Shown here piece after piece: positions 1 to 39,782 of a stretch of 39,782 nt of DNA. Each line of letters opens with the position of its first letter. Position 1 is the stretch's first letter. The translations under genes and the position numbers were made by a program. Source of the DNA: Klebsiella pneumoniae (GTDB taxonomy: Bacteria; Pseudomonadota; Gammaproteobacteria; Eutrophobiales; Eutrophobiaceae); the NCBI GenBank assembly GCA_945870865.1, contig CAMBTO010000010.1, forward strand, positions 1 to 39,782, written 5' to 3'. Below the pieces are notes generated by a model. It was not told the DNA's origin and searched no databases. It was given only the letters and a program-made list of their open reading frames with translations.

Positions 1-56
1 GGCCCTGCCTTGTAACAGCAACCCCTATTTTTATGATACCACTGCTTATATAAAAT

Positions 57-90
57 AGTCCCGGAAAATCTGTACAGATCGGCCGGGACT
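57..90 (-). terminator. Probable intrinsic terminator of the TonB receptor gene
   Basis: A perfect 8-bp inverted repeat (AGTCCCGG at 57-64, CCGGGACT at 83-90) encloses a second small palindrome, ATCTGTACAGAT. It lies just past the receptor stop codon. Read on the minus strand it is followed by a short T-rich stretch (ATTTTATA). The T tract is brief, so termination efficiency is uncertain. Confidence 0.65.
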
Positions 91-112
91 GCATGTTTTA
101 GGAATTATATTG

Positions 113-2986
113 CTAGAAGCTATAGCCGAGCTGAAGACCGTAGTTGAAATAATCACGAGCGCCTGCATTTGCAATATTCCATGCCTGGGGTGCACCCGCT
201 GCAGTCGCTACGTCAAACTCCGGATTGTATTCAATCTTCTCATCCAGAATATTACGGGCATAGACCTGGAGTTTCCACGTATCATCTACTGATGATAATC
301 CCATGTTCATGTTCCATATTGTGTGATTATTAAAAGCCACAACCCGGGTGAAGCTGGTAACGTTGACGGAAAAACCATCTGAGAAGGCCACATCACTGCC
401 TATGAAGTACTTGTACTGTTCGCCCCAGAACGGCAAGGCATGTTCATAGTCGAGACCGGCGGTCACCTTCCAGTCAGGTGTACGCGGCGCCTGTGAACCG
501 GCACGATCAATAAAGTTGGCCGCAGCAGTTGTACCTATAAGGGCGATTGATTCCTCGTTGGTCAAACAGTCATTACTGGCTGCATTGGCGATCTCTTCCG
601 GCGTACAACCGGCGATAAAGTCGAGCATGCGCCCCCGCTGATATACACCACTCAGTTTAGCTATCAACCCATCGGTCACCAGCCAGGTAAAGTCAAAGTC
701 AATACCGCGGGTGCGTTGCAGACCAGCATTGATCTGTGCACGTCCTGTTGACTCCTCGCCAGCCTGGATAGCGGCTAGGTCAATCAGAATAGCCTCGATT
801 TGCAGATCCTTGACCTCCTGATTAAACAGTGTCAGACCATAACGGAATCTGGAATCAAACAGATCGCCCCTCGCGCCAATTTCAAAATTCTCGGCGAATT
901 CATCCTTGTACGAAAACCCATCCTGCCCGATTGAAAACCCAATACCACCTTCCGCCATTCCGCGGTCACTGGTATCAAATCCGCCGGACTTGAATGCCTT
1001 GGCCCATTTTGCATAGACCGACAGGTTTTCCCAGGGGCGGTAACGCAACACCACCTGCGGGTCAAAACTATTTGTATCATAGGTGTCATTAAACGGTCCG
1101 GGACGATCCGAGAAATTGTTCAGAACCGGACTAAGCGCCACCGGGCGTTGTCCATCCCAGGCATCCGGGATGTCCCTGGTCAGCCAGACTGCGGTATAAT
1201 AACCCGCACCATAAGTTCCACACGGGCTGCCTGAAGCTGTAACACGATCACGGGGATCACTCGGATTGCCACCCCGAATCTGGGTTACCGGGGCGAACTG
1301 TGGCTGCCCACAGTCAATAATTGCACCACCCGTCATATGGCTGGTAGCTGAGGTAGCAAATGGTATCGTGCGTGCTGTTGGTGCGCCCAATGCCGGATCA
1401 CGGTGTGATGTTGCCCTGACAACGCCACCACTATCCCTCGGATCAATATTGAATATCCATGTTGCACTCTGACCGGTGACTCCACCCTCTTTATGCACAT
1501 CGGTATACCTGCCGCCCACATCCACCGAGGCCTTGTTGTCGAGGAAGTTGTAAGTGATGCTGGCAAACGCACTCTTCCATTCCGGATTCTGCCAGGGCTT
1601 ATACGTACGCAGTGGCTCGGAAAGATTAGGGCGTAGTGTCAATACCGGACCCAGATCCAGATCTTCTATCTGATAATAACCGCCGAACTCCCATTCAAAC
1701 ATACCGCCTTCTTCAGATCTGACACGAAGTTCCTGACTCCACATGTCAAAATTCTCGACACGGGACGATGAGTCGTTGACAAACGGATCCGTCTCATTTT
1801 CTTCATAGGTTTCGCGGCGGTAGTCCACCATGCCTGTGTTGGACGCTATCTGGATACCGTTATCGAGCTCATAGGTAAAGTTAAGCAGTACATCAAGAGA
1901 GTTCAATGGTTCCCGAGACGCGATTGATGTCTCGGCACCGATAGACTTCATGACCGGCCTGACAAAATCCAGAATGTCCATCGTCCCACTTCTTGAATCC
2001 GAACTGTTATATCCGGTAATCGTCTGACGCGGGCGACTCTCCCGTCCTTCTCTCCAACCAACATTGGTAAATCCGTCCGTTACGCAATCCGGCAACGGAA
2101 CCTGCAGACCATGGGTAGGTCCGTAAACAGCATCCCAGGCAGGTATCTTGCCCAGGATAACAGCAGTTTCATCAAACTGGCCGCTGAGCGGACGATCCGG
2201 TCTGGCGCACACGACGGAAGGGTCGCCTTCCGACTCGCGTTCCATGTAACTGACCTTCAGCAGTCCCTGTAATTTTTCATTGGGTGTCCACGCCAGTGAT
2301 ACACGCCCGATAGCATCACGCCTGTGCGGGAAAGAGTCACCTGTCCATGCGTCTGTCAGATGGCCACTGGTCTGGTCCCATTTGCCGGCAACACGTATAC
2401 CCCACTGATCATTGATCGGCCCACCGCTGGCACCGTCAAACGTCAATCGACCAAAATTGCCAACATCGGAATTTACATATCCTTCCCATTCCGCTGTGGG
2501 TTTTTTGTTGGTGATACTGAACGCACCGGCCGTAGCATTCTGGCCAAACGAAATAGGCTGTGGACCATTGAGCACTTCTATACGTTCCACATCAAGCATG
2601 CCGGCAGCCATCATTGAGGCACGACCATAAGTGATACCGTCAACAAACATCGGTGCCGACTGTTCGATACTCATATTGGCAACATTGCTACCCATGCCGC
2701 GGATAGTGATCGAAGGCGAATGCAGGTTATATTGAATTTCCACCGACGGGGAAAAGGTATCAAGATCCTCGACCGTGCGGATACCCAGTGCGCGGATTTC
2801 CTCTGCGTTAACAGTGGTAATCGAGATTGGTACTTCCTGCAAGGACTGCTCGCGCCGCTGGGCGGTCACAACAATTTCTTCCAGACCTTGTGCATACAAG
2901 GCTGCAGGTACTATCAAGACCGACAGTATTACTCCTGTTCCGGCAACAGACACACGCTTGTTCAGCGTTTTTTTAATCAAACTCAT
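113..2986 (-). CDS. TonB-dependent outer-membrane receptor
   Basis: This 957-residue protein is an outer-membrane beta-barrel that would import a ligand using TonB/ExbBD energy. A signal peptide occupies about residues 1-32 (ending ALYA). A TonB-box-like EEIVVTAQ follows at about 36-43. The plug domain (to about residue 165) contains RGMGSN, FVDGITYGR and IEVLNGPQ; the last departs from the common LRGPQG consensus. The rest is a barrel ending in GLQLGYSF, with the terminal Phe expected for BAM recognition. Pairs of Cys in predicted loops (PSVVC with LPDC, IDCGQ with SPCG, AGCTP with NDCL) may form disulfides. Size and style fit the large receptors of marine gammaproteobacteria that take up organic compounds. 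It is the last gene of the minus-strand accessory block and has its own G-rich leader. The ligand is unknown. Confidence 0.95.
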   Translation of the reverse strand: MSLIKKTLNKRVSVAGTGVILSVLIVPAALYAQGLEEIVVTAQRREQSLQEVPISITTVNAEEIRALGIRTVEDLDTFSPSVEIQYNLHSPSITIRGMGSNVANMSIEQSAPMFVDGITYGRASMMAAGMLDVERIEVLNGPQPISFGQNATAGAFSITNKKPTAEWEGYVNSDVGNFGRLTFDGASGGPINDQWGIRVAGKWDQTSGHLTDAWTGDSFPHRRDAIGRVSLAWTPNEKLQGLLKVSYMERESEGDPSVVCARPDRPLSGQFDETAVILGKIPAWDAVYGPTHGLQVPLPDCVTDGFTNVGWREGRESRPRQTITGYNSSDSRSGTMDILDFVRPVMKSIGAETSIASREPLNSLDVLLNFTYELDNGIQIASNTGMVDYRRETYEENETDPFVNDSSSRVENFDMWSQELRVRSEEGGMFEWEFGGYYQIEDLDLGPVLTLRPNLSEPLRTYKPWQNPEWKSAFASITYNFLDNKASVDVGGRYTDVHKEGGVTGQSATWIFNIDPRDSGGVVRATSHRDPALGAPTARTIPFATSATSHMTGGAIIDCGQPQFAPVTQIRGGNPSDPRDRVTASGSPCGTYGAGYYTAVWLTRDIPDAWDGQRPVALSPVLNNFSDRPGPFNDTYDTNSFDPQVVLRYRPWENLSVYAKWAKAFKSGGFDTSDRGMAEGGIGFSIGQDGFSYKDEFAENFEIGARGDLFDSRFRYGLTLFNQEVKDLQIEAILIDLAAIQAGEESTGRAQINAGLQRTRGIDFDFTWLVTDGLIAKLSGVYQRGRMLDFIAGCTPEEIANAASNDCLTNEESIALIGTTAAANFIDRAGSQAPRTPDWKVTAGLDYEHALPFWGEQYKYFIGSDVAFSDGFSVNVTSFTRVVAFNNHTIWNMNMGLSSVDDTWKLQVYARNILDEKIEYNPEFDVATAAGAPQAWNIANAGARDYFNYGLQLGYSF

Positions 2987-2990
2987 GGGG

Positions 2991-2995
2991 CCCCC
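2991..2995 (-). promoter_or_regulatory. G5 leader motif of the TonB receptor gene
   Basis: On the coding strand ACACAGGGGGCCCC directly precedes the ATG at 2986. The G run ends 4 nt before the start, so it can act as a wobble-pairing Shine-Dalgarno. A very AT-rich stretch lies upstream (about 3000-3050). It is one of eight such leaders in the window. Confidence 0.6.
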
Positions 2996-3076
2996 TGTGT
3001 AATTTATTATTTATTTATAGTTATTAATATCAATTTTAAATCAATTCCATGCCTGAAGATTCCAGCGACTGGTGGT

Positions 3077-4969
3077 CTAGTCCTGACGATTACCCAGACG
3101 ACCCGTTTCACTCATGTTGTAAATTTTGCCTACCAGATGTCCGTACGGTTTTTTATCCAGGAGCTCCTGCATACCTGCCAGCGTGATCACTGACTCAACC
3201 TGATCTCTCTGGAAATCATCAAACTCCAGTCCGCCGCGCCCGAGTATACATTGACCTTTTGGTGCAGACGGCTCCTTGTCTGCCGCCCCCAGTTCGAGCA
3301 ACAGTTTAGCCGTTGACATGTGTGGCACGGTACGTCGAATCAAGCCCTTCTGGTTCCTGCCCACAGCAAGACTGAGGGGCGTCTGGACACAGCCATTTTG
3401 AATTTCCATGTCCGCACCATTCTCAACCAGATACCTGACTATCCTGTCTGCACCCAGAAATGAGGCGGCATGTAATGCCGCCCAGCCAACTTCATTCGTT
3501 TCATTTACATCTGCTCCAAATTCAAGCAACCTCTTAACAACTGAAAGCGCCTTCTCCTCCTCGTCCGGGGAGTAGTCGTTATTGCGACCCATACCTGCGG
3601 CAATCATCAACGCCGTTGCATTACCCTGAAACTGGTTATCATCGGAAAAGTTTTTGGTCTGCTTGTCAAAAATATCCCGGTTTGCCTCTGTTCTTACCAA
3701 AGGGTCAACTTCCGTCTGTAGCAGCATTTCCATTGCATCGCTATCCAGTGCCGCAACTGCGAGCATGAACGGGGTGACACCGGTCAGATTAAAATACGGC
3801 AACCTTTCCATCCGCAGGCGGGGTGGTGGATATTTCATTGCCACATCCGGGTCGGCGCCGGCATCAAGCAGCGCCCGCGCCAGATTATGCATATTCTTGC
3901 CATACAGCGGCTCATCCGGATTGCCTTTTGGCTCTACGATATACAATCCAAACTTGGGGTCATCAAGCAACTTCAGTTCATCAGGTGTCAGACTTGAATA
4001 AACCTTGCACCGGGAATCAGAGGCATATCCGCACACCTGCTTGGCAAAGTTGGTGCGCATATTGTGTAATACCTTGAGACCATCGCGCATTGCATAATGC
4101 AGCGGAGTCATACCGTTAGCGTCTGTCAGATTTGGATTTGCACCCTGTTCCAGCAGATACAGGGCAATATCCTCACTGCCTCCGGCTGCGGCGATAACCA
4201 GCGCCGTGCCTTCATCTACCGAGACAGCATCCAGGTCGGCTTTTTTTGACACCAGCAGTTTAACCGTATCCAGATCACCCACACGTGCGGCAAACATTAA
4301 TGGCGTAAAGCCTCCCTGCGGCGTTCCCTGCACGTTCGCCTTGTAACCCTCCAGCACAACCGGTTTGAAATTTTCATCCAGCATTTTCGTCTTGACGTTC
4401 ACCTTCGCGCCTTTCTCAACCAGCAAACGTGCTGTGTCAGGATGTTTGAACGCGATTGCCCACATCAGGGCAGACTGGTCACGACGTGGTTCCTTTATAT
4501 TGACGTCAGCACCATGAGCAAGCAATACACTCACAACTTCAGTTTCGCCGGTTTTCGCGGCGGCCATCAGCGGCGTAACCCCACTCCAGAGCGCCGCGTT
4601 TGGATTGGCACCTCCTTTCAGTAAGGTCTCTGCCATGGCAGGATTTCGATTATTACTTGCGAGAAACAGCGAAGTCACACCGTATTCATTGGCGGCATCG
4701 GGATCAGCGCCAGCCTGCAACAGCTGCCCGACGATTTGCTGATTGTCCCAATATACGGCCCAGGCCAACGCCGTTGCGCCATCCGGTTCGGCCGCATTGA
4801 CTGAGGCCGACTTCTGGTTCAGTGCGGTACGAACGGTTTCCCAATCCTGTGCCTTACTGGCCAGTACAAACTTCAGATCGTTACCAATGGATTCGGCCCG
4901 GACCACCATTGATACTGCCAACAACATCAACCCGCCAAGCACACGCCTGACCTGAATTGTTCCCGCCAT
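3077..4969 (-). CDS. Exported ankyrin-repeat protein
   Basis: The protein has about 630 residues: an N-terminal signal peptide (ending MVVRAES) followed almost entirely by ankyrin repeats. About eleven can be counted, with typical TPLMAA, LLAHGADVN and GWAALHAAS signatures. They form two arrays, interrupted in the middle by a longer insert (about residues 300-370) containing two Cys. Ankyrin arrays bind proteins, so a periplasmic scaffold or partner of the neighbouring enzymes is plausible; no catalytic motif is visible. Start choice: ATG at 4969 gives a clean signal peptide, while an in-frame GTG at 4978 is also possible and sits closer to the G-rich leader. It lies between the DUF1552/DUF1592 pair and the TonB receptor on the same strand. 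Ankyrin genes beside such pairs recur in environmental bacteria, but their role is unknown. Confidence 0.88.
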   Translation of the reverse strand: MAGTIQVRRVLGGLMLLAVSMVVRAESIGNDLKFVLASKAQDWETVRTALNQKSASVNAAEPDGATALAWAVYWDNQQIVGQLLQAGADPDAANEYGVTSLFLASNNRNPAMAETLLKGGANPNAALWSGVTPLMAAAKTGETEVVSVLLAHGADVNIKEPRRDQSALMWAIAFKHPDTARLLVEKGAKVNVKTKMLDENFKPVVLEGYKANVQGTPQGGFTPLMFAARVGDLDTVKLLVSKKADLDAVSVDEGTALVIAAAGGSEDIALYLLEQGANPNLTDANGMTPLHYAMRDGLKVLHNMRTNFAKQVCGYASDSRCKVYSSLTPDELKLLDDPKFGLYIVEPKGNPDEPLYGKNMHNLARALLDAGADPDVAMKYPPPRLRMERLPYFNLTGVTPFMLAVAALDSDAMEMLLQTEVDPLVRTEANRDIFDKQTKNFSDDNQFQGNATALMIAAGMGRNNDYSPDEEEKALSVVKRLLEFGADVNETNEVGWAALHAASFLGADRIVRYLVENGADMEIQNGCVQTPLSLAVGRNQKGLIRRTVPHMSTAKLLLELGAADKEPSAPKGQCILGRGGLEFDDFQRDQVESVITLAGMQELLDKKPYGHLVGKIYNMSETGRLGNRQD

Positions 4970-4978
4970 TCTGGTCAC

Positions 4979-4987
4979 CCCTCCCCC
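4979..4987 (-). promoter_or_regulatory. G-run leader (GGGGGAGGG) of the ankyrin gene
   Basis: On the coding strand the start region reads CAGGGGGAGGGGTGACC before the ATG at 4969. Two G runs (5 and 4) are separated by one A. This is the only one of the eight leaders with a double run. Confidence 0.55.
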
Positions 4988-5005
4988 TGAATCAAACTAA
5001 CGCTG

Positions 5006-6349
5006 TTATGATGTGGCCGACAGATCAAGTAATCCGGTGGATTCGCCGAAGCGGGTTCCCATCTTATCCATCTTGATTCCGTAAATATCCAGCATCGCCA
5101 GATGTAAATTTGTCAGCGGTGTGCCCATCTCATAGAGCACATGTCGATTACCCCTGACTGCACCACTCCCACCACCAATAAGTGCTATGGGAACGTTATA
5201 CTGATTATGTACGTCACCTTCGCCCATGCCTGCTCCGTACACTATCATTGAATTATCGAGTAATGAGGACCCATCTGCATCCTTGCTTGCCTCCATCTTT
5301 GCCAGGAAGTTACCAAACAGCTTGGCATGATAGACATCGATCTCACCTGCCTGACGTTTCCGGGTTGGGTCACCACGATGATGGGTCAAGGGGTGATAAG
5401 GATCGGTGTGCCCAAGATGCGTATAGACCAGCTCACTGTATTCCCTGGCCACCATAAACGAGAACACACGTGTCGTATCAGTCTGAAAAGCGAGATGCAA
5501 TAAATCGTATGTAAGGCCGATATGTTCCTCATGTGCAGGAATACCCACCGGACGTTTCATGTCGGGTAATTCGACATCTGCTGTTTGTTCCGCCTTCTGG
5601 ACGCGTAACTCCACATTGCGCAATGCCTCGGTAAACTCATTCAGCTTGTGGTTGTCTGCCAGGCCCAGTTTCTTCTTGACCCGGGCAGCATCCTCCCGCA
5701 CAAAATCAAGAATACTTTTTTTACGACCAATCCGACTCTGACGCGCCACCGGGTCTGTACCGCCATCACCAAACAGACGCTCGAATATCACCCGGGGTCT
5801 GTGTTCCATAGGTAACGGTGTGGTCGGACTCGACCAGGAAATAGTGTTGGTATAAGCGGAACTGTAACCGGCATTGGACTGGCCCGCGAGTTCTGCTGCG
5901 TTTTCTATACAAACCTGCAGTGAGGGCAACGGTGTTTCATTGCCGATCTTCCGGGCGATATACTGATCAACTGATGTACCTACCAGCAACTCGCTTAATG
6001 ATTTATTCGGTTCAACACCGGTCAGGAACATCGAGCTACCACCGACATGACCATCAACTGTTTCCGAGGCGCCGTTGTTCATATTACTGAGAATCAGCAC
6101 CTTGTCCCGCACGTGTTCCCAGTTTTTAAGTACATCGGTCAGTTCAAAGTTGCTTCCCCTGGCTACCGGCCGCCAGCGTTCGCGGATGATACCGTTAGGA
6201 CTATATATGTATCCGGCTCGTAGTGGCATTTTACTCTCGGAAGGCGTTGCCATCGCCGGAACCATTGCACTTAACATGGGTACGGAAATAGCCGCCCCCA
6301 TACCACGCAGGAATGTACGGCGCGGAAGTGATTTTTTGAAAATGATCAT
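5006..6349 (-). CDS. DUF1552 family Tat-exported protein
   Basis: This 447-residue protein belongs to the DUF1552 (HXXSHH) family, whose biochemical activity is not established. The N-terminus carries a twin-arginine signal (LPRRTFLRGMG followed by a hydrophobic stretch ending AMA), so it should be exported folded, possibly with a cofactor. The family motif appears as HPLTHH, a Thr variant of HxxSHH, in the C-terminal third; VYGAGMGEGDVHNQY follows. Its ATG overlaps the stop codon of the preceding DUF1592-type gene as ATGA, so the two are translationally coupled. DUF1552 proteins are typically paired with the five-DUF cytochrome-like proteins, as here, which suggests one functional unit in the periplasm. 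A canonical GGAGGG Shine-Dalgarno precedes it. Confidence 0.92.
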   Translation of the reverse strand: MIIFKKSLPRRTFLRGMGAAISVPMLSAMVPAMATPSESKMPLRAGYIYSPNGIIRERWRPVARGSNFELTDVLKNWEHVRDKVLILSNMNNGASETVDGHVGGSSMFLTGVEPNKSLSELLVGTSVDQYIARKIGNETPLPSLQVCIENAAELAGQSNAGYSSAYTNTISWSSPTTPLPMEHRPRVIFERLFGDGGTDPVARQSRIGRKKSILDFVREDAARVKKKLGLADNHKLNEFTEALRNVELRVQKAEQTADVELPDMKRPVGIPAHEEHIGLTYDLLHLAFQTDTTRVFSFMVAREYSELVYTHLGHTDPYHPLTHHRGDPTRKRQAGEIDVYHAKLFGNFLAKMEASKDADGSSLLDNSMIVYGAGMGEGDVHNQYNVPIALIGGGSGAVRGNRHVLYEMGTPLTNLHLAMLDIYGIKMDKMGTRFGESTGLLDLSATS

Positions 6350-8790
6350 GACCCAACCCTCCTCATATTAAACGGTACGCTGTTGACGATACCAAAAACG
6401 ATGGACGAAAAACGATAATCACTGTCTTTTGATGTGGCTACGATGTCACGCACGGTAGACATATCATAATGTTCGAGAGGGCGTCCGAGCGCATAGATCA
6501 GCAAATTTTGTGTGAACGCGCCCGCAATCACCTTCGGACTGCTTAACAGTGCCTGTTGCAGTTGTGCCGGCCCCTCAAATGCAATACCACTCGGCAACTT
6601 TCCGGCGGCATTGATCGGTTTACCCTCATCTTCGGTCCGCCATCTTCCGATCGCATCATAGTTTTCAAGACCGAAGCCTATCGGATCCATCTGGTTATGA
6701 CACACGGCGCAAACGGGGTTTGCGGGATGTTTCTCCATCCGCTCGCGCAAGGTCGGATTACTTTCTCCAGGCTTGGCGTCGGTGGCCTCCAGCGGCGGTA
6801 TATCGGCCGGTGGTGGTGGTGGCGGAGAGGCCAGGATATAACTTAATACCCATTTTCCACGTAACACGGTGGAGTTACGGTTCGGATATGTGGTGATAGA
6901 CAGGATACTGGCCCGTGCGAGTAATCCACGCTGATTGGGGTCATCCAGAGTCACGCGACGGAAGCGGCTACCGTAGACATTCTTGATTCCATAATGCCGG
7001 GCCAGACGTTCATTCAGATAGGTGTAATCCGCCCTGAACAGATCCAGTATGGAACGATCCTCCTGGAAGATACTGCCGAGAAACAGTCTGATTTCCGTAT
7101 AAAGATTCTGGCGCAGTGTCTCATCAAAGTCCGGGAAGATTTCCTGGTTTTTGGTCAGCAGTGGTAGATTGCGTAATAATAACCACTGATCTGCAAAATC
7201 AGTTACCAGCGTTGTGGCACGTTTGTCTTTCAGCATGCGTCGCACCTGCTGATCGAGTACCGCTGGATCACGCAGTTTGCCCTGCTCGGCCAGTGTCAGT
7301 AATTCGTTATCAGGAATACTTCCCCAGAGGAAAAACGACAGGCGTGACGCCAGATCCAGATCGCTGAGGGTATAGAGTTCACCCTGTACCAGATTCTCCG
7401 GGTCATCCTCGATACGAAACAGAAATTCCATGGAGACTAGCAGGCCTTCAATTGCCATCTGGATTCCCGCATCAAAGGTCCCGTTCTGATCACGGGCCTG
7501 CTGATACAGACCCATCAAAGAGTTGATGGTGTCATCTTCTACCGGGCGACGATGGGCCAGCCGTGCGAAACTGGACAGTATCTTTCTGGCACACGGATCT
7601 TCTTCGGATTTGTTGTTCGGTGTACAGATAAATATCTTGTCCCGACTGGCCGTATTACCAGCACCCGTCACGTTTAACGGACCCGTAATCATTACACTGC
7701 TGACCCAGGGGTCACGCCAAGCGCGTTCAAAGTCACCTTCGATCTTGGCCTTGTCCCAGTTTTCAAATGTCTGGGGCGGGATGGCACCTTCCCAGGCAAA
7801 GGGTTCATCCAGAAATGCCACCTGTACGTTATGCGTACCGGCCTTCATCGGGAATTTTATCTCCAGTTTTGAATCCGCTGTTCGTTCATACTGGGCCTGA
7901 TCAAAATCGGGTGGTACCTTGTCCGCGCCACCGTTGGCCAGGCCGAGGCCCACATTTTCGCCACCGACTGTCATTAGCTTGACCCGTTTGCCATCGACGC
8001 GTACATCCAGACGCCGCGGCTCATTGATACCGATAACCAGTGCGGACCCGGAGGTTCTCAATAAACGCACATTCAGCACATATTCACCATCAACCGGAAA
8101 ATTATGACGAACAGCAAGCCCGCCACGTGTCCCGAAAGGCAGATCCTCGCTCATGCGGTCATTCTGCAGCAGCTTCGGATCGATATTGTACTGGGCGGTA
8201 TCTGTTTCTATCGTGGGATCACCGACCGCCATGCGGCTAATCTTGCGGGCTGCCGCAATATAGCTCTCCATCAATACGTCTGACACTGAAAGCAGGTCGG
8301 CGAGATTATCAAACCCACCAGAGTTATCCGGAGGTAGCAACGAGGCCCCGTCAATCTCCACTCCCAACAAATCACGAACCGCATTCGTATATTCCGTCCG
8401 GTTCAGTCTGTGAGCCGCCGCCATCTTACCGGGCTCAGGGCTGGCACTGGACATCTTGTCCAGTGTGGTTGCCAGATATACCGGGAAGTTCTCATAAAAG
8501 GATTCATCCGGCCGTGGCATACCGACCGGTGGCATGGAGCGCAGAGACAGTTTCGTAATGACTTTTTCCCAGAGTTGCGGGTTTTCGCGAAGGTCATCCA
8601 GATTCGCCTTGTCCAGTTCAAGGAAGGCGGTTTTCAGCGTCTGGTTATGGCAGGTAACACAATACTGATTAAGCGTCTTGCGATAATGCGAGGCATCATT
8701 TGTTGCATTGTCAGTTGTCTGTGCCAGCACAGGTAAACTGCTGGCGATTGCCAGCATCGCAACAAGGAAACGTGATGAATCTCGAATCAT
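6346..8790 (-). CDS. DUF1587/1595/1592/1588/1585 c-type heme protein
   Basis: The protein has about 814 residues and the modular architecture first noted in planctomycetes. A signal peptide (ending VLAQ) is followed by CVTCH at about residue 44, a heme-binding motif. Next come a DUF1587-like region (AHRLNRTEYTNAVRDLLG), a beta-rich segment, a DUF1595-like region (FARLAHRRPV), DUF1592 (LASRLSFFLWGSIPD), DUF1588 (DYTYLNERLARHYG and a run of six Pro) and DUF1585 (IYALGRPLEHYD). A second heme motif, CAVCH, lies near residue 694. It is probably a periplasmic electron-transfer or oxidative protein; the substrate is unknown. It is coupled by a 4-base overlap to the DUF1552 gene. ATG at 8790 is preferred because it places the signal peptide at the N-terminus; in-frame ATGs exist upstream at 8814 and 8862. 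Confidence 0.9.
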   Translation of the reverse strand: MIRDSSRFLVAMLAIASSLPVLAQTTDNATNDASHYRKTLNQYCVTCHNQTLKTAFLELDKANLDDLRENPQLWEKVITKLSLRSMPPVGMPRPDESFYENFPVYLATTLDKMSSASPEPGKMAAAHRLNRTEYTNAVRDLLGVEIDGASLLPPDNSGGFDNLADLLSVSDVLMESYIAAARKISRMAVGDPTIETDTAQYNIDPKLLQNDRMSEDLPFGTRGGLAVRHNFPVDGEYVLNVRLLRTSGSALVIGINEPRRLDVRVDGKRVKLMTVGGENVGLGLANGGADKVPPDFDQAQYERTADSKLEIKFPMKAGTHNVQVAFLDEPFAWEGAIPPQTFENWDKAKIEGDFERAWRDPWVSSVMITGPLNVTGAGNTASRDKIFICTPNNKSEEDPCARKILSSFARLAHRRPVEDDTINSLMGLYQQARDQNGTFDAGIQMAIEGLLVSMEFLFRIEDDPENLVQGELYTLSDLDLASRLSFFLWGSIPDNELLTLAEQGKLRDPAVLDQQVRRMLKDKRATTLVTDFADQWLLLRNLPLLTKNQEIFPDFDETLRQNLYTEIRLFLGSIFQEDRSILDLFRADYTYLNERLARHYGIKNVYGSRFRRVTLDDPNQRGLLARASILSITTYPNRNSTVLRGKWVLSYILASPPPPPPADIPPLEATDAKPGESNPTLRERMEKHPANPVCAVCHNQMDPIGFGLENYDAIGRWRTEDEGKPINAAGKLPSGIAFEGPAQLQQALLSSPKVIAGAFTQNLLIYALGRPLEHYDMSTVRDIVATSKDSDYRFSSIVFGIVNSVPFNMRRVGS

Positions 8791-8971
8791 GTACAAGTCT
8801 TTATCCCCCCACATCTTTACAACTGAAAAATAGCTACGTCCAAATCTGAATCCTGCGCACATCTACATCAATCTGCAAAGCCTGCAGGCAGCCCCTGAAA
8901 CCTGTATGTTCCACGTTAAAACTAGCAGATTAAGTTACTTTTGTAAATGTACGCGCCTGGTGTGTTTATAC
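8791..8971. other. Intergenic region between the DUF1592-type and PQQ genes
   Basis: About 180 bp with no supported gene. It must hold the leader, and probably a promoter, of the DUF1592-DUF1552 pair on the minus strand. Apart from the G6 run and a small GCCTGCAGGC palindrome near 8880-8890, nothing was recognised. Confidence 0.5.
8805..8810 (-). promoter_or_regulatory. G6 leader motif of the DUF1592-type gene
   Basis: GATGTGGGGGGATAAAG precedes the start, but the G run ends 14 nt before the ATG at 8790. That is too far for an ordinary Shine-Dalgarno. The same run would lie inside the reading frame if the ATG at 8814 were used. Confidence 0.45.
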
Positions 8972-10678
8972 TCAATTTCCAAGCGAAAAAACCATCAAAA
9001 TATTACTGCCATTTCTCGTTTTTAATTCAGGATACAGTTGGGCCAGATGTAGCGTACCCGGATTGCCTCCACCCACTGCAATCGCCACATACTGTTTACC
9101 CGCGACGCCGTAACTTATCGGATACCCGGTTACCGGTGCACTGAGGGGGACTTCCCACAGTATCTTGCCGGACTTTTCATCCAGTGCCCTGAAATAGCGA
9201 TGTAAATCGCCGACAAAAACCAGTTCCCCTGCTGTCGCCAGAACGGAACCGAGCGCTGCACGTTGGTCATAGGTCCACAGTACTTCTCCGGTTGCTGCGG
9301 ATGTGGCTGCCAGACGGCCGACCTTTTCATTTGAGCCTTCCATATGCAAAATCTTGCCGTAATTGACCCCGGCAACACTGACGTCCAGCGGCACCACTTC
9401 AAACATACCACATTCATTACTGACCGGGCTGAACAACATCTTCGAGACCGGGTTATAGGCCTTGGTCTGGAACAGTTTGCCGCCGCGCATACCCGGGCAG
9501 ACCAGATTTGAATCGCCTACCTTCTTCGGTATGATCTTCTCGTTCATTGTGATCTCACCGGTTTCGGGATCAATACGCTCATACAGGTTCTGAAAACTGA
9601 CCAGTTGTTTGTGCCACAGGTACTGGCCGGTCTCCCGGTCAAATGCCCATTCAATCCCGGGTTTACCCAGCACATAAACAACCTTGCGCAGCTTGCCACC
9701 GACCTCGACTTCTCCAAGAATGGGATTGTCCTGATGATCCATATCAAAGTTGTCACGCGGTTGCATCTGGAAGAACCATTTGATCTTGCCGGAGTCAGCA
9801 TCAATCGCGAGGATGGAATTCGTATATAACAGGTCACCGCCTTCCGTCGTGCCTTTATGGATTTCGGGATAGGGGAACGGACTGGCGGTGGTCCAGTACA
9901 CCGTATTTGACTCAGGGTCGAAGCTGCCGGTCAGCCAGAAAGAGGCCTTACGGCGCATATTGTGTTCGACCCTGCCCCAGGTCGCATTGTGTTCTGCTGG
10001 GTCATCTGGCCCCGCAACGGATTCCCTTTGCCAGAGTACCTTGCCGGTCTGTGCATCATGCGCAATAAGTGCACATGCCCGTCGGGTTCCGGTACCACAG
10101 GTCTGGCCGGCAAACACCTTGCCATTACCAATGATAGGCCCAGAGGAATAACTGACCCGGTCATCCGGATCGCCCGTCTTTACTTCCCAGACCAGTTTGC
10201 CAGTTCTTGCATCCAGCGCAGCAAGAAAGGCGTCTTCAGTCGTCAGATATATCTTGTCCTGATAGATGGCAAGATTACGCGTGGTCCCAGTGCCCATACC
10301 CTCGGGCAATTTGCGTTTGTACTCCCAGATGAGCTCACCGGTTTTCGCATCTAGCGCCTGCACGATGCCATGTGTTTGCGGCAGATACATGACGCCGTTA
10401 TAAACAATTGGCTCCTGCTCCTGTTCGCCGGCACCCATCGTCCAGGCCCATGCCAGTTTCAGCTCATTCACATTGCTGCGATTGATCTGGTTCAGGGGGC
10501 TGTATCCACTGGCGGTATGATCACGACGCCATCTTACCCAGTCGGCGGGGGCGGGGTTATTCAGTACCTGATCGGTGGCAGGGATAAATGGCTGTTGCTG
10601 GGCATAAGCCGTGAATGAAACACCTGTGCCAATCAGCGCAATTATCGCCAGTGACGAATACAAACCTGAAATCTTCAT
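8972..10678 (-). CDS. PQQ-dependent quinoprotein dehydrogenase, periplasmic
   Basis: The protein has 568 residues: a signal peptide (about 1-26, ending AYAQ) and a beta-propeller of pyrroloquinoline-quinone dehydrogenase type. At least seven tryptophan-docking motifs of the form A-x-D-x-x-[ST]-G-x-x-x-W are visible (for example ALDARTGKLVW, AHDAQTGKVLW, ALDEKSGKILW). The probable catalytic-aspartate region is NFDMDHQDNP. Two Cys in GQTCGTGTRRAC are spaced, not vicinal as in methanol dehydrogenase. There is no C-terminal cytochrome domain, so electrons must go to a separate cytochrome. Such enzymes oxidise alcohols, polyols or aldehydes; the substrate cannot be assigned. ATG at 10678 was chosen over upstream 10729 because it gives the signal peptide and sits 9 nt after a G7 run. 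A MoxR/VWA operon further along could assist its maturation. Confidence 0.9.
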   Translation of the reverse strand: MKISGLYSSLAIIALIGTGVSFTAYAQQQPFIPATDQVLNNPAPADWVRWRRDHTASGYSPLNQINRSNVNELKLAWAWTMGAGEQEQEPIVYNGVMYLPQTHGIVQALDAKTGELIWEYKRKLPEGMGTGTTRNLAIYQDKIYLTTEDAFLAALDARTGKLVWEVKTGDPDDRVSYSSGPIIGNGKVFAGQTCGTGTRRACALIAHDAQTGKVLWQRESVAGPDDPAEHNATWGRVEHNMRRKASFWLTGSFDPESNTVYWTTASPFPYPEIHKGTTEGGDLLYTNSILAIDADSGKIKWFFQMQPRDNFDMDHQDNPILGEVEVGGKLRKVVYVLGKPGIEWAFDRETGQYLWHKQLVSFQNLYERIDPETGEITMNEKIIPKKVGDSNLVCPGMRGGKLFQTKAYNPVSKMLFSPVSNECGMFEVVPLDVSVAGVNYGKILHMEGSNEKVGRLAATSAATGEVLWTYDQRAALGSVLATAGELVFVGDLHRYFRALDEKSGKILWEVPLSAPVTGYPISYGVAGKQYVAIAVGGGNPGTLHLAQLYPELKTRNGSNILMVFSLGN

Positions 10679-10687
10679 AATGCTGAG

Positions 10688-10694
10688 CCCCCCC
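10688..10694 (-). promoter_or_regulatory. G7 leader motif of the PQQ dehydrogenase gene
   Basis: ATACCAGGGGGGGCTCAG ends 9 nt before the ATG once the full spacer is counted. It is the joint-longest of the eight G-run leaders and is positioned like a Shine-Dalgarno sequence. Confidence 0.6.
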
Positions 10695-10938
10695 TGGTAT
10701 CGATTTGAGGATACATCATAGACCTTCAATAAATATTTTTACAGAAGTGGTACAGTTTTTTTCGTATCCGTTCTGCGTATGCCCTGACTGGTAACCCTGT
10801 GTGATCGGGGCATGGTTCACCCCAATACCGAGTAATATAACTACAAGATTTCATATTGAAGCTTTATTCAGGTTTGAATGTGAATCATGGATCATCCAGC
10901 GATGAAACTCACCAACATTCTGTAAGGGCAACATCATG
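10695..10938. other. Intergenic region between PQQ gene and tRNA-Leu terminator
   Basis: About 240 bp without a supported gene. It separates the accessory block from the housekeeping run. An AT-rich stretch near 10725-10765 could be part of the PQQ gene promoter, but no convincing -35/-10 pair was found. Confidence 0.45.
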
Positions 10939-10966
10939 GAAGGGGTACAGCATGCTGTGCCCCTTC
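10939..10966 (-). terminator. Hairpin terminator after tRNA-Leu
   Basis: GAAGGGG at 10939-10945 pairs with CCCCTTC at 10960-10966. ACAG and CTGT continue the stem, giving a 12-position stem with one mismatch around a CATG loop. It lies 6 nt beyond the tRNA 3' end. The downstream T content on the minus strand is low, so it may also mark a processing site. Confidence 0.6.
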
Positions 10967-10972
10967 AAGATT

Positions 10973-11057
10973 TGGTGCCGGCGGACGGACTCGAACCGTC
11001 AAGGGTTACCCCACTACCACCTCAAGGTAGCGTGTCTACCAATTCCACCACGTCGGC
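10973..11057 (-). tRNA. tRNA-Leu (anticodon GAG)
   Basis: The 85-nt cloverleaf includes an encoded CCA. The anticodon arm is CTACC-TTGAGGT-GGTAG, giving GAG, which reads CUC/CUU Leu codons. The T arm is GACGG-TTCGAGT-CCGTC, and a long variable arm with a GGG/CCC stem marks a class II tRNA. The first half is nearly identical to E. coli leuU, which also lies downstream of secG. The acceptor stem (GCCGACG with CGCCGGC) has one A-C mismatch at pair 5-68. It lies 53 bp past secG and is probably cotranscribed with it. Confidence 0.96.
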
Positions 11058-11110
11058 ATTTTTTTGTTCCGGCTACAGACAGGTATCCGGATTTGAAACT
11101 TGTCGAGGTA

Positions 11111-11677
11111 CTACTCTGTTGCCGGCACTGCTGGCGGTGCGAGCACTTCTATTTCAACAGCGGGTATCACCGGTTCAGCGGAAGCCGGTATCACATCAGC
11201 TGCTGTCTCTGTTGACGGCGGTGCTGCTGATTCTACACTGGCTGACTCTGCCGGCACGGCGGCTTCAACTGGCGCAGGGACATCGGTTGGGACAGTGGCG
11301 GCCGGTTCGGCCGGGACTTCACTGGCCGGGGCCGCTTCCGGCTCGGCCGGGATCTCGCTGATGGCGTCAGATACAGGCGCATCGACGGACTGGACCTCGG
11401 CTACGGGGGAGTCCATCAGGCTGCCTGTGGTCTGCACGCGCTTGCTGGCAAGATAAGCCAATCCCAGACTGTTACTGAGAAAGACAAATGCCAGTATCGC
11501 CGTGGTGCGGCTGAGAAAATTGCCTGAACCCTGTGCACCAAAAACGGTATTCGACGCGCCACTGCCAAAGGCCGCGCCCGCATCTGCACCTTTGCCGTGC
11601 TGGATCAGGATCAGGCCTATCAGGCTGACCGCAACCAGCACCTGTAAAACCAATAATATCGTTTGTAACGTTTCCAT
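11111..11677 (-). CDS. secG: SecG, protein-export membrane subunit with long C-terminal tail
   Basis: SecG assists the SecYEG translocon. Two transmembrane helices are visible (about residues 5-25 and 55-75), flanking the typical glycine-rich loop (LIQHGKGADAGAAFGSGAS followed by NTVFG). At 188 residues it is much longer than the usual 75-120. The extra C-terminal part, from about residue 80, is almost wholly Ala, Pro, Glu, Val and Ser. It should be disordered and has no recognisable domain. The gene follows tpiA with a 9-bp gap and precedes tRNA-Leu, the order seen in other gammaproteobacteria. A GAGGTAA Shine-Dalgarno supports the start. Confidence 0.96.
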   Translation of the reverse strand: METLQTILLVLQVLVAVSLIGLILIQHGKGADAGAAFGSGASNTVFGAQGSGNFLSRTTAILAFVFLSNSLGLAYLASKRVQTTGSLMDSPVAEVQSVDAPVSDAISEIPAEPEAAPASEVPAEPAATVPTDVPAPVEAAVPAESASVESAAPPSTETAADVIPASAEPVIPAVEIEVLAPPAVPATE

Positions 11678-11686
11678 TTAGCTGTA

Positions 11687-12445
11687 TTACCTCGTTGCCT
11701 GGCATATCGCCAGAAAATCCCCGGCGACCAGTGAGGCGCCGCCAATTAAACCACCATCTATATCCGGCCTGGAGAACAGGTCGGGTGCGTTGTCGGCCTT
11801 CACACTACCGCCATACAAAATCCGGATATTATTTGCGATTGCATCGGCATGTCTTGCCAGTTGCAACCGTATAAAACCATGCACTTCTTCCGCCTGCTCC
11901 GGCGTCGCGGTACGTCCCGTACCGATTGCCCATACGGGTTCATAGGCGATGACCGCGTTGGCAAACATATTGATGCCTGCACGGTGGATGACTGCATCCA
12001 GCTGTCGGGCAATCACCTCTTCGGTCACCCCGGCCTCGCGCTCCTGCAGTTGCTCACCTACACAGAGGATGGGAACCATATTCTGGGCCTGGACCTTTAC
12101 AAATTTCTCGGCCACCAGTTGATCCGATTCCTGATACAGGGACCGACGTTCGGAGTGGCCCACAATAACATATCTACACCCGATATCGGCCAACATGGCA
12201 GCGGATATTTCGCCTGTGTAGGCGCCGGCTGTCTGCTCACTCACATTCTGTGCCCCCAGCGCAAGCTCACTGCCTTCAAGCAGCGCCCTGACTTCCGGTA
12301 TATAGATGTAGGGGGCACATACGGCAACTTCAGCTGTCGCTGTCGGAGGTAATCCTTGCCGGATAGCTTGCACCAGCGGGCGTATGGTCGCCAGCGTGCC
12401 GTTCATCTTCCAGTTCGCAGCCACCAGCGGCCGTCTTGTTGCCAT
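11687..12445 (-). CDS. tpiA: Triosephosphate isomerase
   Basis: This cytoplasmic glycolytic enzyme interconverts dihydroxyacetone phosphate and glyceraldehyde 3-phosphate. At 252 residues it has normal length. Catalytic residues are all present: Asn11 and Lys13 in NWKMNG, His97 in IVGHSERR and Glu169 in AYEPVWAIGTG. The phosphate-binding GGSV and DGGLIGGASL segments are near the C-terminus. It is 9 bp upstream of secG on the same strand, a widespread arrangement. No anomalies were seen. Confidence 0.98.
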   Translation of the reverse strand: MATRRPLVAANWKMNGTLATIRPLVQAIRQGLPPTATAEVAVCAPYIYIPEVRALLEGSELALGAQNVSEQTAGAYTGEISAAMLADIGCRYVIVGHSERRSLYQESDQLVAEKFVKVQAQNMVPILCVGEQLQEREAGVTEEVIARQLDAVIHRAGINMFANAVIAYEPVWAIGTGRTATPEQAEEVHGFIRLQLARHADAIANNIRILYGGSVKADNAPDLFSRPDIDGGLIGGASLVAGDFLAICQATR

Positions 12446-12588
12446 TAAACGTCTACTTTATACATAGAAAACGGGTGGCAAGCTTACAATAAAACAGCCA
12501 GAAAACCAAAGTACATAGTTAAAAAATCCTGAAATTACTGAGTAATCCTGTAAATACCACCCTGGCGAGCCCGGCTGCGGCCACCGTG

Positions 12589-13257
12589 TCACTGAATCGG
12601 GCCCTCTACCTGGCAATGAACGCACTCAGGTAGCAACTGACATTTCTGCTTGGCATGGCGCACGATCAACGCGTGATACTCGTTAAACAGTGCCTGATCG
12701 GGCGCCAGATTCGACTCAAATCCGGCCCGTAGTACTTCATAAGGCTCAGCACCTTCTATCAGGCCCAGTTTTGTCAACAGTCGACGGGTATAGCTATCAA
12801 TGACAAATACCGGCCGGTAAAACGCATACAGCAGGATATCGTCTGCGGTTTCCGGGCCAATACCGTTGACCGATAACAGACCCGTACGCAACTGGAGAGT
12901 CGGCAATTTGTCCAGAGCGTCCATGCCTCCCTCCGCTATCATCCACACGCACAGGTTTTTCAGCCGTCTGGACTTGATATTAAAATAGCCCGATGGGCGT
13001 ATCAGCGAGGCAAGCGACTCGTGATCAAGCACATGTAGCCTTTCCAGATCCATCCGGTCCGCCACCTGCAAATTGGCAATCGCCTTTTCCACGTTTATCC
13101 ATGCCGTATTCTGGGTTAGGACGGCACCAACGATAACCTCGAACGGTGATTGGGCTGGCCACCAGTGCTGGTGACCATATGCCGAAAACAGGCGCTGGTA
13201 GAGGCTCATCAAGGTGGCCGGTGAAAACGTCAGCACGGTCTTGTTATCATCTGGCAT
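12589..13257 (-). CDS. Endonuclease III-like HhH-GPD DNA glycosylase
   Basis: The 222-residue protein belongs to the HhH-GPD base-excision repair superfamily, closest in style to the endonuclease III-like COG2231/MagIII type. LTQNTAWINVEKAI at about 48-60 is typical of that group. The helix-hairpin-helix is SVNGIGPETADD (about 129-140), and the catalytic Asp is probably D154 in VIDSYTRRLL. At the C-terminus only three Cys remain (206, 212, 215; C-x5-C-x2-C), and the protein ends before a fourth. A standard [4Fe-4S] cluster is therefore doubtful. It would excise damaged, perhaps alkylated, bases, but specificity is not readable. It lies 30 bp past rluB on the same strand. Confidence 0.87.
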   Translation of the reverse strand: MPDDNKTVLTFSPATLMSLYQRLFSAYGHQHWWPAQSPFEVIVGAVLTQNTAWINVEKAIANLQVADRMDLERLHVLDHESLASLIRPSGYFNIKSRRLKNLCVWMIAEGGMDALDKLPTLQLRTGLLSVNGIGPETADDILLYAFYRPVFVIDSYTRRLLTKLGLIEGAEPYEVLRAGFESNLAPDQALFNEYHALIVRHAKQKCQLLPECVHCQVEGPIQ

Positions 13258-13287
13258 GGCCTGACCGTCAGATAGTGCTGATGGCGA

Positions 13288-14292
13288 CTATTTGCGCCGT
13301 GGCGATTTCCGGCTACCCGGTTTCAGGGTCAAGGTCTTCCGTTTTTCAGGGCCGCGGTTGCCCGCTTTACGCGTATCTGTTTTTCGTGACTCGGGCTTAC
13401 GTGGTTCTGGCTTCCGTGCTTGCGTATTCCGTTTTTCCGGTTTTTGTTTTTTCGGTGCACGTGTCTCGAACCTGCGCTTGTCGGTTTTCTTCGACTCCGG
13501 TTTTTGCGGTGCGACGGGTACTTGTGCCGTTTCGACGGGCGCAGGTTCAACCCCGATGTCCTGCATCAGGGCATCTATATCCTTCTGTTCCAGCTCCCAA
13601 CACTCTCCGGGACGTTTCTTGCGCAGTAATTGATAGGAGCCATAACGTACCCGTATCAGTCGGCTGACCTTCAGCCCTTGCGACTCCCACAAACGCCTGA
13701 CCTCGCGGTTACGGCCTTCTGTCAGTACCACGTGATACCAGTGATTGGCACCCTCACCGCCAACATCAATGATCGTGCTGAACCCGGCCTGGCCGTCTTC
13801 CAGCATGATACCCTCGCGCAACATATCGAGTTGTCTGTCGGTGGCCGTACCTAACGTGCGGGCGGCGTATTCACGTTCTATATTGCTGGAAGGATGCATG
13901 AAACGATTCGCCAGCTCGCCGTTATTAGTGAATAACAACAGGCCGGTCGTATTAATGTCCAGACGCCCAATGTTTATCCATCGTCCCTTGGTCAGGCGGG
14001 GCAGATCGTCAAACACGGTTTTTCTGCCCTCGGGGTCATTGCGGGTACAAATCAGGCCGGCTGGTTTATAAAAGGCGAGCATGCGGGTCGTGGTTGGGAT
14101 GACCGACTGCAATTTGATTGGTTTGTCATCCAGACTGATGCGGTCGGACAGCAGGATACGATCACCAATGCCGGCCGGTTTACCGTTTACCTTGACCCTG
14201 CCATCCCGGATCCAGCCTTCAATCTGCCGACGCGAACCCAGACCGGCATTCGACAAGACCTTGTGTATACGCTCCGCTTCAGTTTTACTCAT
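13288..14292 (-). CDS. rluB: 23S rRNA pseudouridine synthase RluB with basic tail
   Basis: RluB makes a pseudouridine in helix 89 of 23S rRNA (U2605 in E. coli). The 334-residue protein starts with an S4 RNA-binding domain (ERIHKVLSNAGLGSRRQIEGW). The catalytic core has the RsuA-family motif GRLDINTTGLLLFT containing the active Asp. After about residue 235 the sequence becomes a long Lys/Arg/Pro-rich tail with repeated KPE and RK units. It is strongly basic, probably disordered and RNA-binding; shorter basic tails occur in other RluB proteins. It follows scpB by 21 bp. The scpA-scpB-rluB order is widely conserved. Confidence 0.95.
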   Translation of the reverse strand: MSKTEAERIHKVLSNAGLGSRRQIEGWIRDGRVKVNGKPAGIGDRILLSDRISLDDKPIKLQSVIPTTTRMLAFYKPAGLICTRNDPEGRKTVFDDLPRLTKGRWINIGRLDINTTGLLLFTNNGELANRFMHPSSNIEREYAARTLGTATDRQLDMLREGIMLEDGQAGFSTIIDVGGEGANHWYHVVLTEGRNREVRRLWESQGLKVSRLIRVRYGSYQLLRKKRPGECWELEQKDIDALMQDIGVEPAPVETAQVPVAPQKPESKKTDKRRFETRAPKKQKPEKRNTQARKPEPRKPESRKTDTRKAGNRGPEKRKTLTLKPGSRKSPRRK

Positions 14293-14313
14293 TTGCCGGA
14301 CACAGGCTGTCTA

Positions 14314-15195
14314 TCAGGCGTCATTGGCATCAGGCCGTAATGGGACAACATTGGTTTCTGAATTTGAGTCGAGATCATCGTCCACGTCGCCGCCCACATC
14401 ATCATCGTCATCATCCATATCAACTTCATCTCTGCTATTTTTATCAGCCGTTTCATCATGCTCGTCGAATCTGTACTCCTCCTGCTGATCATCATCACCG
14501 CCATACTCAAAATCCGGATCCAGCACGTCATCAACATTTTCTTCGTTCTCTCCGGTCTGATCCGCGCCATACGGGTCAAGCTGATCCTCGGCCACATTTG
14601 TCTCAATCGCTTTTGCAGGAACTGGCATAGGATCGATACCTTCAAACAGATCCGGGTTTATCAGATCAAAATCCTTGATCTCGGACAAGGCAGGCAGCTC
14701 TGACAGTTTCTTCAGATTGAAATAGTCAAGAAATTCGCGCGTGGTTGCGAGCAACTCGGGCTTGCCGGGGACATCACGGTGTCCAACTACACGCACCCAT
14801 TCGCGCTCCTGCAAGGTCTTGACGATACCTGAACTGACGCTGACACCACGGATGTCCTCGATTTCATTCCGGGTAATCGGCTGACGGTAGGCAATGATCG
14901 CCAGCGTTTCCAGAAAGGCCCTGGAATAACGCTGTGGCCGTTCTGTAAACAGACGGTTGATCCATTCGGCATAATCGGCACATACCTGAAAACGGAAACC
15001 GCTGGAGACCTCTTTCAGCTCGATACCGCGTTCTGCATAATCCTGCTGCAGTTGCTCAACCAGCTTGCGTACCAGATCACGATCCGGTTTTTCGAGGTCA
15101 TTATCAAATAGAGCCAACAGCTGGTTCAGGTTCTGGGGTGATCCGGAGGCCATCAGCGAGGCCTCGATGATATTTTTCAGTTGTTGTTCGTTCAT
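14314..15195 (-). CDS. scpB: ScpB, SMC-ScpAB subunit with acidic tail
   Basis: ScpB dimerises, binds ScpA and regulates an SMC condensin that organises the chromosome. The 293-residue protein has the usual two winged-helix domains over about residues 1-190, including AFLETLAIIAYRQPITRNE and the IEDIRGVSVSSG segment. Beyond that it has an unusually long acidic tail of about 100 residues, including a run of six Asp, which should be disordered. Its ATG overlaps the scpA stop as ATGA, so the two subunits are translationally coupled. Confidence 0.95.
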   Translation of the reverse strand: MNEQQLKNIIEASLMASGSPQNLNQLLALFDNDLEKPDRDLVRKLVEQLQQDYAERGIELKEVSSGFRFQVCADYAEWINRLFTERPQRYSRAFLETLAIIAYRQPITRNEIEDIRGVSVSSGIVKTLQEREWVRVVGHRDVPGKPELLATTREFLDYFNLKKLSELPALSEIKDFDLINPDLFEGIDPMPVPAKAIETNVAEDQLDPYGADQTGENEENVDDVLDPDFEYGGDDDQQEEYRFDEHDETADKNSRDEVDMDDDDDDVGGDVDDDLDSNSETNVVPLRPDANDA

Positions 15196-16010
15196 GCCGC
15201 TGCCTTCAGGTAAATCGGTCCATTGATTTCATTCTGGACGATGTCGATTAATGATTCCTTTATCAGTTCAAGGATAGCCAGCAGGGATACCACGACACCC
15301 GCCCTGCCTTCCTCAATATTGAACAGGTCCTTGAATTCGATAAAACTGTCACTCTTGACCCGATCCAGCACCATGGTCATGCGTTCCCGGACCGACAGCG
15401 CTTCACGGTGGATCATATGGTGTGTATACATCTCTGCGCGTGCGAGGACGTCGGCAAATGCGTGCAGTATCTGATCAATCTTCACATCAGGCGGTTTCTG
15501 GGAGGTACGTCGTTCGTTAAAGTCGACAACAACGGCAAACAGATCACGCTCCAGCCTTGGCATCTCGTCGATCTGTTCGGCGGCCTGTTTATAGCGCTCA
15601 TACTCCTGCAAACGCCTTACCAGTTCGGCACGCGGATCATCTTCCTCATCGTCGATGGTCGTACGCGGCAACAACATGCGTGACTTGATCTCGGCCAGTA
15701 CCGCGCCCATGACCAGATATTCACCTGCCAGCTCAAGCTGCAGCACATCCATCAAATCAATATACTTCATATACTGCGCCGTAATCTCGGCTATCGGTAT
15801 ATCAAGGATATCGAGGTTCTGGCGCTTGATCAGATACAGCAGCAGGTCGAGTGGCCCCTCAAACGCCTCCAGGAATACCTCAAGCGCCTCAGGCGGGATA
15901 TAAAGATCGTGCGGGATCTGGGTCACCGGCTCACCCTGCACGATCGCAAAGGGCATTTCTGACTGGCCGAGTGGCGCCTGCGCCTGTTCTCCTGTTGTTA
16001 TCTGTTGCAC
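15192..16010 (-). CDS. scpA: ScpA, SMC-ScpAB kleisin subunit
   Basis: ScpA is the kleisin that bridges the SMC heads for chromosome segregation. The 272-residue protein contains the diagnostic FEGPLDLLLYLIKRQNLDI segment near residues 50-68, then YLVMGAVLAEIKSRMLLP. A C-terminal winged helix contains VSLLAILELIKE. The listed start is GTG; an in-frame ATG 18 codons later (15956) is an alternative because the first residues are poorly conserved in character. The stop overlaps the scpB start by four bases. Confidence 0.94.
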   Translation of the reverse strand: MQQITTGEQAQAPLGQSEMPFAIVQGEPVTQIPHDLYIPPEALEVFLEAFEGPLDLLLYLIKRQNLDILDIPIAEITAQYMKYIDLMDVLQLELAGEYLVMGAVLAEIKSRMLLPRTTIDDEEDDPRAELVRRLQEYERYKQAAEQIDEMPRLERDLFAVVVDFNERRTSQKPPDVKIDQILHAFADVLARAEMYTHHMIHREALSVRERMTMVLDRVKSDSFIEFKDLFNIEEGRAGVVVSLLAILELIKESLIDIVQNEINGPIYLKAAA

Positions 16011-16069
16011 CGTAGTTCGCTCGTTACTCGTTTATCGTCACAATCTGTTCGTCAGTACCTGCCAGGCTA

Positions 16070-17281
16070 TCACTTGTAGGACAGACCCATCACCGACCTG
16101 ACTTCATCCATCGTCTCTCTGGCAATGTCACGGGCGGCTTCACAACCATCGGCAACAATACCCCGCACAATTTCCGGATCTGCCGCATATTCCCTGGCAC
16201 GTTCGCGTATTGGCTCCTGTTCCTTCAGCACAGCATCGATCAACGGTTGCTTGCATTCAATACAGCCTATGCCCGCGCTGCGACAACCTTTTTGTACCCA
16301 GGATTTCACCTCATCATCAGAATAGACCTGATGGAAGGACCAGACCGGACATTTATCCGGATTTCCCGGATCGGTGCGTCTGACCCTGGCCGGATCCGTC
16401 GGCATCGTCCGCAGTTTATCCATTACTGTATTCGGATTTTCTCGCAAGCCTATCGTATTGCCGTAAGACTTGGACATCTTCTGCCCATCCAGACCGGGGA
16501 ATTTCGGGATATGAGTCAGCAAGGCCTGTGGCTCGGGGAAGATCATCTTGCCCCCTCCCTCCAGATAACCGATCAAACGTTCACGATCACCCAGACTGAT
16601 ATTCTGCTGTGATTCGATTAGCGCTGTGGCCTTTGCCAGCGCCAGATCATCCCCTTTTTGCTGGTAATCGAGTCTTAACTGGTGATAAAGCTTTTTGTTC
16701 TTCTTGCCCATCTTCGTCGCGGCTGACTCGGCCTTTTCCTCAAAACCGGGCTCGCGACCATATAAATAGTTGAAACGGCGAGCGATCTCACGCGACAACT
16801 CGACATGTACCACCTGGTCCTCACCGACAGGGACATAACCGGCCTTGTAGATAATGATATCGGCCGTCTGCAACAGAGGATACCCGAGAAAGCCGTAGGT
16901 CGACAGATCCTTGTTCGCCAGTTTTTCCTGCTGATCCTTGTAGGTCGGGACCCGTTCCAACCAGCTCAACGGGGTAAACATCGATAATAACAGGTGTAAT
17001 TCCGCATGTTCCGGCACCCTCGACTGGATAAAGATACGTGCCGAACCGGGATTGATGCCTACAGCCAGCCAGTCTATGACCATTTCCCAGACTGAATCAG
17101 ATATTGTCTGTGGCGACGCGTATTCCGTCGTCAGTGCATGCCAGTCAGCCACAAAGAAAAAGCATTCATATTCATTTTGCAGTTTTAACCAGTTTTTGAG
17201 TACACCGTGGTAGTGACCAAGGTGTAATTGACCCGACGGGCGCATTCCAGATAGAACACGCTGTTTTGCTGAAATTGCCAA
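16070..17281 (-). CDS. trpS: Tryptophanyl-tRNA synthetase with Fe-S-type Cys motif
   Basis: This enzyme charges tRNA-Trp in the cytoplasm. It is a class I synthetase with the HIGH variant HLGH at 20-23 and KMSKS at 268-272. At 403 residues it is longer than the common form of about 335, with an insert around residues 180-250. Near the C-terminus Cys311, Cys333, Cys340 and Cys343 form C-x21-C-x6-C-x2-C. That closely resembles the C-x22-C-x6-C-x2-C motif binding a [4Fe-4S] cluster in Thermotoga maritima TrpRS. The start appears to be TTG, preceded by CAGGAG at good spacing; no nearby ATG gives the conserved N-terminus. It precedes scpA by 59 bp and may head the downstream run. Confidence 0.95.
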   Translation of the reverse strand: MAISAKQRVLSGMRPSGQLHLGHYHGVLKNWLKLQNEYECFFFVADWHALTTEYASPQTISDSVWEMVIDWLAVGINPGSARIFIQSRVPEHAELHLLLSMFTPLSWLERVPTYKDQQEKLANKDLSTYGFLGYPLLQTADIIIYKAGYVPVGEDQVVHVELSREIARRFNYLYGREPGFEEKAESAATKMGKKNKKLYHQLRLDYQQKGDDLALAKATALIESQQNISLGDRERLIGYLEGGGKMIFPEPQALLTHIPKFPGLDGQKMSKSYGNTIGLRENPNTVMDKLRTMPTDPARVRRTDPGNPDKCPVWSFHQVYSDDEVKSWVQKGCRSAGIGCIECKQPLIDAVLKEQEPIRERAREYAADPEIVRGIVADGCEAARDIARETMDEVRSVMGLSYK

Positions 17282-17383
17282 AAAGAACTCCTGGTTTTTC
17301 TATTTATCGTTGGAGGCCGAAATTATACAGAGTCAAATCAAATAGTCTCGCCGTAGATCCAGATTATTTCAGGACGATCGTTA

Positions 17384-18010
17384 TTATAGACCCTGCAGAT
17401 GGTCAACTGGCCCCTTACCTTTGCGCACAACCTCGGGAATATCCCCGGAAACGTCTATAATTGTGGTCTCTTCTGAGCCTATCATGCCGCCATCAATTAC
17501 GAGATCGACCAGCTTGCCTATCCGGTCGCGGATCTGCTCCGGATCGCCTTCCGGCCCCTCGTCACCCGCGATAACCAGACTGGTGCTCAGCATCGGCTCG
17601 CCAAGTGCCTCCAGCAAGGACAGACAAATCGGATTGTCGGGCACACGCAGCCCAATCGTCTTGCGTTTTGGATGATGCAGTCGTTTGGGTACTTCCCGGC
17701 TTGCCTGTAATACAAAGGTATAAGGGCCGGGTATCAGGCTCTTGATCAATCGGAATGCCGTATTATCGAGGCGAGCCAGCGCACCCAGTCCGGAGAGGTC
17801 ACTGCAAATGATGGTGAACAGGTGACCCGGCTCCAGCCCGCGGATACGGAGGATCCGTTCCAGTGCCTCTCCGCGATCGAGCAGACATCCCAGCGCATAA
17901 CAGGAGTCAGTCGGATAGGCGACCACGCCTCCCTGACGCAGGATCACCACAGCCTGACCTATCAGTCTGGCCTGTGGATTATCCGGGTGAATTTTAAAAT
18001 ACTGTGACAT
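17384..18010 (-). CDS. yciO: YciO, Sua5/YrdC-family protein
   Basis: The 208-residue protein is close in length and sequence style to E. coli YciO. It begins MSQYFKIHPDNPQARLI and contains GGVVAYPTDSCYALGC, RKTIGLRVPDNPI and ALGEPMLSTSL, all typical of that subfamily. The YrdC fold binds RNA, nucleotides and threonylcarbamoyl-AMP. TsaC/Sua5 relatives make the tRNA t6A precursor, whereas the role of YciO is less clear. It is divergent from yciB and 102 bp upstream of trpS on the same strand. An AGGCGATGAG leader supports the start. Confidence 0.94.
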   Translation of the reverse strand: MSQYFKIHPDNPQARLIGQAVVILRQGGVVAYPTDSCYALGCLLDRGEALERILRIRGLEPGHLFTIICSDLSGLGALARLDNTAFRLIKSLIPGPYTFVLQASREVPKRLHHPKRKTIGLRVPDNPICLSLLEALGEPMLSTSLVIAGDEGPEGDPEQIRDRIGKLVDLVIDGGMIGSEETTIIDVSGDIPEVVRKGKGPVDHLQGL

Positions 18011-18069
18011 ATACTCATCGCCTGTATCGCATGTATTATCCGGTATCCAACTATATCAACGTTACGAAA

Positions 18070-18636
18070 ATGAAATTTCTGATAGATTTTTTTCCGGTAC
18101 TCGCCTTTTTCATCGCCTATTACATACCGGACAATTTGGAACAACGTATGTATATGGCGACGGCAGCGGCTATTGTCGCCGCCTTTGTTCAGGTCAGCCT
18201 TTATTGGCTGATACACCGCCGCTTTGAAAAGATGCACCTGATCACACTGGTGATTATCCTCGTACTCGGCGGACTCACACTATTATTACATGATAAACGC
18301 ATTTTTATGTGGAAACCGACTGTTGTGAACTGGTTGTTCGCTGTCGCCTTCCTGCTCAGCGAATTTATCGGCAAAAAACCGATGATCCAGCGCATGATGG
18401 ATCATGCGATCAATATCCCGAAACCGATCTGGTATACGCTGAACCGAAGCTGGACCGCTTTCTTTATTTTCTCAGGTGCGATCAACCTCTATGTTGCGTT
18501 CAACTTCCCGGAAAACATCTGGGTCAATTTCAAGATGTTCGGTATCCTCGGCCTGACCCTATTGTTTGCGATCGTCCAGGCCTTTTATCTTGCGAAACAT
18601 ATGGTTGAGCCAGAACAGAATGGTAGCCAGTCCTGA
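18070..18636 (+). CDS. yciB: YciB, inner-membrane septation-related protein
   Basis: The 188-residue protein is nearly all transmembrane, with about five or six hydrophobic helices. The N-terminus MKFLIDFFPVLAFFIAYY and the internal WKPTVVNWLFAVAFLLSEF are hallmarks of YciB (septation protein A/IspZ). It is linked to cell-envelope synthesis and division in Enterobacteria. The start at 18070 matches the family N-terminus; the longer in-frame extension to 18004 lacks family features. Its stop overlaps the next ATG as TGATG, coupling it to yciI. Confidence 0.96.
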   Translation: MKFLIDFFPVLAFFIAYYIPDNLEQRMYMATAAAIVAAFVQVSLYWLIHRRFEKMHLITLVIILVLGGLTLLLHDKRIFMWKPTVVNWLFAVAFLLSEFIGKKPMIQRMMDHAINIPKPIWYTLNRSWTAFFIFSGAINLYVAFNFPENIWVNFKMFGILGLTLLFAIVQAFYLAKHMVEPEQNGSQS

Positions 18637-18935
18637 TGCTGTACGTGATTATGGGCGTAGACGCAGACAACAGTCTGCAAATCAGACCCACTATACGCCC
18701 GTCCCATCTGGAACGTGTACAACAACTGAAGGACGAAGGCCGTCTGGTGATTGCCGGACCGCATCCTGCCATTGACAGCCCGGACCCCGGACCTGCCGGA
18801 TTTAGTGGCAGCCTGATCATCGCGGAGTTTCCCGATCTTGAGGCCGCCACAAGTTGGGCAAAGGCCGATCCTTACCACCTAGCCGGCGTCTTTCGCAGTA
18901 TTACTGTGAAACCGTTAATCCAGGTTCTACCCTGA
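18636..18935 (+). CDS. yciI: YciI-like small protein
   Basis: The 99-residue protein has the ferredoxin-like YciI (YCII) fold. The family His is in RPSHLERVQQLKDEGRL and the family Asp in KADPYHLAGVF. The cytoplasmic function is undefined; relatives include chlorophenol-degradation enzymes, and the His/Asp pair suggests a small active site. It overlaps yciB by one base pair and is followed 11 bp later by bolA. The yciB-yciI neighbourhood is common in gammaproteobacteria. Confidence 0.93.
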   Translation: MLYVIMGVDADNSLQIRPTIRPSHLERVQQLKDEGRLVIAGPHPAIDSPDPGPAGFSGSLIIAEFPDLEAATSWAKADPYHLAGVFRSITVKPLIQVLP

Positions 18936-18946
18936 ACCAGACCGGT

Positions 18947-19210
18947 ATGGATCGCATTGCTGAAATCCGCCTACGTCTGGAACAATCACTGCAACCCGTC
19001 TCACTCGAGATCCAGGACGACTCTGCACACCACCTGGGTCATGCTGGTGCGGCCGGAGGTGGAGGCCACTACTCAGTGCGTATCGTTTCTGCGCAGTTTA
19101 CCGGACTGCCACTGCTGTCCCGTCACCGGCTGGTCTACCAGGCCGTCGCTGATCTGATGCCCGGAGTCATACACGCGCTCAGCATCCGGGCGCAGGCACC
19201 GGAAGAATAA
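18947..19210 (+). CDS. bolA: BolA family protein
   Basis: The 87-residue protein has the BolA fold. The signature FTGLPLLSRHRLVYQAVADL includes the RHR helix; HAGAAGGGGHYSVRIVSA lies upstream. The C-terminal GVIHALSIRAQAPEE fits BolA proper better than IbaG. BolA proteins act with monothiol glutaredoxins in Fe-S handling and affect morphology and stress response. The ATG at 18947 matches the family start. Its last codons and stop contain the GGAAGA that appears to serve as ribosome-binding site for dam. Confidence 0.93.
   Translation: MDRIAEIRLRLEQSLQPVSLEIQDDSAHHLGHAGAAGGGGHYSVRIVSAQFTGLPLLSRHRLVYQAVADLMPGVIHALSIRAQAPEE
19201..19206 (+). promoter_or_regulatory. Shine-Dalgarno that decides the dam start
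   Basis: GGAAGA sits in the last codons of bolA, 6 nt before the ATT at 19213. It supports translation of dam coupled to bolA from a non-standard initiation codon. Confidence 0.6.
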
Positions 19211-19212
19211 TA

Positions 19213-20037
19213 ATTTCTGCTTCAGCGACCAGACCGTTTCTGAAATGGCCGGGCGGTAAGTACCGCCTGGTAGAACGGATCCGCACACAGTTACAGGACG
19301 GCAAACGCCTGGTCGAACCGTTTACCGGATCCGGGGCTGTATTTCTGAATACCGACTACGACCGCTATTTGCTTGCCGATACAAACCGGGATTTAATCAA
19401 CTTGTACAAGCAGCTGAAAGCTGAAGGCCAGCCGTTCATTGATTACTGCCAGAGTGTGTTTGTCCGTGCCAACAACAAGACCCGTTATTACCGCCTGCGA
19501 GAAGAGTTCAACCGGACTGATGACACCCGCAGAAAGTCAGCACTATTCCTGTATCTGAACCGCCATTGTTATAACGGTCTAGTCCGCTATAACAGGAGTG
19601 GAAAATTCAATACGCCGTTCGGGTTGTATATAAAACCGTACTTCCCGCTGCGCGAGATGCAACAGTTTTTACTGGCGTCAACGCGTGCCGAGTTTGTGCA
19701 CAAGGACTTTCAGCACTGTATGCAGGATACTGTTCCCGGTGACGTGGTGTATTGTGACCCACCCTATGTACCGCTGACCGACACCGCCTGTTTTACAAAT
19801 TATCATACCGGTGGTTTTGGCTGGGAGGATCAACTGAAACTGATAGAGCTCGCTCAACAACTTGCCGACCGTGACATACAGGTGGTCATCTCGAACCATG
19901 ACGTACCGCAAATCCGCAAGTTATATAAACAGGCGGGGGCAACGATCACCGGTTTTCAGGTCAGGCGCACGATCAGTGCGAACACCGGCAATCGCGGCCG
20001 GGTCGGCGAGCTGCTGGCGGTTTTTGATCAAACCTGA
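19213..20037 (+). CDS. dam: Dam, DNA adenine (GATC) methyltransferase, ATT start
   Basis: The 274-residue enzyme methylates adenine, most likely in GATC. FLKWPGGKYRL at about residues 8-18 is the SAM-binding region; Dam usually has WAGGK, here WPGGK. VEPFTGSGAVFLNTD and the catalytic DPPY at about 182-185 follow the Dam plan and length (278 in E. coli). The N-terminal motif is translated from upstream of the first ATG-type codon in this frame. Between the in-frame stop at 19150 and FLKW there is no ATG, GTG or TTG. ATT at 19213 lies 6 nt after GGAAGA (19201-19206) and gives an E. coli-like N-terminus. ATA at 19210 is less well spaced. A start at TTG 19366 or later would delete the SAM motif. 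Confidence 0.9.
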   Translation: MSASATRPFLKWPGGKYRLVERIRTQLQDGKRLVEPFTGSGAVFLNTDYDRYLLADTNRDLINLYKQLKAEGQPFIDYCQSVFVRANNKTRYYRLREEFNRTDDTRRKSALFLYLNRHCYNGLVRYNRSGKFNTPFGLYIKPYFPLREMQQFLLASTRAEFVHKDFQHCMQDTVPGDVVYCDPPYVPLTDTACFTNYHTGGFGWEDQLKLIELAQQLADRDIQVVISNHDVPQIRKLYKQAGATITGFQVRRTISANTGNRGRVGELLAVFDQT

Positions 20038-20107
20038 TTGATATACACATAACGGTTTCGACATCCTGTCCGTATCAGCCATCTGTATTGGAACTCCTGA
20101 CAGCTAT

Positions 20108-21094
20108 CTAGAAACGTCGCAACCACACTAGACCGAATAAACACAGCGTCGCAAGCAGTAAAAACCAGAGACTAATATCTTCTGTTTGCAACGGCAGTTG
20201 CAGATCAGCATTCTCGTGGAGGAGCGAGCGCAGATAATCCAGTAACTCCGTTTTTTGTGTTTCGACAAAATAACGTCCACCGGTCTGTTCCGCAATCAAC
20301 TGCAACGGTGCGGCAAACAGGCGTGTATAGAATTCCTTGCCTTCGGCACGTTCAAAGCGGCCTTCCAGGCATTCACGATTTTTTCCGAGTGTCGGAATCG
20401 GCAGGCCATCAACCGAACCGGTACCGAGGCTGACCACCTTGATACCGGCCTCATTAAGTACCGGGATGGCCTTACCCAACTGCTGATTTACCTCATCGGA
20501 ATAATCACCGTCAGAGAGCAGGATGACATATTCAAGCCGGGCATAGACAGGCGGTTGTTCGGACTTTTTCTCTGCCAGTACCAGCAAGGCATTTCCGAGG
20601 TCGGAGCCAGGAGTCGGCACCGCCTCGACAAACAGACCGTAATTAATAACCTCCTGCAGATATGCGTGATCCAGACTTGGTTCGGTAAACGGGAATGCCA
20701 GTTCGGTAAAGGCGGTGATACCGAACTCGGCCTCGGGCATTGCGCTGACGATGTCCGTCATTAATGCACGGGCGCGGTCCAGTTGCATCGTCTCATCACA
20801 ACTGGCACGTGCGGCCATGCTGCGCGAGACATCCACCAGAAACACAAAGTTGCCAGAGCGTGCGGTTTCCGGGCGGGACAGATAACGCTGCGGTCCGGCT
20901 GCGACAATTAATAACGTTGTCAGTAACAGTAGCGCCAACACCGGTATCGCCAGCCTTTCCAGCGTCGAGGCCGGCTGCGCAGTGCTGAAATGTTTGAGCA
21001 TACGGGCCGTCCTGTCACTGCCTGCGCGCAGGTAATACAGCGCCGGCAGCAATAACAGCAGCAGGATCAGGATCTGTGGGTTCTGAAATGTCAT
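20108..21094 (-). CDS. VWA-domain membrane protein, MxaL/BatB-like
   Basis: The 328-residue protein has two N-terminal transmembrane helices (about 7-22 and 48-67), a von Willebrand A domain and a C-terminal helix (about 308-325). The metal-ion site is intact: DVSRS at 88-92 (D-x-S-x-S), with LLSDGD later. It is the last gene of the MoxR operon, 4 bp after the other VWA gene. In methylotrophs the equivalent genes (mxaC, mxaL) are needed to assemble active PQQ/calcium methanol dehydrogenase. More generally such proteins work with MoxR chaperones on membrane complexes. The exact mxaL assignment is inference. Confidence 0.9.
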   Translation of the reverse strand: MTFQNPQILILLLLLLPALYYLRAGSDRTARMLKHFSTAQPASTLERLAIPVLALLLLTTLLIVAAGPQRYLSRPETARSGNFVFLVDVSRSMAARASCDETMQLDRARALMTDIVSAMPEAEFGITAFTELAFPFTEPSLDHAYLQEVINYGLFVEAVPTPGSDLGNALLVLAEKKSEQPPVYARLEYVILLSDGDYSDEVNQQLGKAIPVLNEAGIKVVSLGTGSVDGLPIPTLGKNRECLEGRFERAEGKEFYTRLFAAPLQLIAEQTGGRYFVETQKTELLDYLRSLLHENADLQLPLQTEDISLWFLLLATLCLFGLVWLRRF

Positions 21095-21098
21095 CCGT

Positions 21099-22133
21099 TC
21101 ATACCTGCGTCTTGTGCAAACGGGTCTCGTAGAGGATGACCGTTATCAGCGCGACGATAAAACCGGCGAGTGCAAAGAACCAGCGTAGGTCCTGCAAGTG
21201 GTTGCGGTTACCGGAGGCTGCCAGCCGCTCGGCCTCGATGGATTCAATCCCGGCAAACGCCGTCGTCAGGTCCTCGCCCGACTTGACCGTATGAATAAAG
21301 ATACCGGGGCGCTCGCCAAATGCCCGCGCCAGTGCATCGAGATTTTCCGGTTGCGGGTCAATCGCGAGTACATGGGTATACACATCGTCCTCGTATAATT
21401 GTTGAATCCCCTCGACGATCTCATCGGTGTTGTCAATCAGGTCCCCGATCAGTATCAACGACTTGCCGGTGGCCTGCTGGCGTGACAATACTTCGCGCGC
21501 AAGGGTCAGGCCATCACGCGTGGCGGTGCCACCGGCAAACCGTGCCAGTTGTGAAGGACGCGAGCGGTTTGGGTTGGTATAACGCATTCCCTCATCCAGC
21601 ACATCGCGAAAATCAAACCCGGTCTCCAGAGTGGGCCAACGCACCAGCATCGGTTGCACACTGAACAGCACCAGACCAAAGCGGGTGGCAGCATGTTTGC
21701 CGACAAACTCGTATAAATTTTCCCGCGAGGCCTCGAACCGCGTGATGCCACCGGTGTTCAACTGGCCGTTGATCACATAACCGCCCAGCGGCTCGGTCAT
21801 ACTGCCGGACACGTCCAGTGCAACCAGATAGACCGGGTGTAGTTCATGTGACATGCCAAACCGGAACGGTTGACGGGTCCTGATCTGGGGGCCGGCCAAT
21901 GCCAGCGCCAGCAATACGGCAAGCAGACTGATCAATGCAATACGATACCGAAATCGATTTGTGGCAACCGCGATACCGGAACCGGTCAGGTATTCCAGCC
22001 CGCTCGTGCGCACGCTGAACCTGCCCCGGGTACGGCGGATCTGCCAGACAATAATACCTATGACAGGCACGATGCACAGCAACAGCCACGGCTGTTCGAA
22101 TTGCAGCGAAAACCGGAACAAGGCAAGATCCAT
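21099..22133 (-). CDS. VWA-domain membrane protein, MxaC/BatA-like
   Basis: The 344-residue protein has helices at about 16-32 and 62-80, a VWA domain with a complete DxSxS motif (DVSGSM, Asp107), and a C-terminal helix near 318-336. The domain carries an insertion after the metal motif. It starts 17 bp after the MxaA/K-like gene and ends 4 bp before the second VWA gene, so it is surely in the same operon. By position and topology it best matches MxaC, but BatA of generic MoxR clusters has a similar plan. Confidence 0.9.
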   Translation of the reverse strand: MDLALFRFSLQFEQPWLLLCIVPVIGIIVWQIRRTRGRFSVRTSGLEYLTGSGIAVATNRFRYRIALISLLAVLLALALAGPQIRTRQPFRFGMSHELHPVYLVALDVSGSMTEPLGGYVINGQLNTGGITRFEASRENLYEFVGKHAATRFGLVLFSVQPMLVRWPTLETGFDFRDVLDEGMRYTNPNRSRPSQLARFAGGTATRDGLTLAREVLSRQQATGKSLILIGDLIDNTDEIVEGIQQLYEDDVYTHVLAIDPQPENLDALARAFGERPGIFIHTVKSGEDLTTAFAGIESIEAERLAASGNRNHLQDLRWFFALAGFIVALITVILYETRLHKTQV

Positions 22134-22150
22134 GGCGGGTCTCCCTGTGC

Positions 22151-23701
22151 CTAGAACAGAATTTGTTTCATGTCACGCGAGAAACCCGGCAACGGCGGCC
22201 CGACCTCGCCCTGTACCTTGCCACTGTCCTCCTCCTTCTTCTCTGCCTCGCGCAACACGATGGCCAGTTCGAGGTTACGCCGACCTTCCTCGGTCTGTGG
22301 ATACAGCCTGACCGCATTCGCGAGTAATTGCAGCGGAAACTCGAACGAAGGTTTATTGGTCGACTCATCCTCACCCGCCTCTTCCTCGTCCTGGTTCTCT
22401 CCGGATAGTATGGAAACATAGGCACGGGCGACTATGGTGCCAAAGTTATACAGGTAGAAACTCTTGACAGTATCCTGCTGCAACTTTTGCAGGATGTCCT
22501 GCTGCTCGGCAAACTGTACCAGCATCTGCACATCTATCACGCCAAGTTCCTTGTCGCGTGTGTCATCAAATATTCTCGCCGGCAGGCTGTTGATCCAGTC
22601 GTTGTACAGGATCGTATCCGCATCACGCCACAGCGCAGGCCGTACCAATAACACAGTACTACACAGCCCGACCAGCAAGGTGAGTACACCCCCGGTAAAT
22701 GCCAATCGATGTTGACGGATCCGGCGCAGTACACTGCCTTGCAATGCCTCCAACCCTGCTCGGCGTTGATCAGCTACCTCAGACTGGAGCGCAGAAAATA
22801 CCTGCTGCAGGTCGTCCTTGACCAGACGGACACTGTCCAGACCAGGCTCTGCCATCTGATAGGCCGGGCGCAGCCGCTGTTTCAGTCTTTGTAAGACAGG
22901 TAACATTCCGCTATCCATATTGTTCGGCTCGCCCATCCAGAACGCACGTGCACTGAATTTGCGATAGGACAATAACAGTGTCAGCAACACCCTCTCATAG
23001 GCCAACAGTCCCTCGCGTGAATTGTCTGTCGGAGAAACCGATTCAAATTGGCGGTAGATGCGATCCGCCTCCACTGCCACATACAGCTGGCGTCGTCTGA
23101 GCGCCGAGTGCAACAGCCCGCCGCCGCCCAGCAGCGTCAATATTGCCAGCGCGGCAATGGCCAGTTGTTTGAACAGATAATGATCGTTAATAGCCTGGCG
23201 CAGTTGCTCAAAGGACTGTCCATACACCTCTGCCGGATAATAACCGCTGATCACTACTGCCCCGGGCTGGACCTCGACACCCTCAGTCACACCGCTGGCA
23301 AGCACGCGCCAGTCCAGCCGGACCGGATCCAATGTGTAGGTTTTATACGGTACAACAGCGATTCCCAGCACGGGATAGGACAACACATATTCATTGATGC
23401 CATCGGGCAGATTGGATTGGCTGATAGCCGGACGGCGCAGGTGCAACTGTTCAAAGGGCACAAACCTGACATTACGTAACAGGCCGGGAAAATCCGGCTC
23501 AACCCGATCCGGATGGTAGAGTACGCGGACACGATACTCAAACGGTTCACCCACATGGATCGTGTCTGGAATTTCGACCCGCAGACTGACGGGTTGATCA
23601 ACGGCAAGTGTGTTAGGGCCGGTTTGCGCAACAAGGCGGAGACTGCTTATCAGTAACACTATTACCAATAATGCCAGGATGCTACGCAGTGAAAATGCCA
23701 T
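22151..23701 (-). CDS. Large membrane protein, possible MxaA-MxaK fusion
   Basis: The protein has 516 residues from the ATG at 23701. A signal peptide or anchor is followed by an Ig-like periplasmic region (about 35-160; VRIEIP-type strands, YPVLGIAVVPYKTYTL). A transmembrane helix (about 180-200) and a cytoplasmic helical region (YERVLLTLLLSYRKFSARAF) come next. A second helix (about 334-353) is followed by a C-terminal domain with YLYNFGTIVARAYVSIL and an acidic stretch. The first half resembles MxaA and the second half MxaK, both encoded separately in methylotroph mxaRSACKL clusters. This is judged from topology and order, not from a search. A longer frame starting at TTG 23716 exists, but the ATG lies one base after the DUF58 stop and is preferred. 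Confidence 0.72.
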   Translation of the reverse strand: MAFSLRSILALLVIVLLISSLRLVAQTGPNTLAVDQPVSLRVEIPDTIHVGEPFEYRVRVLYHPDRVEPDFPGLLRNVRFVPFEQLHLRRPAISQSNLPDGINEYVLSYPVLGIAVVPYKTYTLDPVRLDWRVLASGVTEGVEVQPGAVVISGYYPAEVYGQSFEQLRQAINDHYLFKQLAIAALAILTLLGGGGLLHSALRRRQLYVAVEADRIYRQFESVSPTDNSREGLLAYERVLLTLLLSYRKFSARAFWMGEPNNMDSGMLPVLQRLKQRLRPAYQMAEPGLDSVRLVKDDLQQVFSALQSEVADQRRAGLEALQGSVLRRIRQHRLAFTGGVLTLLVGLCSTVLLVRPALWRDADTILYNDWINSLPARIFDDTRDKELGVIDVQMLVQFAEQQDILQKLQQDTVKSFYLYNFGTIVARAYVSILSGENQDEEEAGEDESTNKPSFEFPLQLLANAVRLYPQTEEGRRNLELAIVLREAEKKEEDSGKVQGEVGPPLPGFSRDMKQILF

Positions 23702-23702
23702 A

Positions 23703-24590
23703 TCAGCGCAACACAAAAAACCGGGTCAGGGTCTGCTGAATCCGGTCGAGAGACGGAGAGTCTATATGGACATGCCGCAAGCCGTGACTGGCAAAGGTCG
23801 CCTGTAGTTCTAAAAAGCGCTGTTCATGTAACTGCCGGATCATGGTCTTTTCATGCTGACCCAACCATAGCGGCAGGCTGGATCCGGTCTCGGGACTCGA
23901 AAAGTCGATCATGGACTCATCACCCAGATCCGGAAACGTGTATTCAAATTCATCCTGGATCACCACCGGGACAAAATCATAACGTCTGGCCTCAACCGCA
24001 TAACTGTCATAGTTGCGCGCATAACCACGTTCGTCGAGGAAATCGGAAAGATACAACAGCACGCCGCCTCCCGGCAGCAGACGATGTGCATCGGTCGCTG
24101 GATAATCAACTTCCGGTACTTTGCCCTGCCGCAGCTGCCCACATACCTGTTCGATTGCATCAAACAGGCGCAGGGCGTGCCTCTGTCCCGAACCGAACCC
24201 GAGGCGATGATAGCCTTTTGCATCCAGCAGGACGGCACCGACACGCATTTCCATACTGACGCCGCTGTATAACATCATCAGTGCGCTGGCCAGCAATATG
24301 TCGGCCTTGTATCTGACGCCCATTGAAGCGGTGTAGTCCAGCACCACCAGCAGACTGATATCACGCAGGGCGATACGATCCACAACCATGTTCTGTCCGG
24401 TGCGCACACTGGTCCCCATGTGCACGGTACGCAGGTCATCACCGAGCTGGTAGGGGCGGTGACTGCGAAAGTCCAGGCCCTTGCCGGTATACGGACTTGG
24501 CCACTCGCCACTGAGCTGGCTGGTCGCAGGACGTTTCGGGGTGATCGGTATGGGCCTGCGGGTCAGACGACGGAGGATCTCCTCCCTCAT
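23703..24590 (-). CDS. DUF58 protein, MxaS-like
   Basis: The 295-residue DUF58 protein contains GKGLDFRSHRPYQLGDDLR and DYTASMGV, the diagnostic segment and degenerate VWA-like motif of the family. DUF58 proteins are constant partners of MoxR ATPases; in methylotrophs the equivalent is MxaS. It is predicted soluble or peripheral, with no clear transmembrane helix. Its ATG overlaps the moxR stop as ATGA, and its stop is one base from the next ATG, so translation is coupled on both sides. Confidence 0.92.
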   Translation of the reverse strand: MREEILRRLTRRPIPITPKRPATSQLSGEWPSPYTGKGLDFRSHRPYQLGDDLRTVHMGTSVRTGQNMVVDRIALRDISLLVVLDYTASMGVRYKADILLASALMMLYSGVSMEMRVGAVLLDAKGYHRLGFGSGQRHALRLFDAIEQVCGQLRQGKVPEVDYPATDAHRLLPGGGVLLYLSDFLDERGYARNYDSYAVEARRYDFVPVVIQDEFEYTFPDLGDESMIDFSSPETGSSLPLWLGQHEKTMIRQLHEQRFLELQATFASHGLRHVHIDSPSLDRIQQTLTRFFVLR

Positions 24591-25606
24591 TGACTCCAGA
24601 CCCGCTGGAAGATCCGCTCGACGATGCGGTTCAGCAACTGTTCACGTTGTTTTACACTGCTCATCGCCAGGTCCGGACGGAATATCAGCCGATGCCGCAA
24701 CACCGGTAACAGCACGGTTGCGATGTCTTCCGGTGATACATAGTCCCTGCCACTGATTGCAGCATGTGAACGCGCGGTACGCAGAATGTGGATTCCGGCA
24801 CGCGGCGAGGCACCCCCGCCGTCCTGGCCATCAATATATTCCTTCACTTCACTGACATCACTGTGATCCGGACGGGTCAGGTTGACCAGTTGTTGTACCT
24901 TCGCGATGATCTCGTCGCCGACCTTCACCTTGTTGAAGATCGCGGTACGTATCGCCAGCAGTCCATGCGTGTCCATCACCGGTGTAATGACAGGCATCTC
25001 GACATTCTCGATATTGCGACGGATGATCTCGCGTTCATGGTCTGCGTTTGGATAATTGACCAGCACCTTCATCACAAAGCGATCCTGCTCGGCACGTCCA
25101 AGAACAAAGGTCCCCTCTTCCTCAATCGGATTCTGGGTGGCCGCCACCATGAACATATCGGCCAGCTTGTAGGTACCACCGAGTTCGGTGGTGACACGTC
25201 CCTCCTCCATCGGCTCAAGGATCATGCCCTTCGAGGTCGTGCGTGCCCGGTTCAATTCGTCTGCCAGCAGGAAGTTGGTAAACAACGGTCCCTTGACCAG
25301 CAGTTTGACCTCGCCACTGACACTGTCAAAGTTCTCGATACCGACCACGTCTTTGGGTAACAGATCTGCTGCAAACGATATACGCCGAAAATCCGCCTCG
25401 ACCGTTTCTGCCAGGCTTTTCAGTAACAGTGTCTTTGCCAGTCCCGGCACACCTTCAAGCAGCACATGACAGTTCCTGCCCGGCGCGGCAAACAGACCCA
25501 CCAGTAACAGTTTGACAACCTCGTCCATACCCACAATGCGTTTACGGATCTGGGTTTCAATCAAACCAATCCGTTCACGTATTTCCTGTATATCCTGTAT
25601 CTGCAT
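24587..25606 (-). CDS. moxR: MoxR-family AAA+ ATPase
   Basis: The 339-residue MoxR ATPase has Walker A GVPGLAKT at about 52-59, Walker B FLLADE at about 112-117, and the family loop GTFVLGRAEQDRF. It acts as a chaperone for insertion of cofactors or subunits together with VWA proteins. A reading frame reaches upstream to 25771, but the ATG at 25606 gives the normal family N-terminus (MQIQDIQEIRERI), and a hairpin at 25661-25694 lies just upstream. It heads the moxR-DUF58-MxaA/K-VWA-VWA operon. Confidence 0.94.
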   Translation of the reverse strand: MQIQDIQEIRERIGLIETQIRKRIVGMDEVVKLLLVGLFAAPGRNCHVLLEGVPGLAKTLLLKSLAETVEADFRRISFAADLLPKDVVGIENFDSVSGEVKLLVKGPLFTNFLLADELNRARTTSKGMILEPMEEGRVTTELGGTYKLADMFMVAATQNPIEEEGTFVLGRAEQDRFVMKVLVNYPNADHEREIIRRNIENVEMPVITPVMDTHGLLAIRTAIFNKVKVGDEIIAKVQQLVNLTRPDHSDVSEVKEYIDGQDGGGASPRAGIHILRTARSHAAISGRDYVSPEDIATVLLPVLRHRLIFRPDLAMSSVKQREQLLNRIVERIFQRVWSQ

Positions 25607-25641
25607 GCGTGCCTGTCCTGTTGTGTGATATCTGTTGATAG

Positions 25642-25694
25642 TCCGGGTCAACCCCGGAAACATACACGGCGCACTGTAGGGTGCGCCGTGTATG
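25642..25694 (-). terminator. Tandem hairpins between amidohydrolase and moxR
   Basis: A perfect 14-bp stem (CATACACGGCGCAC at 25661-25674 with GTGCGCCGTGTATG at 25681-25694) has a 6-nt loop. A second 6-bp stem (TCCGGG at 25642-25647, CCCGGA at 25653-25658) follows on the minus strand. The long stem is very stable and probably ends amidohydrolase transcription. There is no long T tract on that strand; the T-rich flank is on the plus side. Confidence 0.65.
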
Positions 25695-25719
25695 ATTTTA
25701 TTGTTTATCCAGGTGTGGT

Positions 25720-27612
25720 TTACAGTTCCCGGCCTGCATCCACCTTGTCGCCTGTACCGCCCGCTTCCCACTCGCGGATCTGTTTGATGACCTGCTCCGG
25801 TTGTATACCGGCCGGTTTGGTATTTTGCTCAGCCGCAAACTCCGTGTCGATATAACGCAGATGGCCGCCGATCATCGTCAGCAAGGGGCGCACCGTCTTT
25901 ATCATCGGATCTGGCACGGCCTTCGCGTCAAAGTAGTTCTTGTTCAGTACGATAAAATCAGCAAACTTGCCTTCTTCCAGTGTACCCAGCCTGTCCTCGC
26001 GGAATAATGAATAAGCGGCCCAGGAGGTTGCCGTCTTCAGCGCCCAGATACGGTTGATGCGTTGTGACGGTGCCAAAACCTTGCCATCCCCGCCCATACG
26101 GTTCACATACTGGCCGATATGGAAAAAAGCGCCTTCACCGGCAACCGCATGACTGTCAATCTCGAACACAGCACGCACACCGCCCTCAATAATCGACTTC
26201 ATCGGGACCACCCAGTTCAGGTAGGCATCACCGTAATCACGGGCTACGTCGGGGCCATCACCGGTTATGTATTTCGGTGCACAACTCATGATCACACCGA
26301 GTTTCTTCAGGCGCGGCAATTGTTCCGGTCGTGGATTAACCCGGCAATGATCGGAGGTATGGCGTTTCGACTGTATCTGCTCAGCCGTCATGCCGACCTC
26401 GGCCGATCCCTGCTCGATCATGTCGAGCGCGACTTCCAATGTTCGATCACCTGCAATATGGGTGTTGCCCCAGCGCAGATTGCGCACTGCGATTTCCTTG
26501 ATGAATTTCAGCCGATCACGTAATACCTCACGCTCCTTGATCTCCGGCCGTGCCTCTATCGAGGTGGCCAGCAACGGATAGGCACCGTCACCCGAAGAGA
26601 TACTGATGCTGTTGGTCCACAACCAGTCCGAACCGGTGCCGGTCAGGTCCGTACGGAAGACCGGCATATCGGGCATCGTACGGAACCAGTAGCTATCGAG
26701 TGCGTAGGCATAACGTATCGGCATCCTGTTCTGACGATCCATTTGCAGGATCGCGGCGGTCTGGTTATACATGCCGATACGGCTGGAGAAGGTAGTGATG
26801 CCGTAGGCCGTCCACTCAAGGAATTCCTGTTGCATCACATCCATGAACAGCGGGATCGGTGTCAGTTCACCCTGTAATACACGCACAACCGAGCCAGACA
26901 GGTATATCCCGTCCTTGTCGTCCATATCGGGGTATTCCTCATTGCCGAAATAACTGTGGTACACCTCCATCGCCGGCGTGTTGACGACACCGCGATTTCC
27001 AAGAATCACAATGTTCTGATCGGTATTCGCCTTGTCCAGGATCTGGCGAGTCAGAACACGATGCACCTTCAGGGCAACGTCACTGGTCTTGTCGGTACGA
27101 TCATCGCTGACATTAATACGACGCGGCCAGTTGATGAATACCCATTCACCCTTCTTGTGCTTTGCCTTCAGGCCGGCGACCAGATCAACGGTCTTCTGGA
27201 CTATGTCCGGCCAGTCATCATCGGCATCAGCCTCAACAGAGTAGGCACCTTCAAGCGGAGGGCCCCAGTGTTCCAGCGCATATTCATGCGGGTGTGAATG
27301 GGTATCAATGATGCCGGGAATGATGGTGCGGCCCTTGACATCAAACACCTTCGTTTGTGGTCCGGCAAGTCTGCGGACTTCCTCAGTTGTACCGAGCGCC
27401 ATGATATGGCCATCGCGCTCGGCAATACCTTGAAACGTCTTGCCCACATTCTCATTGACACCGGTATCATCCATGCTGACCACATTCGCATTGATAAATA
27501 TCGAGTCCGCATACTGCAACAGACGGGGGTCCACTTGCTGGGCCAGACCCGCTGCTGCGTATATGAGTCCTGCGCCCAATGCGACTGCTGTTGTAGAAGA
27601 TTTCCTTTTCAT
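25720..27612 (-). CDS. Secreted amidohydrolase (metal-dependent), copy 1
   Basis: The 630-residue amidohydrolase-superfamily protein (family 3, YtcJ-like in style) has a signal peptide ending GLAQ. Metal-ligand HxH is at 105-107 in IIDTHSHPHEY. Later segments are GNTHIAGDRTLE, KRHTSDHCRVNPRP and EIDSHAVAGEG, with the C-terminal KFADFIVLNKNYFDAK typical of the metal-sheltering beta domain. It would hydrolyse C-N or related bonds in the periplasm; the substrate is unknown. A paralogue of similar length lies divergently at 30204-32078, with roughly half of residues matching by eye and strongest near the C-terminus. The start has a G7 run only 2 nt upstream. It is followed by hairpins, then the MoxR operon on the same strand. 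Confidence 0.9.
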   Translation of the reverse strand: MKRKSSTTAVALGAGLIYAAAGLAQQVDPRLLQYADSIFINANVVSMDDTGVNENVGKTFQGIAERDGHIMALGTTEEVRRLAGPQTKVFDVKGRTIIPGIIDTHSHPHEYALEHWGPPLEGAYSVEADADDDWPDIVQKTVDLVAGLKAKHKKGEWVFINWPRRINVSDDRTDKTSDVALKVHRVLTRQILDKANTDQNIVILGNRGVVNTPAMEVYHSYFGNEEYPDMDDKDGIYLSGSVVRVLQGELTPIPLFMDVMQQEFLEWTAYGITTFSSRIGMYNQTAAILQMDRQNRMPIRYAYALDSYWFRTMPDMPVFRTDLTGTGSDWLWTNSISISSGDGAYPLLATSIEARPEIKEREVLRDRLKFIKEIAVRNLRWGNTHIAGDRTLEVALDMIEQGSAEVGMTAEQIQSKRHTSDHCRVNPRPEQLPRLKKLGVIMSCAPKYITGDGPDVARDYGDAYLNWVVPMKSIIEGGVRAVFEIDSHAVAGEGAFFHIGQYVNRMGGDGKVLAPSQRINRIWALKTATSWAAYSLFREDRLGTLEEGKFADFIVLNKNYFDAKAVPDPMIKTVRPLLTMIGGHLRYIDTEFAAEQNTKPAGIQPEQVIKQIREWEAGGTGDKVDAGREL

Positions 27613-27614
27613 TG

Positions 27615-27621
27615 CCCCCCC
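27615..27621 (-). promoter_or_regulatory. G7 leader motif of amidohydrolase copy 1
   Basis: GGTTAACGGGGGGGCA directly precedes the ATG at 27612, leaving only 2 nt of spacing. A GGTTAA direct repeat lies just upstream. The short spacing argues that the G run may have a role besides ribosome binding. Confidence 0.6.
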
Positions 27622-27703
27622 GTTAACCGATTAACCCTTAAAATTGCTGCCTTGATTTTTTGCCATCGCCTCTACAACTAAATGACACAAGATTTTCAGC
27701 CGA

Positions 27704-28594
27704 CTATTTCGCCAGCGCTTCCTTGATGAGCCGATCCACGAATAAATGGTGCCAACCGTTTATTGAGACCCGATAGCCATCCGGATCGATCCACGCCTTG
27801 TAACCCTCGCCTGCCTTCATCCGCGTGATTTTCTCGCCAAACCCGAACCAGTAGCCATGACCGCCCAGATACACATCAACCGGCAGGTTTTCCAGGGTCT
27901 TGAATGATCCGGACAAGTCGGTGGTGATATCCGGATACTCCGGGTCGTCAAGCAGACTGTCCCCATCGATGCGAACGCCACACATGAAGATGACGTTGTA
28001 TTGCTTCCCCTCTTCCTCGGCAACGGTAGTCCAGCTCGTACATCCCTTCGTATGTCCGGGTGTCAGATGCGCGGTCAGCGTCGTGCCTCCAATCGTGATT
28101 TTCTCGCCATCCTTGATACGCCGGTCGACCTTCGCCGGAGTCCAGGGTTTCGAATGCGTATCGGATTTGCCGCCGGTCTCGATTATTTCCGCGTCCTTTT
28201 CATGAACAAGTATCTGGGCGCCGGTCGCTTCCTGCATTGAGGCATGGCCTGCCGCGTGATCGCCATGTGCATGCAGGGTCAGGATGTATTTGATGTCTTC
28301 CTGTTTAAAACCAAGCTTTTTGATATTGTCGAGGATCGCAGGCACGTCCTTCTCGAACAGTGTGTCGATGATGATATTCCCTTCTGGTGTCGTGATCAGC
28401 CAGGACACGTTATGTTGTGTCGTACCTACGAAGTAGATGTTGTCGATAACCTTGAACGGCTCTACCGCTGCACTGCGGTAAGGATCGTCGTCTGCAGGTG
28501 AGGTGAAGCGGACCCCGGCCGGTGCCTGCGCATTTACGGTGGATGAGACGGCCAGTCCAAGCGCCATTATTGCAATCAGTATTTGTGATTTCAT
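27704..28594 (-). CDS. B3-type metallo-beta-lactamase-fold hydrolase, exported
   Basis: The 296-residue protein has a signal peptide (about 1-22, ending VNAQ) and the metallo-beta-lactamase fold. The zinc ligands match subclass B3: HAHGDH at 108-113, His181 in TPGHTKG and His246 in GGHGYWFG. Subclass B3 includes true beta-lactamases, but many environmental relatives of this sort have other or untested activities. Lying between an amidohydrolase and a cytochrome c argues for a catabolic role as readily as for resistance. It is 91 bp upstream of amidohydrolase copy 1 on the same strand and has a G5 leader at normal spacing. Confidence 0.92.
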   Translation of the reverse strand: MKSQILIAIMALGLAVSSTVNAQAPAGVRFTSPADDDPYRSAAVEPFKVIDNIYFVGTTQHNVSWLITTPEGNIIIDTLFEKDVPAILDNIKKLGFKQEDIKYILTLHAHGDHAAGHASMQEATGAQILVHEKDAEIIETGGKSDTHSKPWTPAKVDRRIKDGEKITIGGTTLTAHLTPGHTKGCTSWTTVAEEEGKQYNVIFMCGVRIDGDSLLDDPEYPDITTDLSGSFKTLENLPVDVYLGGHGYWFGFGEKITRMKAGEGYKAWIDPDGYRVSINGWHHLFVDRLIKEALAK

Positions 28595-28601
28595 TTTATT
28601 G

Positions 28602-28606
28602 CCCCC
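28602..28606 (-). promoter_or_regulatory. G5 leader motif of the B3-type hydrolase gene
   Basis: AAACAGGGGGCAATAAA precedes the ATG at 28594, with 7 nt between the G run and the start. The position is ideal for a wobble-pairing Shine-Dalgarno. Confidence 0.6.
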
Positions 28607-28662
28607 TGTTTATGTTGGTAATCAGATAATTAATTATTTCGTAGTGGATGTACCAGTTCGAC

Positions 28663-29076
28663 TCATTGCCTGCCGGAAATGTAGGCGGCCAGCGCAGCGA
28701 TATCTTCCGCCGACAATAACTGTACGACTGGACTCATGATAACATTCTGGCGGCTACCGGACTGAAACGCAGTCAACTGATCAACGATGTATTGCTGTTC
28801 GAGACCGGCAATCCTCGGAAACATGTCCGGATCCGGGCTGATCCCCCGGGGACCGTGACATTCAAGACACCCCTTGTCCATATAGATCTTTTCCCCCATA
28901 GCCGCATCCGCAACTGACACCGGATTACTGGCATGATCATAAGGCAGACCATCTGCACTTTGATCACTCGCCTTTACCGCGCCTTGTGCTAATAGCAGAC
29001 ACAATAATGCGACCCGGATCGGGATGTACTTTTGTAGTATGGAACTATTCGGGCAGGGCAAATACATAGATTTCAT
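28663..29076 (-). CDS. Small periplasmic cytochrome c
   Basis: The 137-residue class I cytochrome c has an N-terminal hydrophobic export signal (VALLCLLLAQGAVKAS) and a heme motif CLECH at about residue 70. FPRIAGLEQQYIVDQL and a candidate axial Met in IMSPVVQLLS place it near cytochrome c553/c4 domains. It overlaps the end of the PQQ mini-gene by 32 bases (or 23 if the ATG at 29067 is used). Such cytochromes accept electrons from PQQ dehydrogenases, so the pair looks like a dehydrogenase-cytochrome operon whose dehydrogenase has been lost. Confidence 0.9.
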   Translation of the reverse strand: MKSMYLPCPNSSILQKYIPIRVALLCLLLAQGAVKASDQSADGLPYDHASNPVSVADAAMGEKIYMDKGCLECHGPRGISPDPDMFPRIAGLEQQYIVDQLTAFQSGSRQNVIMSPVVQLLSAEDIAALAAYISGRQ

Positions 29077-29344
29077 TATGTCCGACAGGTGGCTGCTCGA
29101 TCTTCGACAATTCTATCGAGTTACGGGTGCCGGAATTACCATCACCACTCATGACCGCAATATATTGTTTCCCATTAACAGCATAGGTGATTGTACTGGT
29201 CTGGATCATCCCGCCAAGGATCGACTCCCATAGTATCTTGCCGCTCTCTGCATCGAAGGCGTTACCCTGGGCGATCGCCAGTCGGGCAATAACTGTCAGT
29301 AGCAGTATGGAAAAGATATATCTGAATGGTCCTGGCCTGTACAT
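29045..29344 (-). CDS. Mini-gene: signal peptide plus last blade of a PQQ dehydrogenase
   Basis: The 99-residue frame from the ATG at 29344 has a clear signal peptide (FSILLLTVIARLAIAQ). This is followed at once by the C-terminal end of a PQQ dehydrogenase: NAFDAESGKILWE, NGKQYIAVMSGDGN and a terminal EIYVFALPE. The same elements end the full-length PQQ enzyme at 8972-10678 (ALDEKSGKILWE, GKQYVAIAVGGGN, NILMVFSLGN). About 470-500 residues expected between signal and last blade are absent, yet the frame is intact. It could be an in-frame deletion relic, an assembly deletion or a real small exported protein. It has its own G6 leader and overlaps the cytochrome c gene. It cannot fold as a propeller alone or bind PQQ normally. 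Confidence 0.75.
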   Translation of the reverse strand: MYRPGPFRYIFSILLLTVIARLAIAQGNAFDAESGKILWESILGGMIQTSTITYAVNGKQYIAVMSGDGNSGTRNSIELSKIEQPPVGHNEIYVFALPE

Positions 29345-29350
29345 ACTGCT

Positions 29351-29356
29351 CCCCCC
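29351..29356 (-). promoter_or_regulatory. G6 leader motif of the PQQ mini-gene
   Basis: GTCAGCCGGGGGGAGCAGT precedes the ATG at 29344, 6 nt after the G run. Keeping a full leader suggests that only the middle of the ancestral gene was lost. Confidence 0.6.
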
Positions 29357-29714
29357 GGCTGACAGTGCATCATGCGGGTCAATTATAGAGACTGGCAAAT
29401 ATATGCGCAATTTATAACGGTAAAAGGTATTGTCCCAATTTGTCTTCCCGGGCGTAGCCGACGCCAGTATGGATGTAAGCAGTAGAAAACGTCTGGAACA
29501 AGTTTTTCGAGGGATCTTTAAAGACTGGATTTTTCAAATTGAGCCACTACCCGGTATACAGGTGTGCTTGCCCTGCACAATGCTTCCTTAATTATCCGGG
29601 CTATTGCATTTTTTCCTGAACTGGAGTTTTATAACAACCCGGTCAAACCCTGTAGCAACAGACTCCGCCTTTTGCCAGTGTGACCCGGAAGTACTGCTGT
29701 ATTTATGTTGTGTT
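29357..29714. other. Divergent intergenic region, no gene supported
   Basis: About 360 bp between the minus-strand PQQ mini-gene and the plus-strand Thr-rich gene. It should contain promoters for both directions, but no convincing -35/-10 pair was identified. A 40-codon frame on the plus strand (29469-29591) and a T6 tract near 29610 were seen; neither is enough to call a gene or terminator. Confidence 0.5.
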
Positions 29715-29720
29715 GGGGGG
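29715..29720 (+). promoter_or_regulatory. G6 leader motif of the Thr-rich protein gene
   Basis: GTTGTGTTGGGGGGTACCC precedes the ATG at 29726, with 5 nt of spacing. It is the only one of the eight G-run leaders on the plus strand. It supports this ATG over the one at 29705. Confidence 0.6.
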
Positions 29721-29725
29721 TACCC

Positions 29726-30154
29726 ATGTTTCAGTTCAGGCGTAAACTCATCGGGCTGCTGGCGACAGGCGGCCTGCTGTTAATGTCGGCCATTCAGTCA
29801 ACACCCGCCCTTTACGCAGCAGATGAAGATATCGATATACCGTACACGGATACCTATGGATACGTATACGACCCGGCAACCGGAACCTATATAAAACAGG
29901 ATCCGACCTCCACACCGGACACACCTGTAACGACTCCGACCAGCACAGACACCACCACAACAACCAGTGTTACCGGGACTGCGACTAATACAAACACAAA
30001 CCTGTCTGCTACTGTTGTCTCATCAACAATCGGTCCGGAACAGGCCTCTCCTGGCATGGCGGTCCTACTGCTGCCGGGGTTATTGATAGCCGCCGTTTTC
30101 ACCTGGCTGATTATTACACGCAAATCGAAAAAGCAAGATGGCACACAGCCGTGA
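29726..30154 (+). CDS. Thr-rich exported protein with C-terminal membrane anchor
   Basis: The 142-residue protein belongs to no family I recognise. It has a signal peptide (about 1-31, ending ALYAA), then a short acidic, Tyr-containing segment (DIDIPYTDTYGYVYDP). A Thr/Ser/Pro-rich low-complexity stretch follows (about 53-95). Near the end a hydrophobic helix (MAVLLLPGLLIAAVFTWLII) is followed at once by basic TRKSKK. This resembles the tripartite plan of C-terminal sorting signals, but no LPxTG, PEP or GlyGly motif is clear, so a plain single-pass anchor is equally likely. It is 49 bp upstream of amidohydrolase copy 2 and probably cotranscribed with it. The low-complexity part would be exposed outside the inner membrane. 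Confidence 0.7.
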   Translation: MFQFRRKLIGLLATGGLLLMSAIQSTPALYAADEDIDIPYTDTYGYVYDPATGTYIKQDPTSTPDTPVTTPTSTDTTTTTSVTGTATNTNTNLSATVVSSTIGPEQASPGMAVLLLPGLLIAAVFTWLIITRKSKKQDGTQP

Positions 30155-30203
30155 GATCACAACAGGATCAGGCATTATTATCCGTAAGAAGAGGAGAGTA
30201 ACT

Positions 30204-32078
30204 ATGCGTAAACTAATTTCAGAATCTGTCATAACCATTGCGACACTACTGCTGATGGCGAATGCACCAGCCCAGCAGGCAGACCCACGCCTGCTGAGCT
30301 ACCCGGAGCTTTTGATCATCAATGGCAAGGTAGTCAGTATGGAAGACACCGGTCTGAATGAAAGTATCGGCAAGACCTATGAGGCGCTGGCCGTACGTAA
30401 CGGACGGATACTTGATCTCGGCACCACCGCCGACATACGCAAACTGGCCGGGCCTGACACACGTGTGGTCGATGTCAAAGCTCGGACCGTCATACCCGGC
30501 ATCATCGATACCCATGCCCACCTGTGGGACTATGCCCAAGACCACTGGGGACCAAAACTGGACAATCTCTACCAGATCAAGGCAGAAAAAGACGATACCT
30601 GGAAGGACATCGTCAAAAAGACGCTCGACCTCGCTGCCGCAGAAAAATCAAAAAAGAAACCGGGCGAATGGATCATTATCAGCTGGCCGCGCCGGGTTGA
30701 AGGTATACAGAGTGATGTCGCCATCCGTAATCACCGTGTGCTGACGCTACAGATGCTGGACGAGGTCAACACGGTACAGAAAATACTGATTGAAGGTAAT
30801 CGCGGTGTAATGAATACACCGGCAATGCAGGCCTACGGTGCCTATTTCGGCGGTGATTATCCGGAGATGGAACCGGAATACGGCATTGTATTGTCGGCCA
30901 CGGTAGATCGCCTGCTGTTTGCCGAAGAGCTGTATGACATGAAGACACAGATTGCCATGATCGGACAGGAGATCAAAGAATGGGCTGCTTACGGCACCAC
31001 GGCCTGGTCGAGTTCGGTCGAATCGTACAAACAGCTGGCAGCCGTGCTGGCGCTGGATGCAGAGCAGCGGCTGGCCACCCGGGTCGCCTATGCGTTTGGA
31101 CCGAGTTTCTACCGGACCATGCCCTTACATCCTTACCTGTTACATGATTTTCGTGGTTACGGCACAGACCACCTCTGGTTCAATGCGTGGAGCACTACCT
31201 CCAATGACGGTGCCTATCCATTGCTTGCAACCACCATCGAGGCACGACCGGAGATCAAGGAACGCGAGTTGCTGCGTGGACGCAATGACTATACCCGCCA
31301 GTACGCGGCGGCGGGTCTGCGTTTCTCCAATACCCACATCGCTGGCGACCGTACACTTGATATTACGATGGACATGATTGAGCTGGGATCGAAAGAGGCC
31401 GGCATGAGCGCGGAACAGATCCGTGCGAAACGCCACGCCTCTGACCACTGTCGCCTGAACCCGCGTCCGGAACAGGTAGCACGTCTGAAACAGCTGGGCA
31501 TGATTATGAGCTGTGCACCGAAGTATATCGGCGGTGACGGTCCGGAAGTAGCGAAGGACTACGGTGAAAAATATCTCGACTGGGTTGTGCCGATGCGTTC
31601 TATGCTCGAAGGCGGAGTAATGGTTGTGTATGAATCAGACACCCATGAAGTCGCCGGTGTAGGACATTTCTACTATCTTGGGCAGATGGTCACGCGCGAG
31701 ACCGATACCGGTGTGCTGGGTCCGGAACAGAAGATTAATCGTGTACTCGCGCTGAAGACCGCAACGACCTGGGCACCGTATTATCTGTTCAAGGAAAAGG
31801 AACTGGGTACGCTTGAACAGGGTAAGTTCGCCGACCTGCAGGTACTGAACAAGGACTACTTTGATGCAAAAGCGTTACCGGACAATATGATCAAGACGGT
31901 CCGGCCATTGATGACGGTAGTGGGTGGAAAGACTGCATATCTGGACCCATCGTTGGCTGCGGAACTGAAACTTCAACCGGAAGGCATACAACCGGAACAG
32001 CTGATCAAGCAAATCAATGAATGGGAAGCCAGCACCAACAAGACCGGTCTGGACGCCACCACCAACAAGGATCAGTAA
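30204..32078 (+). CDS. Secreted amidohydrolase (metal-dependent), copy 2
   Basis: The 624-residue paralogue of copy 1 has a signal peptide ending APAQQ. HxH is at 104-106 in IIDTHAHLWDY. NTHIAGDRTLD, KRHASDHCRLNPRPEQ, ESDTHEVAG and KFADLQVLNKDYFDAK match the corresponding copy 1 segments. Aligned by eye, roughly half of residues are identical, with most change in the middle around the predicted substrate region. The two copies may therefore act on different substrates. ATG at 30204 follows GAGGAG, a canonical Shine-Dalgarno and not a G run, unlike copy 1. A longer frame from 30138 is less likely because the signal peptide would be buried. A strong hairpin follows the stop. Confidence 0.9.
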   Translation: MRKLISESVITIATLLLMANAPAQQADPRLLSYPELLIINGKVVSMEDTGLNESIGKTYEALAVRNGRILDLGTTADIRKLAGPDTRVVDVKARTVIPGIIDTHAHLWDYAQDHWGPKLDNLYQIKAEKDDTWKDIVKKTLDLAAAEKSKKKPGEWIIISWPRRVEGIQSDVAIRNHRVLTLQMLDEVNTVQKILIEGNRGVMNTPAMQAYGAYFGGDYPEMEPEYGIVLSATVDRLLFAEELYDMKTQIAMIGQEIKEWAAYGTTAWSSSVESYKQLAAVLALDAEQRLATRVAYAFGPSFYRTMPLHPYLLHDFRGYGTDHLWFNAWSTTSNDGAYPLLATTIEARPEIKERELLRGRNDYTRQYAAAGLRFSNTHIAGDRTLDITMDMIELGSKEAGMSAEQIRAKRHASDHCRLNPRPEQVARLKQLGMIMSCAPKYIGGDGPEVAKDYGEKYLDWVVPMRSMLEGGVMVVYESDTHEVAGVGHFYYLGQMVTRETDTGVLGPEQKINRVLALKTATTWAPYYLFKEKELGTLEQGKFADLQVLNKDYFDAKALPDNMIKTVRPLMTVVGGKTAYLDPSLAAELKLQPEGIQPEQLIKQINEWEASTNKTGLDATTNKDQ

Positions 32079-32088
32079 GCTTGTAAGC

Positions 32089-32117
32089 GCCGGTAGCAGA
32101 CCCTGTCTGCTACCGGC
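32089..32117. terminator. Bidirectional hairpin terminator
   Basis: A perfect 12-bp stem (GCCGGTAGCAGA at 32089-32100 with TCTGCTACCGGC at 32106-32117) has a CCCTG loop. It sits between the convergent amidohydrolase copy 2 and DUF4159 genes. The T tract is weak on both sides. Confidence 0.7.
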
Positions 32118-32145
32118 TGGTGTATTGCCCCGATGTGACCCGGAA

Positions 32146-32931
32146 TTAATGGGTCATCGCGTAGACAATATAATTGATACCAAACTTGTAGGCGAGTGCG
32201 GTCATTGGCTCCGGATAGACCGGATCATCGGCATGTTCCCAGGCATCGCCCATGTCCATATTGTAATTTATCGCAACCAGCAGTCGCCCGTCGTCGGCAT
32301 AGATACCCTTCCAGCTGGCCGGGCCCTGCATCTGTGCACCGATCTCACCGGACAGGGTACGCACCAGATGACGACGTCCCGGGATCTGGGTACGCTGATT
32401 CAGATCATAGAATACATGCAAGATAGGATCATCCTCCTGCATGTTGATGATAGGCCGGTCTGGAAACACGCGGCGAATACTCTCTGTAAAAATGAGCCAG
32501 TCGTTACTGCCATGAAAATCATCTACCACCAGAAAACCGCCCCGTTCCAGATATTCTCGCAAGCGCTTTGCCTCGGCATCCGACAGATACCAGGTACCGA
32601 CCTGTTGTACGAATAACCAGGGATGATCAAATATCCGATCATCATTCAGGGCCAGATGTATGCTGTCATCGGCAGCATTGATACGGGTCAGGCGACGGAT
32701 TCCCTGGGTAATATGGTATTCGGCGGCGGGGTAGTCTATCGACCACATACCGTAACGGTTCGCCTGTGGGTTATCGGCATAGATCAGTCTGGCCATGTGG
32801 AATTCCGCTTCCGGTGTCTCGCGATCAGCGACGTGCTGGTATCCATTCTGACCGGAGGCACGCAACGACACCAGTGCACATAACAACAGCAAAAACAGCA
32901 GTGGGTAAGTTCGTCGATGTGGGGCAGGCAT
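32146..32931 (-). CDS. DUF4159 domain protein, exported
   Basis: The 261-residue protein has an N-terminal hydrophobic signal (LLFLLLLCALVSLRASGQ) and a DUF4159 domain: FHMARLIYADNPQANRYGMW, LREYLERGGFLVVDDFHG and the C-terminal AYKFGINYIVYAMTH. The fold resembles class I glutamine amidotransferase-like proteins, and the activity is unknown. DUF4159 genes often sit in MoxR/DUF58/VWA clusters; here it is about 6.5 kb from that operon. A frame extends upstream to 32991, but the gltA terminator hairpin (32965-32988) lies inside that extension, so the ATG at 32931 is preferred. Confidence 0.87.
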   Translation of the reverse strand: MPAPHRRTYPLLFLLLLCALVSLRASGQNGYQHVADRETPEAEFHMARLIYADNPQANRYGMWSIDYPAAEYHITQGIRRLTRINAADDSIHLALNDDRIFDHPWLFVQQVGTWYLSDAEAKRLREYLERGGFLVVDDFHGSNDWLIFTESIRRVFPDRPIINMQEDDPILHVFYDLNQRTQIPGRRHLVRTLSGEIGAQMQGPASWKGIYADDGRLLVAINYNMDMGDAWEHADDPVYPEPMTALAYKFGINYIVYAMTH

Positions 32932-32964
32932 TCTCACTGACAAGCCTGCATTTTCAGAGAAAGA

Positions 32965-32988
32965 CCCACCGGGCATCGGCCCGGTGGG
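32965..32988 (-). terminator. Intrinsic terminator of gltA
   Basis: A 10-bp GC-rich stem (CCCACCGGGC at 32965-32974 with GCCCGGTGGG at 32979-32988) has an ATCG loop. On the minus strand TCTTTCTCTG follows. It lies 60 bp after the gltA stop. Confidence 0.75.
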
Positions 32989-33047
32989 CAACAGTGTTCC
33001 AGATAAACTGCCCGGCCAGCATCTCCAGGCATGTTCATCACGGCAGA

Positions 33048-34331
33048 TTACTTCCGCTTTTCGATTGCTACGTAGTCCCTGGAGACCGGACCGGTATAGA
33101 TCTGGCGCGGACGCCCAATCTTGCTGTGCGGGTCTTCCATTATTTCTTTCAGATGCGCAATCCAGCCCGGTAGACGACCGATAGCGAACATGACGGTAAA
33201 CATATTGACCGGTATACCCATCGCCTTGTAAAGGATACCGCTGTAGAAATCGACGTTCGGGTACAGATTACGTTCAATGAAATACGGGTCAGACAGTGCA
33301 GTTTCTTCCATCTGTTTTGCCAGTTCCAGCAAAGGATCAGACATGCCGCGTTTTGAGAGTATGACGTCGGACATCTGTTTTAGTATCTTGGCACGCGGGT
33401 CATAAGTCTTGTATACCCGATGACCAAAGCCCATTAAACGTGACTTCGAATTCTTGTCCTTTACCTTGCTGATGAAGTCAGCACAGGTGGTACCGCTGTT
33501 ATGGATTTCCTCAAGCATTTCGATAACGGCCTGATTCGCGCCACCATGCAACGGTCCCCACAGTGCGAGTATACCGGCGCTGACCGATGCATACATGTTC
33601 GCCTGACTCGAACCGACCAGTCGTACTGTAGAGGTCGAACAATTCTGTTCATGATCAGCATGCAGGATGAGCAGGATATTCAATGCACGCACCATGTCAT
33701 CATCCATCTCGTAGGGTTCCGCAGGCACACCAAACATCATCTGCAGAAAGTTGGCGCAGTAGCTCAAATGATTTTGCGGATAAATAACGGGATAGCCGAT
33801 ACTCTTCTTGTAACTGAATGCGGCTATCGTACGTAGCTTAGATAACAGGCGAGGTACCTGCATATCAAAATTATCAAACACATTCTTCGACTCGGGATAA
33901 TACGCCGAGAGTGAACACACCATCGATGAGAGGATCGCCATCGGATGTGCAGCGGCCGGGTAACCGTCGAAGAAATGTTTCATGTCCTCATGGATCATGC
34001 TGTGCATGGTCAATGATTTGGAGAAGGTCTCCAGTTGCTGCTTGTTTGGCAGGTTGCCATATATCAGCAGGTAGCTGGTCTCAACAAAGGTGGATTTTTC
34101 CGCCAGCTGTTCAATCGGGATGCCGCGGTAACGCAATATGCCCTGCTCACCATCCAGATAAGTGATAGAGCTGGTGGTAGCACCCGTATTTACATAACCC
34201 GGGTCCAGCGTGATATATCCTGTTTTCGCCCGCAGGTTTGATATATCTATCGCCTTCTCGTTTTCGCTACCCGTGATAACCGGGAACTCATACTCTTTAC
34301 CTTCCAGTATTACCTTTGCTATCTCACTCAT
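33048..34331 (-). CDS. gltA: Citrate synthase, type II
   Basis: Citrate synthase condenses acetyl-CoA and oxaloacetate at the entry of the TCA cycle. The 427-residue length matches the hexameric, NADH-regulated type of gammaproteobacteria. Active-site His residues are in WGPLHGGANQAV and GFGHRVYKTYDPRAK, and the catalytic Asp in YPNVDFYSG. A GAGGCG Shine-Dalgarno precedes the ATG. It is not next to succinate dehydrogenase genes. Instead it begins 9 bp after a SET-domain gene on the same strand, which implies cotranscription unless a promoter lies within that gene. Confidence 0.98.
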   Translation of the reverse strand: MSEIAKVILEGKEYEFPVITGSENEKAIDISNLRAKTGYITLDPGYVNTGATTSSITYLDGEQGILRYRGIPIEQLAEKSTFVETSYLLIYGNLPNKQQLETFSKSLTMHSMIHEDMKHFFDGYPAAAHPMAILSSMVCSLSAYYPESKNVFDNFDMQVPRLLSKLRTIAAFSYKKSIGYPVIYPQNHLSYCANFLQMMFGVPAEPYEMDDDMVRALNILLILHADHEQNCSTSTVRLVGSSQANMYASVSAGILALWGPLHGGANQAVIEMLEEIHNSGTTCADFISKVKDKNSKSRLMGFGHRVYKTYDPRAKILKQMSDVILSKRGMSDPLLELAKQMEETALSDPYFIERNLYPNVDFYSGILYKAMGIPVNMFTVMFAIGRLPGWIAHLKEIMEDPHSKIGRPRQIYTGPVSRDYVAIEKRK

Positions 34332-34340
34332 AAATACGCC

Positions 34341-34928
34341 TCATTTTTGATATTGCGTCTGTAACACAGAAAGATATTCTGCCTCTCCAGCAATATATGA
34401 AAAAACACTTTCCCTGACATCCTGGTCTAGATAGGAAAGCAATGCCTGGGGAACCTTGTCAGTATACTTGAGTGATTCAATTATCCTTGCATCCCATCCG
34501 GAGTAATATCTGGCAATGTCCTTGCCGGATATTGTCTTGCGGCAGTCCGTTTTCGTACATGTTACTTCCATATCATAGGGCAGATTAAACAGGCCATAAT
34601 CGTCAGTCACCTGTTCGCCGGGCATGATATCCCTGATGGCTATCTCAAAACCGTAGCCCGTACTGATCGTATTCGCATGGCAACAATGGTTGACATACTT
34701 CCCATGGTCCCAGCATAACACCCTGTTTCCTTCCGGATCAATAAAGGCATACCGATCGACAGTCTGCTTCTGCAACGGATCCAATGCTGCGTAACGATTT
34801 GCGTCAATTTCGATATCCAGACTGTCCTGCGCATAGGTTATTGTACCTGCAGGAATATGCCGGGTTGCAAACACCCCAAACCCGATTTCCGGGCTGACGA
34901 ACCTGAGTTCCGTGTCGGGGTGCATCAT
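34341..34928 (-). CDS. SET-domain protein 1 (putative lysine methyltransferase)
   Basis: The 195-residue protein has a SET domain: an N-terminal GFGVFATRHIPAGTITY, KYVNHCCHAN (the NHxC core used for SAM binding) and PGEQVTDDYGLF near the usual tyrosine motif. A post-SET-like CTKTDC follows, then a helical C-terminal region. SET proteins methylate lysines using SAM; bacterial ones are sporadic and their targets are mostly unknown. It lies 14 bp after SET protein 2 and 9 bp before gltA on the same strand. No signal peptide is visible, so it is cytoplasmic. Confidence 0.87.
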   Translation of the reverse strand: MMHPDTELRFVSPEIGFGVFATRHIPAGTITYAQDSLDIEIDANRYAALDPLQKQTVDRYAFIDPEGNRVLCWDHGKYVNHCCHANTISTGYGFEIAIRDIMPGEQVTDDYGLFNLPYDMEVTCTKTDCRKTISGKDIARYYSGWDARIIESLKYTDKVPQALLSYLDQDVRESVFSYIAGEAEYLSVLQTQYQK

Positions 34929-34942
34929 ATTTTGTATCGCTT

Positions 34943-35431
34943 CTAGACTGCAGTTTGTGAAAACAGCGAGGCGTACGAAATATTGTCCAGTATCCGTTTG
35001 CGTTTCGTGGCTGTCAGGGAAAAATATTGTCTCCAGTCCACATTATTCATTTCCAGAACAAAACAATCGTCTGCATCGTAGGAGAGGAAGTAGTCTTCCA
35101 GTAGTTCCTCGCCTGCCCCGATATCACGCAGGGCAATCTCCTGCCCTTCTTCATTAAAACCGATGTTGGCCAGTTGGGTCGAGTGATTGATAAACCGTGC
35201 ATTATCGGTGACGTAATAATACTGGTTCTTGCGTTTGTACGAATACAGACAGAAGTATTCGACCACATCGGGTGATTCCTTGCACAAACGCGTCAGCCAG
35301 CGGGAGCCATACACAAAGTCCACTGCCGGATTGAATTCCCACACCCTGTCTCCTGCCTTTACTGCTACGCCAGCATAAACACCAATACCATGGACGCCGG
35401 ATTGGGCAAGATAGGTAGGAACTACCAACAT
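34943..35431 (-). CDS. SET-domain protein 2 (putative lysine methyltransferase)
   Basis: The 162-residue SET-domain protein begins with HGIGVYAGVAVKAGDRVWEF and has a core of DNARFINHSTQLANIG. The usual Cys after RFINHS is replaced by Thr, so a post-SET zinc site is unlikely. GEELLEDYFLSYDADD corresponds to the SAM/tyrosine motif. It differs clearly from SET protein 1 in size and C-terminus, so the two are not a recent duplication. It is the first gene of the apparent SET-SET-gltA operon. A GGAG sits 11 nt before the ATG, somewhat far. Confidence 0.85.
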   Translation of the reverse strand: MLVVPTYLAQSGVHGIGVYAGVAVKAGDRVWEFNPAVDFVYGSRWLTRLCKESPDVVEYFCLYSYKRKNQYYYVTDNARFINHSTQLANIGFNEEGQEIALRDIGAGEELLEDYFLSYDADDCFVLEMNNVDWRQYFSLTATKRKRILDNISYASLFSQTAV

Positions 35432-35754
35432 ACTTTTTATGGCTCCAGGAAACGGTAAGAAACTTTCTTGTTTTTATCACTTTACCCGCCCGCGTGCAGG
35501 CCCGGCAACGGCAAAAATATTACGCTGATCCTACAGGACATAACAAGTAGTTTTTTGGTGTCCCTTCCCACAAAATCCGGTCAGTGTGTGACCATTATGC
35601 ACTGGTCTGGAACAGTCTGAAATTCACATTCCGAATATTGCCCCACGGCAGGGCGTCAGCCCGTTTTCACATCCCCGAATCTATTCATTGTGTTTCGGAT
35701 TATTGCTAATTAAGATGGGGCAATAGCCATCAACAGCGGAACCGCATTAACCCG
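35432..35754. other. Divergent intergenic region upstream of the SET genes
   Basis: About 320 bp without a supported gene. It must contain promoters for the minus-strand SET-SET-gltA operon and the plus-strand secreted-protein gene. A perfect 10-bp inverted repeat lies in its right half. No riboswitch or sRNA was recognised. Confidence 0.5.
35636..35725. repeat. 10-bp inverted repeat in the SET/secreted-protein intergenic region
   Basis: TATTGCCCCA at 35636-35645 and TGGGGCAATA at 35716-35725 are perfect reverse complements separated by 70 bp. The right arm ends 29 bp before the ATG at 35755. It could be paired operator sites or the base of a stem in the 5' leader. Confidence 0.5.
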
Positions 35755-36387
35755 ATGAAACCTGCAACTGCCTTGCGCTTCCGGACAATCCTCCTGCTCG
35801 TACTGATGTATATCTCCCATACCAGCATGGCCCAGGCCCCCCCGATCCGCCCAGATTATAGCGGCAACTGGCAAATTAATCTGAAGTTGAGTGACGATAC
35901 CGACAAACGGGTTGAAGAATCGATCCGCGCAGCAGGCGGTCGGCCCGACAGCGGTGGCAAACGTGGCAAGGGCCGTTACAAGGGTGGTCCGCCGGAGCAG
36001 GCACTTTACGACCATATCAGCTATGACGAAACCCTGATGTTCGAGCAGAATGAACCAGCATTTCGACTGATCTATGCTGACGGTTTCGAGCGCGTATTCT
36101 ATTCGGACAATCGCAAGCGGGTCGTCAGCGCCAGTGGCACGGCCACCTTCGACAAGCAGGACTTTTCCTTTGCCTCCTGGGACGGAGACAAACTGCTGGT
36201 TGAATCACGACCCCGGGACGGTGGCTGGATTAACGAAACCTTCGAGATATTGACGGTGAGTGGACAGCTCAGGGTAACGCTGGAGCTGAAACCCTCCTCG
36301 TTTGGCGAACCTATCAATATCGTCAGGATTTATGACAGGCTCGGTGCTGACGGAACAACGGGACAAAAGTCTTCGAGACGCAATTAA
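35755..36387 (+). CDS. Exported protein of unknown function
   Basis: The 210-residue protein has a signal peptide (about 1-26, ending TSMAQ). YSGNWQINLKLSDD follows, and the region from about residue 85 looks beta-rich (FRLIYADGFERVFYSDN, FEILTVSGQLRVTLEL). The SGxW opening resembles small lipocalin-like secreted proteins, but I do not recognise a named family. Residues about 60-80 are Gly/Lys/Arg-rich. There is no clear Shine-Dalgarno, and a C7 run lies right after the signal peptide codons. It is followed 75 bp later by dapE on the same strand. Confidence 0.78.
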   Translation: MKPATALRFRTILLLVLMYISHTSMAQAPPIRPDYSGNWQINLKLSDDTDKRVEESIRAAGGRPDSGGKRGKGRYKGGPPEQALYDHISYDETLMFEQNEPAFRLIYADGFERVFYSDNRKRVVSASGTATFDKQDFSFASWDGDKLLVESRPRDGGWINETFEILTVSGQLRVTLELKPSSFGEPINIVRIYDRLGADGTTGQKSSRRN

Positions 36388-36462
36388 TCAGGCAAGTTGA
36401 CATTTGAATGTTTCCCTGTAGATTTTGCGCATCGATTCCCCCGAACTTTTTCTGGAAAAACC

Positions 36463-37587
36463 ATGACGCTGGAACTGGCCACCAGGCTGATTAAACTCAA
36501 CTCTGTCACACCGGATGATGGCGGTTGTATGCCGCTGATTACCGGTCGACTGGAAAAATACGGATTTACCGCTGTTAATCTGCGCTTTGAAGACACCGAC
36601 AATCTGTGGATCACTCACGGCAACACCGGGCCGGTCCTGTGTCTGCTCGGACATACCGATGTAGTACCGCCCGGCCCGCTGGACAAATGGCAAAGCGACC
36701 CGTTTGTCCCGGAAATCCGTGACGGCTATCTGTATGGCCGAGGTGCCGCCGATATGAAAGGCAGTATCGCAGCGATGGTGACCGCAATGGAGCGCTTTAT
36801 CGCTGCCCACCCGCAACATGAGGGGACGCTGGCCATGTTATTGACCTCGGACGAGGAAGGCCGTGCGACCAACGGCACGATCAAGGTCGTAAATTATCTG
36901 AACGAACAGGGTATCCGCATCAAATGGTGTATTGTCGGCGAACCGTCCAGCCAGCACCAGATTGGAGATACCGTCAAAAACGGACGACGCGGCTCGTTAA
37001 CCGGACATCTGACTGTCCATGGCGTCCAGGGCCACGTAGCCTATCCGGAGCGCTCTGAAAACCCGATCCACAGGCTCATGCCCGTTTTAAACGAATTATG
37101 TAGCACGGTCTGGGACCACGGTAACCGTTTTTATACCCCGACCAGCTTCCAGATCTCGAATATCAACGCCGGGACCGGTGCAGACAATGTCATCCCCGGT
37201 ACAATCAAGGTGCAATTTAACTTCCGCTACTCGACCGAAGTGACTGAATTACAACTGAAAGGCAAGGTGGAATCCTTACTGATGGCCCAGAAACTACGAT
37301 TCGATCTGGAATGGTTACCCTCAAGTAAGCCGTTCCTGACTGATTCCGGTGACCTGCTCAGCGTGACGCAACGAGTCATCCAGGAAACGACCGGCCTGTC
37401 ACCCCAGATTTCGACTTCGGGTGGCACCTCGGACGGTCGATTCATCGCGCCAACCGGTGCGGAGGTGGTGGAGCTGGGTCCGGTCAACGACACCATCCAT
37501 AAACTGAATGAATGTGTGAAGGTCAGCGATCTGGATCTGTTATCCCGGATGTACGAACAGATAATTACCGGGCTGCTGGCAAGATAA
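36463..37587 (+). CDS. dapE: Succinyl-diaminopimelate desuccinylase
   Basis: DapE hydrolyses N-succinyl-LL-diaminopimelate in lysine and peptidoglycan synthesis. The 374-residue enzyme is a di-zinc M20 peptidase-like protein: His64 and Asp66 in LLGHTDVV, GRGAADMKGS with the bridging Asp, TSDEEG with the catalytic Glu, and a last His in IHKLNECV. NGRRGSLTGHLTVHGVQGH is in the dimerisation-domain part. A frame begins upstream at 36397, but the ATG at 36463 gives the normal N-terminus (MTLELATRLIKLNSVTPDD). Confidence 0.97.
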   Translation: MTLELATRLIKLNSVTPDDGGCMPLITGRLEKYGFTAVNLRFEDTDNLWITHGNTGPVLCLLGHTDVVPPGPLDKWQSDPFVPEIRDGYLYGRGAADMKGSIAAMVTAMERFIAAHPQHEGTLAMLLTSDEEGRATNGTIKVVNYLNEQGIRIKWCIVGEPSSQHQIGDTVKNGRRGSLTGHLTVHGVQGHVAYPERSENPIHRLMPVLNELCSTVWDHGNRFYTPTSFQISNINAGTGADNVIPGTIKVQFNFRYSTEVTELQLKGKVESLLMAQKLRFDLEWLPSSKPFLTDSGDLLSVTQRVIQETTGLSPQISTSGGTSDGRFIAPTGAEVVELGPVNDTIHKLNECVKVSDLDLLSRMYEQIITGLLAR

Positions 37588-37618
37588 ACCGTCAGCGTCA
37601 CTCCGGATTTTTTGGTAG

Positions 37619-38251
37619 TTATTGCGTTTCCCGCTGCTTTAGCATCCATGCCAGACGAAAGTCACGACGATTCGAGGCCTCACCGCGTATCCACATAAAT
37701 AGTTCGAGCAGGATCTCCGCCGTCAAGCCCCAGACGTACCCCCCATCCCAGCGAAACGCTTGTGACTGGCGGTCCGCTAGCTGATGCATACAGGATGCGT
37801 CCGGGTGCATCAGTGTTGCTACATCGGCTATTATCACTTCGGCTACCTCGTCGGGATCCGGTCTCAGCAGAGGCCTCCGTTCCAGCCAGCCGACGACAGG
37901 GACCACATGGAACCCAAAACGGCTCCAGGCATCATCCAGCCGGCCCATAATCTGTACCTGTTGCGGGGGGATTGCCAGTTCTTCCTCGGCCTCCCTCAAC
38001 GCCGTACAGACGACCGAATCGTCCCCGGCATGCATGCTACCTCCGGGAAACGACACCTGACCCTGATGATGTCGAAGATTGTCGGAACGTCGGGTCAGGA
38101 CCATACTGACCGAACCGTCCAGCTCGGGCCAAAACGCCAGTAACACGGCGGCTGTCCGATATTTTTCAGGAAAAATATCCAGCGGGAATTGCTGCGTAGT
38201 CCGCTCTGGCAGACACTGCAAGCGTATATAAAACTGGTCACAAAATTTCAT
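37619..38251 (-). CDS. nudL: Nudix CoA diphosphatase (NudL-like)
   Basis: The 210-residue Nudix hydrolase probably cleaves coenzyme A or acyl-CoA to phosphopantetheine and 3',5'-ADP. The CoA-specific motif is clear (LTRRSDNLRHHQGQVSFPGG). The Nudix box follows, with the core LREAEEELAI supplying the metal-binding Glu residues. It is convergent with dapE, 31 bp away. No anomalies were seen. Confidence 0.93.
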   Translation of the reverse strand: MKFCDQFYIRLQCLPERTTQQFPLDIFPEKYRTAAVLLAFWPELDGSVSMVLTRRSDNLRHHQGQVSFPGGSMHAGDDSVVCTALREAEEELAIPPQQVQIMGRLDDAWSRFGFHVVPVVGWLERRPLLRPDPDEVAEVIIADVATLMHPDASCMHQLADRQSQAFRWDGGYVWGLTAEILLELFMWIRGEASNRRDFRLAWMLKQRETQ

Positions 38252-38396
38252 GGTCTATTTTTCTGTATCATTACCTTCAGCTACTCCCGGCTGCGGTCGT
38301 CACACTGATACAGTTCATCCGTATTTTTTACATTTATGAAATCTTTCTGATTATGTATATTCTAATGAAAAAAGGATAGACTGAACCACATACAAA

Positions 38397-38717
38397 ATGG
38401 CTAAAAAAACCGAAAATCAACACGAGGAAGGCCTTGCACTGCAGGAGAGTAAACCGCAGCTGCAACGTCCACCTTTATACAAGGTAGTCCTCATTAACGA
38501 CGACTATACGCCGATGGAGTTTGTCGTGCATATACTGGAGAGCTTTTTTGGCCTCAACCGGGAGACATCGACCCGGATCATGCTCGAGGTCCACACCCGT
38601 GGCAAGGGTGTATGTGGTATCTATACCCACGAGATAGCTGAAACCAAGGTTGAACAGGTAAACAGCTATGCCCGTGAAAACCAGCATCCACTCCTCTGTA
38701 CTCTGGAAAAGACCTGA
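38397..38717 (+). CDS. clpS: ClpS, adaptor for ClpAP
   Basis: ClpS delivers N-degron substrates to ClpAP. The 106-residue protein has the diagnostic [20 protein letters not shown], then [18 protein letters not shown], including the substrate-pocket and ClpA-contact residues. The N-terminal tail (about 25 residues) is charged, as usual. It is followed 3 bp after its stop by clpA. The 145-bp region upstream is AT-rich near 38320-38365 and probably holds the promoter. Confidence 0.97.
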
Positions 38718-38720
38718 ACT

Positions 38721-39782
38721 ATGCTAGACAAAGAACTGGAACACACATTGAATGACGCCTTCAGGCATGCACGTGGCCAGCGTCATGAATTCATCACCGT
38801 AGAACACCTGTTACTGGCCCTGCTTGAGAATCCTTCTGCAGTCAAGGTATTCCAGGCCTGCGGTGCAAATCTGAACGCGTTACATGATGAACTGGCAAAA
38901 TTCATCCAGGAAAACTCGCCCTTGCTCGACGAGGATGACGAACGCGAGACCCAGCCGACTCTCGGTTTCCAGAGAGTACTGCAACGCGCTGTATTCCATG
39001 TCCAGTCATCCGGCAGAAAGGAAGTAAGCGGTGCCAATGTGCTGGTGGCGATATTCGGTGAGCGTGAATCCCATGCCGCCTATTTTCTCAGCCGCCAGAA
39101 CATCGCCCGGCTGGATGTGGTCAATTATATTGCTCATGGCATTGCCCGCATTCCTGATAATGAACAAGGGAAACCGGAGTCCGGACAGGGCGACGAAGAA
39201 GGCAAAGGTGATGAAGGTACAAATAATCCGTTACAGGCCTATGCAGTCAATCTGAACGAACAGGCCCGTCTCGGCAAGATCGATCCGTTGATAGGCCGCG
39301 AGGAAGAAGTCGAACGGACAATCCAGATCCTCTGCCGCCGCCGCAAGAGCAATCCGCTCTATGTCGGTGAAGCCGGTGTAGGCAAGACTGCGATTGCCGA
39401 GGGATTGGCGAAGAAGATCGTTGACAAGGAAGTACCGGAGATCCTGGAGAACGCCACGATTTATGCACTGGATCTTGGCGCACTGCTGGCCGGCACAAAA
39501 TACCGCGGTGATTTCGAAAAACGCCTTAAAGGTGTAATCAACCAGTTAAAACGCGAACCCGGATCGGTGTTGTTTATCGATGAGATCCACATGATCATAG
39601 GTGCCGGTGCCGTATCCGGCGGGGTGATGGATGCATCGAATATCATTAAACCGGTACTGGCCTCCGGTGATCTGAAATGTATCGGCTCGACGACCTACCA
39701 GGAATACCGCGGCATATTTGAAAAGGATCGTGCCCTGTCCAGACGCTTCCAGAAGATCGACGTCAACGAACCCAGCATCGAC
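38721..39782 (+). CDS. clpA: ClpA, ATPase subunit of ClpAP (5' part, cut by window end)
   Basis: The first 354 codons of clpA are present, in frame to the last base of the window. The N-terminal Clp repeat domain (about 1-140; LDKELEHTLNDAFRHARG, EFITVEHLLLALLE) binds ClpS. An acidic linker follows (about 150-168). The first AAA+ module starts with IDPLIGREEEVERTIQILC, with Walker A GEAGVGKT and Walker B VLFIDEIH. The second ATPase module and the ClpP-binding loop lie beyond the window. Adjacent clpS supports the assignment over ClpB or ClpC. Confidence 0.97.
   Translation, partial: MLDKELEHTLNDAFRHARGQRHEFITVEHLLLALLENPSAVKVFQACGANLNALHDELAKFIQENSPLLDEDDERETQPTLGFQRVLQRAVFHVQSSGRKEVSGANVLVAIFGERESHAAYFLSRQNIARLDVVNYIAHGIARIPDNEQGKPESGQGDEEGKGDEGTNNPLQAYAVNLNEQARLGKIDPLIGREEEVERTIQILCRRRKSNPLYVGEAGVGKTAIAEGLAKKIVDKEVPEILENATIYALDLGALLAGTKYRGDFEKRLKGVINQLKREPGSVLFIDEIHMIIGAGAVSGGVMDASNIIKPVLASGDLKCIGSTTYQEYRGIFEKDRALSRRFQKIDVNEPSID

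Follow-up and report, generated by a model that had tools for sequence, protein, structure and literature searches.

Does the position of two methyltransferase-like genes directly in front of gltA mean that their products act on citrate synthase? This question is raised by a stretch of 39,782 nucleotides (hereafter the window), in which two SET-domain genes, here called SET2 and SET1, precede gltA on the same strand. An earlier note on this DNA had proposed that the two proteins modify citrate synthase or another component of the TCA cycle. For most bacterial SET proteins, no substrate is known. The locus is a compact test case, with the SET pair very probably on the transcript of a major metabolic enzyme. 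The reading that we favor, at a probability of roughly 0.55, is that a laterally gained pair of SET methyltransferase genes has lodged before gltA and that its products act on another substrate.

Organization of the SET2-SET1-gltA locus

SET2, SET1 and gltA follow one another on the minus strand with intergenic gaps of 14 and 9 bp (Table 1); the strand, order and gaps given in the earlier note are borne out by the ORF coordinates. Both upstream genes scored above the PF00856 cut-off of 22.4 bits (SET1, 43.2 bits; SET2, 30.3 bits), which confirms the observation of two SET-domain genes at this locus, and they are the sole PF00856 matches (E up to 0.001) across the 2.17-Mb assembly. GltA passed the cut-off of TIGR01798 (553.8 versus 485.15 bits) and also that of NF004126. 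On the two flanks, the DUF4159 gene holds this position in each of the five genus genomes examined, and orf210 gave no match in searches of Pfam and NCBIfam.

Table 1 Features of the SET2-SET1-gltA region (positions in the window)
Feature	Position	Strand	Description
DUF4159 protein	32146..32991	-	left-hand flank, downstream of gltA
gltA	33048..34331	-	type I citrate synthase, 427 aa; TIGR01798
SET1 stop / gltA Shine-Dalgarno overlap	34332..34343	-	TGA 34343-34341 over GAGG, 9-bp gap
SET1	34341..34928	-	195 aa; PF00856 E 5.6e-11; SET-family member; predicted model pLDDT 90.8
SET2	34943..35431	-	162 aa; PF00856 E 6e-7; alignment of 3; dN/dS 0.017-0.052
Conserved 56-base block upstream of SET2	35502..35557	-	from the G000 versus G004 alignment; position counted from the sequence
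orf210	35755..36387	+	divergent open reading frame, right-hand flank of the SET pair
dapE	36463-37587		next after orf210

Transcription and translation of gltA

A shared SET2-SET1-gltA transcript is very likely, given the 9-bp gap between SET1 and gltA and the position of the SET1 stop codon inside the gltA ribosome-binding site. Outside SET1, the gap leaves no space for a gltA promoter, and the gene order is kept in three species; this anatomy supports the earlier proposal that gltA is cotranscribed with the SET genes. Because the SET1 TGA lies within the GAGG before the gltA ATG, the overlap further suggests that the translation of SET1 and gltA may be coupled. GAGG also precedes gltA in G002, one of the SET-less sister species.

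A promoter and a terminator separating SET1 from gltA would be at odds with a common transcript. No terminator-like site was found on the minus strand between the two genes, and the one promoter-like site, located inside the end of SET1 (34420-34392, minus strand), occurs at chance frequency: a consensus scan of 33800-35900 gave 4 promoter-like sites versus 3.7 expected from shuffled sequence. This site makes an internal promoter in SET1 a possible alternative, but the idea gained no support from the codons, as SET1 showed no significant synonymous conservation (permutation p 0.13); no window of synonymous conservation was significant in SET2 (p 0.94) or gltA (p 0.96) either.

Upstream of SET2, a 56-base block is kept in all three species with the SET pair. 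Its local alignment score between G000 and G004 was 52, a value attained by 0/200 shuffles (maximum 26), and the block was undetected upstream of gltA in G002 and G003. It contains TTGTTA (35546-35541) and TAATAT (35522-35517) with an 18-bp spacer, which form a candidate promoter for SET2-SET1-gltA; this element is missing from the consensus scan's list of promoter-like sites. Retention of the old gltA upstream region in front of SET2 was also considered and dropped, since alignments of the carriers with G002 and G003 scored at shuffle level.

SET1 and SET2 as putative methyltransferases

SET1 keeps GxG, NHxC and DDY (Tyr111), and SET2 keeps GxG (G15-G17), NHS (82-84) and EDY (Tyr114); we take these to be the SET motifs GxG, NHxx and the tyrosine of ExxxDY. 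In the SET1 family (best 80 of 149 relatives), G16, G18, N80, H81 and Y111 are invariant in 80/80 members, and the N-terminus carries the motif M[IM]HPDTEL. For SET2, G15-x-G17, N82-H83 and Y114 were found in 3/3 aligned sequences. The predicted model of SET1 has the SET fold, its best matches being SET lysine methyltransferases (ASH1L, Z 10.5, rmsd 2.5, 127 aligned residues), and a profile search with SET1 retrieved ASH1L at 8.5e-10. The SET2 model, built from 3 sequences, had a pLDDT of 35.5.

The closest solved folds to SET1 are those of the SET protein lysine methyltransferases (PF00856; the ASH1L and MLL family), whose GxG, NH and Tyr motifs are also present in SET1 and SET2. Unlike these enzymes, the two proteins are bacterial, have only 162-195 aa and no pre-SET, and SET1 bears a helical C-terminal extension, which begins at residue 137 and is reached by few of the structural matches listed. 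They differ in the post-SET region as well. The post-SET zinc site of histone-type lysine methyltransferases consists of NHxC and a CxCx(n)C cysteine cluster. SET1 keeps Cys83, Cys124 and Cys129; the second Cys of CxC is missing, though the relatives in G016 and G027 have it, which indicates the loss of one cluster cysteine from SET1. SET2 has NHST and no post-SET cysteine cluster, and a complete histone-type site (NHxC plus CxCx(n)C) was found in neither protein.

Both SET genes are under purifying selection. The dN/dS values were 0.017-0.052 for SET2 and 0.081-0.139 for SET1 in comparisons at dS 0.16 to 1.5, and between G000 and G004 (dS 1.1-1.8) they were 0.052 for SET2, 0.099 for SET1 and 0.021 for gltA. 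The patchy presence of the two genes across the genus might suggest that they have no function and are merely carried along, neutrally or in decay. This is highly improbable: the substitution pattern already largely refutes such a view, and the intact frames of both genes in three species and the invariant motifs also argue against it. SET1 and SET2 are probably active SAM-dependent methyltransferases, and fold and family make lysine methylation of a protein the likeliest reaction.

Another conceivable activity is the methylation of small molecules, with gltA as an expression partner or as part of a shared context of carboxylate metabolism. The model for this is BurB of Burkholderia thailandensis, a SET-domain methionine S-methyltransferase of 172 aa (PDB 9l4t, 9l4v; PMC12542666). 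BurB is likewise a small bacterial SET protein with an active-site Tyr; structural comparison with SET1 ranks it high (9l4v, Z 9.8, rmsd 3.3, 124 aligned residues) and first among the bacterial enzymes listed, and it is the best single-sequence PDB match of SET1, though at E 0.1. Since the published methionine contacts of BurB are main-chain and its Tyr is not catalytic (PMC12542666), the sequence offers no clear signature by which to judge a BurB-like activity. However, BurB shares 18% identity with SET1 over the aligned core, and the SET1 profile fits protein lysine methyltransferases (8.5e-10) better than BurB (2.6e-5). In addition, no DMSP or related pathway genes were recognised near SET1 or SET2, nor was any gene for sulfonium or amino-acid methylation recognised among the ten window genes around the pair. 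We consider a small-molecule substrate unlikely and prefer a protein substrate. Among other bacterial SET proteins, NUE and RomA/LegAS4 of pathogens act on host histones (PMC3980110), whereas no host link was seen for the SET pair of the window.

Presence and absence of the pair within the genus

The SET2-SET1-gltA order was found in three of the five genus genomes examined (G000, G001 and G004). The linkage is therefore not unique to this genome but recurs in two further species; as a claim about genomes in general, conservation of the order stands within the genus (3/5) and fails in the other gammaproteobacterial SET genomes (0/80, see below). The GltA proteins of the other carriers are 98 and 93% identical to that of the window, and those of G002 and G003 82-86%. 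In G002 and G003, the pair is missing from an otherwise identical gene order (amidohydrolase, DUF4159, gltA, orf210, dapE, nudix, clpS), with gltA directly facing orf210; the synteny of G003 was pieced from two contigs. No PF00856 match was found anywhere in either genome. These two sister species make it possible to compare GltA and the whole methyl-proteome with and without the pair.

The same synteny with the SET genes (G000, G001, G004) and without them (G002, G003) supports lateral gain. One gain in the ancestor of the carriers is the simplest account; a possible alternative is that the ancestor of G002 and G003 lost the pair. The recurrence of the order in two further species, together with the low dN/dS, indicates that the SET-SET-gltA arrangement is more than chance. 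The order is preserved between G000 and G004 despite dS above 1, and the linkage could be under selection, but such conservation is weak evidence, because the whole block from the amidohydrolase to clpS is equally syntenic.

Linkage to citrate synthase outside the genus

A PF00856 match was present in 109/369 gammaproteobacterial genomes sampled, so the earlier description of bacterial SET proteins as sporadic needs a qualifier. The linkage test took 80 of the 108 SET-carrying gammaproteobacterial genomes other than that of the window, 77 of them with a citrate synthase match. In 0/80 did a SET gene lie within 20 kb of citrate synthase on one contig, and the nearest distances, start to start, were 26.6 and 30.4 kb (G096 and G236). 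Neighbours past contig ends would be missed in this test; 9 of the 92 SET places in these genomes start less than 3 kb from the contig start (left ends counted). Beyond the genus, the family includes eight genomes with a SET match (G005, G006, G007, G013, G016, G019, G027 and G028), and in these the SET and citrate synthase matches never stand on a common contig.

Within the SET1 family (best 80 of 149 relatives), a citrate synthase neighbour was found at 3/80 loci, two of them from the genus. The third, L137 (599-2385), belongs to an unclassified bacterial MAG, in which the start of a SET1-family gene and a type II citrate synthase gene overlap by 4 bp. This locus has no SET2, and its SET lies far from SET1 of the window in the gene tree. 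The linked enzyme is the second citrate synthase paralogue of that genome, the other one matching GltA better. The link is lacking in the nearest tree neighbours, L205, L208 and L209. A conserved linkage in the L137 lineage was rejected: a SET1-family profile match was present in 53/282 genomes of the phylum, and 30 loci from this phylum (flanks of 1.5 kb or less) held a citrate synthase gene solely at L137's own (L203). If about three in some 5,000 genes encode citrate synthase, we estimate the chance of one such neighbour among roughly 100 loci at near 0.1. The overlap in L137 keeps the citrate synthase idea alive, yet it is roughly what chance allows.

GltA as a candidate substrate

If SET1 and/or SET2 tuned the activity or assembly of citrate synthase (or of a different TCA enzyme) by methylating one of its lysines, co-expression would match enzyme to substrate. 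The tight operon in three species fits such a relation, as does the 4-bp overlap with a type II citrate synthase in the unrelated L137, whose SET belongs to a distant part of the tree. The earlier note was right that mitochondrial citrate synthase is methylated by a non-SET enzyme: METTL12/CSKMT, which has a seven-beta-strand fold, methylates Lys-368 of human citrate synthase, seven residues before the catalytic Asp-375 and within the peptide EQGKAKNPWPNV (residues 363-374; PMC5518231). The likeness to the present locus lies in the general notion that a methyltransferase could be dedicated to citrate synthase. The folds differ, and the target position, aligned via the shared PNVD motif, is Arg354 in GltA of the window. 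The residue is Arg in all compared GltAs that cover the site (the first fragment of G003 ends short of it), leaving another GltA lysine as a possible acceptor.

Twenty-four GltA lysines are common to the three carriers, of which 0/24 are absent from all six pair-less relatives (G002 and G003, which are SET-less, and G005, G006, G007 and G028, which have other SET genes). Lysines 36, 105 and 289 are common to the carriers and absent from G002 and G003, as methylation of GltA would allow. However, the reverse set is also three, with lysines of G002/G003 at 32, 215 and 284 absent from the carriers, so that carrier-specific lysines are not in excess; moreover, lysines 36, 105 and 289 are each found in one pair-less relative (G007 or G005). 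The adjacency itself is missing in 80/80 other gammaproteobacterial SET genomes tested and in 77/80 SET1-family loci (best 80 of 149 relatives), and the case of L137 is weakened by its unlinked tree neighbours and by the linked enzyme being a second paralogue.

The hypothesis that the SET proteins modify citrate synthase thus gained no positive support, the linkage being narrow, the human site an Arg and the lysines without excess, and we hold methylation of GltA or another TCA enzyme to be rather unlikely. The narrower proposal of a bacterial citrate synthase methylation module, which would act on a non-mitochondrial lysine of GltA or on a partner enzyme and would have arisen as the same pairing independently in L137, is quite doubtful. 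Searches of the open-licence literature listed no paper in which a SET protein modifies a bacterial citrate synthase.

Our preferred reading runs as follows. Two SET-domain methyltransferase genes would have entered the ancestor of the three species by horizontal transfer, presumably in this direction, and settled directly upstream of gltA. Very probably, transcription of gltA now starts at a promoter located upstream of SET2, and SET1 and gltA may be translationally coupled. The likeliest reason for the position before gltA is that the pair settled in a metabolic operon with steady expression, not a specific enzyme-substrate relation with GltA; the substrate is then probably another protein than GltA.

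Distribution and origin of the SET1 family

A pattern scan of the genomes of 84,980 species gave 149 SET1 relatives, the best 80 of which were kept. These 80 come from Bacteroidota, Balneolota, Myxococcota, Desulfovibrionaceae, Brevibacillus and others, and their gene neighbours vary from clade to clade. In the gene tree, SET1 of the window lies in a mixed group, next to rows from Balneolota and Myxococcota, and the G016 and G027 copies of the SET1 family fall in a branch apart from it; a repeat of the tree used 88 rows, after 9 had been removed by name and 13 Muricauda-type loci had been thinned out. The SET1 family is widespread and apparently moves horizontally. SET1 relatives occur on 11/72,556 plasmid records, 7 of the 11 from Priestia. 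The GC3 of the SET genes (0.51-0.54) is slightly below that of seven neighbouring genes (0.57-0.64), in line with a transfer.

A phage origin was considered and rejected, because two pattern-based scans of IMG/VR, sensitive to close relatives only, yielded no relative. A SET2 relative (34%) lies on a 636-kb uncultured phage record (LR756504.1:605161-605541).

At eight of the best 80 loci (of 149 relatives), the SET1 relative stands between bioA and a ketosynthase-like gene in a biotin operon (L127, L131, L133, L138, L141, L142, L145 and L147; Flavobacteriaceae, Flavobacterium and Salegentibacter). The biotin-operon ketosynthase was found in 45 of 80 genomes searched; 30 Flavobacteriaceae biotin operons were examined, and a SET gene lay between bioA and the ketosynthase gene in three of them. 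The biotin-operon SET is an optional insert in Flavobacteriaceae. A SET enzyme replacing BioC is unsupported, with SET in 3/30 loci and the BioC cut-off missed by 13/14 controls. A BioC over the NCBIfam cut-off was found in 0/8 genomes with the biotin-operon SET, which says little because only 1/14 control genomes passes this cut-off. We read the biotin-operon and other loci as signs of a gene settling in running operons, and the occurrence of SET1 relatives in unrelated operons calls for caution in inferring a substrate from the neighbourhood.

Other SET genes of the family have neighbours of their own. In G027, G016 and G028 (L063, L064 and L067), a different SET gene adjoins two further genes, which we take to encode an AnmK-like kinase and an ErpA-like iron-sulfur protein; G028 has one extra ORF between the SET gene and the ErpA-like gene. 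In G019 (L070:7633-8172), dapE is closely followed by a SET gene in convergent orientation, and the further neighbours are presumably decarboxylase-, spermidine synthase- and SpeD-like genes.

SET1 and SET2 as a pair

SET1 and SET2 are jointly present or jointly absent across the five genomes of the genus, and the two may work as a pair. A stricter version holds that they form one functional unit, a hetero-oligomer or two-step enzyme with a shared substrate, to which gltA is incidental. Besides their joint occurrence, this version draws on neighbouring SET pairs at 7/80 loci (best 80 of 149 relatives; including two of the genus) and at 4/30 loci of L137's phylum, as well as on four alphaproteobacterial MAG tandem loci whose two members form a clade of their own. 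However, the partner elsewhere is SET1-like, not SET2-like, and no separate SET1-type gene was seen in the four further genomes where a SET2-type match is strong. Moreover, the second copy at L107 (Humidesulfovibrio) groups with the alphaproteobacterial second copies in one tree and with L216 and L217 in the repeat. One unit with a shared substrate is therefore improbable, and we retain the reading of a laterally gained pair settled before gltA.

Tandem SET1-like pairs occur at L102, L107, L114, L123 and L134 (about 6001-7259), that is, at the four alphaproteobacterial MAG loci and in Humidesulfovibrio. In the gene tree, the first copies form one clade, and a separate clade holds the second copies from the four MAGs; this is what would be expected if the tandem copies had been retained as a unit.
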